This document shows, in pieces, positions 1 to 64,000 of a DNA stretch of 64,000 nucleotides (its first letter is position 1; every line of letters starts with the position of its first letter). The notes beneath the pieces were generated by a model. The model did not search any database. It saw only the letters and a list, made by a program, of their open reading frames with translations, and was not told the DNA's origin. Source of the stretch: Teredinibacter turnerae T7901. GTDB lineage: Bacteria > Pseudomonadota > Gammaproteobacteria > Pseudomonadales > Cellvibrionaceae. The position numbers and the translations under genes are program-made. Location: the NCBI RefSeq assembly GCF_000023025.1, contig NC_012997.1, forward strand, positions 4,647,125 through 4,711,124. The letters run 5' to 3'.

Positions 1-535
1 TTTGAATATGCCATGGGCCAGGTGTGCAGGTTGTTGCATTGGTACCGGTCGCAGGCCCAGTGCCCCCACCAATCATGGTAGTAACACCGCTCGTGAGCGC
101 CTCTTCTATTTGCTGCGGGCAAATAAAATGAATATGTGCATCAATACCCCCGGCCGTTAGAATTTGTCCTTCGCCAGCGATTACTTCTGTGCCCGGCCCG
201 ACTTCAATGGTGACCCCAGGCTGAATATCCGGGTTACCCGCTTTTCCGATGGTTGCGATGCGGCCGTTTTTAATAGCAACGTCGGCTTTTACGATACCCC
301 AGTGGTCGAGTATCAGCGCATTTGTGATCACTGTGTCCGGGGTATCCGCACAGGACGCCTGACTTTGGCCCATGCCGTCACGAATCACTTTACCGCCACC
401 AAATTTCACTTCTTCACCGTAGATCGTGAAATCTTTTTCTACTTCGATCCACAGCTCGGTATCGGCGAGGCGGACTCTGTCGCCCACCGTCGGACCGAAC
501 ATATCGGCGTAGGCTTTGCGATCAATTTTACTCAT
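1..535 (-). CDS. ureC: Urease subunit alpha, N-terminal part (cut by window edge)
   Basis: Catalytic subunit of urease, which hydrolyses urea to ammonia and carbamate in the cytoplasm. About 178 residues are visible, starting [20 protein letters not shown], the usual UreC opening. The first two nickel ligands are present as the HIH of GGIDAHIH (residues 134 and 136, the same numbering as the Klebsiella enzyme). The carbamylated lysine and catalytic histidine lie beyond the left edge and cannot be checked. The ATG overlaps the ureB stop by 8 bases, so the two are translationally coupled. The accessory genes ureEFG usually follow ureC and would lie outside the window. Confidence 0.97.
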
Positions 536-851
536 GGCTTCCCCCTTCCAATTCACCCATGATCTCACCGCGAAACCCGTACACGGTTTTATCGCCAGCG
601 ATTTCAACCAGCTCCACTTCCCGATCCTGACCCGGCTCGAAACGAACCGCGGTGCCTGCCGCAATATTCAGGCGAAAGCCACGCGTAGCATCGCGAGAAA
701 ACGAGAGCGCGGGATTGGTTTCAAAAAAGTGGTAGTGCGATCCGACCTGAATAGGTCGATCGCCTGTGTTAGCGACGGTGAGGGTGAGCGTTTTGCGATT
801 TTCATTAAGTGTAATCTCACCGTCTTTTATATCGTATTCCCCTGGAATCAT
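528..851 (-). CDS. ureB: Urease subunit beta
   Basis: Small structural subunit of urease, 107 residues, a normal length for a separate UreB. It opens [13 protein letters not shown] and carries the conserved core [13 protein letters not shown] and [16 protein letters not shown]. It packs with UreA and UreC in the (ABC)3 assembly. It lies between ureA (47-base gap) and ureC (8-base overlap) in one operon on the minus strand. No anomalies seen. Confidence 0.97.
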
Positions 852-898
852 GGCTGTGTTCCTCGCAGAGCGTGTAAAGGCAAAAATGTTGTCGCCAG

Positions 899-1201
899 TT
901 AAACAATGGGTTCGTGAACAGTAACCAGCTTGGTGCCGTCGGGAAACGTTGCCTCCACTTGCACATCGTGAATCATTTCTGCAATCCCCTCCATTACATC
1001 GTCACGGGACAATATCGTGCGGCCAAAGTCCATCAGTTCTGCCACAGTTTTACCCTCCCGTGCTCCTTCCATAATAGCCGCAGAAATCAGTGCGATAGAT
1101 TCCGGATAATTCAGTTTCAGACCTTTTTCTTTGCGACGTTCTGCGAGCAGCGCAGCGGTAAAAATCAAGAGCTTGTCTTTTTCTCTCGGACTGAGTTCCA
1201 T
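899..1201 (-). CDS. ureA: Urease subunit gamma
   Basis: Urease gamma subunit, 100 residues, the standard length. The start [20 protein letters not shown] and the segment [21 protein letters not shown] are diagnostic of the family. It forms part of the trimeric urease core with UreB and UreC. It is the second gene of the operon, 85 bases after ureD. Confidence 0.97.
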
Positions 1202-1286
1202 GTAGCTTTCCTCAAATAAAAATAGTTCAGTCGGCGGCGAATCGTTATCTTGTTAAAAGTAATGCGCTCGCAACGCACTCACAATT

Positions 1287-2150
1287 CTATGTACGCCAAA
1301 TTCGCGGAGGCACGGCTTCATTACCATTAAACAATGGCCGCAAATAACGCCAGATATATTCAAACCCTCTGCGACACAGCGCCACATCATCCCCCAGGTA
1401 ACGGGCAATAAACAGGCTGCCCTTTTGGGTTAAACCCCAGCAGTCGGCGCCAGGAGACATGCCATCCAGGGTTTCACATAATTTATCGATCGCATCGCGC
1501 CCTGGCTGGCAGGTCGCCACCAGAGTCGCGAAGGTGTTGCGCCCCTGTAAACCGTAAACACCCGATTGCAGCGGTTCGCCAGCTGCCACTCGATTGCGCT
1601 CTATCAATAAGGGTTTGTTATCAAAATAAACTTCCAACCGCTGCTCGCAATAACCTTGCTGAAATGTTTCGCCACTGGCAATTCGCCCAAGTCGCACAAT
1701 ATCCCAACCGAAATACCGCGCTCCTGCGGCAAGATTAACCCGGGTTTTCAGCTCGGCATTGGCGGTGTTGAACACAATGGTTTCCTGCGGCAGCCACTCC
1801 AGGGTGCTATTTTCGGCAAGGTGAAATTCGATGGTTTGTCGCTGTGAAAACGCAGCACCTTTCGCGCCGTAGACTTTGCCTGCGGACGGTGTTGTGATTA
1901 AGCCGCTGGCATTTGAATCCAGCTCGGCCGAGATGGTTAGCTCATCACCAATAACCATGCCGCCAGGCGGGTGGAGCAGATACACATGGCAGCAATCAGA
2001 CCTTTCTGGATAAAACGGCCGCTGCACGCGCAATGGGCCTTGATGGCGACTGGATACCACACGAGTGCTACCGGCTCGCTGCTGTAGGCGCAGCTGGATA
2101 CTCGCCAGCCAGTGGCGCAAAGATGATTGTTGAGTCGCCACACAGTTCAT
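1287..2150 (-). CDS. ureD: Urease accessory protein UreD
   Basis: UreD (UreH) is the scaffold that binds apo-urease and recruits UreF and UreG for nickel insertion. This copy has 287 residues, a normal length, with family segments VYLLHPPGGMVIGDEL, TTPSAGKVYGAKG and LEWLPQETIVFN. It is first in the ureD-ureA-ureB-ureC order common in proteobacteria. The 260 bases upstream hold no convincing gene. They include two direct GGTGC half-sites and a weak TTGACG box on the minus strand, too weak to call a promoter. Confidence 0.95.
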   Translation of the reverse strand: MNCVATQQSSLRHWLASIQLRLQQRAGSTRVVSSRHQGPLRVQRPFYPERSDCCHVYLLHPPGGMVIGDELTISAELDSNASGLITTPSAGKVYGAKGAAFSQRQTIEFHLAENSTLEWLPQETIVFNTANAELKTRVNLAAGARYFGWDIVRLGRIASGETFQQGYCEQRLEVYFDNKPLLIERNRVAAGEPLQSGVYGLQGRNTFATLVATCQPGRDAIDKLCETLDGMSPGADCWGLTQKGSLFIARYLGDDVALCRRGFEYIWRYLRPLFNGNEAVPPRIWRT

Positions 2151-2410
2151 AAGCTGATAAATTGCACCATATTAACGCAAATCGATTTTTACGCACCATA
2201 ATAATACTTATTATCGCAAGTATTTCACGTCAACACGTGATCTCGCGGGAAGTGCTGTCTAATGTGGCGTAAGTCTTAGCAAACTCCTTGCCGCGTCTAG
2301 GAGCGACAAGCAAGTAAGCACACTTTAAGGTCTGAAGCGCGGGCCGTAGCACCAGAATCGACCAATATTGCCATGTTAAGGGAAGTATTGGCGCTTCTCG
2401 GTCTCTGGCA

Positions 2411-3580
2411 TTAATCAACAATAACGTGCGGCATAAAACGGCTTAAATCGCGCGTTATCAGGCTGCGGTCTTCACGAATGGAAATACCTGCCGCCTGGTT
2501 ATCGATCAGCCAACTGCCAATCAGCGTGTAGTTATCGCCAAACGCGGGCAGCGGATTCAAGGCTTGATAAATAAAACCCTCTTCGCCGTATGGGCCGTCA
2601 CTCTGTAATACCGCGTCTTTCCCTTGCACTAACGTAATATTAGCGCCCTCACGGGAGAACAGCGGCTTTTTAACGTAGCCATGCAGCAATGTGGCTTTGG
2701 CCTCTGCCTCGCTAAAATAGGCGGGTAATAAATTCGGGTGCTCTGGAAACATCTGCCAGAGCAGGGGCAGTAGCGCTTTGTTTGACAGGATGGTTTTCCA
2801 GGCGGGTTCCAGCCAACGGGTTTGGCTTGTACTCAGGTATTGAGCGAAGTCCTCCTGCAGCATGAATTCCCAGGGATAGAGCTTAAACAGCCATTGAATG
2901 AGCTGGTCGTCCAGGTCGGTAAAGCGCCCCTGCGCATCGACACCAATGTCGTCCATATAAATAAAACAACAGGTTATCCCCGCTTCCTCAGCACAATCCT
3001 GCAAATACTGCACGGTGCCGCGATCCTCTTCTGAATCGCGACAACAGGCGAGGTGGAGGACCGTATCGGGATTGTGGGCTTGGAGCTCGATAAACCGGTT
3101 AACCAGTTTTTCCTGCAGAATATTAAATTGATCCGCATGGCGCGGCAGCTGACGGGCATCGACATTATTTTCCAGCCACAGCCATTGCCAAAACCCCGTC
3201 TCGTACAAACTGGTTGGGGTGTCCGCGTTGTTTTCGAGTAATTTCGCCGGATTTTTCCCGTCGTAGACAAAATCGAGACGGGAATAGAGTGAAGGCTCGC
3301 GACTCTGCCAGGAATCGCGCACCAAATCCCAGTGCGCCTGGGGAATTTTAAATCGTTGCAGAAGGGGTTCGCTGTTCACCACGCGATCCACCACATGTAA
3401 ACACATCTGGTGGATTTCTTCGGTGGGCTGTTCGAGATCGTTTTCAATTTGGGCCAGGGTGAACTGGTAATACGCGGTTTCGTCCCAGTACTTTTCGCCG
3501 TACATGGTGTGAAACTTAAACCCGTACTCCGCTGCTTTTTGTTCCCAGTTTGGCCGTTCTCGAATCGGTATGCGAATCAA
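2411..3580 (-). CDS. yjfC: Glutathionylspermidine-synthase-like ATP-grasp protein (YjfC/YgiC type)
   Basis: 389 residues matching the C-terminal synthetase module of glutathionylspermidine synthase without its amidase half, as in E. coli YjfC and YgiC. Visible features are the opening [21 protein letters not shown], the segment [24 protein letters not shown], and a C-terminal [12 protein letters not shown] with [17 protein letters not shown] typical of the ATP-grasp fold. The real substrate of this family is not established; an amide ligation to a peptide or polyamine is the inference. It is last in a yjfIJKLMC-type operon, 3 bases after the yjfM-like gene. Confidence 0.88.
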
Positions 3581-3583
3581 CCC

Positions 3584-4213
3584 TTAGCCTCCCCAGCCAC
3601 CGCTGCGCGATGAGCCACCCCAGGAAGACTTAGCGGAAGCGGTCGACCCAAAACCACCGCGCGACACGGTACGCGTGACGGCAGGCTTGGGATTAAACGT
3701 TGACTTGCCGACATTGACTGAGCGTTTATTGCCGTTGCCTAAGGAGGTGCCATCGGCAGTTGTCCACACGGGCGCGCGATTGCGATTGTAGCCACCGTCG
3801 TAGTGATAAAACACGGGGTTGTAAGCAGGCCCATAATAACCGTTACTGCGGTGTTGCAGCGCCTGGCCAATCATAAAGCCCGCCATCGCCGGAATAAAAT
3901 AACTGCCGATACCGGGCCCGGAAGAATAGCTCTGGCAACTGCCAGGCCCGAATTCGTATTCACAATCGCTGCGGGAGGAGTAGCGAGGCGCAGTTTTGCG
4001 CGCGTCTTCCAACGCTTTTTCGTAGGCTGCGGCGCACTCTTCCTGGGTGTAATTAGCGTCGCTTTCACACTCGTCGACAGAGGTAAATATTTTTGCTTCC
4101 TGTTTCATAGAACAGCCGGCAGCCACGACGGCGGCAATGGCCACGGCCAAGCGCTTCGCAGGAAATACCCCTTTGCGTAAACGGGGTAGCAATACATGCT
4201 GACTTCGTTTCAT
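3584..4213 (-). CDS. yjfM: DUF1190 lipoprotein (YjfM/YgiB family)
   Basis: 209-residue predicted lipoprotein or secreted protein. The N-terminus is basic, then hydrophobic (LAVAIAAVVAAGCS), with a Cys at a plausible lipobox (AAGC). The core FTSVDECESDANYTQEECAAAYEKALEDARKTAPRY in parts is typical of DUF1190, followed by a Gly/Tyr/Asn-rich middle and a Ser/Gly-rich tail ending SGGWGG. In E. coli, ygiB-ygiC and yjfM-yjfC form the same pair with the synthetase gene, as here. Function unknown. Confidence 0.85.
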   Translation of the reverse strand: MKRSQHVLLPRLRKGVFPAKRLAVAIAAVVAAGCSMKQEAKIFTSVDECESDANYTQEECAAAYEKALEDARKTAPRYSSRSDCEYEFGPGSCQSYSSGPGIGSYFIPAMAGFMIGQALQHRSNGYYGPAYNPVFYHYDGGYNRNRAPVWTTADGTSLGNGNKRSVNVGKSTFNPKPAVTRTVSRGGFGSTASAKSSWGGSSRSGGWGG

Positions 4214-4226
4214 TTTGGTAGCCTCC

Positions 4227-4643
4227 TTAATAGGTCATGCAGGCGGCATTCAAACAGCCTATAGCCACGCTCACACTCGCCACCATGATTCCAGCGCTTA
4301 TCTCGTTCTGTTCAATCCGCTCAACGATTTTTGGCATAAAAGCAAACCGCACGATAGCGAACGCAACCAGCTGCGCAACCAATGCAACTGTCGCCCACAC
4401 AGTAAAATCGAACAAGCTAACCGAATTTTTTACCACCCCCGCGACCGCCAGGGCAAAGCCGATGATGGCTCCACTAAAGGCGATAGCGGCAGCGGTATTT
4501 TTGTCTTCTTTGATCAATTTCCATTCGTCGTGCGGTGTAACACGTACGTACACCGCTTTGAAAACCATCAAAAAAACAACCGCCACGCCAAAATAGATAA
4601 CGAAATTTAACAACCCATTTAAAAGCAACATGGTGTGTTCCAT
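4227..4643 (-). CDS. yjfL: DUF350 inner-membrane protein (YjfL type)
   Basis: Predicted four-helix inner-membrane protein of 138 residues, DUF350 family, with the conserved block NTAAAIAFSGAIIGFALAV in its centre. I start it at the ATG at 4643 (MEHTMLLLNG), which has a GGGGAAGG element just upstream; a TTG four codons earlier is possible. It belongs to the yjfIJKLMC-type operon between the small membrane gene and yjfM. DUF350 proteins often accompany PspA homologues and the YgiC-type synthetase. Molecular role unknown. Confidence 0.85.
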   Translation of the reverse strand: MEHTMLLLNGLLNFVIYFGVAVVFLMVFKAVYVRVTPHDEWKLIKEDKNTAAAIAFSGAIIGFALAVAGVVKNSVSLFDFTVWATVALVAQLVAFAIVRFAFMPKIVERIEQNEISAGIMVASVSVAIGCLNAACMTY

Positions 4644-4655
4644 AGCCTTCCCCAA

Positions 4656-4904
4656 TTAAAATTTAAGATTAAAAAAACGGCGCCGTATCCAGATGGTTAT
4701 GGCACTAAACAGCAGAAAGCTCACCAGCGCAGGTGAATCGACAATAAACCAGGGGTTAACCCGGCTGTAGAAATTCATCAGCGGCACGCCCACAATGCCC
4801 GAAGCGAAATAGATAATCACTCCAATGGTGAGTAGATTGGACAAATCCGGCGAGTCTTTTTTATCCGCTAATACGCTGCTGCCTGATCGTTTACGCCGAG
4901 ACAT
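4656..4904 (-). CDS. Small two-helix membrane protein in the yjf operon
   Basis: 82 residues: a basic, serine-rich start (MSRRKRSGSSVLADKK) followed by two hydrophobic segments, LLTIGVIIYFASGIVGVPLM and PALVSFLLFSAITIWI. No family recognised. Its position between yjfK and yjfL, with only 12 bases to the yjfL ATG, argues that it is real and cotranscribed. It is not part of the E. coli yjfIJKLMC set, so it is an addition to the cluster. Confidence 0.65.
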   Translation of the reverse strand: MSRRKRSGSSVLADKKDSPDLSNLLTIGVIIYFASGIVGVPLMNFYSRVNPWFIVDSPALVSFLLFSAITIWIRRRFFNLKF

Positions 4905-4992
4905 GAATTCTTAACTCCTCATTATTATCGTTTTATCCCGCCACAATAAGCCGTATGCGATCAAAGCGCTTTCAGGTAGGGCGCTGTTAACA

Positions 4993-5640
4993 CTAACCGT
5001 GAATCGTAATTTGCGATGGCGCTACGACTATACCGGTGCTGATCACCAGACAACGGCTCACATTATTGTGCTCGTCGATCACTTCTTCAGCAGAGAGCAA
5101 CAACGACTCGGTATTGTCTGCGTCCACATGACGCTCGAACAACATCATAAACTGGTCGGTTCGCGAAACAGTGCCGTTTTCGGCAAACGTCTTTTCTGTC
5201 ATTGCCACCGGCGCGTGATATTCACTGGCCGACTGCCACACCCGCGCGTAAGCATGGCCCTGTAACTCGTAGTTGGGAACACCAATTTTCTGCTTTAAAA
5301 GCTGATCCCATTCGGATTGCGAGGAAACGTCCATCGTATCGTAAAAATGGAAAAGTTTAACATCGATGACATTGTCCTCCTCAAGCGTTCCTTGTACAAC
5401 CACCTGCAGGAAAGCTTCATCGTCGGTGTAAAACCGCAAAATCGTAGTGTCATCAAGGTCTACACGGCCTACCGCTTCAATCACCTGCGTGGGATTGATA
5501 CGCTCGGTTACCAGGTGCGGGTCGAGCAACTTCAGGTGCAGAGCATCCAACTCGAACGAGCAACCCAGTCGCAACCCCATAACTTCGGGGCTAACCGGTC
5601 CTTGTGGTTTACTCTCTTTCTTTTTGAACAGATTAAACAT
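4993..5640 (-). CDS. yjfK: DUF2491 protein (YjfK type)
   Basis: 215-residue soluble protein of the DUF2491 family, normal length, starting MFNLFKKKESKPQGPVSPEV. Recognisable family traits are the LGCSFELDALHLKL region and the acidic TRFYTDDEAFLQV-like centre. E. coli yjfK sits beside yjfJ (PspA family) and yjfL (DUF350), the same context as here. Function not established; an envelope or membrane-stress role is inferred from the neighbours only. A repeat element separates it from the upstream channel gene. Confidence 0.85.
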   Translation of the reverse strand: MFNLFKKKESKPQGPVSPEVMGLRLGCSFELDALHLKLLDPHLVTERINPTQVIEAVGRVDLDDTTILRFYTDDEAFLQVVVQGTLEEDNVIDVKLFHFYDTMDVSSQSEWDQLLKQKIGVPNYELQGHAYARVWQSASEYHAPVAMTEKTFAENGTVSRTDQFMMLFERHVDADNTESLLLSAEEVIDEHNNVSRCLVISTGIVVAPSQITIHG

Positions 5641-5668
5641 AGGGTAAATCCTTTCTCTTAACTCGCTA

Positions 5669-5843
5669 TTAACTCGGCGATTAAATAGATGATCCTATCT
5701 ATATTAATCGCGCCCCCTTGAAATACTGACGAAAATGTGTGAATTTTCTGATATTTCAATGATTTACATTGCCCATCGGGCAATGGCGGTGCATCCCTGC
5801 CCCGCCTATTAACTTCGCAATTTTCATTGCCAAGTTAATAGCT
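5669..5843 (+). repeat. Dispersed repeat, copy A (fullest copy)
   Basis: Begins TTAACTCGGCGATTAAAT and contains the long hairpin GCGATTAAATAGAT-gatcct-ATCTATATTAATCGC (5677-5711), then TTGAAATACTGACGAAAATG, TGTGAATTTTCTGATATTTC, the hairpin CATTGCC-CATC-GGGCAATG, CATCCCTGCCCCGCCTATTA, ACTTCGCAATTTTCATTGCC and AAGTTAATAGC. It lies inside the yjf operon between the channel and yjfK genes, so it is transcribed. Confidence 0.9.
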
Positions 5844-5856
5844 AAGACACGCCAAA

Positions 5857-6873
5857 TTACAGCCCGGCTATGCGATTGTCTGCAATGTAGTAAACAATAT
5901 CGCCCGGAATGATTTGAGTGGAATCCGGGGGATTAATATCCAATTTGTCCGCATCGGCTTTTTTAACCGCGATAGCAATGGCCTGATGCCTGGTTCGCAT
6001 ACGGGTAATCAGTTCGCCAAATGCCGTGGGATCTGGTGCTGAATACACCATGGAAAACTGACTTGCGTCCACCGCCGGGTCCAACAGGCATTGGTGCAAA
6101 CTGGCAGAGCCAGGATCGAGAGACGCCCGCGCCAACATTTCGATAGACACTGAGGGTACAACTTCAACCGATGGGCAATAAGACTTCAACAGGCCTTCGT
6201 GCGCCTCGTCCTTAAAATATACCGTTATATGCGCGTTTTCGTTTTGGCGATGACAAAACAGCGCAGTCGATAAAGTAACGTCGTCCAGCGGTGTGTCGAT
6301 AATAATCCGCGAGGCCTCGCCAAGATTCGCGCGCACCATGGTATTCGGGTCGGTAAAGCCATCCACCTGAACATAATCCACCGCTGCGGGTAACGGGTTG
6401 TCCATGGCTTGATCATTCACCAGCAAAATGCGTTCGTCACGGCTGTTTTGCTCGCAGCGCAGCAGGTTAATCAGCCGCATGGTGCGAGGGCCGTTCCAGC
6501 CAATAATTATGCAGTGGTTCGACGCCCTGGACATACGCAGCCCCTTTTTACCTTTGGTCAGAATTTCAGAAATATAAAACCCCACTTTGCCCACACAGAC
6601 GGCAAACAAACTTAAGCCGACGGGAATCACGAAAAACGACGTTATCAAACGCCCGCTAAAAGTGGAGGGAGAGTAATCGCCATAGCCGACGGTCGACGCA
6701 GTAACCACCAGCCAGTAAATAAAAACATCGGGGGAAGTGAGATCCTGTTCACCGGCGAGTACCAGTAGCAGGTATGACAAAAACACATACGCCAGGGCCA
6801 CTACCAGCAGCCCCAGCGGATTGGCATCCAGAAATAAGGCGAACAAGCGTCGCCTTAACTTGTAAAGCAGCAT
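5857..6873 (-). CDS. Two-TM potassium channel with cytoplasmic RCK (TrkA-N) domain
   Basis: 338 residues. A transmembrane helix at about 20-40, a pore loop with the selectivity filter TVGYGD (61-66), a second helix near 76-98, then a nucleotide-binding RCK fold from about residue 118 (HCIIIGWNGPRTMRLI) and a C-terminal RCK lobe ending GDIVYYIADN. This is the MthK-like architecture, expected to form a ligand-gated potassium channel. The gene lies 5 bases after the PspA-like gene and so belongs to the yjf operon, an insertion compared with E. coli. PspA paralogues next to ion channels recur in other bacteria. Confidence 0.9.
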   Translation of the reverse strand: MLLYKLRRRLFALFLDANPLGLLVVALAYVFLSYLLLVLAGEQDLTSPDVFIYWLVVTASTVGYGDYSPSTFSGRLITSFFVIPVGLSLFAVCVGKVGFYISEILTKGKKGLRMSRASNHCIIIGWNGPRTMRLINLLRCEQNSRDERILLVNDQAMDNPLPAAVDYVQVDGFTDPNTMVRANLGEASRIIIDTPLDDVTLSTALFCHRQNENAHITVYFKDEAHEGLLKSYCPSVEVVPSVSIEMLARASLDPGSASLHQCLLDPAVDASQFSMVYSAPDPTAFGELITRMRTRHQAIAIAVKKADADKLDINPPDSTQIIPGDIVYYIADNRIAGL

Positions 6874-6878
6874 AAAAC

Positions 6879-7571
6879 CTAGCCTGATTTTTTGGCCAGC
6901 AGCTGCGCGAGTTTATCTTTGCCGGAAACATCACCGCCAGGCTGAATTCCGGCAGCACGAAGTTTTGCATCCAGCGAGCTACCACTTTCTTCACTCGCCA
7001 ACTCTTCTGCGGCTTCCAACTCGGCAGCGCGCTGGGTTTGCTTTTGTTTAATACGGTCCAGGCTATCCAGTGCCGTTTTCACTTTGGAGTTAGCCCCCAC
7101 ATGACGGGTAGACACGGCAACCTGAGCCTTTTGTACGGCTTCTGTCGCCTTCACCTGATCAATTTGTTGCTCCATGCGGCGAACATTGGTCTTGGCTTTG
7201 GCGATATTACTTTTTAACGTTGTCTCGGACTGTTTAAACCCGTTGAGTAGCGCCTGTTCAGTATCCAACTGCGATTCCAATTCAGCAACCCGCTCTGCAC
7301 ATTCAATCGCCAGCGCCTCATTACCCTGCTCATTAGCGGAAAGCGCGTGCTCAGTATACTTGGCCACGTCCGCAGACATGGATTCTACCTTGCGTTCTGC
7401 CAGCTTGCGCTTCGCCATAATAGACGTGAGGTTGTGATCACACTTTTTCAGCTCGTCGCGCGCTTCGCGCAGCTCCTGGTCCAGGATACGGATCGCCTGT
7501 GAATCTGCAACCGCTTCCGCAGCTTCGTTAGCGCCGCCTTTCAGGGCTGTCCAAATCTTTTTAAAACTCAT
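6879..7571 (-). CDS. yjfJ: PspA/IM30-family protein (YjfJ type)
   Basis: 230 residues of almost continuous charged, Ala/Glu/Lys-rich helix, with the PspA-like heptad pattern from about residue 30 to 180 (ILDQELREARDELKKCDHN, MAKRKLAERKVE). The tail SSLDAKLRAAGIQPGG is characteristic of the YjfJ branch. PspA-family proteins form ESCRT-III-like coats that stabilise the inner membrane. The ATG overlaps the yjfI stop by one base (TAATG), implying translational coupling. Confidence 0.88.
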   Translation of the reverse strand: MSFKKIWTALKGGANEAAEAVADSQAIRILDQELREARDELKKCDHNLTSIMAKRKLAERKVESMSADVAKYTEHALSANEQGNEALAIECAERVAELESQLDTEQALLNGFKQSETTLKSNIAKAKTNVRRMEQQIDQVKATEAVQKAQVAVSTRHVGANSKVKTALDSLDRIKQKQTQRAAELEAAEELASEESGSSLDAKLRAAGIQPGGDVSGKDKLAQLLAKKSG

Positions 7572-7972
7572 TACGCCACCTCCTTCTTAAGGTTATCTGC
7601 GTATAAATCCAGAAATTCATCCACGTTTTCGAACAGTGTGCTCACTTCTTCGATTACAACGTGGTCTTTGCTTTCCAGCGAGAGTGCGCCGAAAGCGATG
7701 TAATAGCTCTGCCCGCCAATGCTTTTTTTGTAAATGCAGCTCAGCGGCGCGAGGTAGTGGGTCTCGAGAATTTTGTCATTCAGAGCCGCCACATCAATCA
7801 CATCCGCCTCGGGAAAAAGTGGCACCTCCACCAGCAACTGGCGATCACCCGCGTAGATGAATGCATCTATGCCTTCATCGTTGGTCACGGTAATACAGCC
7901 GCTTTCAAGACTGACTTCCCAGATGCCATGCTGCTCCAGCAGCGCCTGAAGGCTATTAGTGTTCCAAACCAT
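7571..7972 (-). CDS. yjfI: DUF2170 protein (YjfI type)
   Basis: 133 residues starting MVWNTNSLQALLEQHG; this ATG has GGAGG seven bases upstream, so I prefer it to an in-frame start further upstream. The DUF2170 hallmarks are the LPLF-like strand (LLVEVPLFPEADV) and a C-terminal acidic helix FENVDEFLDLYADNLKKEV. It is the first gene of the operon, as in E. coli yjfIJKLMC. Function unknown; it may act with the PspA-like partner, since the two are coupled by overlapping stop and start. Confidence 0.87.
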   Translation of the reverse strand: MVWNTNSLQALLEQHGIWEVSLESGCITVTNDEGIDAFIYAGDRQLLVEVPLFPEADVIDVAALNDKILETHYLAPLSCIYKKSIGGQSYYIAFGALSLESKDHVVIEEVSTLFENVDEFLDLYADNLKKEVA

Positions 7973-7997
7973 TGTCTTCCTCCAAAGTGTTTCATAT

Positions 7998-8013
7998 GTA
8001 ACTAATAAGTTAC
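7998..8013. promoter_or_regulatory. Perfect inverted repeat, candidate operator at the yjfI start site
   Basis: GTAACT-AATA-AGTTAC, six-base arms around a 4-base spacer. It sits just downstream of the minus-strand -10 box, covering the expected transcription start region of the yjf operon. Operator function is inferred from position and symmetry. The divergent DUF6471 product is an obvious candidate binder. Confidence 0.5.
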
Positions 8014-8015
8014 GT

Positions 8016-8044
8016 TTGATAATAATAGGGCCCCTATGTATACT
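8016..8044 (+). promoter_or_regulatory. Sigma-70 promoter of the DUF6471 gene
   Basis: On the plus strand: TTGATA (8016-8021), 17 bases, TATACT (8039-8044). The expected start near 8051 gives a leader of about 29 bases before the GTG at 8080. The spacer holds the inverted repeat ATAGG-GCC-CCTAT (8025-8037), shared with the opposing promoter. Confidence 0.55.
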
Positions 8045-8050
8045 TATCAA
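8022..8050 (-). promoter_or_regulatory. Sigma-70 promoter of the yjfI operon
   Basis: On the minus strand: TTGATA, 17 bases, TATTAT, both close to consensus. The expected start lies near 8015, about 43 bases before the yjfI ATG. It overlaps the opposing promoter for the DUF6471 gene almost entirely. Confidence 0.6.
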
Positions 8051-8079
8051 GCCCCTTTACAAAAAAAGATGCCCTGCCT

Positions 8080-8358
8080 GTGAAGCAAGATACCTCTGTT
8101 CAGAATCGTCAGCAGCTCGCCCCCTACCGCAACGCAATCACCCGTTACCTGCGCTCTGCCCTAAAACTGAAAGGCTACACCTATCAGGACTTAAGCCGTG
8201 CTCTGCTGGAACATGGTGTAGAAATCACTGAGGATAACCTGCGCAATAAATTCTCGCGCGGTACTCTGTCGGCAGATTTACTGCTGCTCATTCTCCGGTT
8301 ACTGGACGTGGATGACGTTGCCGCAACGGCCATGCTCAATATTGTGGACAAGCAATAG
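8080..8358 (+). CDS. DUF6471 helix-turn-helix-like protein
   Basis: 92 residues. The segment YRNAITRYLRSALKLKGYTYQDLSRALLEHGVEITEDNLRNKFSRGTLSADLL, seen in parts, is the DUF6471 pattern and resembles a compact lambda-repressor-like helix-turn-helix. A GTG start at 8080 is used because the only nearby upstream ATG (8069) runs into a stop. It is transcribed divergently from the yjfI operon with overlapping promoters, so a local regulator is the natural hypothesis. It could also act elsewhere. Confidence 0.7.
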   Translation: MKQDTSVQNRQQLAPYRNAITRYLRSALKLKGYTYQDLSRALLEHGVEITEDNLRNKFSRGTLSADLLLLILRLLDVDDVAATAMLNIVDKQ

Positions 8359-8535
8359 CGACAATTTTGTATTCGTTACAACCGATTTTGCATATCCCGC
8401 GTAAAAAGTTGCTCAATCAGACCAGCGCGCGCTCAATTAGCTCCCTTAAATGGGCGGTTTCACACTTGGCGTGAACATCGGCCCCGGTTTTGCTGTCTGT
8501 TATCCATAAGCTATCGGAACCTGGTTTAAGCGCTT

Positions 8536-9255
8536 ATGGAATCTCTCCACTTCGTTATTATTTCATCGCTGCTCGCAGGCTTATCGATGCCCCTGGGCGG
8601 CATCATCGCCTCGGTCGAACGCATTCAACCCAACTGGCTCGAGCAGGAATTTCGCCACGGCATTATTGCATTTGGCGGCGGCGCGCTATTGTCGGCCGTC
8701 GCGCTGGTACTGGTACCGGAGAGTCTCGATCACGTCGGCATGTCCATGGCAGCCAGTATGTTGATACTGGGTGGCGTCGCCTTCGCATTTATGGACTATT
8801 TTCTCGCGAAAAAGCAAACGCCTGCCGGTCAACTGCTGGCCATGCTCAGCGACTTCATCCCCGAGGCCATGGCGCTGGGCGCGGCTTTCGCAACCGGCAA
8901 CGGCGGCGGTTTATTGCTTGCGGCTCTGATTGCGTTGCAGAATTTGCCGGAAGGTTTTAACGCGTACCGCGAAATTAAATCCAACAGCCACGTCAGCAGC
9001 ATCAAGCTTATCCTCGGCTTCGCCGCGCTGGCGCTGCTCGGGCCGCTGGCAGGCAGCGCAGGTTATTTCTGGCTCGCACAACAACAGCATATTCTCGCTG
9101 CGATTATGATGTTTGCCGCCGGCGGGATTCTGTATTCAGTGTTTGAAGACATCGCGCCCCAGGCGCGACTGGAAAATCACTGGTCGCCGCCTTTGGGTGC
9201 CGTGCTGGGTTTTACATTGGGAGTTGTCGGCCACTATCTCACGAGCGCCGGATGA
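8536..9255 (+). CDS. ZIP-family metal transporter
   Basis: 239 residues, all membrane, with about eight helices. The family-defining metal site in helix IV-V is visible as LSDFIPEAMALGAAF and LIALQNLPEGFNAYRE (both the PE..A and NLPEG motifs). ZIP proteins import zinc, iron or manganese across the inner membrane. It stands alone between the DUF6471 gene and a convergent MFS gene 3 bases away. Metal specificity cannot be read from the sequence. Confidence 0.88.
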   Translation: MESLHFVIISSLLAGLSMPLGGIIASVERIQPNWLEQEFRHGIIAFGGGALLSAVALVLVPESLDHVGMSMAASMLILGGVAFAFMDYFLAKKQTPAGQLLAMLSDFIPEAMALGAAFATGNGGGLLLAALIALQNLPEGFNAYREIKSNSHVSSIKLILGFAALALLGPLAGSAGYFWLAQQQHILAAIMMFAAGGILYSVFEDIAPQARLENHWSPPLGAVLGFTLGVVGHYLTSAG

Positions 9256-9258
9256 GGG

Positions 9259-10548
9259 CTACGCGTCGACTTCGGGTAGCTGCCAAATTAACGCAGCAGC
9301 GCAAGCGCCCATCGCGGCGAAAAGTACCAGCGCGGCAGTCACACTCGTGTGCGCCAGAGCAGCACTCAACCCGCCGGCCATAATCAGCACAATACCAATC
9401 AGTGAATTGCTGACCGATACATAGTCTGTGCGCCGGTTGCCACCGGCAAGGTCAACCACATAGGTTTTCCGCCCCAGGCGTACGCCCTGATGCACAACAC
9501 TCGAAATAAAATAAAGTAAAAGTACGGCGACTATACCCGGGTCACTCATGTTCACGGCAGCGCCTGCGAAACAGAGCACGCTGATTGCGGCAGCGCACAC
9601 CATCATCAAGCGACGGCTGCTGCGATCGGCAAACTTACCCCAGAAAGGCCCGGAGACAAACTCCGCGCCGCCACTCACCAGCAACAAATAGCCCAAATTA
9701 ACCAGGTCGCCTTCACCGTTGCCGCTGGCCATCAGCACAAAATAAGGCGCACTCAAACCTGAGCCAACCAGCAGCGCCCGGGCAATCACAAACCGGCGAA
9801 ACGGTAAATCGCTGCGCAACAGCGTGAGATTATGCAACGCCTGTTTGATTGCATTGCCACCACCGTCTGTGGCGCCCGGCGTTTCAATCACAGCGGCATA
9901 CAAAACGGCCGCGACACCCCAGGCTGCTGCCGCTGCAAGCAAGTAGTACGCAACATCAAAGTCGCCTTTCTGCCAGGGCAGCACGAGCACAGCACCGAGC
10001 ACCAGTGTGATAACACCCGCGCCGCTGGCACTGTAGCCGTTGAGCAACCCACGGCGGGTTTTGGGAATGGTTTTCCCGAGTACATCTTTGGATGCGACCG
10101 AACACAGGCCGCGGGCAAGGCTAAACAACACGAGTAAACCCACGATACTCCAGCCCGCAGTCGCACCGTGCAGCGTCAGCGCGACCAGAGCCATCGCCAA
10201 CACAATAACTCCCTGTGCCAGAGAGCCCAATACAAAAAATGTTTTGCGGATGCGGTAACTGCGCACCCAGCCACCAATAAACAATTGCGGTAGCAGCGAG
10301 CCGGATTCACGAATGGGCACCAATAACCCGGCAAAGAAAGCCGGCGCGCCCAAGCTAGCCAACAGCCAGGGTAAAACCAGTTTAGTACTCGCCAACGCAT
10401 CACCGGTTTTACTCAACCACTGGGAGAGTAGCAGTTTAAAAAAATTGCCCGGCACTTCCGCACAGGCGGTATCGGGAATATCCGTACACGCGCGCGCATC
10501 TTCCTCGTTGGCGAGGTATTCGTATAAACTCTCGAGATTATGTTTCAT
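9259..10548 (-). CDS. MFS transporter
   Basis: 429 residues with about 12 hydrophobic helices and a hydrophilic N-terminal arm of about 35 residues. The helix 2-3 loop has GGWVRSYRIRKTFFVLG and a second-half counterpart GKFADRSSRRLMMV, the MFS motif A positions. Substrate unknown. The start overlaps the end of the upstream GH43 gene by 11 bases, so the two are probably cotranscribed; a role in exporting or importing a sugar released by GH43 is possible but not shown. Confidence 0.82.
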   Translation of the reverse strand: MKHNLESLYEYLANEEDARACTDIPDTACAEVPGNFFKLLLSQWLSKTGDALASTKLVLPWLLASLGAPAFFAGLLVPIRESGSLLPQLFIGGWVRSYRIRKTFFVLGSLAQGVIVLAMALVALTLHGATAGWSIVGLLVLFSLARGLCSVASKDVLGKTIPKTRRGLLNGYSASGAGVITLVLGAVLVLPWQKGDFDVAYYLLAAAAAWGVAAVLYAAVIETPGATDGGGNAIKQALHNLTLLRSDLPFRRFVIARALLVGSGLSAPYFVLMASGNGEGDLVNLGYLLLVSGGAEFVSGPFWGKFADRSSRRLMMVCAAAISVLCFAGAAVNMSDPGIVAVLLLYFISSVVHQGVRLGRKTYVVDLAGGNRRTDYVSVSNSLIGIVLIMAGGLSAALAHTSVTAALVLFAAMGACAAALIWQLPEVDA

Positions 10549-12166
10549 CCCCGTTTGCGTTCTCTGTCACGTGGAAATAATCGAAGTCGGCGTACCCGCC
10601 CGGCTGCGCGTTCGCATAATGGAAGAGCGCAAATCGATACCCCATAAAATGTGTTAACTCGTAAACCATCGCTAACGGTTGCCCCAGGCGATGCCATTCG
10701 CGGCCATCCAGACTGTACGCAAAATAAGCCCGATCGGTTCTATGGTGAATATCGCCATCGATAAAGGTAAAGTCGCCAGTTACCCGCAGGTACACGCGTT
10801 CGCCAGTAAATGGCACGCGGGCGGTTTCTCGATGGTTTTTCGCGGAATTATCGACCGTTACCAGGTAGCGCTTACCCGCTTCCTGGCGCACCCCCACAAA
10901 ACCATAGCGATCGGCAAACGCGGCAAGGCCGGCGGTATCACCATCGCGCATGCCACCCACTTCAAGCGCTATTTCCGCTTCACTCACCGGGCCAAACATG
11001 CGCTGAGTCAGCGTGTTGCGGGTATGGTGCAGATCCTCATCGACACGCAGCGCAGTCAGTCGCAAAAAACCGGGTCGCGCACTCAACGACCACCCCTGCG
11101 CAACCGGATTGTGGTTCCATTGCCAGGCAAGTTTTAGCGCTGTATCGTTAAATGCATTGTTAAACTCGTCACTGGCAACAATACCCTCCAGCCCCTGCCG
11201 CTCAACTGCAAAATCCAGTTCCGTCGGCACTTTTCCCGCAACCCCCAGAACCGGCCAATGATCTTCCCAGGTGATTGGCATTAAATAGGGAATCCGCCCC
11301 ACCGCACCTCGATCACCAAACAGCAGTGCATACCATTTACCGTCAGGCGTATCGATAAACTCGCCCTGCGCAATACCCTCATCCTGCAGCACCACGCGCC
11401 CTTCATACGGGCCGGTTAACGCGCGCGCACGGTGTATAACCTGGGTCCGCACTCCACCGCGCGGCCAACAAATATTGTGGACGTAATACCAGCCGTTGAT
11501 TTTTTGGATCTGCGTACCTTCGGCCGTGAGAATAAAATCATCGCCCGCCACTGCCGAAGCGCTGGGGATGATCACTTGGTCTTTCCCCCCCGGCAACAAA
11601 CCAGTCGCCGCAGAATTTAATTCCACTAAATGTATTGCATCGTGGCCATAAGCGAGATAGTTGCGCCCGTCATCGTCGAGCAGCAGTGACGCATCGTGAT
11701 ACACACCTTCTATTTCATGCCGCTGCCAATCTTCGCCGTGAATATCGCGCGTCATAAAAATATAGGTTTTGCCGGTGGTATAGGAAAAGGTGGTGACATA
11801 GTAAATACCATTTTTAACCTGCAGGCTGCTCGCCCAACTCCCCCGACTGTAGGCGGCCTCGCCCTTCTCCAGGTTGAGCGCCGGATTGCTTTTATCCAGT
11901 GCCTGATGCGCATAGCTAATAAGCTCCCAGTGCTTTAAATCCGTTGACGACATAATCGGCACACCCGGATTCATATGCATGGTAGTGCTGCTCATATAAT
12001 AAGTATCGCCCTGGCGAATAATTGAAGGGTCGGGCACATCGGCATAAATCAACGGGTTGGTAGCAGGTAAAAATTGCACGCGCGGGGAATCGGCAAGTTG
12101 GCAACCAGTCAGCAACACGCCATAAACCAGGCCGCAAAAAATTAAAGTCTTAGTTGTTATTTTCAT
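10538..12166 (-). CDS. GH43 glycoside hydrolase lipoprotein with C-terminal beta-sandwich
   Basis: 542 residues from the ATG at 12166 (MKITTKTLIF), which gives a proper lipoprotein signal with lipobox LTGC (Cys22). The five-bladed propeller has the catalytic base in ADVPDPSIIR, then YHDASLLLDDDG (pKa modulator region) and AEGTQIQKING carrying the likely acid Glu. A C-terminal concanavalin-like domain (about 340-540) is the GH43 C2 module. Expected activity: beta-xylosidase or alpha-L-arabinofuranosidase on xylo-oligosaccharides in the periplasm or at the outer membrane. It overlaps the MFS gene by 11 bases. Confidence 0.88.
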   Translation of the reverse strand: MKITTKTLIFCGLVYGVLLTGCQLADSPRVQFLPATNPLIYADVPDPSIIRQGDTYYMSSTTMHMNPGVPIMSSTDLKHWELISYAHQALDKSNPALNLEKGEAAYSRGSWASSLQVKNGIYYVTTFSYTTGKTYIFMTRDIHGEDWQRHEIEGVYHDASLLLDDDGRNYLAYGHDAIHLVELNSAATGLLPGGKDQVIIPSASAVAGDDFILTAEGTQIQKINGWYYVHNICWPRGGVRTQVIHRARALTGPYEGRVVLQDEGIAQGEFIDTPDGKWYALLFGDRGAVGRIPYLMPITWEDHWPVLGVAGKVPTELDFAVERQGLEGIVASDEFNNAFNDTALKLAWQWNHNPVAQGWSLSARPGFLRLTALRVDEDLHHTRNTLTQRMFGPVSEAEIALEVGGMRDGDTAGLAAFADRYGFVGVRQEAGKRYLVTVDNSAKNHRETARVPFTGERVYLRVTGDFTFIDGDIHHRTDRAYFAYSLDGREWHRLGQPLAMVYELTHFMGYRFALFHYANAQPGGYADFDYFHVTENANGDET

Positions 12167-12393
12167 TATTGTTCCACAGGTGTCTATTGGCGCCAATTAT
12201 AGAGTTTGGGCACGTCGGTATCCAATAGTAACTACCGGGTCAATGTCAAATGCCCCTATTTTTGTTCACCGGCAGATCACATACCGATTGCGAGACTAAA
12301 GAAAATTGGAACAGCACCCTAGTGCATAGATGAATGACACACCTTTGTATAAATGCGGCGCAAAAAAGGCATCACCCGACACGGACGTCGAGC

Positions 12394-13452
12394 ATGACAA
12401 AGCACTCTCTGATTGTTTTTCTTTTTTGCTGTATCGGATCTTCCGCGTGTACCCATATTCGTATTGAGGAGCAAAGCTTCTTGCGAAGTCGCAGCCAGGC
12501 CGTTCTTCACTACCTAATTCGTGAAGGCGCAAGCACCTCGGCAGAACTCGCCGAAAACACCGCTTACCCGATTCCAACCATCGAGCGCACAGTGGCACAA
12601 CTCGCCGAAAACGGCTCCCTGATACTGGAGGATGGAAGCTGGGCACTCACGCAAACCTACCGGACGAAACAAGCCGACTATATCTCAAGTATTGAGCAAT
12701 TCAGTGCAACCCAATTAAACAGCAAACACAAGCTCCATGACTTTGTTCAGGAGTCCCTGTCGGAACCGAACCTGGCCATTGCGGGGTTCATTGCTAAAAA
12801 TCCCTCGGAAACGCTCTTATTCTTCGGCGGCAACGGTTTTACCCTAATACCGCAAATGCACGCGCTCGAGCGGTTTCTGGAACCCCAGCGGAATGTTTTC
12901 TCTCTGGACTATCCAGGCATGGGCGAAAGTGAAGGTCCGCTCACCGTAGCAAGCCTAACTGAGGCAGCCGAGCGAGCGTTCAAGCACATTGCCAATAAAA
13001 CGGCTGTGAGCAACACCACGCTGATCGTGTATGGATTTTCGATGGGGGGTTTTGTGGCCACTCATATTGCATCCACATTCGGAGTAGATGGTTTGATCCT
13101 AGACTCAACCGCGCCCGACATCCAAAGCTGGGTAAACGCCTCGCTGCCGTTTTATGCAAAACCATTTGTAAAGCTTGATATAGATGCAAACCTGCTGGTT
13201 GCAAATAATGCTGACGCAATAAGCTCGATCACCTGTCCGATTTTGTTGATTGCTGGCGCAGATGACGCAATCACGCCCCCAGCACTGATGGCGCAGCTGC
13301 GAGATAGCGCGAAAAAGTCATCGCACACCGATTTAAGGGTTTTGGACCAAACTTCACATGGAAAAAGTATCGATCACAAGTCCTTTGCCAGCCTGTTGGA
13401 TGCTTTTTTTAGCGTCAGCAATAATGTAAGTCGGAGTGGACCTACCTATTAA
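12394..13452 (+). CDS. Alpha/beta-hydrolase lipoprotein with N-terminal winged-helix-like segment
   Basis: 352 residues from the ATG at 12394, which gives a lipoprotein signal (MTKHSLIVFLFCCIGSSAC, Cys19). Residues about 30-88 (QAVLHYLIREGASTSAELAE, then IERTVAQLAENGSLILEDG) read like a MarR/ArsR-type winged helix, unexpected outside the cytoplasm. Residues about 120-345 are an alpha/beta-hydrolase: GGNG oxyanion strand, nucleophile elbow GFSMGG (Ser216), acid near Asp290 and TSHGK (His322). Substrate unknown. The stop codon TAA is formed by the first bases of a dispersed repeat. Confidence 0.72.
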   Translation: MTKHSLIVFLFCCIGSSACTHIRIEEQSFLRSRSQAVLHYLIREGASTSAELAENTAYPIPTIERTVAQLAENGSLILEDGSWALTQTYRTKQADYISSIEQFSATQLNSKHKLHDFVQESLSEPNLAIAGFIAKNPSETLLFFGGNGFTLIPQMHALERFLEPQRNVFSLDYPGMGESEGPLTVASLTEAAERAFKHIANKTAVSNTTLIVYGFSMGGFVATHIASTFGVDGLILDSTAPDIQSWVNASLPFYAKPFVKLDIDANLLVANNADAISSITCPILLIAGADDAITPPALMAQLRDSAKKSSHTDLRVLDQTSHGKSIDHKSFASLLDAFFSVSNNVSRSGPTY

Positions 13453-13634
13453 CGCGGCGACTATTAACCCGATGTTTCAATAGATACCCTACCCCCTAGC
13501 CTCGCGCTCTTAAAATACTGAAGACAATATATGAGTCTTTTGATAATTCAACGGCTTACACTGCCTTTCGGGCAGCGGTGATACTTTATGCCCCGCCTAT
13601 TAGACTCACAATTTTCATTGCTATGTTAACAGCT
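13449..13634 (+). repeat. Dispersed repeat, copy B (diverged)
   Basis: Same layout as the copy at 5669-5843: begins TTAACGCGGCGA, contains AAAATACTGAAGAC, TTTTGATAATTCAACGGCTTACA (in parts) and CTGCC-tttc-GGGCAG, and ends CCCCGCCTATTAG, TCACAATTTTCATTGC and GTTAACAGC. Its first TTAA supplies the stop codon of the hydrolase gene. Confidence 0.75.
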
Positions 13635-14148
13635 AGCAAGCCTCCGCTTTGGCCCAACAAATATAAACCATCCAACAGTTTTCCATTAAAAGTTTAAAAC
13701 ACACATACCATTTTCGAAGACGTTAAAAAACGCTCCGAAAGACGCGAAAATCATCAATCATATTGACTACTAGCGATTGCGCCACGGGTTCTTCGACACT
13801 TTTTTATAAAACTTGGCAGATTTATAAAAATTGGCAGAAACTATTCGTTCACTACCGTTAAGGCACCATAAATGTAACTTTATTTGCGATTTATTGAATT
13901 TAATTTTTTTCTCCGCCTGGATCTCATCAAAATTTCAAGGTTTTGCTGAGCGCAAACACAAATAGTCAAAGAAATTTCGCCAAAAGTTCAATCGCCTTCG
14001 TTATGAGCTTGCTATTCTCCTGTTCGCTTTAAACCCGATGTTGTCTTATTCACCATAACTTCAATTAAGCCCAACAGAACGATAAAAACAATAAACACGT
14101 TCGCCATTCACGCTGTACCTGCAATTAGGAAAGCGAGGAATTCTGACG
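13635..14148. other. AT-rich non-coding stretch upstream of the GH62 gene
   Basis: About 510 bases with no supported gene. The composition is clearly AT-rich with many A and T runs, as expected of a long regulated promoter region. A purine-rich GAGGAA precedes the ATG at 14149. No specific operator was recognised. Confidence 0.5.
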
Positions 14149-16116
14149 ATGAAAAGCCCGTATAAAACTCAAAAACCACGCAAGGCGCGAAGCCTGTATT
14201 TGGCGCTTGTAAGCACACTGGCCTGTGGATCAGCCGTGGCACTGGAATGTGATTACACAACCACCAACGATTGGGGATCTGGCTTTACCGCGCAGATCAC
14301 CATCACTAACGACACCAATACCACAATCAGCACCTGGTCCGTGGGCTGGCAGCAAAACGGCGGCTCGTCCATCACCAATTTGTGGAATGCCAATTTGACG
14401 GGGAGCAACCCATACAGCGCAACGCCAGTTGGCTGGAACGCAACCATCGCTCCAGGTGCGAGCCAGAGTTTCGGGTTCGTCGGCGAGGGCAATGATTCCA
14501 CCGGGACAATTCTTACCTGTGGCAGCAACAGCGGCTCTTCCACGAGCAGTTCCAGTTCGTCGTCCTCCAGCAGCTCGTCTTCTTCCTCTAGCTCTTCATC
14601 GAGCACCTCTTCATCAACATCATCGAGCAATTCGTCATCGAGCAGCAGCTCATCCAGTAGCTCGAGTTCGTCAAGCAGCTCCAGTTCGTCCTCATCCGGC
14701 GGCACCAACCCTGTTTGCCCAAGCAGCTCCGACAACGCATTCCAGATGTATGCGCCCAGTGTTCCTGCAACTATCGAAGCCGAGGATTTTGACCCGGCCG
14801 GCTATGAAGACTCTTCCGCAGGCAACGAGGGTGGCGACTACCGTACCGATACCGACGTCGATATCAAGCAGGTCAGTGGTGGCTACGCAGTGGGCTGGAT
14901 GACCTCTGGCGAATGGCTGGAGTACACGGTGTATGTTGAGCAGGAAGGCGATTACGATGTGACCATACGCTCCGGCTCTGCTATGGCTGGCCGCACCTTC
15001 AGCTTGTCGCAATGCGACACACCACTCATTGAAAGCTTCACCGCCCCGCAGGTGAGCGACTGGGGCCAATTTAAAACCTGGTCTGCCGGTACCGTCCACT
15101 TGCTGCCGGGGTACCAAAAGATACGAGTAACGGTGAGCGGGGACGACTATGTGGACCTGGACTGGATTCACATTGGCCCCTTTAGCGGCACGATTGACCC
15201 GCCAGATGAAGCCGGTTGTGAGCTGCCTGGTCAGCTTTCCTGGACATCGACTTCACCCGTAATCGCCCCTGCGCAATCGAGTTGGGCCTCGGTCAAAGAC
15301 CCATCCATCGTGAGGTACAACGACCGTTACCATGTATTCGCCACCGTGTACGACAACGGGCTAAGCAGCTACGGCTCGATCTACATGAACTTCAGCGATT
15401 TCACTCAAGCAGGAAGCGCAACGCAAAACTATATGCGCAACACCACTGTTGGCAATACTGTGGCACCGCAGGTGTTCTACTTTACACCGCAGAACCGCTG
15501 GTACCTGATTACTCAGTGGGGTGGCGCATATTCGACTACCACGGATATCAGTAATGTGAACAGCTGGTCGCGCAAGCAGCCTTTGCTGGCGGGAGAACCC
15601 AGCGATTCGCTCGATTTCTGGGTTATCTGTGACGATACAAATTGCTATCTGTTCTTCTCACGCGACGACGGTACCCTATACATGTCAAAAACCAGTATTG
15701 GCAACTTCCCCAACTTCAGCGGCTATACCACGGTAATGTCGGGAGCCCAGAACGTGCTGTTCGAAGCGGCAAACGTGTACAAGGTGAAAGGGACAGACCA
15801 ATATCTGTTGATTGTCGAAGGCTGGCAGTCCGGGCCACGATTTTTCCGCGCCTGGACATCCAACAGCCTGGACGGCCCATGGACGGCATATAAAACATCC
15901 GAATCCAATCCGTTTATGGGGTTGCAAAATGTTTCCTTCCCGAGCGGTCAGTGGACCAACGATATCAGCCACGGAGAAATGGTGCGTGCGGGCTACGATC
16001 AGAAAATGGAAATTGATGCCTGTAATATGCAGTATCTTTATCAGGGCCGTAATCCCAACGCGGGAGGCAATTACAACTCGCTACCCTACCGTTTAGGTGT
16101 GCTGAATCTCAATTAG
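14149..16116 (+). CDS. Secreted GH62 alpha-L-arabinofuranosidase with CBM2 and CBM6
   Basis: 655 residues. Signal peptide about 1-31; CBM2 cellulose-binding module about 33-124 (ECDYTTTNDWGSGFTAQITI, Cys34 and Cys124 flanking); a polyserine linker about 126-185; CBM6 about 200-345 (TIEAEDFD, VGWMTSGEWLEY, VDLDWIHIG); GH62 about 358-655. In GH62 the base is expected in SVKDPSIVR (Asp384) and other catalytic acids in SLDFWVICDD and LFEAANVY. GH62 releases arabinose from arabinoxylan. Polyserine linkers are characteristic of Cellvibrionaceae secreted enzymes. A repeat begins immediately after the stop. Confidence 0.93.
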   Translation: MKSPYKTQKPRKARSLYLALVSTLACGSAVALECDYTTTNDWGSGFTAQITITNDTNTTISTWSVGWQQNGGSSITNLWNANLTGSNPYSATPVGWNATIAPGASQSFGFVGEGNDSTGTILTCGSNSGSSTSSSSSSSSSSSSSSSSSSSSTSSSTSSSNSSSSSSSSSSSSSSSSSSSSSSGGTNPVCPSSSDNAFQMYAPSVPATIEAEDFDPAGYEDSSAGNEGGDYRTDTDVDIKQVSGGYAVGWMTSGEWLEYTVYVEQEGDYDVTIRSGSAMAGRTFSLSQCDTPLIESFTAPQVSDWGQFKTWSAGTVHLLPGYQKIRVTVSGDDYVDLDWIHIGPFSGTIDPPDEAGCELPGQLSWTSTSPVIAPAQSSWASVKDPSIVRYNDRYHVFATVYDNGLSSYGSIYMNFSDFTQAGSATQNYMRNTTVGNTVAPQVFYFTPQNRWYLITQWGGAYSTTTDISNVNSWSRKQPLLAGEPSDSLDFWVICDDTNCYLFFSRDDGTLYMSKTSIGNFPNFSGYTTVMSGAQNVLFEAANVYKVKGTDQYLLIVEGWQSGPRFFRAWTSNSLDGPWTAYKTSESNPFMGLQNVSFPSGQWTNDISHGEMVRAGYDQKMEIDACNMQYLYQGRNPNAGGNYNSLPYRLGVLNLN

Positions 16117-16182
16117 TAACTTGGCGAAGAAAATTGCGAAGCTAATAGGCGGTGCAGGGATGAACCGCGATTAATTAAATAG
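16117..16182 (-). repeat. Dispersed repeat, partial copy G (inverted)
   Basis: Read on the minus strand it gives CATCCCTGCACCGCCTATTAG, in parts, CTTCGCAATTTTC and CGCCAAGTTA, matching the right half of the copy at 5669-5843. It starts on the base after the GH62 stop codon. Confidence 0.75.
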
Positions 16183-16202
16183 CAAGACATATTGACAGAT
16201 GT

Positions 16203-16229
16203 AAAACGGGGCGCAAGCCCCGTTTTTTT
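16203..16229 (+). terminator. Rho-independent terminator
   Basis: A 10-bp perfect stem AAAACGGGGC / GCCCCGTTTT with loop GCAA, running straight into seven T. It follows the GH62 gene by about 87 bases and is the clearest intrinsic terminator in the window. Confidence 0.92.
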
Positions 16230-16568
16230 GAGGTACGCACAAGATACAAACCTTCACACAACAACTAACCTTACGTTCCCCCCTAGATTGCCCGAAATAA
16301 AACCGGCCGACTCAGCTAGTTTCGACTAAAGTTGATGAGTTAGGCGCCGATAATTGTTGTACGCCACAACATATGTACGCCGCAATATGCGCTTTGTTCT
16401 TGATCGGCGCCAGGCTCAGGGCAAGGCGGCAGAAACTAATACCTAATAATGCCAGCCCATTCAGTGCGACCGGGTCGCAAACACAAATAAACGCGCCCAG
16501 TAGACCGATCATACCCAATAACACATAGATTTCCGGCGCCCTTCAGCCGTTTCGGAGCCGTTTGCACA
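16230..16568. other. Non-coding stretch before the solute-binding gene
   Basis: About 340 bases. A 70-codon minus-strand frame at 16312-16524 is hydrophobic in its first half but has no convincing ribosome site, homologue or partner. No clear regulatory site recognised. Confidence 0.4.
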
Positions 16569-17462
16569 ATGAGAAGAAAAATCAGGTTCGCCTACCACAC
16601 ATTGAACCGCACGCAGGTTTTCGCGCGCTTGTTGCTAACGCTCCTGCTGTTGCCATGCACGCAGGCGTTTGCGCAGGGGCGTATCTACCATCAAAAAATC
16701 GATCGTTCCCAGGACAGCTACATGCTCGGCTTGCTGAAACTCGGGCTTTCCTACAGCGACAGGGATTACAGTTTTCAAGAAGACAGTGAAGTCTTGAGCC
16801 GCACCCGACTCACAGAAATGGTGGCCACCGGGGAGCGCACAGTTATGTGGACAGGCGGCTCGCGCCAGATGGAAGCCAAGCTTTTACCGGTGCGGATTCC
16901 CGCGTACAAGGGGTTGATGGGGCACCGCGTGTTCCTTATCCGCCAGGGCGACCAGGCACGCTTTGATCGCATTGAAACACTGGACGACCTACGCTACGTA
17001 AAACTCGGCCAGGGCCACACCTGGGCTGATACCGCGATTCTGAAAAGCGCGGGCCTCAATGTGGTCACCGCACTGAAAACGCCTGGCCTTTTCTACATGT
17101 TGGAAGGCGGGCGTTTTGATGCTTTTCCGCGCGGGGTCCATGAGCCCTGGCAGGAAATGCGTAACTATGCGGATCTCAACCTCACCGTCGAAAAGGGGCT
17201 GGTGCTGGTATATACCATGCCATACTACCTGTACTTCTCACCCAGTGAGGAAGCGTTAGCCAAGGACGTGGAGAGCGGGCTGGAAAAAGCGATCGCCGAT
17301 GGCAGTTTCGACCGTTACTTTTTCGCCGACCCGGATGTTCGCAATGCGTTGGAACGAGCGCAATTGAAATCACGGCGTGTGCTGAACATCGACAACCCGA
17401 ATTTAAGCTCGAAAACACCCATCGATCGGCCCGAGCTGTGGCTCGATATTAACGACCTCTAG
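16569..17462 (+). CDS. Periplasmic solute-binding-protein-like protein (type 2 fold)
   Basis: 297 residues with a signal peptide (LLLTLLLLPCTQAFAQ, cleavage near residue 36). The rest resembles bacterial extracellular solute-binding family 3 proteins: a VRIPAYKGLMGHRVFLIR strand, then the domain-crossing segment DDLRYVKLGQGHTWADTAIL and LEGGRFDAFPRGVHEPWQE. No transporter genes are nearby, so an orphan sensor or binding role is as likely as transport. Ligand unknown. It ends 6 bases before a dispersed repeat that fills the gap to the convergent nucleoside hydrolase gene. Confidence 0.65.
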   Translation: MRRKIRFAYHTLNRTQVFARLLLTLLLLPCTQAFAQGRIYHQKIDRSQDSYMLGLLKLGLSYSDRDYSFQEDSEVLSRTRLTEMVATGERTVMWTGGSRQMEAKLLPVRIPAYKGLMGHRVFLIRQGDQARFDRIETLDDLRYVKLGQGHTWADTAILKSAGLNVVTALKTPGLFYMLEGGRFDAFPRGVHEPWQEMRNYADLNLTVEKGLVLVYTMPYYLYFSPSEEALAKDVESGLEKAIADGSFDRYFFADPDVRNALERAQLKSRRVLNIDNPNLSSKTPIDRPELWLDINDL

Positions 17463-17468
17463 CTTAAA

Positions 17469-17575
17469 TTAGCGGCGCGATTTACCCGCCGATTAAATGC
17501 TTTTAATCGCGCGCGCTTCGGGCAAGGGCGGTAATTCCCTGTACCGCCTGTTAGTTTCGCAATTTTTATTGCTCA
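17469..17575 (+). repeat. Dispersed repeat, copy C (internally deleted)
   Basis: Begins TTAGCGGCGCGATTTAC, has GATTAAAT-gctt-TTAATCGCGCGC, then jumps to CGGGCAAGGGCGGTAATTCC, CTGTACCGCCTGTTAG and TTCGCAATTTTTATTGC. The central part found in other copies is missing. It fills the whole space between two convergent genes, and its last bases encode the final residues and stop of the minus-strand gene. Confidence 0.75.
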
Positions 17576-18708
17576 GTGAATAAGGGTTGGTTTAACAATC
17601 TGATCATCAGTTTTTCCAGCCCTTTAACATCGACGGTTTTAACCACCGTCTGCAATTGCTCGCCCTGGTGCGGACGGTAATCTTCCGACCAGGACAGCGT
17701 ATCCCCATAACTCGGGCCAAATTCGCTGACGCAGTCGATATAAAGTTCGGCTGCATTAGCAATCAACCCCTCATCCAGCCACACACCCGTGGCGATTTCG
17801 TCCCACAGGGGGAAATTCGGTTCGCGGCCGGCAACCACTTTGCTGAGCGCGTTATCGCGGCGCGACATTTTCTTTAACAGCGCAGGGGTCAGCTGGGTAT
17901 CGGTGGATGGATCGACTGGCACCATCACGATTTTGCGCCAGGGCGCGCGCAGGGCAATGCGCACCGCTTCCGGGTCCCATCGCCAGTTGAATTCACGCCG
18001 AGGAGAATTAATAAACTCCCGCGCAAACTGCGCCGCGGCGGTGTTGTTCAGCGTTTGCTGCGGCTGCAGACTGCCGCCCATATAAACCAGCTCTTTGGCG
18101 AGACTGGCGAATGCCGGGTCGAGCGACTGTGCCAATGCGATATTGGTGAGCGGCCCGGTCGCGATAATCGAAACCTCTCCAGGATATTGGTGCACCATGC
18201 GAATCATAAAATTCGCCGCATGTTCGGCCTGCGCCTTGGTGCTGGGGTTTCCTTCCGGCAGATCCGGCACTTGGTCCCAGGCGTGGTAGGTCGGGGTGCT
18301 CTGTTCGGTCTCCTCCACCCACTCACGTTGCCAGGCGCCTTTCCAGATTAACTTGCCATAGCGTTGCTCCCACAAATGGGTGGATTTTTCGGTGTTCAGC
18401 AGTGGGAAAACTGCGCCGGAATACACCGGAATATCACTGCGATTAGCCAGCTCCAGGGCGCGCAAAGCCCACTGCGTATTCCACGCTAACCAGCGATTGC
18501 CGCTGACCTGGGTTACCCCCAGCACCTCGCTGTTCGCATCCTGCACCACCATCCACTGGGCCACGCCAAAACCATCGTCATCAAGAATAACTTTGCGTTT
18601 TGCCGGTGCAGCCTGCACCGATAGAATCACACATTGCCAAAGTAACACTCCGCGCAACAACACACTGAAACCACGGCGCAGGCTGCGCGGCAGAAGAACT
18701 GAGATCAT
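17566..18708 (-). CDS. Secreted nucleoside-hydrolase-like protein, altered active site
   Basis: 380 residues with a signal peptide (cleavage near AQAAPA, residue 33). It follows the inosine-uridine nucleoside hydrolase fold: VSIIATGPLTNIALA, NWRWDPEAVRIAL and PLWDEIATGVWLDEG. The calcium and catalytic motif, normally DxDxGxDDA, here reads LDDDGFGVAQ (residues 42-51), so the second Asp pair is absent. Either the substrate or the mechanism differs, or it binds rather than cleaves ribosides. The relatives are periplasmic proteins of polysaccharide degraders. The C-terminal residues lie inside a dispersed repeat. Confidence 0.78.
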   Translation of the reverse strand: MISVLLPRSLRRGFSVLLRGVLLWQCVILSVQAAPAKRKVILDDDGFGVAQWMVVQDANSEVLGVTQVSGNRWLAWNTQWALRALELANRSDIPVYSGAVFPLLNTEKSTHLWEQRYGKLIWKGAWQREWVEETEQSTPTYHAWDQVPDLPEGNPSTKAQAEHAANFMIRMVHQYPGEVSIIATGPLTNIALAQSLDPAFASLAKELVYMGGSLQPQQTLNNTAAAQFAREFINSPRREFNWRWDPEAVRIALRAPWRKIVMVPVDPSTDTQLTPALLKKMSRRDNALSKVVAGREPNFPLWDEIATGVWLDEGLIANAAELYIDCVSEFGPSYGDTLSWSEDYRPHQGEQLQTVVKTVDVKGLEKLMIRLLNQPLFTEQ

Positions 18709-18884
18709 ATTTAACTCACCACATTAATCGCAAAACCGCTCACCCATGCATGAGCTACGCCAGCAAAACAACGCGCGCGCACATCATTGGGTTGGCGGAC
18801 GATTAAAAAAACGAGCGGCGACTAGCGTTCGACAACTGTATAGAAAGGCTCAGCCAAAACGCGTGTTTCGAAAACGCAACGGCG

Positions 18885-20183
18885 TTAAACCGCTTCACTC
18901 ATTGTTGCCTCACCCTGCGCCATTTCCCGTTGCTGCCGAATCTGCTTGCTCAAGAATTCCGCATCCTGCCCCACGTGGTAAAACCGCCCGGAACCCCAGG
19001 TGTGCATCCAGTTCAAACCGAGAAAATAGAGCCCCTGCACTGGCGAAACACCGCGCTTTTGCATGGGTGTGCCGCTGCCGTCAAACGCTGGCAGGCGCAA
19101 CCAGTGGTAGTCGGTTTTAAAACCCGTGGCCCACACCACCGAGGTGATATTCGCCGCCTTAAAATCCAGCCGCGTTTTTACCGGCGGCGCATATTCACTG
19201 TGCAGGTTGTCGTCTGCCGGAGCGACAATACCGTTTTCCTGGATATATTTTTCGATGGAGTCGGTAATCCGCCGCGCCACCTCATCGGCATAATCGAGAT
19301 TCTGGTGCAGGTCATCGTGAAAACTGAGCCCGTTCTGGTCAGCATCCTGCAAGCGACCATACAACTGCATGCCCTGCTCGGCGAAGATGCGCAGATTCAG
19401 ATCGCGCCCGCCGTCGCGCCCGGTGACATAGTGGTTGGTCGCTTTCGGCGCGTTTTTTCCTTCAGGGTGCTGATCGATCGTGGTGTGGTAGTAGCCCATA
19501 TCATCCAGCCACTTCACCACATCCTGGCCGCGGTAACGGCGGTTGACCCGCGGCGCCTGGCCGACACACAGGTGCACCTTGCGACCTGCCAGGTGTAAAT
19601 CCTCCGCGATCTGGCATCCGGACTGCCCGGTACCCACCACCAACACATCGCCCGGCGGCAACTGGTCCGGGTTTTTGTAATCCCGCGTGTGCACATGGGT
19701 GATCGTAGCGGGCATTTTCGCCGCGCAGGGCAAGGTAAACGGCGTGTGATAAGCGCCACAGGCCACCACCACCTGATCCGCCGTGTAGGTCTGCGAGGGT
19801 GTGTCTACCTGAAACCCTGTACCGGTTTTCACTACATTCGTGACCGGTGAGGAAAACGCCACCGGCGGCTTGAGGAAATCAAAATAGCCCTGCAGGTAGG
19901 CGACAATTTCGTCTTTCACCATAAACCCATTGGGGTCGTCCCCAGGGTAGGGGTAACCGGGTAACTGGCACTGCCAGTTCGGCGTAACCAGGCAAAAGGC
20001 ATCCCAGCGCTGGCTTTGCCAGCCGTCGGCGAAGGTCGCCGCTTTTTCCAGTATCAAATGGTCGATATCCCGCTGCTGCAACCAGTAGCTCATCGCCAGC
20101 CCGGCCTGCCCTGCGCCGATAATAATGACCGGATAGGCCGCGTCGCGCGGGTGTGTTTTGCTATGGACCGATGTTGTATTCAT
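18885..20183 (-). CDS. Nit1C flavin-dependent oxidoreductase (MSMEG_0569 family)
   Basis: 432 residues, a two-dinucleotide-domain flavoprotein monooxygenase type. FAD motif IIIGAGQAGLAMSYWL (about 20-35) and NAD(P)H motif VLVVGTGQSGCQIAEDL (about 180-196), with the VWATGFKTDYHWL segment near 360. It is the last gene of the Nit1C operon, 20 bases after the MSMEG_0570-type gene. In that conserved cluster its substrate is unproven; oxygenation of a small nitrogen compound is the usual inference. Confidence 0.9.
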   Translation of the reverse strand: MNTTSVHSKTHPRDAAYPVIIIGAGQAGLAMSYWLQQRDIDHLILEKAATFADGWQSQRWDAFCLVTPNWQCQLPGYPYPGDDPNGFMVKDEIVAYLQGYFDFLKPPVAFSSPVTNVVKTGTGFQVDTPSQTYTADQVVVACGAYHTPFTLPCAAKMPATITHVHTRDYKNPDQLPPGDVLVVGTGQSGCQIAEDLHLAGRKVHLCVGQAPRVNRRYRGQDVVKWLDDMGYYHTTIDQHPEGKNAPKATNHYVTGRDGGRDLNLRIFAEQGMQLYGRLQDADQNGLSFHDDLHQNLDYADEVARRITDSIEKYIQENGIVAPADDNLHSEYAPPVKTRLDFKAANITSVVWATGFKTDYHWLRLPAFDGSGTPMQKRGVSPVQGLYFLGLNWMHTWGSGRFYHVGQDAEFLSKQIRQQREMAQGEATMSEAV

Positions 20184-20203
20184 TCGCTTCTCCAGCCCCG
20201 CGC

Positions 20204-20491
20204 TCAGCGAAACGCCAGCAGAGTCACCGCGCCCGCGGCCCCCTGCTCGCGCAAGGCGACAATTTTATGGTTAATTTTCAGTTGTTCGTCGGCCGCCGCA
20301 CTGCAAGCGAAACCGTATTTGGCCTGCACCCGGGCAGACGCCAGCTCCAGCGCACTGTTCACCCGGGCCGCGAAGTCCTCCAGCGGATATTCATCGCCAG
20401 CCTCAAAGGCCTGGTGGATCACCGTGGACGGCGAGTAGTAGGTCTGACAGTCGCCATCGGGCCAGGCAACATCAAAATAAACGGCCGGCAT
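20204..20491 (-). CDS. Nit1C small protein (MSMEG_0570 family)
   Basis: 95 residues, MPAVYFDVAWPDGDCQTYYSP start, matching the MSMEG_0570 family of nitrogen-starvation proteins found only in Nit1C clusters. The central helix FAARVNSALELASARVQAKYGFAC is typical. Its stop lies one base from the next upstream gene's end, a tight operon. Function unknown. Confidence 0.88.
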   Translation of the reverse strand: MPAVYFDVAWPDGDCQTYYSPSTVIHQAFEAGDEYPLEDFAARVNSALELASARVQAKYGFACSAAADEQLKINHKIVALREQGAAGAVTLLAFR

Positions 20492-20492
20492 A

Positions 20493-21509
20493 TCACACCC
20501 CCAGTCCGGTTAAAGGTTGTTGTTGAAGATTCCAGAATTCGCAGGTCGCGCCCGCATCGTCCAGCACGATGGTGCCGCTGTCGGTGATTTCCCCAACCGG
20601 GCTACAGGTGAGATGGCTGGCACGAAAATAGTTGAGCAGGCCGGACACCTTGTCGGGTTCCACCGCCAGCAAAAAGCCATAGCTTTGGAATGCCCGCAGC
20701 CAGCGCAGGAGATCGCCCGGCGGGCGCGGAATGGCGCTCAAATCCAGGGTCGCGCCACACCCGGTGAGTTCGAGCATCATAATCAGGGTACCGAGCACGC
20801 CGCCGTTGCTAATATCTTTGGCGGCCACCGCCAGCCCCGCCTCTGCCAGTTCCGCGGGCACCGCCCACTGGGCCCGAATCTGCTCGGGCGTTTTACCGCC
20901 CACGCATCCCCAGTAGGGCAGGTTGCCGTGCCAGCTGCCAGTGAGGTCAGTGAGCATAAACAAGCGCTGCCCGGCCGCCACGTGATAGCTCGACAGCAGG
21001 CGCCGCGCCTCGCCCATAATCGCCACCGCCAGGTGGGGCCTGTAGTCCTCTCGCAGGCTGCTGTGGCCGCCCGCGAAGGTTACGCCAAATACATCGCACG
21101 CCCGTTTCATGTGGCTCAGCAATTCGCCAGCCTGTGCACTGTCCGCATGCCAATAGGCGTTCACGACCGCCGTCGGGCGGCCACCCATCGCGGCGATATC
21201 GCTGATGTTCACCATCACCGACGACCAGCCCGCGGCGCGCGGGTCGGTAAGGACAAAGTCCGGCAACATGCCTTCCATCGCCAGCAGTTGGTAACCGTCT
21301 GCCACCGCAAATGCCGCGCAATCATCGCCGGGCAGGGCATAGCGCTGGGTGAGCGTCAGCGGCACTGGTGCGATTTCCTGCGCTTGCGTCGCCGCCAGCT
21401 GGATCGCGCGCTTGGCGGTGATCTCCGGCAGGCCGCGCAGGGTGTCACAAAGATTGAGGAGCGCCGACTGAGCATCGTGCCCAGCGGCAACACAAGAGGA
21501 GGTATTCAT
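20493..21509 (-). CDS. Nit1C AIR-synthase-related protein (Sll0787 family)
   Basis: 338 residues with the PurM/ThiL/SelD fold: GDDCAAFAVADGYQLLAMEGM (metal-nucleotide loop), MVNISDIAAMGGRPTAVVNAYW (the glycine-rich AMGG signature) and AAKDISNGGVLGTLIMMLE in the C-terminal domain. These enzymes use ATP to form phosphorylated intermediates. The Sll0787-type members occur in Nit1C clusters; the substrate is unknown. It lies 11 bases after the GNAT gene. Confidence 0.9.
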   Translation of the reverse strand: MNTSSCVAAGHDAQSALLNLCDTLRGLPEITAKRAIQLAATQAQEIAPVPLTLTQRYALPGDDCAAFAVADGYQLLAMEGMLPDFVLTDPRAAGWSSVMVNISDIAAMGGRPTAVVNAYWHADSAQAGELLSHMKRACDVFGVTFAGGHSSLREDYRPHLAVAIMGEARRLLSSYHVAAGQRLFMLTDLTGSWHGNLPYWGCVGGKTPEQIRAQWAVPAELAEAGLAVAAKDISNGGVLGTLIMMLELTGCGATLDLSAIPRPPGDLLRWLRAFQSYGFLLAVEPDKVSGLLNYFRASHLTCSPVGEITDSGTIVLDDAGATCEFWNLQQQPLTGLGV

Positions 21510-21520
21510 CGGGATTGCCT

Positions 21521-22063
21521 CTAGCAGGTGCGCGCCATAAAAGGATAGGCCGCAAGGTTCGCCTCCATCCGCACGTGGTGCTTGCCAGCGAGGGTTAATT
21601 CGCCGCAGGTGCGCCAGTGCACCGAGTGAAAATAACTTTCATTTTGCGGCTGCACATTGGCCAGAAACCGGGTACAACCGAGATCGATTGCACGCGACAC
21701 CGCTTCGTTGATCAGCGCCTTGCCAATCGCCGCATGGCCGCGATAAGCCCGCGCCACGCAGAGACGGCCGCCAAACCAGAGACTGTCCCCGGAGCCGTCG
21801 TCCTCCTGATAAATACGCACCGCGCCAACCAGGTCGTCAGTCATGCCCCAGCTCGCGGCCAGCGCGACGATGGGAATCGCACGGAAATCCTGTCCGTCCT
21901 GCTCATTGTCGGGCAACAACCGCTGCTCGCGCGCAAATACCGCGCGGCGCAGAGCGAAATACGCCTGCTTCTCCCAGGACCCTTCCGCGACCTTCACCTG
22001 GATATGGTGCGAGCGAAAACTGTGAAAGCTTTGTTCATCAAACGCATACTGCAGCTTTGGCAT
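21521..22063 (-). CDS. Nit1C GNAT N-acetyltransferase (MSMEG_0567/Sll0786 family)
   Basis: 180 residues from the ATG at 22063 ([13 protein letters not shown]), chosen because AGGAG stands about 8 bases upstream; it overlaps the end of the radical SAM gene by 26 bases. GNAT features are the ALRRAVFAREQRLLP N-terminus, SLWFGGRLCVARAYRGHAAIGKALI (acetyl-CoA loop) and a C-terminal FLANVQPQNESYFHSVHW strand. In many Nit1C clusters this domain is fused to the AIR-synthase-like domain; here they are separate genes. Confidence 0.9.
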   Translation of the reverse strand: MPKLQYAFDEQSFHSFRSHHIQVKVAEGSWEKQAYFALRRAVFAREQRLLPDNEQDGQDFRAIPIVALAASWGMTDDLVGAVRIYQEDDGSGDSLWFGGRLCVARAYRGHAAIGKALINEAVSRAIDLGCTRFLANVQPQNESYFHSVHWRTCGELTLAGKHHVRMEANLAAYPFMARTC

Positions 22064-23206
22064 CTGCCTGCTCCTCCTGGTTTTCCGATTCCTGGTTTTG
22101 GGACTCATAGCTTTTCAGTGCCGAACAGGCACCGCACTTGGCACAACCGGCAGAGAGCGAATCCGACGCAATTCCCCGCGCGCGAAGTGCCGGGCCAAGG
22201 GTTTGAAAAATCCGGTCGAGCATTGCCGGGTCTGCCATGGGCGCATTTTCGAGCGGCGTACCGGCCACCGGCACAAACGGCACTACAAACGGATAGACGC
22301 CGCGCGCAACAAGGTCGAGACTGAACGTCAGAATCTCTTCTTCGGTATCACCCAGTCCAGCAAGTATGTAAGTGCTTACGTTTCCAGCACCAAAGACCGC
22401 GACGGCGGCATCGTAGGCGGCCAGATAACGGCTCAGCGGCACGCTCGCCTTGCCCGGCATAATCTGCTTGCGCACCCGGTCGCTCACCGCCTCCAGGTGC
22501 ATGCCCAACGCATCCACACCCGCGTCTTTCAGGCGTTGAAACCAGCTATCGTCATCCGGCGGTTCACACTGGGCCTGAAGGGGAATGTCCACTGCCGCCT
22601 TGATCGCCCGCGCCGACGCTTCCAGCACCGCCGCACCGCGATCTCCGCCTTTCGGCGTTCCGGTGGTGAGAATCATCTGCTGCACTCCATCCAGCGTTAC
22701 CGCCGCGCGCGCAACCTCCGCCAACTGCTGCGGGGTTTTGTGGGCGATGGTTTTACCGGCCGCGAGCGATTCTTCAATTGCGCAGAACTGACAGGATGTT
22801 TCGCGGTTGCGGTAGCGCACGCAGGTTTGCAGCACGGTGGTCGCCAGCACGTCTTTGCTGTGCAGGGTGGCGATTTTCCAGTAGGGCACGCCATCCGCCG
22901 TGGTGAGATCGTAAAACCGCGGTCGCGCAGGCGCCTGCACCCGTGCAACGGGTTTATCGTCCTCAAAAATTAACACCTGGGCGTCGCTTTGCGGTTCCGC
23001 CCGAAACGGCGAACGGGCTACCGGCTTAGCCTCGGTTTGGAGTTCCACCTGTGGCTGCTCAAATACCGGCACCATGCTGGTCTGGCTGCCAAAATCCAGC
23101 GCTTTGTGATCCGTCGGGCCAGCGCCGCCGGTGCGGTTGAGACCGAGCCCGGCGCCGCCCCAGCGCACGCCCTGGGCCTGAATGCGAGTGAGTAGTTGGG
23201 GTGATA

Positions 23207-23210
<4 letters not shown>
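22038..23210 (-). CDS. Nit1C radical SAM protein (MSMEG_0568 family)
   Basis: 390 residues. The Fe-S cluster motif is [14 protein letters not shown], that is CX9CX2C rather than the usual CX3CX2C. The [11 protein letters not shown] segment and [17 protein letters not shown] and [13 protein letters not shown] strands fit a radical SAM barrel. A C-terminal CAKCGAC near residue 360 could hold a second cluster. It overlaps the nitrilase stop by 4 bases (ATGA). Its product in the Nit1C pathway is not established. The last 20 residues are an E/Q/A-rich tail. Confidence 0.9.
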
Positions 23211-24256
<1,046 letters not shown>

Positions 24257-24258
24257 GC

Positions 24259-24741
24259 TTACATCGTCCAGGTGTGAACGACAAAGGCATTTTCCTTCGC
24301 CATTAACAATTGCAGGTCCATTACGTCCAGCGGGTTAATGGGGCGAATACCTTCAATCAGGGCTTTTTCTGTCTGGCCGTAGAGCGCCTGCAACGCAAAC
24401 CGGCAGGCGTAGACTTCACCACCTTCCGCCATAAAGGCTTTTAATTGATTGTTACACGCCAAGTGACCAGGGAAGGCCTCTGCACCCAGGGTGGGGAAAC
24501 CTCGCTGCACACCCAGTTGTACGCCGGGCCCGTAGAGCAGAATCTTGGTTTCAAAGCCCTTGCGCAACAGGCGCTTTGCCTGCAACAGGTTCACCAGGCC
24601 GATGGAACCCTCGAAGGCAACCGTGTGGAAAGTAATCAGTGCTTTGGCGCCGGGCTCGGCCTGAACGTCTTCAAACACTTTTTCTTCGTAATCCACTAAA
24701 AAATCGCCGTCCTGATGAAGTGCGCGTTCGACTGTGGGCAT
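24259..24741 (-). CDS. Nit1C DsrE-like protein (MSMEG_0572/Sll0783 family)
   Basis: 160 residues from the ATG at 24741 ([14 protein letters not shown]); an upstream frame start at 24801 would lie inside the promoter. Family segments are [37 protein letters not shown] and the Cys-containing [15 protein letters not shown], as in DsrE-fold proteins. Sll0783 in Synechocystis is induced by nitrogen starvation and affects polyhydroxybutyrate accumulation. It is the first gene of the seven-gene operon, behind the sigma-54 promoter. Confidence 0.9.
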
Positions 24742-24807
24742 AGGGAGGTCCTCATAATGTGTTGTTTTAGGGGTTCGCACGATTGTGCGCAACGTCCACA
24801 TGCCTAT

Positions 24808-24823
24808 AGCGACGGCCGTACCA
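24808..24823 (-). promoter_or_regulatory. Sigma-54 (-24/-12) promoter of the Nit1C operon
   Basis: Minus strand: TGGTACG-GCCG-TCGCT against the consensus TGGCACG-N4-TTGCW, with the invariant GG and GC at the right spacing (GG-N10-GC). The expected start is near 24796, about 55 bases before the operon's ATG. A sigma-54-dependent activator is encoded divergently next door, which supports the call. Confidence 0.75.
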
Positions 24824-24942
24824 AATGCGTATCTGGCGCGTAAAATTTATTTATTTTTTATATTTATCAACACGTTACGAATTGAACAACAAAATATCCC
24901 TACATTTAGCCGGGCAATAACAAGCAACGCATTTGCATACTT

Positions 24943-24997
24943 CTACGCATTTACGTAGTTTTTACTTACGCTTTTGCGTAGTATTCTGGGTGAATAC
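24943..24997. promoter_or_regulatory. Palindromic candidate activator sites between Nit1C and its regulator
   Basis: Three dyads: CTACG-CATTTA-CGTAG (24943-24958), TACGC-TTTT-GCGTA (24967-24980) and GTATTC-TGGGT-GAATAC (24981-24997). The first two share the CTACG/GCGTA half and are about two helical turns apart. They lie about 150 bases upstream of the sigma-54 start, the usual distance for enhancer sites, and just before the activator's own ATG. Binding is inferred. Confidence 0.6.
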
Positions 24998-25022
24998 TTA
25001 GCCGCCACAAGAGACAACCCCG

Positions 25023-26951
25023 ATGGTCGACAGCCCCGACTACAACGATGAATGGCAGAAACTTGCCTACTGGATGCGCAACACCGCGTTCGAGCAGTGC
25101 GCGGAAGCCATCATGCTGCTCGACCCGCTGGAAAACCGCTATATCGACTGCAATATCGCCGCCTGCCAGCTGCTGGGCTATGGTCGCGCAGAAATCCTGC
25201 GCCTGCCCATCTCCGCCATCCACGGCAAAGAGCTGGGCCAGCTCATTGTGTTTACCGAGCAGGCTATGACCCAGGGGCGCTCGTGGAGCAACCGGATTGG
25301 CTGCAAACTGAAAGACGGCAGCTACATGGCTGCCGAGCTGCACGCCGCGCGCGCGGTGTTGAAAAAACGGGAATACCTGGTGGTGACTCTGCGCAGCATT
25401 TCGAACGACGAACTGAGCCGCAACAAAGCCGAAGCCGACCGCCTGGTGCGCAACGGCCTGCTCGAATGGAAACACCTGGAATCGGTGTTTCGCCAGGGCG
25501 AGCGCGAAAACCTGCTGATGCTCACCTCCGTGGGCGACGGTATTTACTGTGTCGACACCCACGGCCTGTGCACCTTTATCAACCCGGCGGCCAAACGCCT
25601 GCTGGGGCGCACCGACAGCGACGTGCTCGGCCAGAATATCCACTATGTACACCACCACACCCACGAAGACGGCAGCCACTACCCGGTAGAGGAATGCCCG
25701 ATCTATGCTGCCATTCGCGATGGCATTGTCCACGAAGGTCGCCAGGAGGTGTTCTGGAAGCACGACGGCACCCCCTTCCCAGTGGAGTTCACCTCTACGC
25801 CGATCATCGCCAACAGCACTATCATTGGCGCGGTGGTGGTGTTTCGCGATATCAGCGAGCGCATCGAAACTCAGCGCCAACTGGAAAACGCACTGCGCGA
25901 ACTCAGCGAACTGAAAGCCCGCCTGGAGGATGAAAACGCGTATCTGCAACAGGAATATCTGATCGAGCGAAACTACCACGGCATTATTGGCGAAGGCGCC
26001 GGTATTAAACGCATCAAACAACAAATAGAACTGGTGGCACAAACCGAAGCCAACGTGCTGGTTTACGGCGAGTCCGGCACCGGCAAAGAATTAATTGCGC
26101 AGGCCATTCACCAGGCCAGCCGCCGCGCCGACAAACCCATGATCCGGGTGAACTGCGCAGCCATCGCCCACGAGCTGTTTGAGAGCGAATTCTTCGGCCA
26201 CATCAAAGGCGCGTTCACCGGCGCCCTGCGCGACCGCATCGGCCGCTTTGAGCTGGCCAACGGCGGCACCTTGTTTTTAGATGAGGTGGGGGAAATCCCG
26301 CTGGAACTGCAAAGCAAACTTTTGCGCGTATTACAGGAAGGGCAACTGGAACGGGTGGGCGAAGAAAAAACCCGCGAAGTGGACGTGCGCATAATTGCTG
26401 CCACCAATCGCGACCTGAAAGCCGAAGCCGATCAGGGCCGCTTCCGCGAGGACCTCTACTTTCGCTTAAACGTATTCCCCATTCAAGCGGTGCCCTTGCG
26501 CGACCGGCGCGAAGACATCGGCCTGCTCGCAGCCCATTACCTGGAACAGCTGTGCCATAAATTCCCGCGCCAACAATGCAAACTCACCCAGCGCGATCTC
26601 AAACAACTGCGCGACTATGCCTGGCCCGGCAATGTGCGTGAATTGCAAAATGTGCTGGAACGCGCAGTAATTACCTCGCGCGCAGGAAGGCTCAATCTGG
26701 ACCTGCCCCAGCACAATCATCAAGACAACGCACAACCCACACTACCCGCGCTGAATACCGAGAGTATTACGGAAACGGAAATTCTAAGCGATGACGATAT
26801 GCAGGCACTGGTAAAACACAACATGCTGGCCGCATTGGAAAAAAGCGGCTGGAAATTGTTCGGCAGCGACGGTGCCGCGGCACTCCTGGGTATGAAACCC
26901 ACCACCCTCGCCTCACGCATTAAACGAATGGGATTAAAGCCATCGCGTTAG
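25023..26951 (+). CDS. Sigma-54-dependent activator with two PAS domains
   Basis: 642 residues. PAS-like sensor domains at about 20-125 and 165-285, the second rich in His (HYVHHHTHEDGSHYPVEECP); a short coiled coil (285-312); AAA+ domain about 318-545 with Walker A GESGTGKE (349-356), GAFTGA (396-401, contacts sigma-54) and a Walker B GGTLFLDEVGE; a Fis-type helix-turn-helix at the end (AAALLGMKPTTLASRIKRM). No receiver domain, so it senses a ligand directly. Placed divergently to Nit1C, it is the likely activator of that operon. Confidence 0.93.
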   Translation: MVDSPDYNDEWQKLAYWMRNTAFEQCAEAIMLLDPLENRYIDCNIAACQLLGYGRAEILRLPISAIHGKELGQLIVFTEQAMTQGRSWSNRIGCKLKDGSYMAAELHAARAVLKKREYLVVTLRSISNDELSRNKAEADRLVRNGLLEWKHLESVFRQGERENLLMLTSVGDGIYCVDTHGLCTFINPAAKRLLGRTDSDVLGQNIHYVHHHTHEDGSHYPVEECPIYAAIRDGIVHEGRQEVFWKHDGTPFPVEFTSTPIIANSTIIGAVVVFRDISERIETQRQLENALRELSELKARLEDENAYLQQEYLIERNYHGIIGEGAGIKRIKQQIELVAQTEANVLVYGESGTGKELIAQAIHQASRRADKPMIRVNCAAIAHELFESEFFGHIKGAFTGALRDRIGRFELANGGTLFLDEVGEIPLELQSKLLRVLQEGQLERVGEEKTREVDVRIIAATNRDLKAEADQGRFREDLYFRLNVFPIQAVPLRDRREDIGLLAAHYLEQLCHKFPRQQCKLTQRDLKQLRDYAWPGNVRELQNVLERAVITSRAGRLNLDLPQHNHQDNAQPTLPALNTESITETEILSDDDMQALVKHNMLAALEKSGWKLFGSDGAAALLGMKPTTLASRIKRMGLKPSR

Positions 26952-27107
26952 CTTGTACAAATCAGCCGCCTTAAAGGCCGATATAAAAACGCGCTCTTGC
27001 CGATCCCTACTGGCGTGTACGGCAGGGGCTTGCTACAGTCATCACCCCATAAAAATGAATAACAAACGTGCAAACACGGACGAAAGCGCAAACCATAAGG
27101 TGATGTA

Positions 27108-28226
27108 ATGCTAGCTCGAACCAACAATAAACGCTCCCAGCGCACGCCCACAAAACACAATGCCCTGCGCGCTATTTTACCCCTCACATTTGTCGCTGGC
27201 GCGCTGACGCTGACAGCCTGCGGCAGCCAAACAAGCTCAACCCATACTGCACACAGTGCACAGGCAAACGCTGCGCAAACAGACCCACTCGCCTGCGGCA
27301 ATAACACGGCAGCCCCCTTGAGCTGGACGTCTGCCGGACCACTGATCAGCCCGAAAGAGGGCGACTTCGCAGTTAAAGACCCCACCGTGGTGTACTACAA
27401 CAACCAGTACCATATTTTTGCCACCATCAATGATGGCAATTGGAAATCCATGCAAATAACGCTGGATAACCTGGATGCCCAGGCAACCACCAACTACCAG
27501 CCTTTTTCGCCCGGCAACACCGGCAGCTCAGCGGTCGCACCGCAGGTGTTTTACTTCACTCCGCAAAAAACCTGGTACATGTTCACCCAGTGGCCCGCCT
27601 CTTATACCACCAACCAGAATATCGAAGATGTAAACGGTTGGATTCCGCGCGTAACCCTGCCGGAAGGCTCCAAAGGCGCCTACAAAGGCAATTCACTGGA
27701 TTTTTGGGTGATCTGTAACGACGCCGATTGTTACATGTATTACTTTAAAGACGACGGCAAAATGTATTACATGAGTACGCCTGTGGATAACTTCCCAAAT
27801 TTCGACCCGGGCACATTTAAAGTGGCCGACATTGAAGATTCCGGGCCCACCAATATTGTTTTTGAAGCGGGCAATATTTATAAAATAAAAAATTCCGACT
27901 ACTACCTATTGCAAGTGGAAGGCTGGGGCGAAACAGAGAGTCGCCGCCTTTACCGCTCATGGCTATCCACCAGCCTGGACGGCCCCTGGATCGCCCATCA
28001 CACAGACGAAAGTGCGCCCTTCGCAGGCCCAGAAAATACCACCTTTAACGGCCCCGCCTGGTCCCACCAAATAAGCCACGGCGAAATGATTCGCGACGGC
28101 TACGACGAAAAAATGGTACTCGACCCATGCAATATGCAAATGCTGTATCAGGGCGTGGACTTGAATGGTTTTAACGGCAACTACGGCGAGCGGCCTTACC
28201 ATATTGGGGTGTTGAAACAGAAATAG
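27108..28226 (+). CDS. GH62 alpha-L-arabinofuranosidase, lipoprotein form
   Basis: 372 residues with a lipoprotein-type signal (LTLTACGSQ, Cys38) and a short Thr/Ala/Ser-rich spacer before the GH62 domain (about 70-372). It parallels the modular GH62 at 14149 almost segment for segment: FAVKDPTVVYYNNQYHIFAT, VAPQVFYFTPQKTWYMFTQW, NSLDFWVICNDADCYMYY and QISHGEMIRDGYDEKMVLDP, but has no binding modules. It probably sits on the outer membrane and debranches arabinoxylan fragments close to the cell. A single transcription unit. Confidence 0.92.
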   Translation: MLARTNNKRSQRTPTKHNALRAILPLTFVAGALTLTACGSQTSSTHTAHSAQANAAQTDPLACGNNTAAPLSWTSAGPLISPKEGDFAVKDPTVVYYNNQYHIFATINDGNWKSMQITLDNLDAQATTNYQPFSPGNTGSSAVAPQVFYFTPQKTWYMFTQWPASYTTNQNIEDVNGWIPRVTLPEGSKGAYKGNSLDFWVICNDADCYMYYFKDDGKMYYMSTPVDNFPNFDPGTFKVADIEDSGPTNIVFEAGNIYKIKNSDYYLLQVEGWGETESRRLYRSWLSTSLDGPWIAHHTDESAPFAGPENTTFNGPAWSHQISHGEMIRDGYDEKMVLDPCNMQMLYQGVDLNGFNGNYGERPYHIGVLKQK

Positions 28227-28236
28227 AGAGAAAGGT

Positions 28237-28266
28237 TTGCTAGCGTGGAGTTAGCCACGCTAGCAA
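28237..28266. terminator. Hairpin between convergent genes
   Basis: A perfect 12-bp stem TTGCTAGCGTGG / CCACGCTAGCAA with a 6-base loop. It lies between the GH62 stop and the end of the convergent secreted-protein gene. There is no T run on either side, so a Rho-assisted or mRNA-stabilising role is as likely as intrinsic termination. Confidence 0.5.
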
Positions 28267-28314
28267 CAACGACCTGGATGCCGTTAATAAAACTGATCGC
28301 TACCCGTTGGTATT

Positions 28315-29967
28315 CTATTTTTGTGTAAAAAGAGGCGGTTCAATTCTAAATGTGCCGACATTTCCAATGGCATCTCCACGATAAATATTAAGGGCAAAAC
28401 TATCGATAATTGTTAAATCCACCAAACCCTCGAGTTCCGCTGTATCAAACTCTATGTCCTGCCAGCCGGGCTCTGAGCTCGGCGTGATATTGCCTGCAGG
28501 CACCGAAAAAGACTGCCAATTAGTCGCATCACTAAATTCAAAGCTCAATGTCACCCCACTGTTTATCGCTTCCGCGGGTAAATAAACCCGCTGAGTTAAT
28601 ACAGTATTTTTAATATTCCTGGTCGCGTAATGCCAAAAGAACCCAACCGATAAACGCTCCTCTGCGGCTTGCCATTCTTGCGTGATCAGCAGCGCGCGTT
28701 TCGACATTTCCCGATGGAATATCCACTCGTAACCGTCGAACCATTCGCTAAAATACAGACTTAACTGCAAATCTTTAGGTGATAATTTGCCAACCGTCCG
28801 CGGATTCTCCAAATTACGTGGCTTTCTCGCATCCACTTGAACATTAACGTCCGCAAGTTCCAAGGTACCATTGAGCAACAGCGGCTCAGCTGGAAGTCCG
28901 ATGGTTATTAAAAACCCTTGTACATTCGCGAGATTGAAATTCTCATCCGTCCGCAAGAAAGCACTGCGATTGAACTTCGGGTAATCGAAGTCCATGCGGC
29001 TGCCAAACGTTATTCCTGCTGCATCCAACTCAGTCAATACAGCCACTCTGCCAGCGGCGTCGAGCAACTCAACACGTAAACCTTCGGCATAATCCGCAAA
29101 TTCTACAGGCAGCGTTAGCCCAAACGTCATCCGCCCACCGATTAAATCGGGATGCCATATAAAGTCATGCTTGATGGACTCATCGGTAGACCAGGAGTCG
29201 GTGTCATCGTAGTAAATATTGCGATACGCCAAGCCAGTGGATTCATCCCAATAGGTGCTTGTTGCGCCACCAATATTTTCGATCCAATTGGATTGATTCA
29301 GCCGAAAATCAACGAGCGGCGGTGCCGGCTGCGGAGGCGGAGAGCCCGCAAGTCGCACACGAATATTGTCGTAGGTAATTGCACCTGGAACCTCAGGCAG
29401 CTCCCCCTCAGACAGCAGATTAAAGCCCAGTTTAGCAACGTGAGTGAGGTCAAACCCCTCCTGAACATAGGTCGTCGTGGACGCGCCGTCTAGATAGGTG
29501 TGGGTGGTAAACGTATTCGGCTCACCGCCCCAGGCTCCCCAAAATTGGCCCATTGCCATGCGACCGTTATCATCCAGCATAATAACGGTGCCGCCAGCCA
29601 AAAACTCGGTAAAACCCTCTTCATTTTCCGCATAATACACATCAGAATATTTCACATCTGCGGTAATTAATGCGGTTGAAAAATCATAGGTACCACCGAG
29701 ATCCGTGGCGTACCCCATATATTCGAAGGCCTGCTGCCAGTCGGGAATAAACGACAAGCTGCCGTTATCAAAAACTTTATCCGCCCCTGCAGCGGTTTCG
29801 CTCGCATATACCAGCTCCCAACTCTCAATAGAATCCGGCGTATCGAAAGTGAACTGAATATCGGCTTCGCCGCCGGCTTGCGCGTAGGTGTAAGTACTTA
29901 TCGCCAATAATGCACTGGCAATACCCGCTCCCCTTCCCAATAACTGTCTTAGGTATTTATTCTTCAT
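28315..29967 (-). CDS. Unrecognised secreted protein of three beta-sandwich-like modules
   Basis: 550 residues, signal peptide about 1-30 (cleavage near TYAQA). I do not recognise a named family. Three modules of about 170 residues can be traced: about 34-205 ending AITYDNIRVRLAG, then a PPPQPAPP linker, about 218-385 ending LELADVNVQVDA, and about 400-545 ending IGNVGTFRIEPP. Each closes with a short beta segment of the kind seen in jelly-roll carbohydrate-binding modules. Trp and Tyr are abundant. A glycan-binding or outer-surface role is inference. It stands alone, convergent to GH62. Confidence 0.6.
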   Translation of the reverse strand: MKNKYLRQLLGRGAGIASALLAISTYTYAQAGGEADIQFTFDTPDSIESWELVYASETAAGADKVFDNGSLSFIPDWQQAFEYMGYATDLGGTYDFSTALITADVKYSDVYYAENEEGFTEFLAGGTVIMLDDNGRMAMGQFWGAWGGEPNTFTTHTYLDGASTTTYVQEGFDLTHVAKLGFNLLSEGELPEVPGAITYDNIRVRLAGSPPPQPAPPLVDFRLNQSNWIENIGGATSTYWDESTGLAYRNIYYDDTDSWSTDESIKHDFIWHPDLIGGRMTFGLTLPVEFADYAEGLRVELLDAAGRVAVLTELDAAGITFGSRMDFDYPKFNRSAFLRTDENFNLANVQGFLITIGLPAEPLLLNGTLELADVNVQVDARKPRNLENPRTVGKLSPKDLQLSLYFSEWFDGYEWIFHREMSKRALLITQEWQAAEERLSVGFFWHYATRNIKNTVLTQRVYLPAEAINSGVTLSFEFSDATNWQSFSVPAGNITPSSEPGWQDIEFDTAELEGLVDLTIIDSFALNIYRGDAIGNVGTFRIEPPLFTQK

Positions 29968-30457
29968 CTTGTTATTTTCCGTGTAAGAATTATCAGTAAT
30001 CCAAGCAACTCGCCCACAGTGGGCGCAATGAATTCTAAAACCTCACCAAACCTGTAACAAGGGTTTAGTTTTTGGGTAAAAGGCTGGCGATTAAAATCAC
30101 AACCAAAGTGTGAATATATCACTGACACATCGAGCATTTGGCGGATGCTAAAATGCACACTCTAATCTAAAGTCATTCTTTTATCCAAAGCCACTCTATT
30201 ATCTAAAGACGTACTCCATTCTAAAAACGCACTTAAAAAAGCCGCGGAGCAAAAACCAGACGCGTCATAAACCGTACGACCACGCTAGCGAACCTAACAC
30301 CATATCTATTTCGCCCAGCAAATACCTGCATAAATATTAAGTCGGCAATAGAAAAGCCATTTTCCTAAATCAACAGTCTAAAACGGCGCTCTAATATACT
30401 CTCCGTTTTTCCAACCACACGTTCAACAAAAACTTCAGGTTAACGCATACGCTATAG
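29968..30457. other. Non-coding stretch with short near-repeats
   Basis: About 490 AT-rich bases without a supported gene. Near 30165-30235 the motif T-C-TAAAG with (A/T)CTAAAG-type units recurs (TCTAATCTAAAGTCATTC, TTATCCAAAGCCACTCT, TTATCTAAAGACGTACTCC), a short degenerate tandem array. The region also holds the promoter of the minus-strand secreted protein and may hide decayed 5' sequence of the broken gene that follows. Confidence 0.4.
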
Positions 30458-31003
30458 GAAACTATCGAAATCACGCAACAGGACGTACCCATCGATATCG
30501 TCAATTCGACACTCGGTGATGTCACTGTCTCGGCAATCGTCACAGACCCGAACGGGGACGACACGCATACAATTAATTGGGAGCTATCTGATTTGGGGCT
30601 GGTGATCGCGGCCGACCAGGCAAGTTTCAGCTTTGATCCCAATAATCTGCAAGACGGCGACTATGCCTTTAAAGTAACCGTGACCGACTCTGGCGAACCC
30701 GCACTGTCGGATTCCGAAGACTCGGTTCTTACTATCGAGACGCCCGTTGAGCCGACAGAAGAACCTTCACCCGAACCTACTTCAGCGCCAACGCCGTTGC
30801 CTTCTGTAGAACCCTCGACCGCGCCTACGGCCGAGCCAACTGTGGTGCCTTCAACCACACCTAGCGAGGAACCAACAACCGCACCAACATCACCGCCTGC
30901 ACCCACCGACGCGAGTGGAACGTCAGGTGGTGGCGGTAGCACTAGTATGTGGGTTTTGATCCTGCTTGGTTTGGCCCTCGGCCACAGAAAAATCATACGC
31001 TAG
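30458..31003 (+). pseudogene. 3' remnant of a secreted GlyGly-CTERM protein
   Basis: The reading frame is open from just after a TAG at 30455 but has no suitable start; the first residues (ETIEITQQDVPIDIVNS) read as the inside of a cadherin- or Ig-like extracellular domain, through DPNGDDTHTINWELSDLG and YAFKVTVTDSGEPALSDSED. Then a Pro/Thr/Glu-rich linker of about 60 residues and a C-terminal GGGGS, hydrophobic MWVLILLGLALG, basic HRKIIR. That tail is the GlyGly-CTERM sorting signal cut by rhombosortase. The N-terminal part of the gene is missing, so I call it a truncated pseudogene. Confidence 0.65.
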
Positions 31004-31511
31004 TACTTCTCCCCCTGCCCTGTGCAACAGAGCGGGGGGTTCTCCGTATCTATCCCGACAGTGATGAGAACTAAATTTCTGCGGCGTTTTATATTGATCT
31101 CTTATCTTAGGCTAGAAACGTCGTGTATAAACAAAGCCATTTAGTCTCGCTACGAAAAATAATTGAATCTATCTTATCACGAACACTTCTCTTCAGTTTA
31201 GATTTAAACAATTTCCCGGTTTGTACCAGCGATAACAACCAGCATCGAAATAATGCAGTATTCCCCAGCTTATTCAGCGAGCTACGCTGAAAAAAGTGAC
31301 ATTAAAACCACGTAAAACACCTCCGCCCCACACGCTAATCACAAACACCTGAATCCCGCATGACAAAAAAGCCACCCGGCCTACTGAGGCAATGTTTTTT
31401 GGGCGGGCTTTTTTTGGACATACACCCTTGCACGCTTCGCAGGCCTTGGTTATCGTTGGAATAGCCGTTGTGATAGTCAATAAACATAATTAACAGAGCG
31501 ACGATGTAGCT
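31004..31511. other. Non-coding stretch with two terminator-like hairpins
   Basis: About 500 bases, no supported gene. A GC-rich hairpin follows the broken gene at about 31011-31039 (CCCCCTGCCCTGT / ACAGAGCGGGGGG), and a second, T-rich one stands at 31365-31415. The remainder is AT-rich and serves as upstream region of the esterase. Confidence 0.45.
31365..31415. terminator. Bidirectional terminator-like hairpin
   Basis: AAAAAAGCCACCC pairs with GGGCGGGCTTTTTT around a loop of about 24 bases, giving an A run on one side and T runs on the other, so it could terminate in both directions. No intact gene ends close to it, which fits decay of the upstream gene. Confidence 0.55.
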
Positions 31512-32372
31512 ATGCCACTTACTATCAAACTTTTATCAACAACAAAACGCCTTATCAGTACGTTTCAGCAGGGTCTGCTAACTGCGTTAGTCACAGTTTT
31601 AGCCTACAGCCCGGTCTATGCAAACCAAGCAGCCGATAAACTGCAACCCGCGATTGCCCCCCACAAAGTGACCATCCATATGGCTGGCGACTCGACTATG
31701 GCGATCAAAGATCCCAAAGATTACCCAGAAACTGGCTGGGGAGTGCCGTTTGCAACTTTTTTTAACGACGCTACCACGGTAATCAACTACGCGAAAAATG
31801 GCCGCAGCACGCGCACATTTATTGAAGAAGGGCGTTGGGCTAAGTTAATGAGTGCACTGCAACCTGGTGATTTTGTCATTTTTCAGTTTGGCCACAACGA
31901 CGAAAGCAACAATAAACCGGATCGCTACACTACGCCCGCGCAATATCAGGATAACCTGCGCCGTTTTATAAACGATGTGCGCAACAAGGCTGCTGAGCCT
32001 CTATTGATGACGCCGGTGACACGGCGCTATTTCGACAAAAATGGAAATATTAAAGAGACCCACAAGTACTCACCGCTGGCGAGAAAAATTGCCGCTGCCG
32101 ATGATTCACTTATTTTTATCGATATGGATACCATTACCCGCGAATATTTCCAAGCACTCGGCGACGCCGGCTCTGCCTTACGCTTTATGCATATACGGCC
32201 CGCCGTTCACCCCAACTACCCCAACGGCGTGCGGGACAACACCCACTTCAATCAACTCGGCGCCCGTGAAGTTGCTCAACTGGTACTGGCCGAGCTAAAA
32301 CGTATAAATCATCCAATTGCAAAACGACTACGTGAACCAGACCCGAAACATCTGAGACTGTCTTACGATTAA
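31512..32372 (+). CDS. Rhamnogalacturonan acetylesterase, CE12 (SGNH hydrolase)
   Basis: 286 residues with a signal peptide (cleavage near YANQA, residue 38). SGNH blocks: MAGDSTMA (Ser61 nucleophile), INYAKNGRSTRTF (Gly block), FQFGHNDES (Asn129) and DNTHFNQLGA with the catalytic Asp and His. The block spacing and NGR-STRTF identify the CE12/RGAE branch, which removes acetyl groups from pectin. It stands alone. The TAA stop is made by the first bases of a dispersed repeat. Confidence 0.9.
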   Translation: MPLTIKLLSTTKRLISTFQQGLLTALVTVLAYSPVYANQAADKLQPAIAPHKVTIHMAGDSTMAIKDPKDYPETGWGVPFATFFNDATTVINYAKNGRSTRTFIEEGRWAKLMSALQPGDFVIFQFGHNDESNNKPDRYTTPAQYQDNLRRFINDVRNKAAEPLLMTPVTRRYFDKNGNIKETHKYSPLARKIAAADDSLIFIDMDTITREYFQALGDAGSALRFMHIRPAVHPNYPNGVRDNTHFNQLGAREVAQLVLAELKRINHPIAKRLREPDPKHLRLSYD

Positions 32373-32487
32373 TCTGGCGATTATCTAGATGATCCTATCT
32401 ATTTAATCGCGCGCCCTCCCGGAAATGGCGTAAATGTGTGAATTTTTAATACATCTAAGGCTTACATTACAACGTTAATAATGTTAA
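32369..32487 (+). repeat. Dispersed repeat, copy F
   Basis: Begins TTAATCTGGCGATTATC, then TAGATGATCCTATCTA, TTTAATCGCGCGCCCTCC, AAATGTGTGAATTTTTAATAC, in parts, and GGCTTACATTAC before ending GTTAATAATGTTAA. It closely follows the left two thirds of the copy at 5669. The opening TTAA provides the esterase stop codon. Confidence 0.82.
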
Positions 32488-32614
32488 ACAAGCTACATAT
32501 TGCCTTACGCGGCATTTAACCTAAAAGGGACGCCCCCGTTTTTTTTAACGGCTAAACGTAAATTCGCCCTGGCCAACATCCAAATACGACCGGAGCGAAC
32601 CATTTGCAGAGCGA

Positions 32615-33196
32615 TTAGTGAAGGATTCCTTTCTCAACCCGCCCAGATGTACAGCAGGTATTTGGGCTTGCGGAGCCCCATTGAGTTTTAAGCCAACACA
32701 CACCAGATGCAGCCTGGATTCCCGGCTTTACCCAGGTCCAGGCACGGCACTGACTTTCATCCATGCAGGCATCCATACAAACCCTAGGCTGATTGGAATT
32801 AAAGCTCCGATAATCTGCGCCAGCCCGATCGGTGTCCGCCTCAAAAAAACTTCCAGAGTTACAGCAGCTATTTGAGTAGGCTGCCGGAATGGTATTTTTT
32901 AAATAGCAATGAGGATAAGCGTCTATCACATTGGGTTTTACATAGGTATAAGACGCACAATTAGAATTGCGCGCACAATGGCCCTGACACATACCCTCCC
33001 TTAAATCTATATTACCTACATACGACGAGGGTAGGACGTAGTGCTGTATATCGTTCCCCGGCAGATCGGTATTGCCCATAGTATTTAAAACCGGAAATTC
33101 ATAATATTGCGCGTAAGCGCCAGAACAGCACGCGAACAATCCAAGGACGAGACTTCCAATAACATGGTGCACCACTGTTTTACGTAAACGTTTCAT
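32615..33196 (-). CDS. Secreted protein with two PAN/Apple-like domains
   Basis: 193 residues; signal peptide about 1-29 (LVLGLFACCSGAYAQ). Two cysteine-rich units follow, about 45-118 and 118-190, each with the PAN-type pattern: C..HC..NSNCASYTYVKP...CYLKN.....CCNSG and C..AC.DESQCRAWTWVKP....CWLKT.....CCTSG. PAN domains bind proteins or carbohydrates and are stabilised by disulphides. Function in this host unknown; adhesion or glycan binding is a reasonable guess. Stands alone. Confidence 0.78.
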   Translation of the reverse strand: MKRLRKTVVHHVIGSLVLGLFACCSGAYAQYYEFPVLNTMGNTDLPGNDIQHYVLPSSYVGNIDLREGMCQGHCARNSNCASYTYVKPNVIDAYPHCYLKNTIPAAYSNSCCNSGSFFEADTDRAGADYRSFNSNQPRVCMDACMDESQCRAWTWVKPGIQAASGVCWLKTQWGSASPNTCCTSGRVEKGILH

Positions 33197-33696
33197 TCGA
33201 CACTCCCATGATTTGATGGATCACAAGTTCAGAACCAAAAGCGGCTCCGGCACGCTTCGCGCGACGTGAATTACGCCTACGCTAAGCTGCAGTATCATGC
33301 TATCAGCACATAGTTTTAAAATTATCGAACACATCAAACAGCAACGAATCCTCCAAGCGAATGGCATTACAATAATTCCAAAGACGCAAAACACTCGAAA
33401 AATAATTCGCACCCAAAACTAAAAACAATTTTCCTGTATACGAACAATGAAATAAGTCACTATTCTTGACAGCGCTTCAGAATAAAATGAAATATCGCGG
33501 CGGGTATTTGGTAGTGATCGAAATAATCACGAACAGGCGAACTAAATCGAAGTAGAGCGTTTCCTGTAACAGGTGAGTTTTTTAGCGGGAACTTAACGAT
33601 GTGGCAGAAAAATTGACGATAGGGCCTTTTTGACAGGTTATATTTGCGCGAGGCTTAAAATAAATAAAAATCAGGTTCCCCGCCGGCAAACATTAA
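33197..33696. other. AT-rich non-coding stretch
   Basis: 500 bases between the PAN protein promoter and the transposase 3' end. No gene or RNA recognised. Part of it should hold the PAN gene promoter; no confident boxes were found. Confidence 0.4.
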
Positions 33697-34764
33697 TTAC
33701 GCTACGCGATAAGCCACTCTGGAACTGCCCACCCCTTTCGCAGCACGTAAGCCATAGCGCTCCACATACGCGCGCATGCGCACAACATGTCCGGCACAGC
33801 GGCCGTAGCGGCGGGAGAAATTCTGCACATGTTCCAGCCAGTTTTTCGGGTCTATGCCAAAACGCTCGATAATGGGTTTTATGGTATCGGGGATGGCACC
33901 GCGCTTGTCTGCGCGTAAAACCCGGCCGGTTTCATCTACTAGGCGTAAATAATCATGCTCGGTAAAAGGCAGAGCCACATGAATATCCGTATAGCTAGAA
34001 CCATCGAAAACCATCAGCGGCGCTTCAGGCTGTTTATCCAATTTTAAATCCGCTTTTAAGCGCGCTTGTTTTTCGGTGCGCTCGGCCAGTTCCGGATGTT
34101 TTTTAAGTTGCCGTTTTTTGCTGGTAAACTCAGCTAAACGCTGCTGAATGGACGTAAAATCACTGGCATCCAGGCTTTCTTCCATTCCTGCGCGGACCGG
34201 ATTTAAATCTACATAGGCCATACAACTGAGTAATGCTGCCTCGTCCAACAGCGCCTGACTTTTATATCGGCCTTCCCAAAAACGGCCTTTACAGTTTTCT
34301 TCTGCATTGGCCATACGCGCAATAGTTTCGTTTACGCCACGCATAAACCAGCCAATATCAAACAGCCGCTCGCGCCAGGTTTCGATTTTTAAATAGACGG
34401 CATCGCGCTGCGCTTCGTCTAATGTTGCAGGCGCTTTTAACCAGCGGCTCACCAACATATCGCCTTTATAAAGCTGCATCCACCGCTCAACAACCTCGGT
34501 ACGCGACCAGCTCTGCGCGCGGCTTTTATCCACATGCAACACCACGTGGTAATGGTTGCTCATTACCGCGTAGGCACAGATATCAATAGCGTAAATATAT
34601 GACAGGAATTTAAGGCGGGAAACAATCCATTGTTTACGATGATCATAGCTCTCACCGGTAGAAAAATCCTCCCCACACAAATACGCCCGCCGCACACACC
34701 GTACATAGCAGTGGTAAAACGGAGTTTCATCGAGGCAGACTTGGTTTTCTCTACTTGTGGTCAT
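33697..34764 (-). CDS. REP-associated-type tyrosine transposase (Y1_Tnp)
   Basis: 355 residues. The Y1 HUH nuclease domain occupies about 1-210: AVMSNHYHVVLHV carries the HxH metal ligands, CKGRFWEGRYKSQALLDE and YVDLNPVRAGM are family hallmarks. The C-terminal half (about 225-355) is the extension common in these single-copy chromosomal relatives of IS200/IS605. They cut single-stranded DNA at palindromes and may mobilise small repeats. A consensus-like promoter lies directly against the ATG. A degraded partial copy lies upstream. Confidence 0.9.
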   Translation of the reverse strand: MTTSRENQVCLDETPFYHCYVRCVRRAYLCGEDFSTGESYDHRKQWIVSRLKFLSYIYAIDICAYAVMSNHYHVVLHVDKSRAQSWSRTEVVERWMQLYKGDMLVSRWLKAPATLDEAQRDAVYLKIETWRERLFDIGWFMRGVNETIARMANAEENCKGRFWEGRYKSQALLDEAALLSCMAYVDLNPVRAGMEESLDASDFTSIQQRLAEFTSKKRQLKKHPELAERTEKQARLKADLKLDKQPEAPLMVFDGSSYTDIHVALPFTEHDYLRLVDETGRVLRADKRGAIPDTIKPIIERFGIDPKNWLEHVQNFSRRYGRCAGHVVRMRAYVERYGLRAAKGVGSSRVAYRVA

Positions 34765-34772
34765 GGTTGCTG

Positions 34773-34801
34773 ATATTAGGAAAATTTAGAAGGTATGTCA
34801 A
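34773..34801 (-). promoter_or_regulatory. Sigma-70 promoter of the transposase gene
   Basis: Minus strand: TTGACA, 17 bases, TAATAT. The -10 box ends 8 bases before the ATG at 34764, so transcription should start within about two bases of the start codon and the mRNA would be almost leaderless. Confidence 0.7.
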
Positions 34802-34814
34802 TAGATTGGATGTC

Positions 34815-34880
34815 CTTTTATCCCCACTTTTATCCCCACTTTTATCCCCTTTATCCTCACTTTATCCCTCACTTTTTATC
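34815..34880. repeat. Short tandem repeat, about 12-bp unit
   Basis: Four to six imperfect copies of CTTTTATCCCCA, degenerating rightwards (TTTATCCTCAC, TTTATCCCTCAC, TTTTTATCAGAC). It fills the gap between the intact transposase promoter and the broken duplicate. Confidence 0.7.
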
Positions 34881-34895
34881 AGACAGCGTCCTTTT

Positions 34896-35325
34896 TATCT
34901 AGACGGCATCACGCTGCGCCTCGTCCAAGGCTGCAGGCGCTTTTAACCAGCGACTCACTAACATATCGCCTTTATAGAGCTGCATCCACCGCTCAACAAC
35001 CTCGGTACGCGACCAGCTTTCTGCACGGCTTTTATCCACATGCAACACCAGGTGGTAATGATTGCTCATGACCGCGTAGGCACAGATATCAATAGCGTAA
35101 ATATATGACAGGAATTTAAGGCGGGAAACAATCCATTGCTTGCGGTGATCATAGCTCTCACCCGTAGAAAAATCCTCCCCACACAAATACGCCCGCCGCA
35201 CACACCGCACATAGCAGTGTTAGAATGGGGGTTTCATCGAAACAGACTTGGGTTTGTTTACTTGTGGTGATGGTTGCTGGTGTTAGGACGATCTAAAAGA
35301 TCTGTCAATAGTTTGGATGTCCTAT
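34896..35325 (-). pseudogene. Degenerate partial duplicate of the transposase gene
   Basis: The stretch repeats the 5' part of the neighbouring transposase and its promoter at high identity. An open segment at 34899-35210 matches residues about 21-125 (VRRAYLCGEDFSTGESYDHR, AVMSNHYHLVLHV). The original ATG has become ATC, a frameshift follows about 15 codons later, and the 3' two thirds are absent. The duplicated upstream TTGACA box is still there. Not functional. Confidence 0.8.
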
Positions 35326-35396
35326 TTACTGGCAAAGAGCCATCACCAGAACTGAAGCTCAGAAACTACGAACTGCGGCAATTATGCCAGTAGTGT

Positions 35397-35501
35397 GACG
35401 ACCTTCCGGACGAAGACCAGGAGGCGCTGATCGTAATGATGGACAGTTTAGTGAAGAAAGCTAACATGACAAAGGTCATGGGAAAAACCGCTTCCAGATA
35501 G
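35397..35501 (+). pseudogene. 3' fragment of a possible Xre-family regulator
   Basis: A 34-codon open remnant, DDLPDEDQEALIVMMDSLV then KKANMTKVMGKTASR, follows a TAG at 35391. The LPDEDQEAL-IVMMDSLVKK helix resembles the C-terminus of phage-repressor-like Xre regulators that end with a helix after the DNA-binding domain. No 5' part is visible. Assignment rests on resemblance alone. Confidence 0.3.
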
Positions 35502-35530
35502 ACCTGCTTACATCGTCTTGCGCAGATACG

Positions 35531-35554
35531 ACAAGCCCCGCATGCGGGGCTTGT
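35531..35554. terminator. Perfect GC-rich palindrome, likely terminator
   Basis: ACAAGCCCCGCA / TGCGGGGCTTGT, a perfect 24-base palindrome, located 28 bases after the end of the minus-strand immunity gene and after the plus-strand fragment. The T content downstream is modest in both directions. Confidence 0.6.
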
Positions 35555-35582
35555 GTGAGGTATTTTCAGCTTATGAAAGTAA

Positions 35583-36047
35583 TCAACAAGCCAAGTCTTT
35601 AACCTGTTTGTGAACCATCGCTTTTGCAAGCCTTCCACTTTTGACGGTTTCAGCTATACCGCTCTCGGACGAACAACCTTGAAGGATAGGTAGCGCAACA
35701 TCCCTGACCAGCCTTGATACTTTCTCTTTACGCCGCTGATCGGACAATGACTTGTTTTCCAAGTCGAATACCGATTCAATTTGTTTACTCTCTTCTTCAG
35801 AAACAACAGCGGTCAATCGAAAGCGAATGTGGCAATGATGCTCTTTAGGAAACTCGGCCGCCCCCAACGATTTCAAAGCAACACCACCATTCACATAGTA
35901 TTGGTCACCGTATTGAGATTTCTGGAGATCAACCAGTAAAACAACCTCGTCGTTAGCCCAATACCAACTGTCCGACTTCTTCTTGAAACCTGCATCTTTG
36001 AGAGGCGCACCAAGCGCCTCTTTTATCAACTTTGAGTCCACCATCAT
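35583..36047 (-). CDS. DUF4304-type immunity protein
   Basis: 154 residues, MMVDSKLIKEALGAPLKDAGFKKKSDSWYWAND, in parts, followed by a VLLVDLQKSQYGDQYYVNGGVAL strand, which matches DUF4304, a family often found next to polymorphic toxins. Its ATG overlaps the Rhs toxin stop by 4 bases (ATGA). This tight coupling with the toxin tail supports immunity function: neutralising the nuclease in the cytoplasm of the producer. The pairing is inferred, not shown. Confidence 0.78.
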   Translation of the reverse strand: MMVDSKLIKEALGAPLKDAGFKKKSDSWYWANDEVVLLVDLQKSQYGDQYYVNGGVALKSLGAAEFPKEHHCHIRFRLTAVVSEEESKQIESVFDLENKSLSDQRRKEKVSRLVRDVALPILQGCSSESGIAETVKSGRLAKAMVHKQVKDLAC

Positions 36048-39000
36048 TCATAAGTCTCCACTCTACTAGTCCAACATTCGCCCGTGGTGCATTGCAGTTC
36101 TTGGCGATAACCTTCGACTTGTTTTTCACCACGACGAATAGCATTTGGATTATTTGGTTTTAACTCGACGACTTCGCGCGTTTCCCAGTTAACGGCATCA
36201 GCTCGTTTTCCACTTGGCAAAGTAACTTCCTTTTCAAAGCCGGGACCATAATCGTAATCCTTGTGCATTTGACGGCCTTTTGCAGCTGCCTCTGCTACTT
36301 TCGGATTCTGTGCGCCTCGCAGTCCACTCTCTGTAACCTCCTTCCCTTTCCGTCCCTTACTAAAAAGCCGAGCAGCTTTTCCTATATTTTTAGCTATACC
36401 TACGCCAGCCGCGCCGGCAGCAGCTGCAACGGCAACCTCTCCCAGATCCACCTCGCCGGTTACGGCGTACTGAATTGCCGCATCCATTGCAGCACCAATC
36501 GCGGCACCCACTAGAACCTGAATAAATTCCCCATCAGGATCATTATATTTATAAGGGTTATTATTTACATAGGCATAGCGGTTAAAGCCATGCGCTGGAC
36601 TATTCCCTCTTTGCAGATGGCCCAAAAAGTCTACAGGATCATTCGACAAAAACCGACCAATAACTGGATCATAATACCGAGCGCCAGCATAATTTAGCCC
36701 CGTATCAGCATCATATAAATGTCCAGTGTAACCTAGCTCAGACTCCAAAGGAAGATCCAAGGCCTCACCAAAAGGCATGTAGTGATGCCGACTAATAATG
36801 TCGCCCGACTCATTACTTCTCGCGACAACAGACCCCAAAAGATCGCCATGAATGTAAGTTGTAGATTTATCCACTTCCTGAAAAATCCAAAACGCACTCC
36901 ACCACCCGGATGGGGCATATGAATAGCGCAAACCATTTTCCACATTGAGCGCTGCATACGGATCGCTTGATTTTTTTAGCCGGAAAACATGGCCACCATA
37001 AACTGTGTCTTGAAGCCCTTCAACGGGCTCCACATTATCCCAAATACTTTCAGGCATTGTGCCGAAACACGCATTGACATCGCTACCTATCGAGCAAAGT
37101 GTCGACTGACTCCGATGATAATTTTTAAAATAATAGCCAAATGAACTGCCTACGCTATAGCCATGCACACTCCACAGTGCAGAATTCCAGCCTGGCAATA
37201 TCGGGCCAGCCTCTACACCCTGATTTTCCATGTTGAGAAACCAATCGCGAGCCCAATAATTTTGGATGCGGTAAAGCGGAGAGAGCTTTCTGGTTACCTT
37301 TGAAACTAAGGCATTGCCCAGATATATATAATTTGACTGCCATTCACCGCTAGTTTCGTACAAAAGTTTCCCGTTGATACCGTATAAGTAATAGGTGGTT
37401 ATGCCTCCACTTATTTTTTTAAATCGCATTCCGTTAGCGTCATACTCGTAATACTCCTCACCTGCGCGTATTACTCGATTCTGTAAATTATACTCTAAAG
37501 TCAGATCACCACTCGATGTTGTATTTCCTTTTTCATCGTATAAAAATGATTTATCCAAACTACTATCATTAAATGGTACGTTTGAGCTAACACGCTCCAG
37601 CCGGTTAGTATTTTGGCCATACTCATAACTAAGCGAGCGCCGGCTGTTGCTATAACTTTTTATATTACCTAAATCGTCATATAGTACGGACATTGATCCG
37701 TATGCCGAAGAGCTCGATAACGCAGTTAAAAATCGATCCATAGGATCGTAAGTCATACTGTAAATACTGTAGGCCGGCATAACAGGGTCGATAATGCTAC
37801 GTACGTTACTATTCGCATCATAGGTGTAATTTAGGTTAACATTTGTTGTACCGCCGTTTTTATCTGTGATACTCTTCGGGCGAAACAGCTCATCCCGCAC
37901 TATCGTTCTAGCAATACCATTCCCAAATATTAGTGATCTCAAATCTCCATTTGCGCTATAGCTAACCTCGGAAATAATTTTATCCGCTGTATTTAATCGA
38001 CCGTCAAATACACTTGTAATTGCCCTTACACCGCCGCGAGCGTCAGGAGCATAGTTGTATTTGGTTCCGTCAGGGTATGTGATAGCCTCTATATATCCGT
38101 AGGCATCGATATTATAGTCTAACGATATCTCACTACCTTCGATATTTAATATCTCCTGCTCGACAGCTCCCAACGAAGTGTATTTGTATTTACGCGTTGG
38201 CCCAGGGGTAAGTGAACTAACTTTTACCCTGCTATTCTTATCGTATCCATAGCTTATTACTGAACTCCCATTCCCGAAGCTTTTTTTCGATATATTTCCA
38301 AGATTGTCATAGTAGTATCGAATTTTGTTTTCGCTTGAAACAGAATAGTCGCAACCTTTCGGGGCTGTATCATGGTAGCCAACGCTCGCTTCCCAACTGA
38401 GCAAATTGTTTACTTGATATTCATAGAGCTTTGCACCTACATCAATCCTACTGGTTTTACAGAGGCGCTGATGATCGTCGTACGATCTATATTCTGTCAC
38501 CCCAGCTTGCGTTATTTCTTCTGCTAAGCCGAACCTGTTGTAAATAATCGAAGTTGTTACAAAGTCAGGATTTTCAATTTCCGAGGGTAAGCCTGGCTCT
38601 CCTGACACCAATCTTAGATAACTAGTGGTCGTTGGCTGACCTCGACCATTTTTATGCGTTATTTTATTTCCACTTGCGTAAGTGTTTTTTGTTACATAGT
38701 TAAAGTCCGTATCTTTTGTATTTAGTAACCTACCTAGGGCGTCATATTCATAAGTGACACCACCTAAGGAGTTAGAGCTGTTGGCCTCGCGCCCTGCAAA
38801 TGTTGTACGACCCAGATAATCATAGGCTTTTCTTTTATAACGTTTATCGGAAGGAAAGGTGGAGTCAAGCGAATAATTAAACACCTCTTTACCAACTGCA
38901 TTGTAGTAAGCAACTTCGAACAGATCTCCTCTTTGCGTGGTAATCTTTTCCATACCCGCTTCAACATCAACAAAACCCTCTGATGAAACGGTATGCTGGT

Positions 39001-41305
39001 AACTGATATTTATGTCGTGCCACTTAGAATCGCAATAGTCTATTTTTCTAATTTTACCCACACCGTTATAGTCAAGGTCGGCACAGTTACCTTCAAAGTC
39101 TGAAATTTTTTTTTGCCAACCGTTATCATCAACAGTTGTGTACTGGTACTTGAAACCACTGCCCTCACTCATTGGCTTCGTTATCGTTTGCGCAACACCT
39201 CTTTTATAGTCTGAATAGTCCGTCCAGGTACCATTCTGCTCTACTCGGTAAGCCAGCCCATTAGCGTGATATTTTACATACTTCTTTTGAGCACTGCCGT
39301 TCAAATAAACTTGATATGGAAGCAAAGGGTAAGATGAGGTCGCAGAATAGTACTCTATCTTGTCAACTTCCGAATACGAGACCCCATCGTCCGAGACAAA
39401 TTTTTCATGGGGCAAACCAAGAACCCACAAATTTTCGTCGTTAGTATACGTATATTTCTGATATTCCTTCCAGTCGCTGAAATTATTGGATACTTCTGAT
39501 ATTTTCAAGAAACCAAATTCATCAAAATACGAATACTTTTGGTTAAAGACATCTTCACCATCATCATAATAGTAGGATTCTTTTGCCAATTCCGGTCTTA
39601 TTCGATAGTAGAGCTTGTTTCGATTCTTGTGATAATTATCGTTAGCTAGTTTCCCGACCTCTTCACCAATTTTTTTGTAGGTAAACTCTGATCGTTTTAG
39701 CAACACCTCGCTATCTTTATCGAAAACATCTACCGCGATTACCTGGTTTTCAGTTATTGATTCAAACCGTCGATCAACATATGAAATTTCAATTTTTTTC
39801 GGACCCGTGATTTTCACAGACCGATAGTTCAACGGATTTGTGATTATAGGCGGCAACTCCCCATATGAAGCTCTAATTGGTTCTGGTTTGGGGATATTCA
39901 TTTGGTTGACTTCTCCATCGTCATAATCATCTATATCCCAACTAGAAAAATCCCAGTATTCGCCGGGATTTTCTGAATATTCATATTCCCATACTGCTGT
40001 TTCCACCCCAGGACCACTTACTTCACGCTCAACCAATGACCCCGTAATCGTGCAATTGATGTCCGTTGCAACCCATGGTATCGGCGGCGTCATATAAAAC
40101 GGATCTATCAACTCATTCAACCCGATATAAACGTTGGTTCTTCCGTGATATACGGCCTTGAATCCGTATTTAACTTTATATCCCTCAGGCGTTAAAAAGT
40201 AGGTACTTTTAATTTCAGAGTTATTTCCCCAGTCTTCACAAATAAATCTACCCTCGTAGCGATTACTCGCTTTAATCGAGTCACTATCAGGAATAAGATG
40301 ATACAAATCTTTGTGATACTTCCAACTTGTTTGGTCCGGCAATATCGCTTTTGTTAACCAATAGCCACCATCTCCGTGCTCATATATCCATTCGCGCCCG
40401 TTCGCGGTAGCTTTGACGGCTCTGCGGCCGGATAGCCCCACAAAATCCTCACTACCGATTTGATCATACTCAATATCGATGCGCCGCCCATCCGAGGCAA
40501 TAATCGATTTCATCTCGCCATAGCTGTCGTAGTTGTAGGTCACATAGTTACCAAATCGATCCTCTATACGCGTCGCCATAATGAGACGAGTTTTTGCTGG
40601 CCCCACGAATTTACCAATGTCGTTTGCCCTATTATAGTAAGTACGAACCTGGTTAAACGTGTACTTAAATCCGTTGGGCGATAAGACGACAAACCCCTCT
40701 TGCCCGTTGGGATTTTGCAAACATTCGACAACTTTATAATTTGATTTTGTAACTTGCTGCCCAGCCGAATTTATTAGCAAGAGATCATCAGTAGTATTAG
40801 GAATATGTAAATACTTCCCCTGCCAAAAGTGATTTATTCCGTAATAGTATTTGTTGTTGTAACTAAACTGTACTGAAGATCCAGTACAGTTTTTACCGTG
40901 GTACCAGGATGACTCATTGTCCCACTCATAATAATGCGCTGGCTGTTTCGTATATGGCACTGCACCGCGTATATATGGGATATCCCAAACCCATCCGCCG
41001 GGACCCCCTGTTTCAGAGGTTTCATCCGTCGGCAGTACTCGCGTCAACTCGACCGGGATATCAAAATTACCAGGGATGGATATGTCAGTGGTTCTTAAAG
41101 ATATTTTTCCAGTTGCGTAATCATAGTTTTCTCCCTCGACCCAGGCGTTTTTTACTCTGGCGACTCTGGAATCTTTAACCATCTGCTCCACTTCGCCTAT
41201 ACCGAATGTAACGCCATCCCCAGAATCCACGGCAGCGTTCACCGTCACTGCAAAAACAACGCTACATAGACAAAAAACGACACTCAAAAAATTATTCACT
41301 GACAT
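36044..41305 (-). CDS. Secreted Rhs/YD-repeat toxin with ricin-like insert and nuclease tail
   Basis: 1753 residues. Signal peptide about 1-24 (ending VTVNAA); N-terminal beta-rich region; YD repeats from about 600 to 1340 (YDALGRLLN, YDKNSRVKV, YDDLGNIKS); a ricin-type lectin-like insert about 1343-1479 (YRIQNYWARDWFLNME and PSGWWSAFWIFQEV); the Rhs core end GARYYDPVIGRFLSNDPVD and NRYAYVNNNPYKYNDPDGE (to about 1594). The variable tail (1595-1753) has a hydrophobic stretch and a PD-(D/E)xK-like motif: Asp1703 (KRADAVNW), then VVELKP with Glu1714 and Lys1716. No PAAR or VgrG is visible, so export is probably Sec-dependent. Composition is clearly more AT-rich than the neighbours, suggesting transfer. 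Confidence 0.88.
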   Translation of the reverse strand: MSVNNFLSVVFCLCSVVFAVTVNAAVDSGDGVTFGIGEVEQMVKDSRVARVKNAWVEGENYDYATGKISLRTTDISIPGNFDIPVELTRVLPTDETSETGGPGGWVWDIPYIRGAVPYTKQPAHYYEWDNESSWYHGKNCTGSSVQFSYNNKYYYGINHFWQGKYLHIPNTTDDLLLINSAGQQVTKSNYKVVECLQNPNGQEGFVVLSPNGFKYTFNQVRTYYNRANDIGKFVGPAKTRLIMATRIEDRFGNYVTYNYDSYGEMKSIIASDGRRIDIEYDQIGSEDFVGLSGRRAVKATANGREWIYEHGDGGYWLTKAILPDQTSWKYHKDLYHLIPDSDSIKASNRYEGRFICEDWGNNSEIKSTYFLTPEGYKVKYGFKAVYHGRTNVYIGLNELIDPFYMTPPIPWVATDINCTITGSLVEREVSGPGVETAVWEYEYSENPGEYWDFSSWDIDDYDDGEVNQMNIPKPEPIRASYGELPPIITNPLNYRSVKITGPKKIEISYVDRRFESITENQVIAVDVFDKDSEVLLKRSEFTYKKIGEEVGKLANDNYHKNRNKLYYRIRPELAKESYYYDDGEDVFNQKYSYFDEFGFLKISEVSNNFSDWKEYQKYTYTNDENLWVLGLPHEKFVSDDGVSYSEVDKIEYYSATSSYPLLPYQVYLNGSAQKKYVKYHANGLAYRVEQNGTWTDYSDYKRGVAQTITKPMSEGSGFKYQYTTVDDNGWQKKISDFEGNCADLDYNGVGKIRKIDYCDSKWHDINISYQHTVSSEGFVDVEAGMEKITTQRGDLFEVAYYNAVGKEVFNYSLDSTFPSDKRYKRKAYDYLGRTTFAGREANSSNSLGGVTYEYDALGRLLNTKDTDFNYVTKNTYASGNKITHKNGRGQPTTTSYLRLVSGEPGLPSEIENPDFVTTSIIYNRFGLAEEITQAGVTEYRSYDDHQRLCKTSRIDVGAKLYEYQVNNLLSWEASVGYHDTAPKGCDYSVSSENKIRYYYDNLGNISKKSFGNGSSVISYGYDKNSRVKVSSLTPGPTRKYKYTSLGAVEQEILNIEGSEISLDYNIDAYGYIEAITYPDGTKYNYAPDARGGVRAITSVFDGRLNTADKIISEVSYSANGDLRSLIFGNGIARTIVRDELFRPKSITDKNGGTTNVNLNYTYDANSNVRSIIDPVMPAYSIYSMTYDPMDRFLTALSSSSAYGSMSVLYDDLGNIKSYSNSRRSLSYEYGQNTNRLERVSSNVPFNDSSLDKSFLYDEKGNTTSSGDLTLEYNLQNRVIRAGEEYYEYDANGMRFKKISGGITTYYLYGINGKLLYETSGEWQSNYIYLGNALVSKVTRKLSPLYRIQNYWARDWFLNMENQGVEAGPILPGWNSALWSVHGYSVGSSFGYYFKNYHRSQSTLCSIGSDVNACFGTMPESIWDNVEPVEGLQDTVYGGHVFRLKKSSDPYAALNVENGLRYSYAPSGWWSAFWIFQEVDKSTTYIHGDLLGSVVARSNESGDIISRHHYMPFGEALDLPLESELGYTGHLYDADTGLNYAGARYYDPVIGRFLSNDPVDFLGHLQRGNSPAHGFNRYAYVNNNPYKYNDPDGEFIQVLVGAAIGAAMDAAIQYAVTGEVDLGEVAVAAAAGAAGVGIAKNIGKAARLFSKGRKGKEVTESGLRGAQNPKVAEAAAKGRQMHKDYDYGPGFEKEVTLPSGKRADAVNWETREVVELKPNNPNAIRRGEKQVEGYRQELQCTTGECWTSRVETYE

Positions 41306-42085
41306 AACAACTCCAAATGGTCACGCTAATACTCGACCTATATTCCAATAGCCCTGCAATCCTGCAACGACAACGAATCACTCAATCAATAAAGTACATA
41401 GCAAACATGCTTCCGAGGAATTGACGCACAAATCCACGTTAACGTCTAGCAAAAACTAATGAAATAGTTTGAAATACCGCAGTGCATACACAAAGTTTAA
41501 ATTACGCATACATATATTGCAGTTGAGAATATTGAACCGCTCCTTAAGGTGGCGTCAGAACTCATCTCGCACCACTACAGTTCAAATTCGGTTTTGTTGG
41601 TAAAGGTCCGGCAGGCTTTTGTAATTGGCGAACGATGACAATAGTTCAGTGCACTAAACTTCAAAACAAGGTGGGCGGAGCGTTCAAAGAAATGGAGAAC
41701 TGTGTTCTATTGTTTTTTAAGCGGGACTAAAGTTATGCAATTTAATAGGCGACTAAATGCGTGCTCAGATCAATTCATCTCAGATGGGCGGTACAAGCAC
41801 AGGGTTACTAAGCATACAAAATTGTCATGCAAATACTTATTTTTTCTGAAGTGAAAAAAGGAGGTAAAATTACAAATCATGCGAGCAGTCCGTCTAGCGA
41901 CATAAAATTATAAAAACCTTGTTTTTTTAATCGGCTTGAGAGATTTCTGCTTTTATAGAGCTAGACGACCAAACTCACCACTCCTGCTAACCAGCTAAAT
42001 TTTTCGATTCACGGCGACTTTCTGTAATATTCACCACTCAGAAACAGTGCCCGAGCCACCCCCAAGCACTGTTTACAACAAAAAA
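41306..42085. other. AT-rich gene-free stretch upstream of the Rhs gene
   Basis: 780 bases, the longest gene-free stretch here, as AT-rich as the Rhs gene. A 48-codon open stretch around 41501-41637 (plus strand; VENIEPLLKVASELISHH) has no start and no recognisable relative. Around 41740-41800 the sequence AATTTAATAGGCGACTAAAT weakly recalls the dispersed repeat. It should contain the Rhs promoter. Confidence 0.4.
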
Positions 42086-42538
42086 CTAACTAAACAACCA
42101 GTTACCAATGGTGATAAACAGCCACCATGCCCCGGCCAGCAACAAAGGCAGCAACAGGATTCCGATTTGGCGAAGGTAGCCAACGCCGAGGTGTTTTATT
42201 TTTTTGGAGACGAAGCGAAGGGCTAAAAAGAAGATAACCGCGTAAGCAACTACACCCAACACGGATATAGTCAGGTTCATGTTGTTAAATTCCGTTAACT
42301 CAAGCTGATCGAGCGTTGTCCAGACAATCCAAAATGTTTTAAGCGGTACCACGATCACAAAATAATAAAAGGCGGCAAAAAAGCTATAGGGGGTGTCTAA
42401 TTGTTGCCAGTTTGAAAGCAGCTCCCAGAGCCAAACCAAGCCACTTATAGTCGCGACAATCAATGCCCCGAATGCAACAAAGCTACCGGCCTGCTTCCGC
42501 GCCTCGTTTGCCTCTGTGGTAACGATTACTGTTTCCAT
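42086..42538 (-). CDS. Four-helix membrane protein, family unknown
   Basis: 150 residues. Hydrophobic segments at about 19-40, 56-78, 87-108 and 122-148 (LVWLWELL, FAAFYYFVIVVPLKTFWIVW, TISVLGVVAYAVIFFLALRF, QIGILLLPLLLAGAWWLFI), with a short basic loop VSKKIKHLG. No family recognised. It is on the same strand as the next unknown membrane gene, 373 bases downstream of it, so the two may be functionally linked but not obviously one operon. Confidence 0.6.
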   Translation of the reverse strand: METVIVTTEANEARKQAGSFVAFGALIVATISGLVWLWELLSNWQQLDTPYSFFAAFYYFVIVVPLKTFWIVWTTLDQLELTEFNNMNLTISVLGVVAYAVIFFLALRFVSKKIKHLGVGYLRQIGILLLPLLLAGAWWLFITIGNWLFS

Positions 42539-42911
42539 TTTTCTTCCTTATGTAACTCAAATATTAAATAATTGGCATCAATCTCGAGACTGTGTTTTGT
42601 TCACTTCCGTTTATATCTGGATGAATGCTCATGTAACACGCAATAGCCTGGTAATCGGATGAAAACCAAGTTCTTTAAACCTCACAATGCTAGCGAGAGG
42701 TTGGCGCCGAATTAAACCATAGCAAATTAGTAGGCCGGTGGTTTTCAAGGCCGAAATTTACAAATTTACACAATTTTGCAGAGGAGACGGTTCGGTTTGG
42801 ACGTAATAAAAGGGCGGTTAAAAAAGAGGCAGGTGTTAATACGATTTATTCGCGCAGATTAGGCGGCCGCAGCCACCCAATCGAGAGGCGTTTTTAGTAT
42901 TCTTTAAAGGT
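42539..42911. other. Non-coding stretch between two membrane-protein genes
   Basis: 373 bases with no supported gene. It should hold the promoter of the four-helix protein. No clear repeat or hairpin seen. Confidence 0.4.
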
Positions 42912-44204
42912 TTATTTTTTGGTATCTATTGGTTTAGCTTCCACCGGTGTGGTTTCCACTGGCGTTTGCTCTTTCGGCTTGGGCTCGCCAGATTCCGTGT
43001 CGGGCGCTTGCGGTTTTCCAGAAACCGATTTCATTAAGGAGTCGTTCATATCGCGAATTTTTACGAGTATGGCCTCGGAAGCGAAGCCACACACAAATGC
43101 AAGGGCGACGGAGGAAAGCGTGCTGGATGGCGAAAACAAATGGAAAGCGACCAGCGCTATTAACGGTGCGGAGATCACCTGCATAATCTGAAAGATAATA
43201 CAGCCGCGGATACGGTAGGCTATCGAGAAACCGATTTGGCATTCGTCGATTACCGTAGGGTCGTTAATGGTTTTGATCATCTGCTGTCGGCCTTCCCAGT
43301 ATTCCCGCTGTAACTCGGGCACTCTGCGAATCAACCCAATAATGCCGCCGAGTTGTGCGATGATCAGCACATAGAGTGGTACCACGATTCCACCGTACAC
43401 AATAAATTTTGCATCGCCGTAGTCCTCGTGGCTCACCCGCAGCCAGTAGCTGCCTTGCTCGTCCTGAATCAGGTTGCGCGTAGCTATGCGATACTCACCG
43501 CCCCTGCGTTTCACAATATGCGGGTCGTAAATATAACAGTCGCGCATATCGGCGTCGTCAGTTGCAGGTTGCGTGCATATTTTTCGATTTTCTGGTTCTA
43601 TGTTTGCCGGGTTCAATACAATAGCGCGCCCGTCGGCAGCGGTAATCATCGCGGGCAGTAACTGTATCTGGCTGTCGCCAACCGGCTGTACCGTTCCACC
43701 TAATTGCACAACCCATTGATTCCCCGTCGTATCTTGTGGTGCACTTTGTTGCGGGCAGCGGATTTCTTCGGGAATGGATTTGCCGCTGCCGCTGATGTCG
43801 AGCGCACATGCGTGAACAATACCCACCGGGCTATAGATCATTTTCTGCTGCACCTCGCCTTTGCCCACCCACATAATCAAAGCGAGCGGAAAGAAAATGG
43901 ACGTAAGGCTAAATGCGTAGGCAGTTATGAACAAAATTCGCATAGCGAAGGTGGTCGGCGGCGAGGTAAAACTCACGGCGAAAACGCCCGCAAACAACAG
44001 GGTGGACAGCAATACAACCTTGAGCAGTTGATACAGCTCCCGAGCGGAAGGATCGGTGGTTGCCATGTTATCCATATAGATCATGGAGAAAGCACAGAGC
44101 GCGCCGACGATCACCAGGCCAACCAACCAGCACCGCATATCGCTGTATTTTTTGTTCGGGTCCAATTTTTTGGTGTCTGCGGTTTTATTATTGTTGGTAT
44201 CCAT
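42912..44204 (-). CDS. Large membrane protein with periplasmic-type domain, family unknown
   Basis: 430 residues. Hydrophobic helices at about 27-46, 63-82 and 89-113; then a hydrophilic domain of about 145 residues (120-265) with four Cys (HACALDI, EIRCPQ, KICTQ, RDCYIYD) that could form disulphides if extracytoplasmic; further helices near 272-292, 330-355 and 362-380; and a Pro/Glu/Thr/Lys-rich tail (PKPKEQTPVETTPVEAKP). I do not recognise the family. Single gene with its own upstream region. Confidence 0.6.
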   Translation of the reverse strand: MDTNNNKTADTKKLDPNKKYSDMRCWLVGLVIVGALCAFSMIYMDNMATTDPSARELYQLLKVVLLSTLLFAGVFAVSFTSPPTTFAMRILFITAYAFSLTSIFFPLALIMWVGKGEVQQKMIYSPVGIVHACALDISGSGKSIPEEIRCPQQSAPQDTTGNQWVVQLGGTVQPVGDSQIQLLPAMITAADGRAIVLNPANIEPENRKICTQPATDDADMRDCYIYDPHIVKRRGGEYRIATRNLIQDEQGSYWLRVSHEDYGDAKFIVYGGIVVPLYVLIIAQLGGIIGLIRRVPELQREYWEGRQQMIKTINDPTVIDECQIGFSIAYRIRGCIIFQIMQVISAPLIALVAFHLFSPSSTLSSVALAFVCGFASEAILVKIRDMNDSLMKSVSGKPQAPDTESGEPKPKEQTPVETTPVEAKPIDTKK

Positions 44205-44419
44205 TAATCAATCCCTGAGCGGAGATGTTGTGATTCGCCTGCCGACTATAACGGCTATATGTGCGATCGCCAATCCTCTACCGCCCCCTTTATATCGCCT
44301 CACTGAGGCAAAGCCCGCATCGACTAATACAACCTGGCAGCGCTAGAAAACCACACTGTCGATTGAAATCCCTGGCGAACGCCCTAAAATTCACCTCGAA
44401 ACCAGCCGAGGAGGCCACG

Positions 44420-44677
44420 ATGTTCGATCAAATCGCAAAACAGCTCTTCAACGATATCAGCGATAAAGTGTCTGCAATTTCATCCAGCGACAGTAACGCC
44501 AGTTCACAGGTGCGCGCCGCCCTGGAAAGCGGCTTGCGCAAACTGAACCTGGTCACTCGAGAGGAATTCGATGCCCAACAGGCGGTGCTGTTGCGTACAC
44601 GCGAGAAGCTGGAATTACTGGAGAAGAAGATCGCGGAGCTGGAAACCGCGCAACAGGCGCCGCAGCAGCCAGAATAG
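44420..44677 (+). CDS. ubiK: Ubiquinone biosynthesis accessory factor UbiK (YqiC/BMFP)
   Basis: 85 residues from the ATG at 44420, preceded by GAGGAGG; an upstream frame extension lacks any conserved sequence. [20 protein letters not shown] is the usual start, and [32 protein letters not shown], in parts, is the coiled coil that trimerises. UbiK assists the UbiJ-bound ubiquinone-making complex. Stands alone, with comM 460 bases downstream. Confidence 0.9.
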
Positions 44678-44839
44678 CAGGTTGTTTTATCAGCAATTTA
44701 AGCACCAAGCACCTTAACACTCGCTGGTGGCCGTATACGCGCTCGTATGTCCTACCGCTGGCCACCTAGCAAAGGCTTGAAATGCCCTTGTAATGCCCGC
44801 CACACCCTTAACCGTACCGCCGACCGCGCGCGCATGCTT

Positions 44840-44987
44840 ATTTACCTGGCAATGAAACACTGCGAAGTGGATAAGCGGTGCAGGGAAGCACGTAATTGCC
44901 CGGGTAATGTAAGCCTTTGAACTATCAGACAATCCACCCATTCGCGCCAGTGTTTCAAGGGCGCGCGATTAAATAGTAACTAGGTTC
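44840..44987 (-). repeat. Dispersed repeat, copy E (inverted)
   Basis: Read on the minus strand: TATTTAATCGCGCGCCCTTG, AAACACTGGCGCGAATGGG, TGTCTGATAGTTCAAAGGC, TTACATTACCCGGGCAATTA, CTTCCCTGCACCGCTTATCC, ACTTCGCA, and TTTCATTGCC. The full right half is present; the left hairpin is shortened. It lies between ubiK and comM. Confidence 0.82.
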
Positions 44988-45141
44988 CCTTCTCAAGGTG
45001 AATATCTCACAGCGTGGCGGCGCAATCCTACCTAATATTGCGTGATCCAACACAACTAAAACACCCGTTTAGTTTTCCATTAACACGCGAACCACTGGCG
45101 TTTCTTTCGCCAATGGTGAGATTCTTTGGACGTGCGGACCT

Positions 45142-46680
45142 ATGTCACTTGCTATCGTATATACCCGGGCACAGCTGGGTATTGAATCACCATTGGTCAC
45201 CGTGGAAACGCATCTTTCGGGCGGCTTGCCGGGTTTTACAATTGTCGGCCTCCCGGAGGCGGCGGTTAAGGAAAGCAAAGATCGCGTGCGCAGCGCTCTC
45301 CTTAACAGTCACTTTGAATTCCCCCAACAGCGGATTACGGTCAATCTGGCGCCGGCAGACCTGCCCAAAGAAGGTGGCCGCTACGATCTGGCCATCGCAC
45401 TCGGAATTCTCGCCGCCTCTGGCCAGATCCCCGATCAAACACTCGAGAACTACGAATTTATCGGCGAACTTGCCCTCAGTGGCGATTTACGGCGCATCCG
45501 TGGCGCCATCCCCGTGGCCATCGCCTGTGGCAACGAGAATCGCACCCTGGTACTGCCCAGTGAAAACGCAACGGAAGCCGCACTTAGTAAGAAGACCGAT
45601 GTACTGATTGCGCCCAATTTATTGAGCGTGTGCGCACACCTTCACCAACGTGAACCCTTAACCCCCCCCGAAAAGCCACTCACCCACGAGGCGTTTTACC
45701 CCATCGATATGGCCGATGTGAAAGGCCAGGCGCAAGCCAGACGCGCACTGGAAATCGCTGCCAGCGGTGGTCACAATCTGCTGTTTTACGGGCCACCCGG
45801 CACCGGTAAATCCATGCTGGCATCCCGCCTGCCCACCATTATGCCCCCGCTCAACGACGACGAAGCGCTGGAAGTCGCCGCTATCAAATCGGTCTCCAGC
45901 CACACCAGCGGCGGTGACTGGCTCGCGCGCCCATTTCGCTCTCCCCACCACACGTCGTCTGGCGTTGCCCTTGTCGGCGGCGGCACTCACCCCCGCCCCG
46001 GCGAAATCTCGCTCTCCCACAAGGGTGTGTTGTTTTTGGATGAGCTGCCTGAGTTTCCCCGGCAGGTGCTGGAAGTTCTCAGAGAGCCATTGGAAAGCGG
46101 CAAGATTTGTGTCTCCCGCGCCAGTGCCCAGGTAGAGTTTCCGGCAAGATTTCAGTTAATCGCGGCGATGAACCCCTGTCCTTGCGGATTTCTGAACGAC
46201 GGCACCGGCCGTTGTCGCTGTACACCGCAGCAAATTTCCCGTTATCGGGATAAAATTTCCGGGCCACTGCTGGATCGAATCGATTTGCAAATTCATGTGG
46301 CCAGTATTCCACTGGAAGAACTGCAGAAAAAAGCCGAAGGTGAAAGCAGCTGCACCATACGCAAACGGGTAATGCGTACCCGCGCCCGCCAGCTTATGCG
46401 CCAGGGCAAACCCAACGCAGAATTGCAAGGCAAGGAACTCGCCCGCTATTGCGATCTCGGCAAGCAGGAAGCGCAGTTACTGGCAACCGCGCTGCAACGT
46501 TTACATTTGTCAGCACGCGCATACGACCGTGTGCTGCGGGTTGCGCGTACCATTGCCGATATGAACGAATGCGACAAGATCAGTACGGTTCATGTATCCG
46601 AAGCACTCGGCTATCGCAATCTCGACCGGGCAAATGTGGAGCCAATGAAACCACGCCCCTTGGGGGTCTCTGAGTACTAG
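45142..46680 (+). CDS. comM: Competence-related Mg-chelatase-like AAA+ ATPase ComM (YifB)
   Basis: 512 residues, full length. N-terminal Lon-protease-like fold (MSLAIVYTRAQLGIESP, LPGFTIVGLPEAAVKESKDR), AAA+ domain with Walker A GPPGTGKS (about 217-224) and Walker B VLFLDELPEF, the four-Cys patch MNPCPCGFLNDGTGRCRC, and a C-terminal helical domain. ComM is a hexameric helicase that extends branch migration during natural transformation and recombination. No other competence genes nearby. Confidence 0.93.
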   Translation: MSLAIVYTRAQLGIESPLVTVETHLSGGLPGFTIVGLPEAAVKESKDRVRSALLNSHFEFPQQRITVNLAPADLPKEGGRYDLAIALGILAASGQIPDQTLENYEFIGELALSGDLRRIRGAIPVAIACGNENRTLVLPSENATEAALSKKTDVLIAPNLLSVCAHLHQREPLTPPEKPLTHEAFYPIDMADVKGQAQARRALEIAASGGHNLLFYGPPGTGKSMLASRLPTIMPPLNDDEALEVAAIKSVSSHTSGGDWLARPFRSPHHTSSGVALVGGGTHPRPGEISLSHKGVLFLDELPEFPRQVLEVLREPLESGKICVSRASAQVEFPARFQLIAAMNPCPCGFLNDGTGRCRCTPQQISRYRDKISGPLLDRIDLQIHVASIPLEELQKKAEGESSCTIRKRVMRTRARQLMRQGKPNAELQGKELARYCDLGKQEAQLLATALQRLHLSARAYDRVLRVARTIADMNECDKISTVHVSEALGYRNLDRANVEPMKPRPLGVSEY

Positions 46681-46704
46681 GGCAATAACAAGCAGGAGAA
46701 CACG

Positions 46705-47076
46705 ATGGAACTCGGCACTTTTTCGGTTAGCCTTTCGGTGAAAGACATCGCAATCTCAAAAGCATTTTACGAGAACCTCGGGTTCACCGTTTGCGCGGGT
46801 GAGCAGTCGCAGAACTGGCTGGTGATGAAAAATGGCGACCATCTAATCGGTCTGTTTCAGAATATGTTTTCCGGCAATATTCTCACGTTTAACCCCGGCT
46901 GGGATCAACACGGAAATCCACTGGAATCGTTTATGGATATTCGCGAAATCCAGGATGCGCTCAAAACAGCGGGGATTCCACTCGACAAAGAGGTGCCGGA
47001 AGGCACAGTGGGGCGTGCCAGCATCAGCTTGACCGACCCGGACGGCAACTGCATTCTTATCGATCAGCATGTGTAA
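46705..47076 (+). CDS. VOC-family (glyoxalase-like) protein
   Basis: 123 residues with two beta-alpha-beta-beta-beta units: GTFSVSLSVKDIAISKAFYENLGF at the front and a C-terminal SISLTDPDGNCILIDQH. The conserved Glu or His metal positions of true glyoxalase I are only partly clear, so activity cannot be assigned. It follows comM by 24 bases with a GGAG site upstream and may be cotranscribed. Confidence 0.8.
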   Translation: MELGTFSVSLSVKDIAISKAFYENLGFTVCAGEQSQNWLVMKNGDHLIGLFQNMFSGNILTFNPGWDQHGNPLESFMDIREIQDALKTAGIPLDKEVPEGTVGRASISLTDPDGNCILIDQHV

Positions 47077-47144
47077 CCTTATCGCCAGCGCACACCGACG
47101 AGCAGTGTTTAAAACCGGCGATTGCACAGTCTTCAGGTTTTAAG

Positions 47145-47432
47145 GTGAGTCTCGATTTCAGCCTTTTTATTTCAGTTCTTTGCCTGCACCTGCTTATTTT
47201 TATCCGCAGCCATAACCCGCAAAAACGACGGCGCCTGTTATTCGCCGTTGCCATCATCGGGCTTGCGGTTCCGCTCTTTTTTATTGGGTTATTTTTGGGG
47301 TTGGGTGGCAACTATACTTTTCGACATCTGGCGTTTGGGCTTACCGCTTCGCCGACCTATATGCCGCTGTTCAGCCTGTGTGTGTACGTAAAATTTCTCA
47401 AGCCTGCACAGCTCGACAAGCACTCGAATTAA
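47145..47432 (+). CDS. Small three-helix membrane protein
   Basis: 95 residues if started at the GTG at 47145; there is no good ATG alternative in the 5' half. Hydrophobic segments FSLFISVLCLHLLIFI, LLFAVAIIGLAVPLFFIGLFLG and a weaker PTYMPLFSLCVYV, with a basic RSHNPQKRRR loop. No family recognised. The stop overlaps the stop of the convergent response-regulator gene. Moderate confidence that it is expressed. Confidence 0.5.
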   Translation: MSLDFSLFISVLCLHLLIFIRSHNPQKRRRLLFAVAIIGLAVPLFFIGLFLGLGGNYTFRHLAFGLTASPTYMPLFSLCVYVKFLKPAQLDKHSN

Positions 47433-48340
47433 GCGAGATACTGCAACGCCTTCGCCGCCGCAGTCGTGCGATTTTCCACTTCCAGCTTTTTGTAAATCTG
47501 TTCCAGATGTTTGTTGATGGTGCGCGGGCTGGTTCCCAGTATCTGGCCTATTTCGCGGTTGGTTTTACCTCGTGCGAGCCACAATAGCACTTCCGACTCG
47601 CGGGTGGTCAGCGGCAAGTGTTCGCGCAAGCGCGAGGCTTCATCCGGCTTGTCGTTGTCGATCAAGCGAATCAAAATTTCATTGGGCGCACTGTTGCCCA
47701 AGTACACCAGACGAAGGGACCGGTTTGGTGTTGTCAGATTTACACCCATGCCGATATTTGGCCCATGGGCAAGCCAGGTACGAATTTCCACTTGCAACTG
47801 CTTTTGCAGCCAGTCACCTTGGTTGGCGGCTTCCAGTAATTGATTCACTTGCGGCGTTGTCCAAATAAGTTCACCCGCATTGTTTGCCGCGAACATACAC
47901 TGCCCTGCTGTATCCAACGCCGTCTGCGCGCTGAGTGTGAGCCGCGCGTTGGCAAGGTGCACCCGCATTCGTGCAATTAATTCGCCGTTAACGATGGGCT
48001 TGGTAACATAATCCACGCCGCCCACTTCAAACCCGCGCACCACGTTTTCCGTATCTTTCAGTCCGGTCATAAAAATAACAGGAATAGCACGTAATTCCGG
48101 GTCTGCTTTTAATTGGCGACACACTTCAAAACCGTCCATTGCCGGCATTACTGCATCCAACAAAATAATATCGGGCAACATGCGACGGGCGATGTTCAAT
48201 GCCTGGTTGCCCTCCAGGGCCACCAGGGTGGTCATGCCGGCGGCCTCGAGCGTATCGTTCAGCATACCGACGGTTTCCGGTGAATCGTCGACCACCAGAA
48301 TTAAATCTCTGCGCTCACCATCTGCGCGTTCACTCACCAT
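47429..48340 (-). CDS. Response regulator with LuxR-type output domain
   Basis: 303 residues. Receiver domain about 12-130 with acidic pocket VVDDS, phospho-acceptor Asp62 (ILLDAVMPAMDG) and the conserved Lys in YVTKPI; a middle linker of about 100 residues that looks PAS-like; and a C-terminal LuxR helix-turn-helix (LTTRESEVLLWLARGKTNREIGQIL, in parts, then TINKHLEQIYKKLEV). Its ATG overlaps the kinase gene's stop by one base, so it is the cognate partner of the permease-kinase fusion. The adjacent divergent urt-fmd operon is the likely target. Confidence 0.9.
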   Translation of the reverse strand: MVSERADGERRDLILVVDDSPETVGMLNDTLEAAGMTTLVALEGNQALNIARRMLPDIILLDAVMPAMDGFEVCRQLKADPELRAIPVIFMTGLKDTENVVRGFEVGGVDYVTKPIVNGELIARMRVHLANARLTLSAQTALDTAGQCMFAANNAGELIWTTPQVNQLLEAANQGDWLQKQLQVEIRTWLAHGPNIGMGVNLTTPNRSLRLVYLGNSAPNEILIRLIDNDKPDEASRLREHLPLTTRESEVLLWLARGKTNREIGQILGTSPRTINKHLEQIYKKLEVENRTTAAAKALQYLA

Positions 48341-51300
48341 TATCCGTTTGCCTCTCGTACCGCGTTGTGTTTTCCTGCATCGCGCAGCAGCTCGATAATC
48401 ACGCTAAACTGCACACGAAATATCAATTGCTTAATCTGTTGTACGAAGGCTTCGCCTGCTAACTGCCCCTCTTCTATTTCGCTTATTTTTTGTTTTAACC
48501 CGCTCAAATGGCCTATTTCCGCCAATTGACACAATTCTTCGATCATGGTCTGTGGCGGCATATCAGCCGCAGTAAACTGGCGCTGGGTAAACAGCTCGCT
48601 ACTGCGTTGGGTGTTCGCCAACGGCTGGTACTGCCATTCCAGATCCAGATGAAAGCGCAGTTTTTCCAGCAGCCGCTGCAGCTTTACCGGCTTCACCAGA
48701 AAATCGTCGTACGGATGTTCCAACAGATTCGCCATAGTGTGTTGCTGGTTGTCTTCGCGAATCACGGCGGAGAGCATCATTATCGGTGTATCGTAACCGC
48801 GCTCGCGCAGATCGCTGGCTAATTGAATCCCATCCCTTTCAGGCATCGAGATATCGAGTAAGAATAAATCCGGTACCAGCTCATCGCAGGCGTGCAAACA
48901 GGCCGCCGCACTTTGCGCTTCCAATACGTAAAAACCCAGCGGCCCGAGCATGTCGCTGATTAAACCCCGGTGCGAAGGATCGTCATCCACTACCATAACG
49001 GTGCGCCTTTCACCTTCATAACCGTAAACCCGTTGACTGGAAGGCTGCACTGAGACCGGAGTTACCACTTGCGACAGCATCATCCACACCGTAAACGTAC
49101 AACCACCTTCCGGGTTGTTCACCACTTCCAGGTCACCACCCATAATATCCACCAACAGGCGGGTTATCGTTAGTCCAAGCCCGGTGCCACTGACCTGAGG
49201 TGACCCCGGCGTACGTACCCGTTCAAAGGGACGGAAAATACGTTCCAGTTCATCCTCGGGAATACCAACGCCCGTGTCTTTAATTGAAAATTCCGCTACC
49301 TGACTGCGATAGCGCACAGAAAAACTCACGCCGCCACGCTCGGTAAATTTCACCGCATTGGATAACAGATTAATTAAAATCTGACGCAAGCGTTTTTCAT
49401 CAGTGGTGACATATTCCGCTAACACCGAATGGCACTGGTATTCAAATCGCAGTCCTTTTTCTTCCGCTTGCAACCGAAACATATATACCAACTGATCCAG
49501 TAACGCTGAAATACGCACCTGGTCCCGGTGAATATCCAGGCGTCCGGATTCAATTTTTGAGATATCCAACAGGCCTTCAATAAGGTCGGAAAGATGCTCG
49601 CCGCTGTTGCGAATAACCGAGAGCTGGTAACGCTTGTTTTCGCTGATCTCTTCGTCGTGCTCCAGCAACTGGGCGTAGCCAAGAATGGAGTTTAAGGGCG
49701 AGCGCAGTTCATGGCTAATACCGGTGAGATAACGGCTTTTTGCGCTGTTGGCCGCTTCAGCTTTTTCTTTGGCCTGCTGCAGCTTGCGGTCGGTTTCTTC
49801 GTGCGCGGTGATTTCTTCCTGTAACAAGCGGTTCTGCCGCTGCGACTCCTCCTGCGCAACCAATCGGCTTTCGTGGGCGAGCACAAACAGCCAGGCGACG
49901 ACTCCTGCAATAATCAACAGAATAAAAAAGACTTTCCACAACATCGCCGAGAGCAAGGCATTAGTGGCAGGCAGCGGCGTAAGACTGTTTGTATAAATGA
50001 GCGAGAGCAATACCCCGGTGATTGCCGCCACCACCATAAGCAATGCTGCAAAATGTACCAGCCGCGAATTGAGATGTTCTGCTACCGACTTCGGCAATAT
50101 ATGCGCGAGCAAATCAATCGCCATTTCGGGAATTTTTTTCACCGGCTTGCAGGAATCCTGGCAGCGGGAATCCAGCGAACAGCACAGCGAACAGATCGGC
50201 CCGGCATAAGCCGGACAGTGCGCCATATCCTCCACTTCGTAGTGGTTCTGGCAAATACAGCAGGTACCGCTTTCCGCCTCATCCACCGCAAAAATATGTG
50301 GTTCACGCGCAATATAAAAGCGACCTCGAGTGAGCCAGGCAATGGCCGGCGCAAGCGCGAATGCCGTGGCCAGTGTAATAAAGTGAGCGAGTGCCCGGGC
50401 AATATCCCCGAGCATCCCCAGGTACAGGAAAATACCGACCACGGACGCCGTTACCATGGAGCCGACACCCACCGGATTAATATCGTGCAGATAGGCGCGG
50501 CGAAATTCTATTTTGGGTGGGCTGAGCCCCAGCGGCTTGTTCACCACCAGATCGGACACCAGTGCGCCCACCCAGGCCACTGCCACAATCGCGTAAACGC
50601 CCAGAGTTTTCTCGAACGCGTGATATACCCCCAGTTCCATCAGCAGCAACGCAATCGCTACGTTAAATACCAGCCATACCACGCGGCCGGGGTGACTGTG
50701 AGTCAAGCGGGAAAAAAAATTGGACCAGGCGATAGACCCCGCGTAGGCATTGGTCACATTAATTTTCAGCTGCGACACAATCACAAAGATCCCCGCCAGA
50801 GCCAACGCAGCCTCGGGTTGTTGCACAACGTAGGAAAACGCTAGCATATACATGCGCGCCGGGTCAGCGGCTTTGTCGGCACTCACCCCCTGGCTGAACG
50901 CCAGATAAGCCAACAGCGAACCGGCAAACACCTTTATCACCCCCAGCACGATCCAGCCGGGCCCTGCGGTGAGTACTGCCGCCCACCAGCGAACGCGATT
51001 ATCTGCAGTTTTTTCCGGCAGGAATCGCAGGTAATCCACCTGTTCGCCAATTTGCGCGATCAACGAGAACAGCACCGCCGCCGCCGCGCCAAAATAAATC
51101 AGGCTCACATCGATATCGGGCGTCGCATTGTGCAACCCATCGAAACGCACCCACGCGCGCACCAGTTCGAATTCATGGCCCAACAAAAAAACAAAGGGCA
51201 ACAGTTGGAGTACCACCCAGAGTGGTTGTGTCCAAAGCTGAAAACGACTGATCCAGGTAATGCCGTGGGTCACAATCGGAATCACCACCAGCGAGCAGAC

Positions 51301-51762
51301 GATGTACCCCATCGCCAGCGGGAGTCCAAACCAGAGTTGCAATACCACCGCCAGAATCGCGGCTTCGAGTGCGAAAAAAATAAAGGTGAACGAGGCATAA
51401 ATCAGCGAAGTCGCGGTAGAACCGATATAGCCAAAACCCGCGCCCCGGGTCAGCAGGTCAATATCCACGCCGTCCCGTGCGGCGTAGTAACAAATGGGAA
51501 TTCCCGCCAGCAGAATAATCAACCCTACCAGCAGGATGGCCGTAGCAGCGTTGCTGAAACCGTAATTGAGGGTGATGGTGCCGCCGATGGCTTCCAGGGC
51601 TAAAAACGAGATCGCACCCAACGCGGTGTTGGCGACCCGCAACAGTGGCCAGCGCCGCGCACTCTTGGCGGTAAAGCGCAACGCATAGTCTTCCAGAGTC
51701 TGGTTGTTCACCCACTGGTTGTAGTTGCGTCGAATGCGGAAGATGTCTTGTTTGGCTGTCAT
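48340..51762 (-). CDS. NCS1-type permease fused to hybrid histidine kinase
   Basis: 1140 residues. Residues about 30-480 are a 12-helix NCS1 (purine/cytosine/allantoin/hydantoin) permease; about 500-538 is a Cys-rich knot (CCICQ, HCPAYAGPICSLCCS, CQDSC; eleven Cys) likely to bind zinc or iron; then two more membrane helices (570-590, 608-628) and a coiled coil. Kinase: HisKA with His684 (GISHELRSPLN), HATPase (LINLLSNAVKF, KDTGVGIPE, GTGLGLTI), then a receiver with Asp970 (LFLLDISMPERDG). The C-terminal 120 residues may be an Hpt-like or dimerisation extension. It resembles CbrA-type transporter-kinases in principle but with a different transporter family. Inferred role: sensing urea, amide or a purine breakdown product. 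Confidence 0.9.
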   Translation of the reverse strand: MTAKQDIFRIRRNYNQWVNNQTLEDYALRFTAKSARRWPLLRVANTALGAISFLALEAIGGTITLNYGFSNAATAILLVGLIILLAGIPICYYAARDGVDIDLLTRGAGFGYIGSTATSLIYASFTFIFFALEAAILAVVLQLWFGLPLAMGYIVCSLVVIPIVTHGITWISRFQLWTQPLWVVLQLLPFVFLLGHEFELVRAWVRFDGLHNATPDIDVSLIYFGAAAAVLFSLIAQIGEQVDYLRFLPEKTADNRVRWWAAVLTAGPGWIVLGVIKVFAGSLLAYLAFSQGVSADKAADPARMYMLAFSYVVQQPEAALALAGIFVIVSQLKINVTNAYAGSIAWSNFFSRLTHSHPGRVVWLVFNVAIALLLMELGVYHAFEKTLGVYAIVAVAWVGALVSDLVVNKPLGLSPPKIEFRRAYLHDINPVGVGSMVTASVVGIFLYLGMLGDIARALAHFITLATAFALAPAIAWLTRGRFYIAREPHIFAVDEAESGTCCICQNHYEVEDMAHCPAYAGPICSLCCSLDSRCQDSCKPVKKIPEMAIDLLAHILPKSVAEHLNSRLVHFAALLMVVAAITGVLLSLIYTNSLTPLPATNALLSAMLWKVFFILLIIAGVVAWLFVLAHESRLVAQEESQRQNRLLQEEITAHEETDRKLQQAKEKAEAANSAKSRYLTGISHELRSPLNSILGYAQLLEHDEEISENKRYQLSVIRNSGEHLSDLIEGLLDISKIESGRLDIHRDQVRISALLDQLVYMFRLQAEEKGLRFEYQCHSVLAEYVTTDEKRLRQILINLLSNAVKFTERGGVSFSVRYRSQVAEFSIKDTGVGIPEDELERIFRPFERVRTPGSPQVSGTGLGLTITRLLVDIMGGDLEVVNNPEGGCTFTVWMMLSQVVTPVSVQPSSQRVYGYEGERRTVMVVDDDPSHRGLISDMLGPLGFYVLEAQSAAACLHACDELVPDLFLLDISMPERDGIQLASDLRERGYDTPIMMLSAVIREDNQQHTMANLLEHPYDDFLVKPVKLQRLLEKLRFHLDLEWQYQPLANTQRSSELFTQRQFTAADMPPQTMIEELCQLAEIGHLSGLKQKISEIEEGQLAGEAFVQQIKQLIFRVQFSVIIELLRDAGKHNAVREANG

Positions 51763-52101
51763 GGGTTAATCATCGTACACCATTTGGCGCTCTTTGCATT
51801 CTTTAGATTGCGTGCCATCGGCGTACGCACTTGCATGGCTTCACCCCGCTCTCGACCTGTTCCAGCTACCGCCAGCTACGGCTAGCTGAACCCAAACCAG
51901 CGGGTTAAGCAATTGTCTGCAACACTCGCGGTCGCGCGACCATAGCACTCCACCGCCTGCTGCGCCTATGCGTCAAATGACGTAGGCGCATGCGCATATA
52001 CGCGAATAGGCATACAGTGTAAAAATTTCAATACTGGTTCCCGTTGCTACACACATGCGTTCACCCCCGAGCGCATACCTATACAACAACGAGGAAACCC
52101 C
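51763..52101. promoter_or_regulatory. Divergent control region between the kinase gene and urtA
   Basis: 339 bases. The main feature is a long dyad at 51964-51987, GCCTATGCGTCA-AA-TGACGTAGGC in two arms with one slip, about 115 bases before the urtA ATG, followed by the palindrome GCGCATGCGC. It shares ACGTAG/CTA-GCG half-sites with the dyads upstream of Nit1C. No good sigma-54 box was found (a TGG...TTGCT pair is 2 bases too close). A LuxR-type regulator site is the inference. Confidence 0.5.
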
Positions 52102-53364
52102 ATGAAAAAAGTCCCCCTTAGCAAAGCTCTTGGCCGCTACTCGCGGCGGGCACTGTTGTGCGCCACGGCTGCTCTCAGCGCCTCGGTCATGTTAGCCACT
52201 GCGGCATACGCCGCACCTAAAACGGCTGCCGTTAACACCACCGGCCTGGCGGTAACTGACGACGAAGTCACCGTCGGTATTCTGCACTCGGTTACTGGCA
52301 CCATGGCGATCAGCGAGACTGGCTCCGTGCAGGCTGAAAAACTTGCCATTGAGCAGATCAACGCAATGGGCGGTGTCCTCGGCCGCAAAATAAAATACAT
52401 TCAGGAAGACGGTGCCAGTGATTGGCCGACCTTCGCCGAGAAATCGAAAAAGCTCCTGGTGAACGACAACGTAGCGGCGGTATTCGGCTGCTGGACCTCC
52501 GCGTCTCGCAAAGCGGTACTGCCCGTATTCGAGCAATACAACGGCATGCTGTACTACCCGACCTTCTATGAAGGATTGGAACAGTCACCCAACGTTATTT
52601 ACACCGGCCAGGAAGCAACCCAGCAAATTCTTGCGGGTATCGACTGGGTAGTAAAAGAGAAAGGTGCGAAGAGCTTCTTCCTGCTTGGCTCCGATTACAT
52701 CTGGCCCCGTACTTCCAACAAAATTGCGCGTAAGCATATCGAGAAAAAAGGCTTAAAAGTGGTGGGCGAAGAGTACTACCCATTGGGCCACACACAGTTC
52801 AACTCGGTTATCAACAAAATCAAATTGAAAAAGCCAGACGTTATCTACGGAATTGTTGTTGGTGGTTCTAACGTGGCTTTCTACAAGCAACTTAAAGCCG
52901 CAGGTATCGATCTCACCAAAGAAAAACCCCTGCTGCTCACTATTTCTGTAACCGAAGACGAAATCCGCGGTATTGGCGGCGAGAATATCGAGGGCGCCTA
53001 CGCGGCGATGAAATATTTCCAAAGCCTGGACAACCCCAACAACAAAGCCTTTGTGAAAGCGTTTAAAGCAAAATACGGCGAAGACATTGTTATCGGCGAC
53101 GTAACGCAAGCGGCTTATCTGGGCCCCTGGTTGTGGAAAGCGGCGGTTGAAAAAGCGGGCTCATTCGATATCGATAAGGTACGCGAAGCATCGCCCGGTA
53201 TCGAGCTGACAACTGCACCTGAAGGTTATGTGCGTATTCACGAGAACCATCACCTGTGGTCAAAAACCCGTGTCGGCCACGCCAAAAAAGATGGTCAGTA
53301 CGATGTTGTTTACGAGACCAAAGAACTGATGGAACCAGATCCCTTCCCCAAAGGTTACCAGTAA
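52102..53364 (+). CDS. urtA: Urea/short-chain amide ABC transporter, substrate-binding protein
   Basis: 420 residues. A long signal with twin arginines (GRYSRRALLCATAAL) that may use the Tat route. The mature protein is a type I periplasmic binding protein of the UrtA/FmdD group: VTVGILHSVTGTMAISETGS, GGVLGRKIKYIQEDGASDWP, VAAVFGCWTSASRKAVLPVFE, YYPTFYEGLEQSPNVIYTGQ. These residues are shared by urea binders and the amide binders linked to formamidase, so the ligand may be formamide rather than urea given fmdA in the operon. First gene of urtABCDE-fmdAB. Confidence 0.92.
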   Translation: MKKVPLSKALGRYSRRALLCATAALSASVMLATAAYAAPKTAAVNTTGLAVTDDEVTVGILHSVTGTMAISETGSVQAEKLAIEQINAMGGVLGRKIKYIQEDGASDWPTFAEKSKKLLVNDNVAAVFGCWTSASRKAVLPVFEQYNGMLYYPTFYEGLEQSPNVIYTGQEATQQILAGIDWVVKEKGAKSFFLLGSDYIWPRTSNKIARKHIEKKGLKVVGEEYYPLGHTQFNSVINKIKLKKPDVIYGIVVGGSNVAFYKQLKAAGIDLTKEKPLLLTISVTEDEIRGIGGENIEGAYAAMKYFQSLDNPNNKAFVKAFKAKYGEDIVIGDVTQAAYLGPWLWKAAVEKAGSFDIDKVREASPGIELTTAPEGYVRIHENHHLWSKTRVGHAKKDGQYDVVYETKELMEPDPFPKGYQ

Positions 53365-53374
53365 CTTTCTTTTC

Positions 53375-53392
53375 GGGGCTGGCAACAGCCCC
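53375..53392 (+). other. Hairpin between urtA and urtB
   Basis: GGGGCTG-GCAA-CAGCCCC, a 7-bp GC-rich stem with a stable GNRA-type loop, 11 bases after the urtA stop. No T run follows. Such hairpins after binding-protein genes commonly protect the upstream message, giving more binding protein than membrane subunits. Confidence 0.65.
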
Positions 53393-53466
53393 AATTGCCT
53401 TCCAGATATTTTTTACCGGCTTTCTCGGCGAACTCAGGAAACCGGAATCGCGCAAGAGGAAACAAT

Positions 53467-54393
53467 ATGTTCTCTGACTACTCAACAGCAGAATTAGTCT
53501 CCATCTTTGCCATGCAGGGGTTCGCCGGACTCATTTTGTTTTCGGTGTTCGTCTTAATGGCATTGGGCCTCGCCATTATTTTTGGCCAGATGGGCGTTAT
53601 TAATATGGCCCATGGCGAATTTATGATTTTGGGTGCATATGTCACCTACCTTATATCCAATTTATTTTCTGAATATATGCCTGCCCTGTTCGGGATCTAC
53701 TTTTTTATCGCGATGATCGCTGCATTTTTTACCGCCGGTGCACTCGGTGCATTTGTGGAATGGGCAATGATTCGCCACCTCTACAAGCGACCGCTGGACA
53801 CCCTGCTCGCAACCTGGGGCTTGAGCCTGATTATGCAACAGCTGTATCGCACCGTGTTCGGCGCCCGTGAGGTTGGCGTTTCGCTGCCAGACTGGCTGAT
53901 GGGTTCCATTCCAATGACCGACACCATCGATATTCCCATTAACGGTCTTTTTGTTATGGGGCTCACTATTGTTATTTCCGTATCCGTTTATCTATTGATG
54001 TTTAAATCCCGCTGGGGCGGCCAGGTTCGCGCAGTTGTGCAAAACCGTCCCATGGCAGGCGCGGTGGGCATTAACACCGAAAAAAGCGACCGCATGACGT
54101 TTGCCCTTGGATGCGCCATTGCCGGTGTTGCCGGAAGCGCATTTACCATGATTGGTTCAACCGGCCCGACCGCAGGCCAGCTTTATATTGTGGATACCTT
54201 CCTGGTGGTGGTATTTGGCGGTGCGCAAAGCCTGCTCGGCACCATTGCGTCGGCGTTCACTATTTCCCAAGCGCAATCGACGATGGAATTTTTCCTCTCC
54301 GGCTCCATGGCCAAAGTTCTTACCCTGCTTGTTGTAGTCGGTATTTTGATGCTGCGCCCGCAAGGTTTGTTCGCACTCAAAATTCGTCATTAA
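53467..54393 (+). CDS. urtB: Urea/amide ABC transporter permease UrtB
   Basis: 308 residues from the ATG at 53467, preceded by AGAGGAAAC; an earlier in-frame ATG at 53395 has no ribosome site and would add a hydrophilic leader. LivH-type permease with about eight helices and the family segments IFGQMGVINMAHGEFMILGAY and MIRHLYKRPLDTLLATWGLS; the loop MAGAVGINTEKSDRMTFALGC contacts the ATPases. Works with UrtC in the inner membrane. Confidence 0.92.
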   Translation: MFSDYSTAELVSIFAMQGFAGLILFSVFVLMALGLAIIFGQMGVINMAHGEFMILGAYVTYLISNLFSEYMPALFGIYFFIAMIAAFFTAGALGAFVEWAMIRHLYKRPLDTLLATWGLSLIMQQLYRTVFGAREVGVSLPDWLMGSIPMTDTIDIPINGLFVMGLTIVISVSVYLLMFKSRWGGQVRAVVQNRPMAGAVGINTEKSDRMTFALGCAIAGVAGSAFTMIGSTGPTAGQLYIVDTFLVVVFGGAQSLLGTIASAFTISQAQSTMEFFLSGSMAKVLTLLVVVGILMLRPQGLFALKIRH

Positions 54394-54409
54394 TCGGAGG
54401 CCACGCTTT

Positions 54410-55552
54410 ATGTCGAAAACTACGCTTCGCGCATTTATGCCCCGTCAGGATCTAATCAGCTTTGTGGTACTGGCGGTGGTTATTTTTATCGTGATGCCTC
54501 TGTGCACCGATATTTTCCGTCTCAATTTAATAGGCAAATACCTCACCTACGCCTTCGTTGCAGTTGGCCTGGTACTCTGCTGGGGTTACGGCGGTATTCT
54601 CAGCCTTGGCCAAGGTGTATTTTTTGGGCTTGGTGGTTACTGCATGGCGATGTTTCTTAAATTGGAAGCATCAACCCCTGAAGCAACAAAAATTCAGTCC
54701 ACACCAGGCATTCCCGATTTTATGGACTGGAATCAGCTCACCGAACTGCCGTGGTTTTGGGAACCCTTCCACAGCCTGCCGTTTACTATTATCGCGGTTT
54801 TAGTGGTGCCCACGATATTTGCCTACATAATCGGCGTGGCCATGTTTAAGCGTCGCGTGGGCGGTGTTTACTTCGCGATTATTACCCAGGCCATTGCATC
54901 CATTCTGACCATTCTGATAATTGGCCAGCAAGGTTACACCGGCGGCGTCAATGGCATTACCGATTTACGTACACTGCTCGGCTGGGATATTCGCACCGAT
55001 TCGGCCAAATACGTATTGTATTTTGTGAATGGTATTTTGTTATTCGCTTGCCTGCTGTTCGCGCAATTTGTTCGCAAAAGCAAGCTCGGCCGCATTTTAT
55101 TAGCAATGCGCGAGCGCGAAGATCGGGTTCGCTTTTCCGGCTACGACGTATCCAACTTCAAAACGTTTGTGTTTTGTATGGGGGCGGCATTCTCCGCAAT
55201 TGGCGGCGCTATGTTTACCCTGCAAGTGGGTTTTATGTCGCCGTCTTTTGTCGGCATCGTACCTTCAATTGAGCTTGTTATTTTCTGTGCCGTGGGCGGT
55301 CGCATGTCCATTATCGGCGCGGTCTACGGCACATTGTTAATCAACTGGGCCAAAACGACCTTTTCCGAATCCTTCCCGGAACTGTGGCTGTTTGCCATGG
55401 GCGCGCTGTTTATCGGTGTAGTAATGGCCTTCCCCTCCGGCCTAGCGGGCCTGTACCAAACTCACGCCAAGCCCTGGGTCGATAAAGCGCTTTTCAAGTT
55501 GCTTAGTCAGCGCGAGAGCACCAATAGCAATTCACCCGTAACCGCAGACTGA
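54410..55552 (+). CDS. urtC: Urea/amide ABC transporter permease UrtC
   Basis: 380 residues, LivM-type permease. About ten hydrophobic helices; characteristic WGYGGILSLGQGVFFGLGGYCMAM, GVYFAIITQAIASILTILIIGQQGYTGG, in parts, and the ATPase-contact loop LLAMREREDRVRFSGYDVSNFK. It begins 16 bases after urtB with a GGAGG site. Partner of UrtB. Confidence 0.92.
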   Translation: MSKTTLRAFMPRQDLISFVVLAVVIFIVMPLCTDIFRLNLIGKYLTYAFVAVGLVLCWGYGGILSLGQGVFFGLGGYCMAMFLKLEASTPEATKIQSTPGIPDFMDWNQLTELPWFWEPFHSLPFTIIAVLVVPTIFAYIIGVAMFKRRVGGVYFAIITQAIASILTILIIGQQGYTGGVNGITDLRTLLGWDIRTDSAKYVLYFVNGILLFACLLFAQFVRKSKLGRILLAMREREDRVRFSGYDVSNFKTFVFCMGAAFSAIGGAMFTLQVGFMSPSFVGIVPSIELVIFCAVGGRMSIIGAVYGTLLINWAKTTFSESFPELWLFAMGALFIGVVMAFPSGLAGLYQTHAKPWVDKALFKLLSQRESTNSNSPVTAD

Positions 55553-55563
55553 GGAGCCTGACC

Positions 55564-56310
55564 ATGGTTGATAAAAAAGATTTCGTGCTGGCCGTAGAAG
55601 GGCTCACGGTCTCATTCGACGGATTCAAAGCGGTAAACGATCTTTCGTTTTATGTGGAAGAAGATGAAATTCGGGTAATTATCGGGCCTAACGGCGCAGG
55701 CAAAACCACCGTGCTGGATTTAATTTGCGGCAAAACTCAGGCAACCGATGGCTCGATTAAATTCCGCGGTAAAGAACTGACCAAGATGTCGGAGCACGCC
55801 ATCGTACACGCAGGAATTGGCCGCAAATTTCAGAACCCCTCTATTTACGAAGATCTGACAGTTTTTGAAAACCTGGAAATTTCGTTTCCGCGTGGTCACG
55901 GTGTATTCGGTGCCCTGGCATTTAAGCGCGATGCAGAAGTGATCGCCGCGGTAGAAGAAGTCGCCGAGACTATTTTCCTTTCTGAGGATTTAAATAAAAC
56001 CGCAGGACTGCTGAGTCACGGCCAAAAGCAGTGGCTGGAAATCGGCATGCTGCTGATTCAAAAGCCGGATTTGCTGATGCTCGACGAACCCGTCGCCGGG
56101 ATGTCTGTCGCCGAGCGTAAAAAAACTGCCGAATTACTCAACCGTATTACGCAAGGGCGCTCAGTGATTGTTATTGAACACGACATGCAATTTGTGGAAG
56201 ACATCGCGCACCGGGTAACGGTGCTGCACCAGGGCAAAGTACTGTCGGAAGGCTCCATGGAGCGGGTTAAAAATGACCCGAAAGTGGTTGAAGTATACCT
56301 AGGTCATTAA
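55564..56310 (+). CDS. urtD: Urea/amide ABC transporter ATPase UrtD
   Basis: 248 residues, LivG-type ATPase. Walker A GPNGAGKT (about 41-48), signature LLSHGQKQWLEIGML, where the usual LSGGQ is replaced by LSHGQ as is normal for UrtD, Walker B LLMLDEPVAGM, and the switch His in VIVIEHDMQF. Eleven bases after urtC. Confidence 0.94.
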   Translation: MVDKKDFVLAVEGLTVSFDGFKAVNDLSFYVEEDEIRVIIGPNGAGKTTVLDLICGKTQATDGSIKFRGKELTKMSEHAIVHAGIGRKFQNPSIYEDLTVFENLEISFPRGHGVFGALAFKRDAEVIAAVEEVAETIFLSEDLNKTAGLLSHGQKQWLEIGMLLIQKPDLLMLDEPVAGMSVAERKKTAELLNRITQGRSVIVIEHDMQFVEDIAHRVTVLHQGKVLSEGSMERVKNDPKVVEVYLGH

Positions 56311-56324
56311 GCGGAGAAGAAACC

Positions 56325-57014
56325 ATGTTTGCCGTTTCCAATTACAGCGTGGCCTATGGCCAAAGTGAAGTCATCAACGACATGAACTTCAACGTCAATA
56401 AAAACGAAATCGTCGCCATTCTCGGGCGCAACGGGATGGGAAAAACCACCTTGATGCGCTCGCTGATCGGCATGATTCCCAGCCGTAGCGGCGAAGTTAC
56501 TCTGGGTGATACCAATATCGCCGGAATGAAAAGCTACGAGCGGGTAAAAGCCGGGGTCGCATTTGTACCCCAGGGCCGAATGATTTTTTCTACCATGACG
56601 GTGAAAGAGAATATCGAAACCGGTTTAACCACCGTAAAAGAAAAAACCATTCCGGAAAATTTGTACGACCTTTTTCCGGTTTTAAAAGAAATGAAAAACC
56701 GCCGCGGTGGCAACCTCTCCGGCGGCCAGCAACAGCAACTCGCCATTGCCCGCGCGCTGGCCAGCAAGCCGGATTTATTGCTGCTGGATGAACCGACTGA
56801 GGGTATTCAGCCTTCCATTATTCGCGATATGGCACGCACATTAAAACGCATCCGCGATGAAATCGGTCTTTCCATCATCGTATCCGAACAGGTCCTGAGT
56901 TTCGCATTGGATATTGCCGACCGCATTCTTGTTATTGAAAAAGGCCAGATTGTGCGCGAGGAATTGCGCGAATCCGTCGATGAAAAGCAAGTGGCCGCTT
57001 ATTTATCCGTTTAA
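56325..57014 (+). CDS. urtE: Urea/amide ABC transporter ATPase UrtE
   Basis: 229 residues, LivF-type ATPase. Walker A GRNGMGKT, signature NLSGGQQQQLAIARAL, Walker B LLLLDEPTEGIQPS. The switch position reads IIVSEQVLSF, with Gln in place of the usual His, which is common in UrtE. Fourteen bases after urtD. It completes the five-component importer. Confidence 0.94.
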   Translation: MFAVSNYSVAYGQSEVINDMNFNVNKNEIVAILGRNGMGKTTLMRSLIGMIPSRSGEVTLGDTNIAGMKSYERVKAGVAFVPQGRMIFSTMTVKENIETGLTTVKEKTIPENLYDLFPVLKEMKNRRGGNLSGGQQQQLAIARALASKPDLLLLDEPTEGIQPSIIRDMARTLKRIRDEIGLSIIVSEQVLSFALDIADRILVIEKGQIVREELRESVDEKQVAAYLSV

Positions 57015-57168
57015 ATTTTACCATTGAAAAAACAGTGCGCGTTTGTCACTTTGCAAGCGCGCAGAGTTCTGCCCACCGCGACAGGAAGTTGCGGAGATTT
57101 CAGGCCGGGGTTTTTCCTGAATGCGCAGGGATGCTTAACCGTAAACACGCTAATCTTCGGAGCGCACC

Positions 57169-58401
57169 ATGACAGAAACCATCATTAAAGTTGATTTAAA
57201 CTCTTCGCCTTACGATAACGAAAAAATACACAACCGCTGGCATCCGGACATTCCCATGGCCGCCATGGTTAAGCCCGGTGATGACTTTATTATTGAATGC
57301 CATGACTGGACCGGTGGCCAGATTAAAGATAACGACGATGCATCCGACGTGCGCGATGTGGATCTTAGCCAGGTGCATTTTCTTTCCGGCCCAGTCGGAG
57401 TTGAAGGCGCGGAACCCGGCGACCTGCTGGTCGTGGATATTCTCGATATCGGCACTTTCTCCGATAGCGAATGGGGTTTTAACGGCTTTTTCTCCAAAAA
57501 CAACGGCGGCGGTTTTTTAACGGATCACTTTCCGGAAGCGCAGAAATCCATTTGGGACATCAGCGGTATGTTCACCAAATCCCGCCACGTACCCGGCGTT
57601 GAATTTGCCGGCCTTGTGCACCCAGGCTTAATCGGCTGTCTGCCTTCGAAAGAAATGCTGGAAGAGTGGAACACCCGCGAAAAAGCCCTTTACGACACCG
57701 AACCCGACCGCATTCCCGCCCTGGCAACGCTACCTTATGCCGACACCGCCCACATGGGTGCAATGGATGCCGACGCGGCTAAAACCGCAGCGGCCGAAGC
57801 CGCGCGTACTGTACCGCCCCGCGAACACGGTGGTAACTGTGATATTAAAGACCTCTCGCGCGGCTCGAAAGTGTACTTCCCTGTTTATGTTAAAGACGGC
57901 GGCCTGAGCGTGGGCGATCTGCACTTTAGCCAGGGCGACGGTGAAATTACGTTCTGCGGTGCTATCGAGATGGCAGGCTGGATTCACATGCGCGTGAATC
58001 TGATTAAAGACGGCATGAAAAAGTACGGCATTAAAAACCCGATCTTCAAACCCAGCCCGATTACCCCAACCTACAACGATTACCTTATCTTTGAAGGTAT
58101 CTCGGTAGACGAAGACGGCAAACAGCATTACCTGGATGTACACATCGCCTATCGCCAGGCCTGTCTCAATGCCATTGAGTATCTCACCAAATTCGGCTAT
58201 TCGCGCGCGCAAGCCTACGCAATTTTGGGGACCGCGCCGGTGCAGGGGCATATCAGCGGCGTAGTGGATATACCCAACGCCTGTGCGACCTTGTGGCTGC
58301 CGACGGAGATTTTCGATTTCAGTATTCAACCTGGCGAGGATGGCCCAACCAAAGAACTGGATGGCTCCATTGACGTACCACTGGCGCCAGACAAACCCTA
58401 A
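57169..58401 (+). CDS. fmdA: Formamidase
   Basis: 410 residues, full-length FmdA of the acetamidase/formamidase family, which hydrolyses formamide and short amides to the acid plus ammonia. Family segments: NRWHPDIPMAAMVKPGDDF, HFLSGPVGVEGAEPGDLLVV, HPGLIGCLPSKEML, PPREHGGNCDIKDLSRGSKVYFPV, in parts, and GDLHFSQGDGEITFCGAIEM. It follows urtE by 154 bases without an obvious terminator, so cotranscription with the transporter is likely, which points to amides as the transported substrate. Confidence 0.94.
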   Translation: MTETIIKVDLNSSPYDNEKIHNRWHPDIPMAAMVKPGDDFIIECHDWTGGQIKDNDDASDVRDVDLSQVHFLSGPVGVEGAEPGDLLVVDILDIGTFSDSEWGFNGFFSKNNGGGFLTDHFPEAQKSIWDISGMFTKSRHVPGVEFAGLVHPGLIGCLPSKEMLEEWNTREKALYDTEPDRIPALATLPYADTAHMGAMDADAAKTAAAEAARTVPPREHGGNCDIKDLSRGSKVYFPVYVKDGGLSVGDLHFSQGDGEITFCGAIEMAGWIHMRVNLIKDGMKKYGIKNPIFKPSPITPTYNDYLIFEGISVDEDGKQHYLDVHIAYRQACLNAIEYLTKFGYSRAQAYAILGTAPVQGHISGVVDIPNACATLWLPTEIFDFSIQPGEDGPTKELDGSIDVPLAPDKP

Positions 58402-58509
58402 TTTGTAACAATTGCGGAGCCTCCTGGCCAGCGCTTGAAAAACGCATGTCAGGACGCTCTTGAAAACGCCCGGTTACACCATTCCCACTTTATTACAGAG
58501 AGAAACACC

Positions 58510-58863
58510 ATGCCCGTTTACGATTACAAATGTCAGGACCACGGTATATTCAACGAACTGGCCACCATGGAAGACGCATCCAAACCGGCAGCTTGCCCCA
58601 CTTGTGGCAAGCTTTGCGGTCGCGTAATTATGCTGCCGCCGGAGTTTTTGAATATGGACCCGCACAAGCGGCAAGCGGAAATGACAAATGAAAAAGCGCG
58701 GCATGAACCGGAGTTTTCAACCAAAGAACGGCGGGAGGAGGACCACCACCACAAGAACGGGTGCGGGTGTAGCTCGCATAAGCCCGGAAAATCCAAGCTC
58801 ATGTACACGGCGCGCGGAGAAAAAATGTTTCCCTCTGCACGCCCCTGGATGATCAGCCATTAA
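58510..58863 (+). CDS. fmdB: FmdB-type zinc-ribbon protein
   Basis: 117 residues from the ATG at 58510 (MPVYDYKCQDHGIFNEL). Zinc ribbon: one Cys at residue 8, then CPTCGKLC, as in FmdB, a putative regulator of formamidase genes. A second His/Cys-rich patch EDHHHKNGCGCSSHK could bind another metal. The tail ends FPSARPWMISH. It lies downstream of fmdA as in other fmd operons and is followed by a terminator. Confidence 0.88.
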   Translation: MPVYDYKCQDHGIFNELATMEDASKPAACPTCGKLCGRVIMLPPEFLNMDPHKRQAEMTNEKARHEPEFSTKERREEDHHHKNGCGCSSHKPGKSKLMYTARGEKMFPSARPWMISH

Positions 58864-58928
58864 TTCGATTTTCCACTTGAGCAACACATTCTGTGCTCAA
58901 ACCGAGCAATAAGTTTTGGTAAAGCACC

Positions 58929-58967
58929 AGGGCGCATACTCCCCATTTTTGTAGCGCCCTTTTTTTT
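58929..58967 (+). terminator. Rho-independent terminator of the urt-fmd operon
   Basis: Stem AGGGCGC / GCGCCCT around an 18-base loop, followed by seven T. It is 65 bases after the fmdB stop and is the natural end of the seven-gene operon. Confidence 0.85.
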
Positions 58968-58975
58968 ACATAAAA

Positions 58976-59129
58976 AGAGTTACATAACAAGAGTTACATA
59001 ACAAGAGTTGCATAACAAGAGTTACGCAAGCAGAATTTCAGAACCTGAGTTACAGAACCATAATTGCAGAACCAGGAGTACACAAGAAAAGGGACAGAAC
59101 CAGGGGTATAGAACGAGAGTTAAATAACC
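58976..59129. repeat. Degenerating 14-bp tandem repeat
   Basis: Starts with two exact copies of AGAGTTACATAACA and a third with one change, then about eight more that drift to AGTTACAGAACCA, AATTGCAGAACCA, GGACAGAACCA and AGAGTTAAATAACC. The unit length stays near 14 bases throughout. It fills the space between the urt-fmd terminator and the next gene. Confidence 0.88.
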
Positions 59130-59192
59130 CATTGCACCGTCAAGGAAAACCCATTACCGTAGAACACTCACCCGCTGCCTGCAGATAATAAC

Positions 59193-60233
59193 GTGACTGA
59201 TTCCAAAACCCAGCGCAAGTTGATGTTGTTGTTTCACCGCGTAAGTTCCCTGAAAGACAAAACCCTAGCCGCTGGCACCATTGCCGTCTCCAAAGGGACC
59301 GATAGCGCCTGGGTACTGCGCTCCCCCGGTGGCTTTGAAGAAGTAATTATTGGCGTGCGCGCGTTTGAAGAATACGCCCGCGGACGCAGTTTTAAACCGG
59401 CAACACTGCAACACCTCAACGCAATTATCCCCAAACTTTTCCCCGGCGAATGGCCAACTAGCGAACCGCTCAGCAATTCCCATGCAATGCCGGTTTTTCG
59501 TTTTGGCGAAATGCTGGGATTATGCCGCGCAGAGAGCCGGCATTTACTCGATACCATGCACGCGGCCAATTTCCCGCTGATTCGCTCACTTTCCAGCGAG
59601 CACTACAAAGCGAAAAATTTTGCCCAGCGCTACGCCGGTTGTTATTCGCTCTACCGTTACGATGTTAACCCTGCAGTGGATAAATCGCGGTTTCCCAGCG
59701 GCCTGCTGGTTAAATCCACCCTCACCATCCGCTACCCGGTCCCGCACAAAGCCTATGCTTACGATGCTAACAGTCGCAGCAGCATTCGGGTAAAACTCAA
59801 TCTGCCGTCTTACCGGGAGCAAGGTGTGCAGCTCTACAAATACGACGGCCTGCTGGGATTCAGTTCCAAAGACCAGTGGTGGACCTGGATTTTTCAGGGG
59901 CGCTTTGGCGATCGCAACCGCAAAATTGAAGACCTGATCCTGATGTACACCCGGGATTTCGACAAAGCCGCCGATACGGTCGCCACCGGGACGCTACTCA
60001 CCCAAAACCAGGACAATAAATCCACCCCGACCCCGTCTGATGTGGTACTGATTCGCGAGCCCGGCTACGCACTCACGGCAACCACCGGCATCGCCGGTGA
60101 CGAGTATTTCAGTTTGCAACCGGATGAAGACGGCTTTATGCGCAGCGCACCGGCATTGATTGATATGGCACAGCCCGACTCCTGGACGGACACCGATAAA
60201 CTCGCCATCAGCCGGTTATTATTGCTTAAATAG
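59193..60233 (+). CDS. Hypothetical protein, family unknown
   Basis: 346 residues, soluble, no signal peptide or membrane segment. A GTG start at 59193 is used; an ATG ten codons later (MLLFHRVSSLKDK) is equally possible, as neither has a strong ribosome site. Visible blocks are LLFHRVSSLKDKTLAAGTIA, a central FAQRYAGCYSLYRYDV and KDQWWTWIFQGRFGDRNRK, which look like conserved beta-rich segments. No family recognised. It stands alone after the tandem repeat. Confidence 0.6.
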   Translation: MTDSKTQRKLMLLFHRVSSLKDKTLAAGTIAVSKGTDSAWVLRSPGGFEEVIIGVRAFEEYARGRSFKPATLQHLNAIIPKLFPGEWPTSEPLSNSHAMPVFRFGEMLGLCRAESRHLLDTMHAANFPLIRSLSSEHYKAKNFAQRYAGCYSLYRYDVNPAVDKSRFPSGLLVKSTLTIRYPVPHKAYAYDANSRSSIRVKLNLPSYREQGVQLYKYDGLLGFSSKDQWWTWIFQGRFGDRNRKIEDLILMYTRDFDKAADTVATGTLLTQNQDNKSTPTPSDVVLIREPGYALTATTGIAGDEYFSLQPDEDGFMRSAPALIDMAQPDSWTDTDKLAISRLLLLK

Positions 60234-60570
60234 CCTGCCCTTCAGCGAGCCAACACGCCGCGCGTACCTTTCGGTGCCGCGCCAAGGTGCCGCTCTATAT
60301 GGCGCCATAATCTACCATATATTTCCATTTGTTCTCACCCCAACGAAAGTCTTAGCCTAAAACCAAAATTGTTTTTTCCCGCCGCCAAACTATCGCAATT
60401 TTGTCCATAGGGGACACACGCGACAATTGCTAGCATCGTCCTTACTCACAGAAACAGGAGCAGCACCCGAGGGTCCTCACTGACACCCCACTCATGGACA
60501 GAGACAAGCAATCCGCAAGAGGTTGCATTAATACCTGTGAGTCATTCACGCCAACACTGAGGACACAACA
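60234..60570. other. Non-coding stretch
   Basis: 337 bases without a supported gene, upstream of the DUF1036-PDZ gene. No confident promoter or hairpin recognised; a GAGGAC ribosome-site-like element precedes the ATG at 60571. Confidence 0.4.
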
Positions 60571-61857
60571 ATGAAACCATTACTTCGCACATGCACTATT
60601 CTCGTTGGCCTTGCCGTGTCGCTTTGCATCACCGCGCAACCGGCACACGCCGACTCCGCCAAAATCTGCAATCGCACGCCTTTCCCGATTTTTGTTGCCT
60701 ATGTTCATTTCAGCCAGGATTCGGCCAAATGGGAGAAACAAGGCTGGTACCGCACTCTGCCCGGAGACTGCACCACCACGCGCGCCAGCAATGCCGACTT
60801 TTACTACTACTTCGCCGAAGCGGACACTAACGACATTGTTGCCAAGAATCTAAACAAAACCAGTAGTTACTGGGGCGGCGGGAAAGAAGAAAACGCATTG
60901 AGCTTCTGCGTTACCCATAAAGCATTCACAAAATTTACCGACGACTGTACCGACATGCCACGCACGGTGACATTTGCGCGCCGCGACATGGGAGGAACCC
61001 AGGAACTGACCTGCAGCAATTGCGGGCTTACCATCGCCACACTGGAGCAGGCGGGCATTGCCTATCGCCGTCTGCAGGGACAGATCCGCTACGGTAAATC
61101 CCTGTCCGACGATCCCAAAGGAACGCCGTTTCGGATTGGGGTGGAAGCCGAGGGCGACGCCCACGGCCCGTTTATCACCAAGGTCTATTCCGGGCTGCCT
61201 GCGGAACATCTGCTGCAACCAGGTGACCGCATCATGATGCTCGACAATCACCGGGTTACCAATCTCTACGATATGGTGTTTTTACTGCAGGAATTTGGCT
61301 ATCGCGCCGACCCGCGCAAACGCCATATCACCATCGGATTTACCCGCTACGCCCCCACGCCGACCTATTACGAAGCCGAGTTGCCCGTGCTTTATTACCG
61401 CGCGCTGGACGACAACATCTCTATTTCTGAAGGCGACGCCGCCGCGCTGGCGCTAGTGGACGGCGCAGTGTTTAACACCTCGCCTTATCTACGTTGCATA
61501 GGTTCGTTTATTTATAACGAATACAACGAAATTCCCAAGCACCAGCGCGAAAAAAATTGCGTCGCCAAGCGCTTGGCGGAGCGCGCCCGCGCCGCAGAAC
61601 TGCACGACAGTATGGCGATTTACGATTTTGTCGGCAGCCTTACCAGCCCGCGCCTCATTTTTAAGCTGGGCGGTAAAGCCGTAGCCCGCAGTGCGGTGCG
61701 CCGCGCGATGTTTGCGATGGCCGATGAGGCGGTACAAGGGGCGATCAGCGAAGTTGGCTGGGCGGGCGGAATACGTCAAGTACGCGCGCCGGAACTTGTT
61801 AAAACCATGTCGATTGGCGCCGTCGCAGGCGGCGTGATTGGCTTTATTGCACGTTAA
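60571..61857 (+). CDS. Secreted DUF1036 protein with PDZ domain
   Basis: 428 residues. Signal peptide about 1-27 (cleavage after PAHA). A DUF1036-like domain follows (KICNRTPFPIFVAYVHF, KQGWYRTLPGDCTT; about 30-125), then a Cys pair CSNC near 148, a PDZ domain about 170-265 (GPFITKVYSGLPAEHLLQPGDRIMMLDN), and a C-terminal Ala/Gly-rich segment ending VAGGVIGFIAR that may be amphipathic. DUF1036 plus PDZ suggests a periplasmic scaffold binding exposed peptide ends. The 15-base gap to the next gene indicates an operon. Confidence 0.75.
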   Translation: MKPLLRTCTILVGLAVSLCITAQPAHADSAKICNRTPFPIFVAYVHFSQDSAKWEKQGWYRTLPGDCTTTRASNADFYYYFAEADTNDIVAKNLNKTSSYWGGGKEENALSFCVTHKAFTKFTDDCTDMPRTVTFARRDMGGTQELTCSNCGLTIATLEQAGIAYRRLQGQIRYGKSLSDDPKGTPFRIGVEAEGDAHGPFITKVYSGLPAEHLLQPGDRIMMLDNHRVTNLYDMVFLLQEFGYRADPRKRHITIGFTRYAPTPTYYEAELPVLYYRALDDNISISEGDAAALALVDGAVFNTSPYLRCIGSFIYNEYNEIPKHQREKNCVAKRLAERARAAELHDSMAIYDFVGSLTSPRLIFKLGGKAVARSAVRRAMFAMADEAVQGAISEVGWAGGIRQVRAPELVKTMSIGAVAGGVIGFIAR

Positions 61858-61872
61858 CCGAGGAACAGTACG

Positions 61873-62163
61873 ATGAAAAAACTACTCAGTATCACCCTGT
61901 GTACCGGCTTGATCGTTGGTGCCAGTCACGCGCAGGCAACACCGCGCACCAATTTGACCGATACCTTTAACCGGGCCGCCAACGGCCTGTCGAAATCGGA
62001 TGTGGAGCGGGTGGACTTCAATAATCTTAAACCCAAAGGGTGGGACAGCCCGTCGTTTACTCGCGCCGCCGACGATCTCCACAACGCGGTGCGCAAGTAC
62101 AACATCACCTCACCCGTTAATCCACACACCCCCACCAACTACCCACCGGCGCCAACTCTGTAG
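61873..62163 (+). CDS. Small secreted protein
   Basis: 96 residues with a clear signal peptide (MKKLLSITLCTGLIVGASHAQA). The mature part (about 74 residues) is hydrophilic with a Pro/Thr/Asn-rich end (PVNPHTPTNYPPAPTL). A GAGGAAC site precedes the ATG, and it lies 15 bases after the DUF1036-PDZ gene. No family recognised. A possible partner of the PDZ protein. Confidence 0.65.
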   Translation: MKKLLSITLCTGLIVGASHAQATPRTNLTDTFNRAANGLSKSDVERVDFNNLKPKGWDSPSFTRAADDLHNAVRKYNITSPVNPHTPTNYPPAPTL

Positions 62164-62287
62164 CCGCCAACGTAGCCGCCAACCGCAGGGATGCGGTAAC
62201 CCCGACTTTTGGTATGGAAATTGAAAATCCGCGTTGTAGAACAGCTTCCCACGATTCATACCAACGGTAGATAAACGCGGACTCCCT

Positions 62288-62836
62288 ATGACAAACGCAA
62301 GTGCTTCCTGGGACGATATGCTCTGGGTAATCTGGAACGGCACCCTCGGTATTTTGGACACAGTCGCCATCGGCCTGATCGAAGGTAGTGGCGCCAGCCG
62401 CCTTGCCTGGCTGGACGAACCCTATGATATGGTGGGCCCTTTCAGCCTGCACGAACTGGAACGCTGTGGCCAAATTGACTTTGCCGCCTGCACCGTGATG
62501 TCCCGCGAGTTCTGGCAACGCAACCAACAGCAACTGCGTCGCGACGGTCTGCGAGCCCGCGCCGCAGCGCAAGCGCGCATGCAGGCAGAGTTCGAACGCC
62601 TTTTTGAACAGCGTCAGTTCCATCATCAACAAACCCGCAGAGATACGCGAGCACAGCCGGAAAGTCACTATCGTCGCCTGTTGGCACTACCGGAGTCAGG
62701 GAGCCTGACGACCCATATTATTAAAGGCGCCTACCGCAAACTGGCGCAAAAAGCTCACCCCGATCAAGGCGGCGACCAGGAGACATTTATTGCGCTCACC
62801 GAGGCCCGCGATCTGTTGCTGGCCAGCATCGCCTAA
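62288..62836 (+). CDS. J-domain protein
   Basis: 182 residues. The C-terminal half is a J domain: HYRRLLALP, IIKGAYRKLAQKAHPDQGGDQETFIALTEARDLLL, in parts, with the HPD motif near residue 157. The N-terminal 75 residues (DDMLWVIWNGTLGILDTVAI) are not recognised. A J domain stimulates DnaK, so it probably recruits Hsp70 to a specific client. It lies 124 bases after the small secreted gene; cotranscription is possible. Confidence 0.8.
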   Translation: MTNASASWDDMLWVIWNGTLGILDTVAIGLIEGSGASRLAWLDEPYDMVGPFSLHELERCGQIDFAACTVMSREFWQRNQQQLRRDGLRARAAAQARMQAEFERLFEQRQFHHQQTRRDTRAQPESHYRRLLALPESGSLTTHIIKGAYRKLAQKAHPDQGGDQETFIALTEARDLLLASIA

Positions 62837-63028
62837 CACCGAGATCACACAGCCAGCAGCGGTCGGGAGCTGTTGCCAACCCCACAAGCGGAACAAATTG
62901 TTGTCTGGCTAACACAATGGCTGCGCTATGAACGTTGCGTAAAACGCGTTTGAGCGGAAGACAGGCGCTCTCACAGCACAAAAAAATGGCGTTGGGTAAG
63001 CAATTACACAACGCCGTCGCGAGTTTTA

Positions 63029-63142
63029 TTAACTTGGCAATGTAAATCCTTGAAGTATCAGAAAATTCACACATTCTCGTCAGTATTTCAAGGATGCGCG
63101 ATTAAATAGATAGGAGCATCTATTTAATCGCCGGGTTAATAG
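63029..63142 (-). repeat. Dispersed repeat, copy D (inverted)
   Basis: Read on the minus strand: TTAACCCGGCGATTAAAT, AGATGCTCCTATCT, ATTTAATCGCGCATCCTTG, AAATACTGACGAGAATGTG, TGAATTTTCTGATACTTC, AAGGATTTACATTGCC, AAGTTAA. It is nearly identical to the left part of the copy at 5669-5843. It lies in the gap between the convergent J-domain and GH30 genes. Confidence 0.88.
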
Positions 63143-63162
63143 AACGCGCTGTTAAGCCGCGC

Positions 63163-64000
63163 TTAAGGGTGCGACATAACCAGGGTTACCACACTGCGCG
63201 CGGGAATACTGAGTAGCACACTGTCCCCTGCGACACTGGTATTAAGTGGCGCGCGGTTCAGGTTTTGACTGGTCACATACGCATCGGCACCGGTCAGGCT
63301 GACAGCACCATTGAACACCACATTGTTATAGGCATTATTAGAGCGGTTGAGCAGCACCAGCACGGTTTTACCCGGGCCTTCGTACGCCGTTGTATACAGA
63401 TTGCTGAAGCTGCGACTGTAGTTCACACCCACGCGGGTGTATCCGGGTCGTACATATTTCGCGTAGTGCGAAAACGCCCAGCCACGTTTTAGCACAGCAC
63501 CCCGTTCAGTGCCGTACTGAGACTCACCATCGCCAATCAATGAATAAAAACGGCGCGCCCACCACCAGATGTACGCATTCCATTGCACGTCCATACTCTG
63601 GTGCACACTCCCCAACACGGAATCGAGCGTTTCATTCCACGCATTCAGGTTGTTACCGCCCCATATGGCTGCGCCGCTGCCATCCGCTTCATGGGTTAAC
63701 CATTCGGTCATCCAGCGGTGTTTATTGCGGGTTTCTGCCAGCGGGTAACGGGTAAAGGTGCCGCTGCTTTGCGCACTGTACAAGTGGCCACCCACATACT
63801 CAAAGTTTTGCAGGGCTCCGGCATCGTTCAGGCTGGGGTCGGTGTAGGCCCGATCAAAACGCAGGGATTCGCCAACCAGAACATTGGTCTCGATGATGTT
63901 GCCGTAATCACGCACAAAGTTGCGCAACTCCGCACCGCTCCAATCGCAGGAGTCGTAGTCTGGGTGCCAGTCCGGTTCATTTTGCACCGAAACCACGTCA
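63163..64000 (-). CDS. GH30 glucuronoxylanase, C-terminal part (cut by window edge)
   Basis: About 279 residues visible, open at the right edge. VVSVQNEPDW carries the acid/base Glu and HRWMTEWLTHE the nucleophile Glu of GH30; WNAYIWWWARRFYSLIGD and the C-terminal beta domain (KTVLVLLNRSNNAYNNVVF to the end) match the GH30_8 XynC branch. Such enzymes cut glucuronoxylan next to methylglucuronic acid side chains. The signal peptide and any binding modules lie beyond the window. Confidence 0.92.
   Translation of the reverse strand, partial: DVVSVQNEPDWHPDYDSCDWSGAELRNFVRDYGNIIETNVLVGESLRFDRAYTDPSLNDAGALQNFEYVGGHLYSAQSSGTFTRYPLAETRNKHRWMTEWLTHEADGSGAAIWGGNNLNAWNETLDSVLGSVHQSMDVQWNAYIWWWARRFYSLIGDGESQYGTERGAVLKRGWAFSHYAKYVRPGYTRVGVNYSRSFSNLYTTAYEGPGKTVLVLLNRSNNAYNNVVFNGAVSLTGADAYVTSQNLNRAPLNTSVAGDSVLLSIPARSVVTLVMSHP

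Follow-up and report, generated by a model that had tools for sequence, protein, structure and literature searches.

In a stretch of 64,000 nucleotides from Teredinibacter turnerae T7901 (hereafter the window), one gene encodes a protein in which a divergent permease of the NCS1 type, a cysteine-rich segment and a hybrid histidine kinase are joined in a single chain. The best explanation, which we consider probable on the strength of sequence comparisons and predicted structures, is that this protein acts as a receptor which arose from a permease, recognises urea or short-chain amides and controls the genes for their uptake and hydrolysis via its LuxR-type regulator. That such a sensor governs the neighbouring urt-fmd genes had already been proposed in the initial annotation of this DNA; gene linkage lends the proposal support, as does a palindrome conserved at the urt promoter, and the range of ligands proposed can be narrowed.

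The fusion itself is real: the 1140 amino acids are encoded by a single open reading frame (48340..51762, minus strand). Residues 1-490 (50293..51762, minus) are predicted to form the permease; they are followed by a cysteine finger, delimited by means of aligned relatives (residues 501-538; 50149..50262, minus), and by two further membrane helices leading into the kinase (residues about 566-632; 49867..50067, minus), for which the model has helices at 566-592 and 598-659. The 12 permease helices and the two extra ones had both been claimed before and are both present in the predicted structure. Behind the membrane part, Pfam finds all three of the domains expected there, each above its cut-off, which identifies a hybrid histidine kinase: HisKA (PF00512, residues 674-740; 49543..49743, minus), with H684 conserved in the alignment, HATPase (PF02518, residues 787-896; 49075..49404, minus) and a receiver domain, REC (PF00072, residues 922-1035; 48658..48999, minus). 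That the fusion is more than a chance occurrence is confirmed by the number of relatives of residues 1-514, which are encoded in at least 579 genome-contig stretches, the best 80 of which were examined. Some kinase-fused forms are short, about 890-970 amino acids, and too small for REC (G128:C3, G232:C2, L031, L058, L087). In public records, the kinase-fused protein is found under the names 'hybrid sensor histidine kinase', 'ATP-binding protein', 'response regulator' and 'ArcB'.

In residues 1-490, Pfam recognises no transporter family, and PF02133, the NCS1 model by which this part was to have been identified, has no match to the window protein; the NCBIfam CodB model gives E 1e-5 and 24.5 bits, its cut-off being 326 bits. 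Compared by hhalign, the aligned relatives reach 97.5% over 429 columns with nine NCS1 permeases, as against 0.2% with six SSS proteins encoded in the same genome as the window, and in a structure comparison of the predicted model NCS1 proteins (CodB, Mhp1) come out on top with SSS chains below them. Profile-profile alignment and predicted structure are thus the two lines of evidence that support residues 1-490 as a very divergent NCS1 permease and back the earlier choice of NCS1 over SSS; an SSS input domain is ruled out by the hhalign result. Among the relatives tried with PF02133, L174 and L135 pass, while L153, L166, L169, L170, L171 and L176 fail.

The permease shares with CodB and Mhp1 the fold and the Asn of helix 8 (N335 at CodB Asn280), but differs from them at the Na2 site, in helix 3 and in carrying a finger and a kinase. 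Where S312/T313 form part of the sodium site of Mhp1 (PMC3812048) and T278/T279 of that of CodB (PMC9379551), the family has K333/I334 instead of the Ser/Thr pair of helix 8, invariant in 59 aligned sequences and conserved to at least 97% in 79; a shift of the alignment by one position would still put K333 on a sodium-site ligand. In the alignment to NCS1 proteins, the Trp of helix 3 is replaced by F129, and E133 is located at Gln121 of Mhp1. Given K333/I334 and F129, binding or transport by the permease part may differ from that of CodB. Position 333 holds K or R in all eight distant stand-alone relatives and in none of nine other NCS1 proteins. Since kinase-free relatives share it, the change is independent of fusion to the kinase, and Lys333 as the mark of a non-transporting receptor is ruled out; with K or R replacing sodium-site residues, sodium coupling is doubtful for this branch of permeases.

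The surroundings of the gene in the window agree with what had been read from them at first. Directly downstream, with an overlap of one base, lies the gene of the partner response regulator (303 amino acids; 47429..48340, minus), in which Pfam finds a receiver and a LuxR/GerE helix-turn-helix domain, making it a response regulator of the NarL/LuxR type and confirming the coupled regulator described earlier. Divergent from the kinase runs an operon in the order urtABCDE-fmdA-fmdB on the plus strand: urtA (52102..53364; TIGR03407 over cut-off) encodes a binding protein of the urea/amide type, among whose structurally characterised relatives are urea-binding proteins and AmiC; urtB, urtC, urtD and urtE (53395..57014) match genes annotated urtB-E in L168; and fmdA (57169..58401; NF045496 over cut-off) for a formamidase precedes a gene for an fmdB-type zinc ribbon protein (58435..58863; TIGR02605 and NF053663 over cut-off). 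Elsewhere in the window there are a partial urease alpha gene at the left edge (179-529, minus), beyond which, a few kb to the left, the genome has another urtA, and a gene for an RHS-repeat protein with a Tox-REase-9 end (36044-41305, minus), followed by a DUF4304 gene (35583-36047, minus) that possibly encodes its immunity partner.

How often the fusion adjoins urt and fmdA, a question raised with the initial annotation, was surveyed in 398 genomes drawn evenly from the phylum, of which 57 gave matches at E 1e-5 or better. Judged by length (open frames of at least 894 amino acids), 57 strong hits in 52 genomes are kinase-fused, and 55 of these hits have fmdA or ureC within 20 kb: 39 lie near a formamidase gene and 18 near ureC, two being near both and two near neither. 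The two exceptions are located 369 bases from a contig end (G148) and in a fragmented genome (G259). Around L059, the genes ureDABCEFG occur together with urt genes of a second kind. In the annotated stretches beside the relatives examined, neither hydantoinase nor purine-breakdown genes are named. Of the ligands first suggested, urea and formamide therefore stand, along with other short-chain amides, since the enzymes encoded alongside are urease, formamidase or aliphatic amidase; for hydantoin and purine breakdown products, those stretches offer no linked gene.

Within the same 20 kb, urtA accompanies 49 of the 57 hits. This bears on another explanation, which we regard as possible though rather doubtful, namely that the fused permease is a working transporter and a sensor at once (a transceptor), signalling transport flux and not occupancy. 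It would fit the retention of all 12 helices in the model and the conservation of the permease, about 0.64 compared with 0.56 for the kinase core (hand averages from a set that was fetched by the permease and hence is biased), and CbrA, alike in plan, is described with both activities in the parts of the literature consulted (PMC7096432, PMC13022988). A dedicated importer, however, is usually at hand, which speaks against it.

Stand-alone permeases related to the fused one also bear on the ligand. In the tree, eight of the 12 lie beside genes for urease, formamidase or aliphatic amidase. Three are found at the ends of urease clusters (L154, L166, L174). The gene of L174 (7956-9563) follows ureG in a urease operon of Klebsiella, is annotated as cytosine permease, matches PF02133 with 38 bits and by its sequence is a member of the permease family of the fusion. 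Others are divergent from fmdA in Moraxella (L170), upstream of fmdA in Tsukamurella (L171) and directly before an aliphatic amidase gene in Arthrobacter (L176). The gene of L153 (G682) lies between a divergent kinase and fmdA-fmdB, immediately before fmdA, at a locus where the urt queries matched no urt genes; that of a Methylovirgula plasmid (L167) is located downstream of kinase and regulator and adjoins an aliphatic amidase gene, with fmdA about 5 kb off and a urtA fragment beside it. In Acinetobacter (L169), the stand-alone permease is divergent from a kinase-fused form; in the stretches examined around it, L165 (4.6 kb), L175 and L177, no urease, formamidase or aliphatic amidase gene was found. 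The locus of a more distant permease (L135, 7949-12984) resembles an amidase operon that includes a permease gene: behind the NCS1 permease come genes for a C-N hydrolase, an AmiC-like protein and an AmiR-like ANTAR protein. A study of nitrogen starvation and GlnR in Mycobacterium smegmatis has msmeg_3402, known here by its annotation as a putative cytosine permease, and the formamidase gene msmeg_3403 in one expression table, as far as the accessible text goes (PMC4222082).

The 54 kinase-fused rows of the tree form one clade (SH-aLRT 99) with the 12 stand-alone rows outside; the search was short and the outgroup branches are long, which leaves the root unsure. These relationships would suit a so far unrecognised NCS1 subfamily of urea/short-chain-amide permeases with a C-terminal finger, one member of which was captured once by a kinase and became a receptor, a wider reading that we consider about evenly balanced. 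The same operons weigh on the improbable idea that the protein senses a product of the enzymes, such as ammonium, bicarbonate or formate, the linkage then reflecting feedback. Ammonia is indeed a product common to urease and formamidase. The stand-alone relatives, on the other hand, look like substrate uptake proteins, and the closest folds to the permease part in the structure comparison are carriers of cytosine and hydantoins, and both observations argue against this idea.

The cysteine segment calls for a correction. The window protein has nine Cys in residues 501-538 and not the eleven counted initially; eight are invariant in 59 aligned sequences (C501, 504, 516, 524, 527, 528, 534 and 538), whereas C502 varies. 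The segment follows helix 12, and the C terminus of the NCS1 fold presumably faces the cytosol, a position from which the 'knot' of the initial annotation, taken as a disulfide cysteine knot, is unlikely. Modelled alone (76 residues, 17 sequences), the finger reaches a pLDDT of 76.5, with about 90 in residues 11-40, and its top matches are RING, PHD and FYVE fingers, at a non-significant E of 0.5 or worse. Of the 12 stand-alone permeases, three carry a whole finger (L153, L165, L167) and five a half-finger (L154, L166, L169, L170, L174), with the equivalents of 501, 504, 524 and 527 kept and the other four lost; L175 keeps these plus 516, and in L171, L176 and L177 the finger is largely lost. 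The five half-fingers would fit two interleaved four-Cys metal sites, for which L175 is no clean fit. In view of the half-versions and of the weak RING/PHD/FYVE resemblance, we favour a putative metal finger that belongs to the permease. Redox or metal input had been suggested for this segment, of which redox input is here no more than conceivable; the segment also occurs on kinase-free permeases. For the same segment to be the true sensor, whether of redox state or of metal, with the permease as a mere membrane anchor, is the least likely of the alternatives considered here: eight invariant Cys would suit it, but long stretches of the permease are conserved as much as the finger, which moreover is whole, halved or largely lost on permeases that have no kinase to serve.

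A candidate operator, TGCGTCAAATGACGTA, is located at 51969..51984 in the gap between urtA and the kinase gene, one mismatch away from TACGTCA-N2-TGACGTA; the scan of the window for it allowed three mismatches, at which one match per window is the chance level. A sigma-70 scan of the urtA gap in the window gave no promoter-like site. In the 400 bases upstream of the kinase gene, the palindrome with no or one mismatch is present at 38 of 54 formamidase-type loci and at three of 30 others, counts to be read in the light of the pattern having been taken from some of the loci tested and of many loci being close kin (largely Pseudomonas and Stutzerimonas) and not independent. In 20 shuffles of each sequence, such agreement was never reached. 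At loci with the second kind of urtA, where the kinase gene often does not adjoin urtA, all 14 amenable to examination have a site upstream of the urt operon, with two mismatches in two of them and no more than one in the other 12. Where the locus itself includes urtA, the sites with no more than one mismatch are those of L024, L040, L045, L046, L061, L077 and L088, the ones with two those of L042 and L172; among these nine loci, L024 and L042 show urease genes and the other seven do not. At L021, L029, L033, L059 and L063, the locus breaks off before urtA; searches of the whole genomes revealed, for all five, a site no more than one mismatch off, at distances of 0.19 to 1.40 kb from where the UrtA match starts. 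In L042, a porin gene (1838-2842) fills the gap between palindrome and urtA; the same gene was not found at the other loci, four of which have more than 1 kb between site and urtA.

Whole-genome scans covered 23 genomes, 18 hand-picked from the 52 and the five of L021, L029, L033, L059 and L063, and yielded 25 sites, 18 of them at the urt/fmd locus (one, in G281, beyond fmdA), while the reversed pattern yielded seven. In ten of the 18 hand-picked kinase-bearing genomes the locus has a site with no more than one mismatch, in eight it has none; in both G194 and G281, one of the two kinase loci has the palindrome and the other lacks it, and a second site precedes the fmdA match in G011 (at 156 bases) and G210 (at 134 bases). 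The regulator would, as we infer, bind TACGTCA-N2-TGACGTA. The DNA-binding domain of NarL is likewise of the GerE type. Its sites, according to the portion of the source seen, consist of two inverted heptamers with a 2-base spacer (7-2-7) and TAC/GTA ends (PMC4549865), the same layout and ends as found here. The heptamer TACGTCA is unlike that of NarL, although some loci (L022, L023, L055, L069, L025, L028, L030, L056) have a TGGGGCA- or TACCCCA-like half-site in its place, nearer to the NarL heptamer.

Taken as a mechanism, a permease of the NCS1 type, serving urea or short-chain amides and with a cytosolic finger at its C terminus, would have been fused, probably once, to a hybrid histidine kinase. 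Binding of urea, formamide or a closely related amide to the permease part would rearrange bundle and hash domains, and the movement would be relayed to the kinase through the finger and the two added helices. The kinase would phosphorylate the adjacent LuxR-type regulator, which at the palindrome would switch on the genes for uptake (urtABCDE) and for hydrolysis (fmdA or urease genes). On this view, the same compounds would be handled by two paralogues, the receptor and the stand-alone carrier. Both the direction of control, i.e. switching on, and the permease preceding the receptor are what we infer.

A coupling of permease and kinase has been proposed for CbrA, which has an SSS permease, in the part of that work available (PMC13022988). 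CbrA, CrbS and RpuS, the SLC5/STAC kinases, likewise use a whole LeuT-fold transporter as kinase input and have a partner regulator, as far as the sources seen describe them (PMC9100948, PMC5715377, PMC13022988). Their input is an SSS/SLC5 transporter with a STAC linker, whereas the window protein, in which no SSS/SLC5 domain is found, has an NCS1 permease, a cysteine finger and two helices. A transporter of a nitrogen compound is also joined to a kinase in the ammonium sensor that we take to be named Ks-Amt5. This fusion, in the excerpt consulted, has a transporter of the Amt type and not NCS1 (PMC5764959). On a Klebsiella pneumoniae plasmid (L168), a kinase-regulator pair of the kind found in the window is divergent to urtABCDE-formamidase, and this locus apparently carries the very UTS (urtABC-amiF) described for Klebsiella, although that paper, in the text at hand, describes the UTS without such a kinase and has 'histidine kinase' 0 times (PMC13060141). 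Resistance genes follow about 4 kb beyond the regulator of L168. The permease is matched by 342 Klebsiella records of the plasmid collection, and the fused form was looked at in one, L168. In a further source, kinase and regulator beside urtABCDE are named, the text seen giving no input domain (PMC13296017), and searches of the open-licence literature provided no description of an NCS1-kinase fusion or of an NCS1 urea permease.

Transporter-headed kinases are a known kind, and those found in the literature are of the SSS or Amt type; NCS1 would be a further origin, and what appears, as far as we found, to be new is NCS1 as the family of the input, together with the finger and the circuit for amides and urea. 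The kinase-fused form is present in 52 of the 398 genomes sampled. Carrier and receptor forms occur side by side in L153, L167 and L169, which makes the change from carrier to receptor directly testable and, if our reading is true, traceable gene by gene. Systems for urea uptake and formamidase gain a candidate regulator together with a candidate operator, and the findings point to a secondary urea/amide permease that has so far been named cytosine or allantoin permease.
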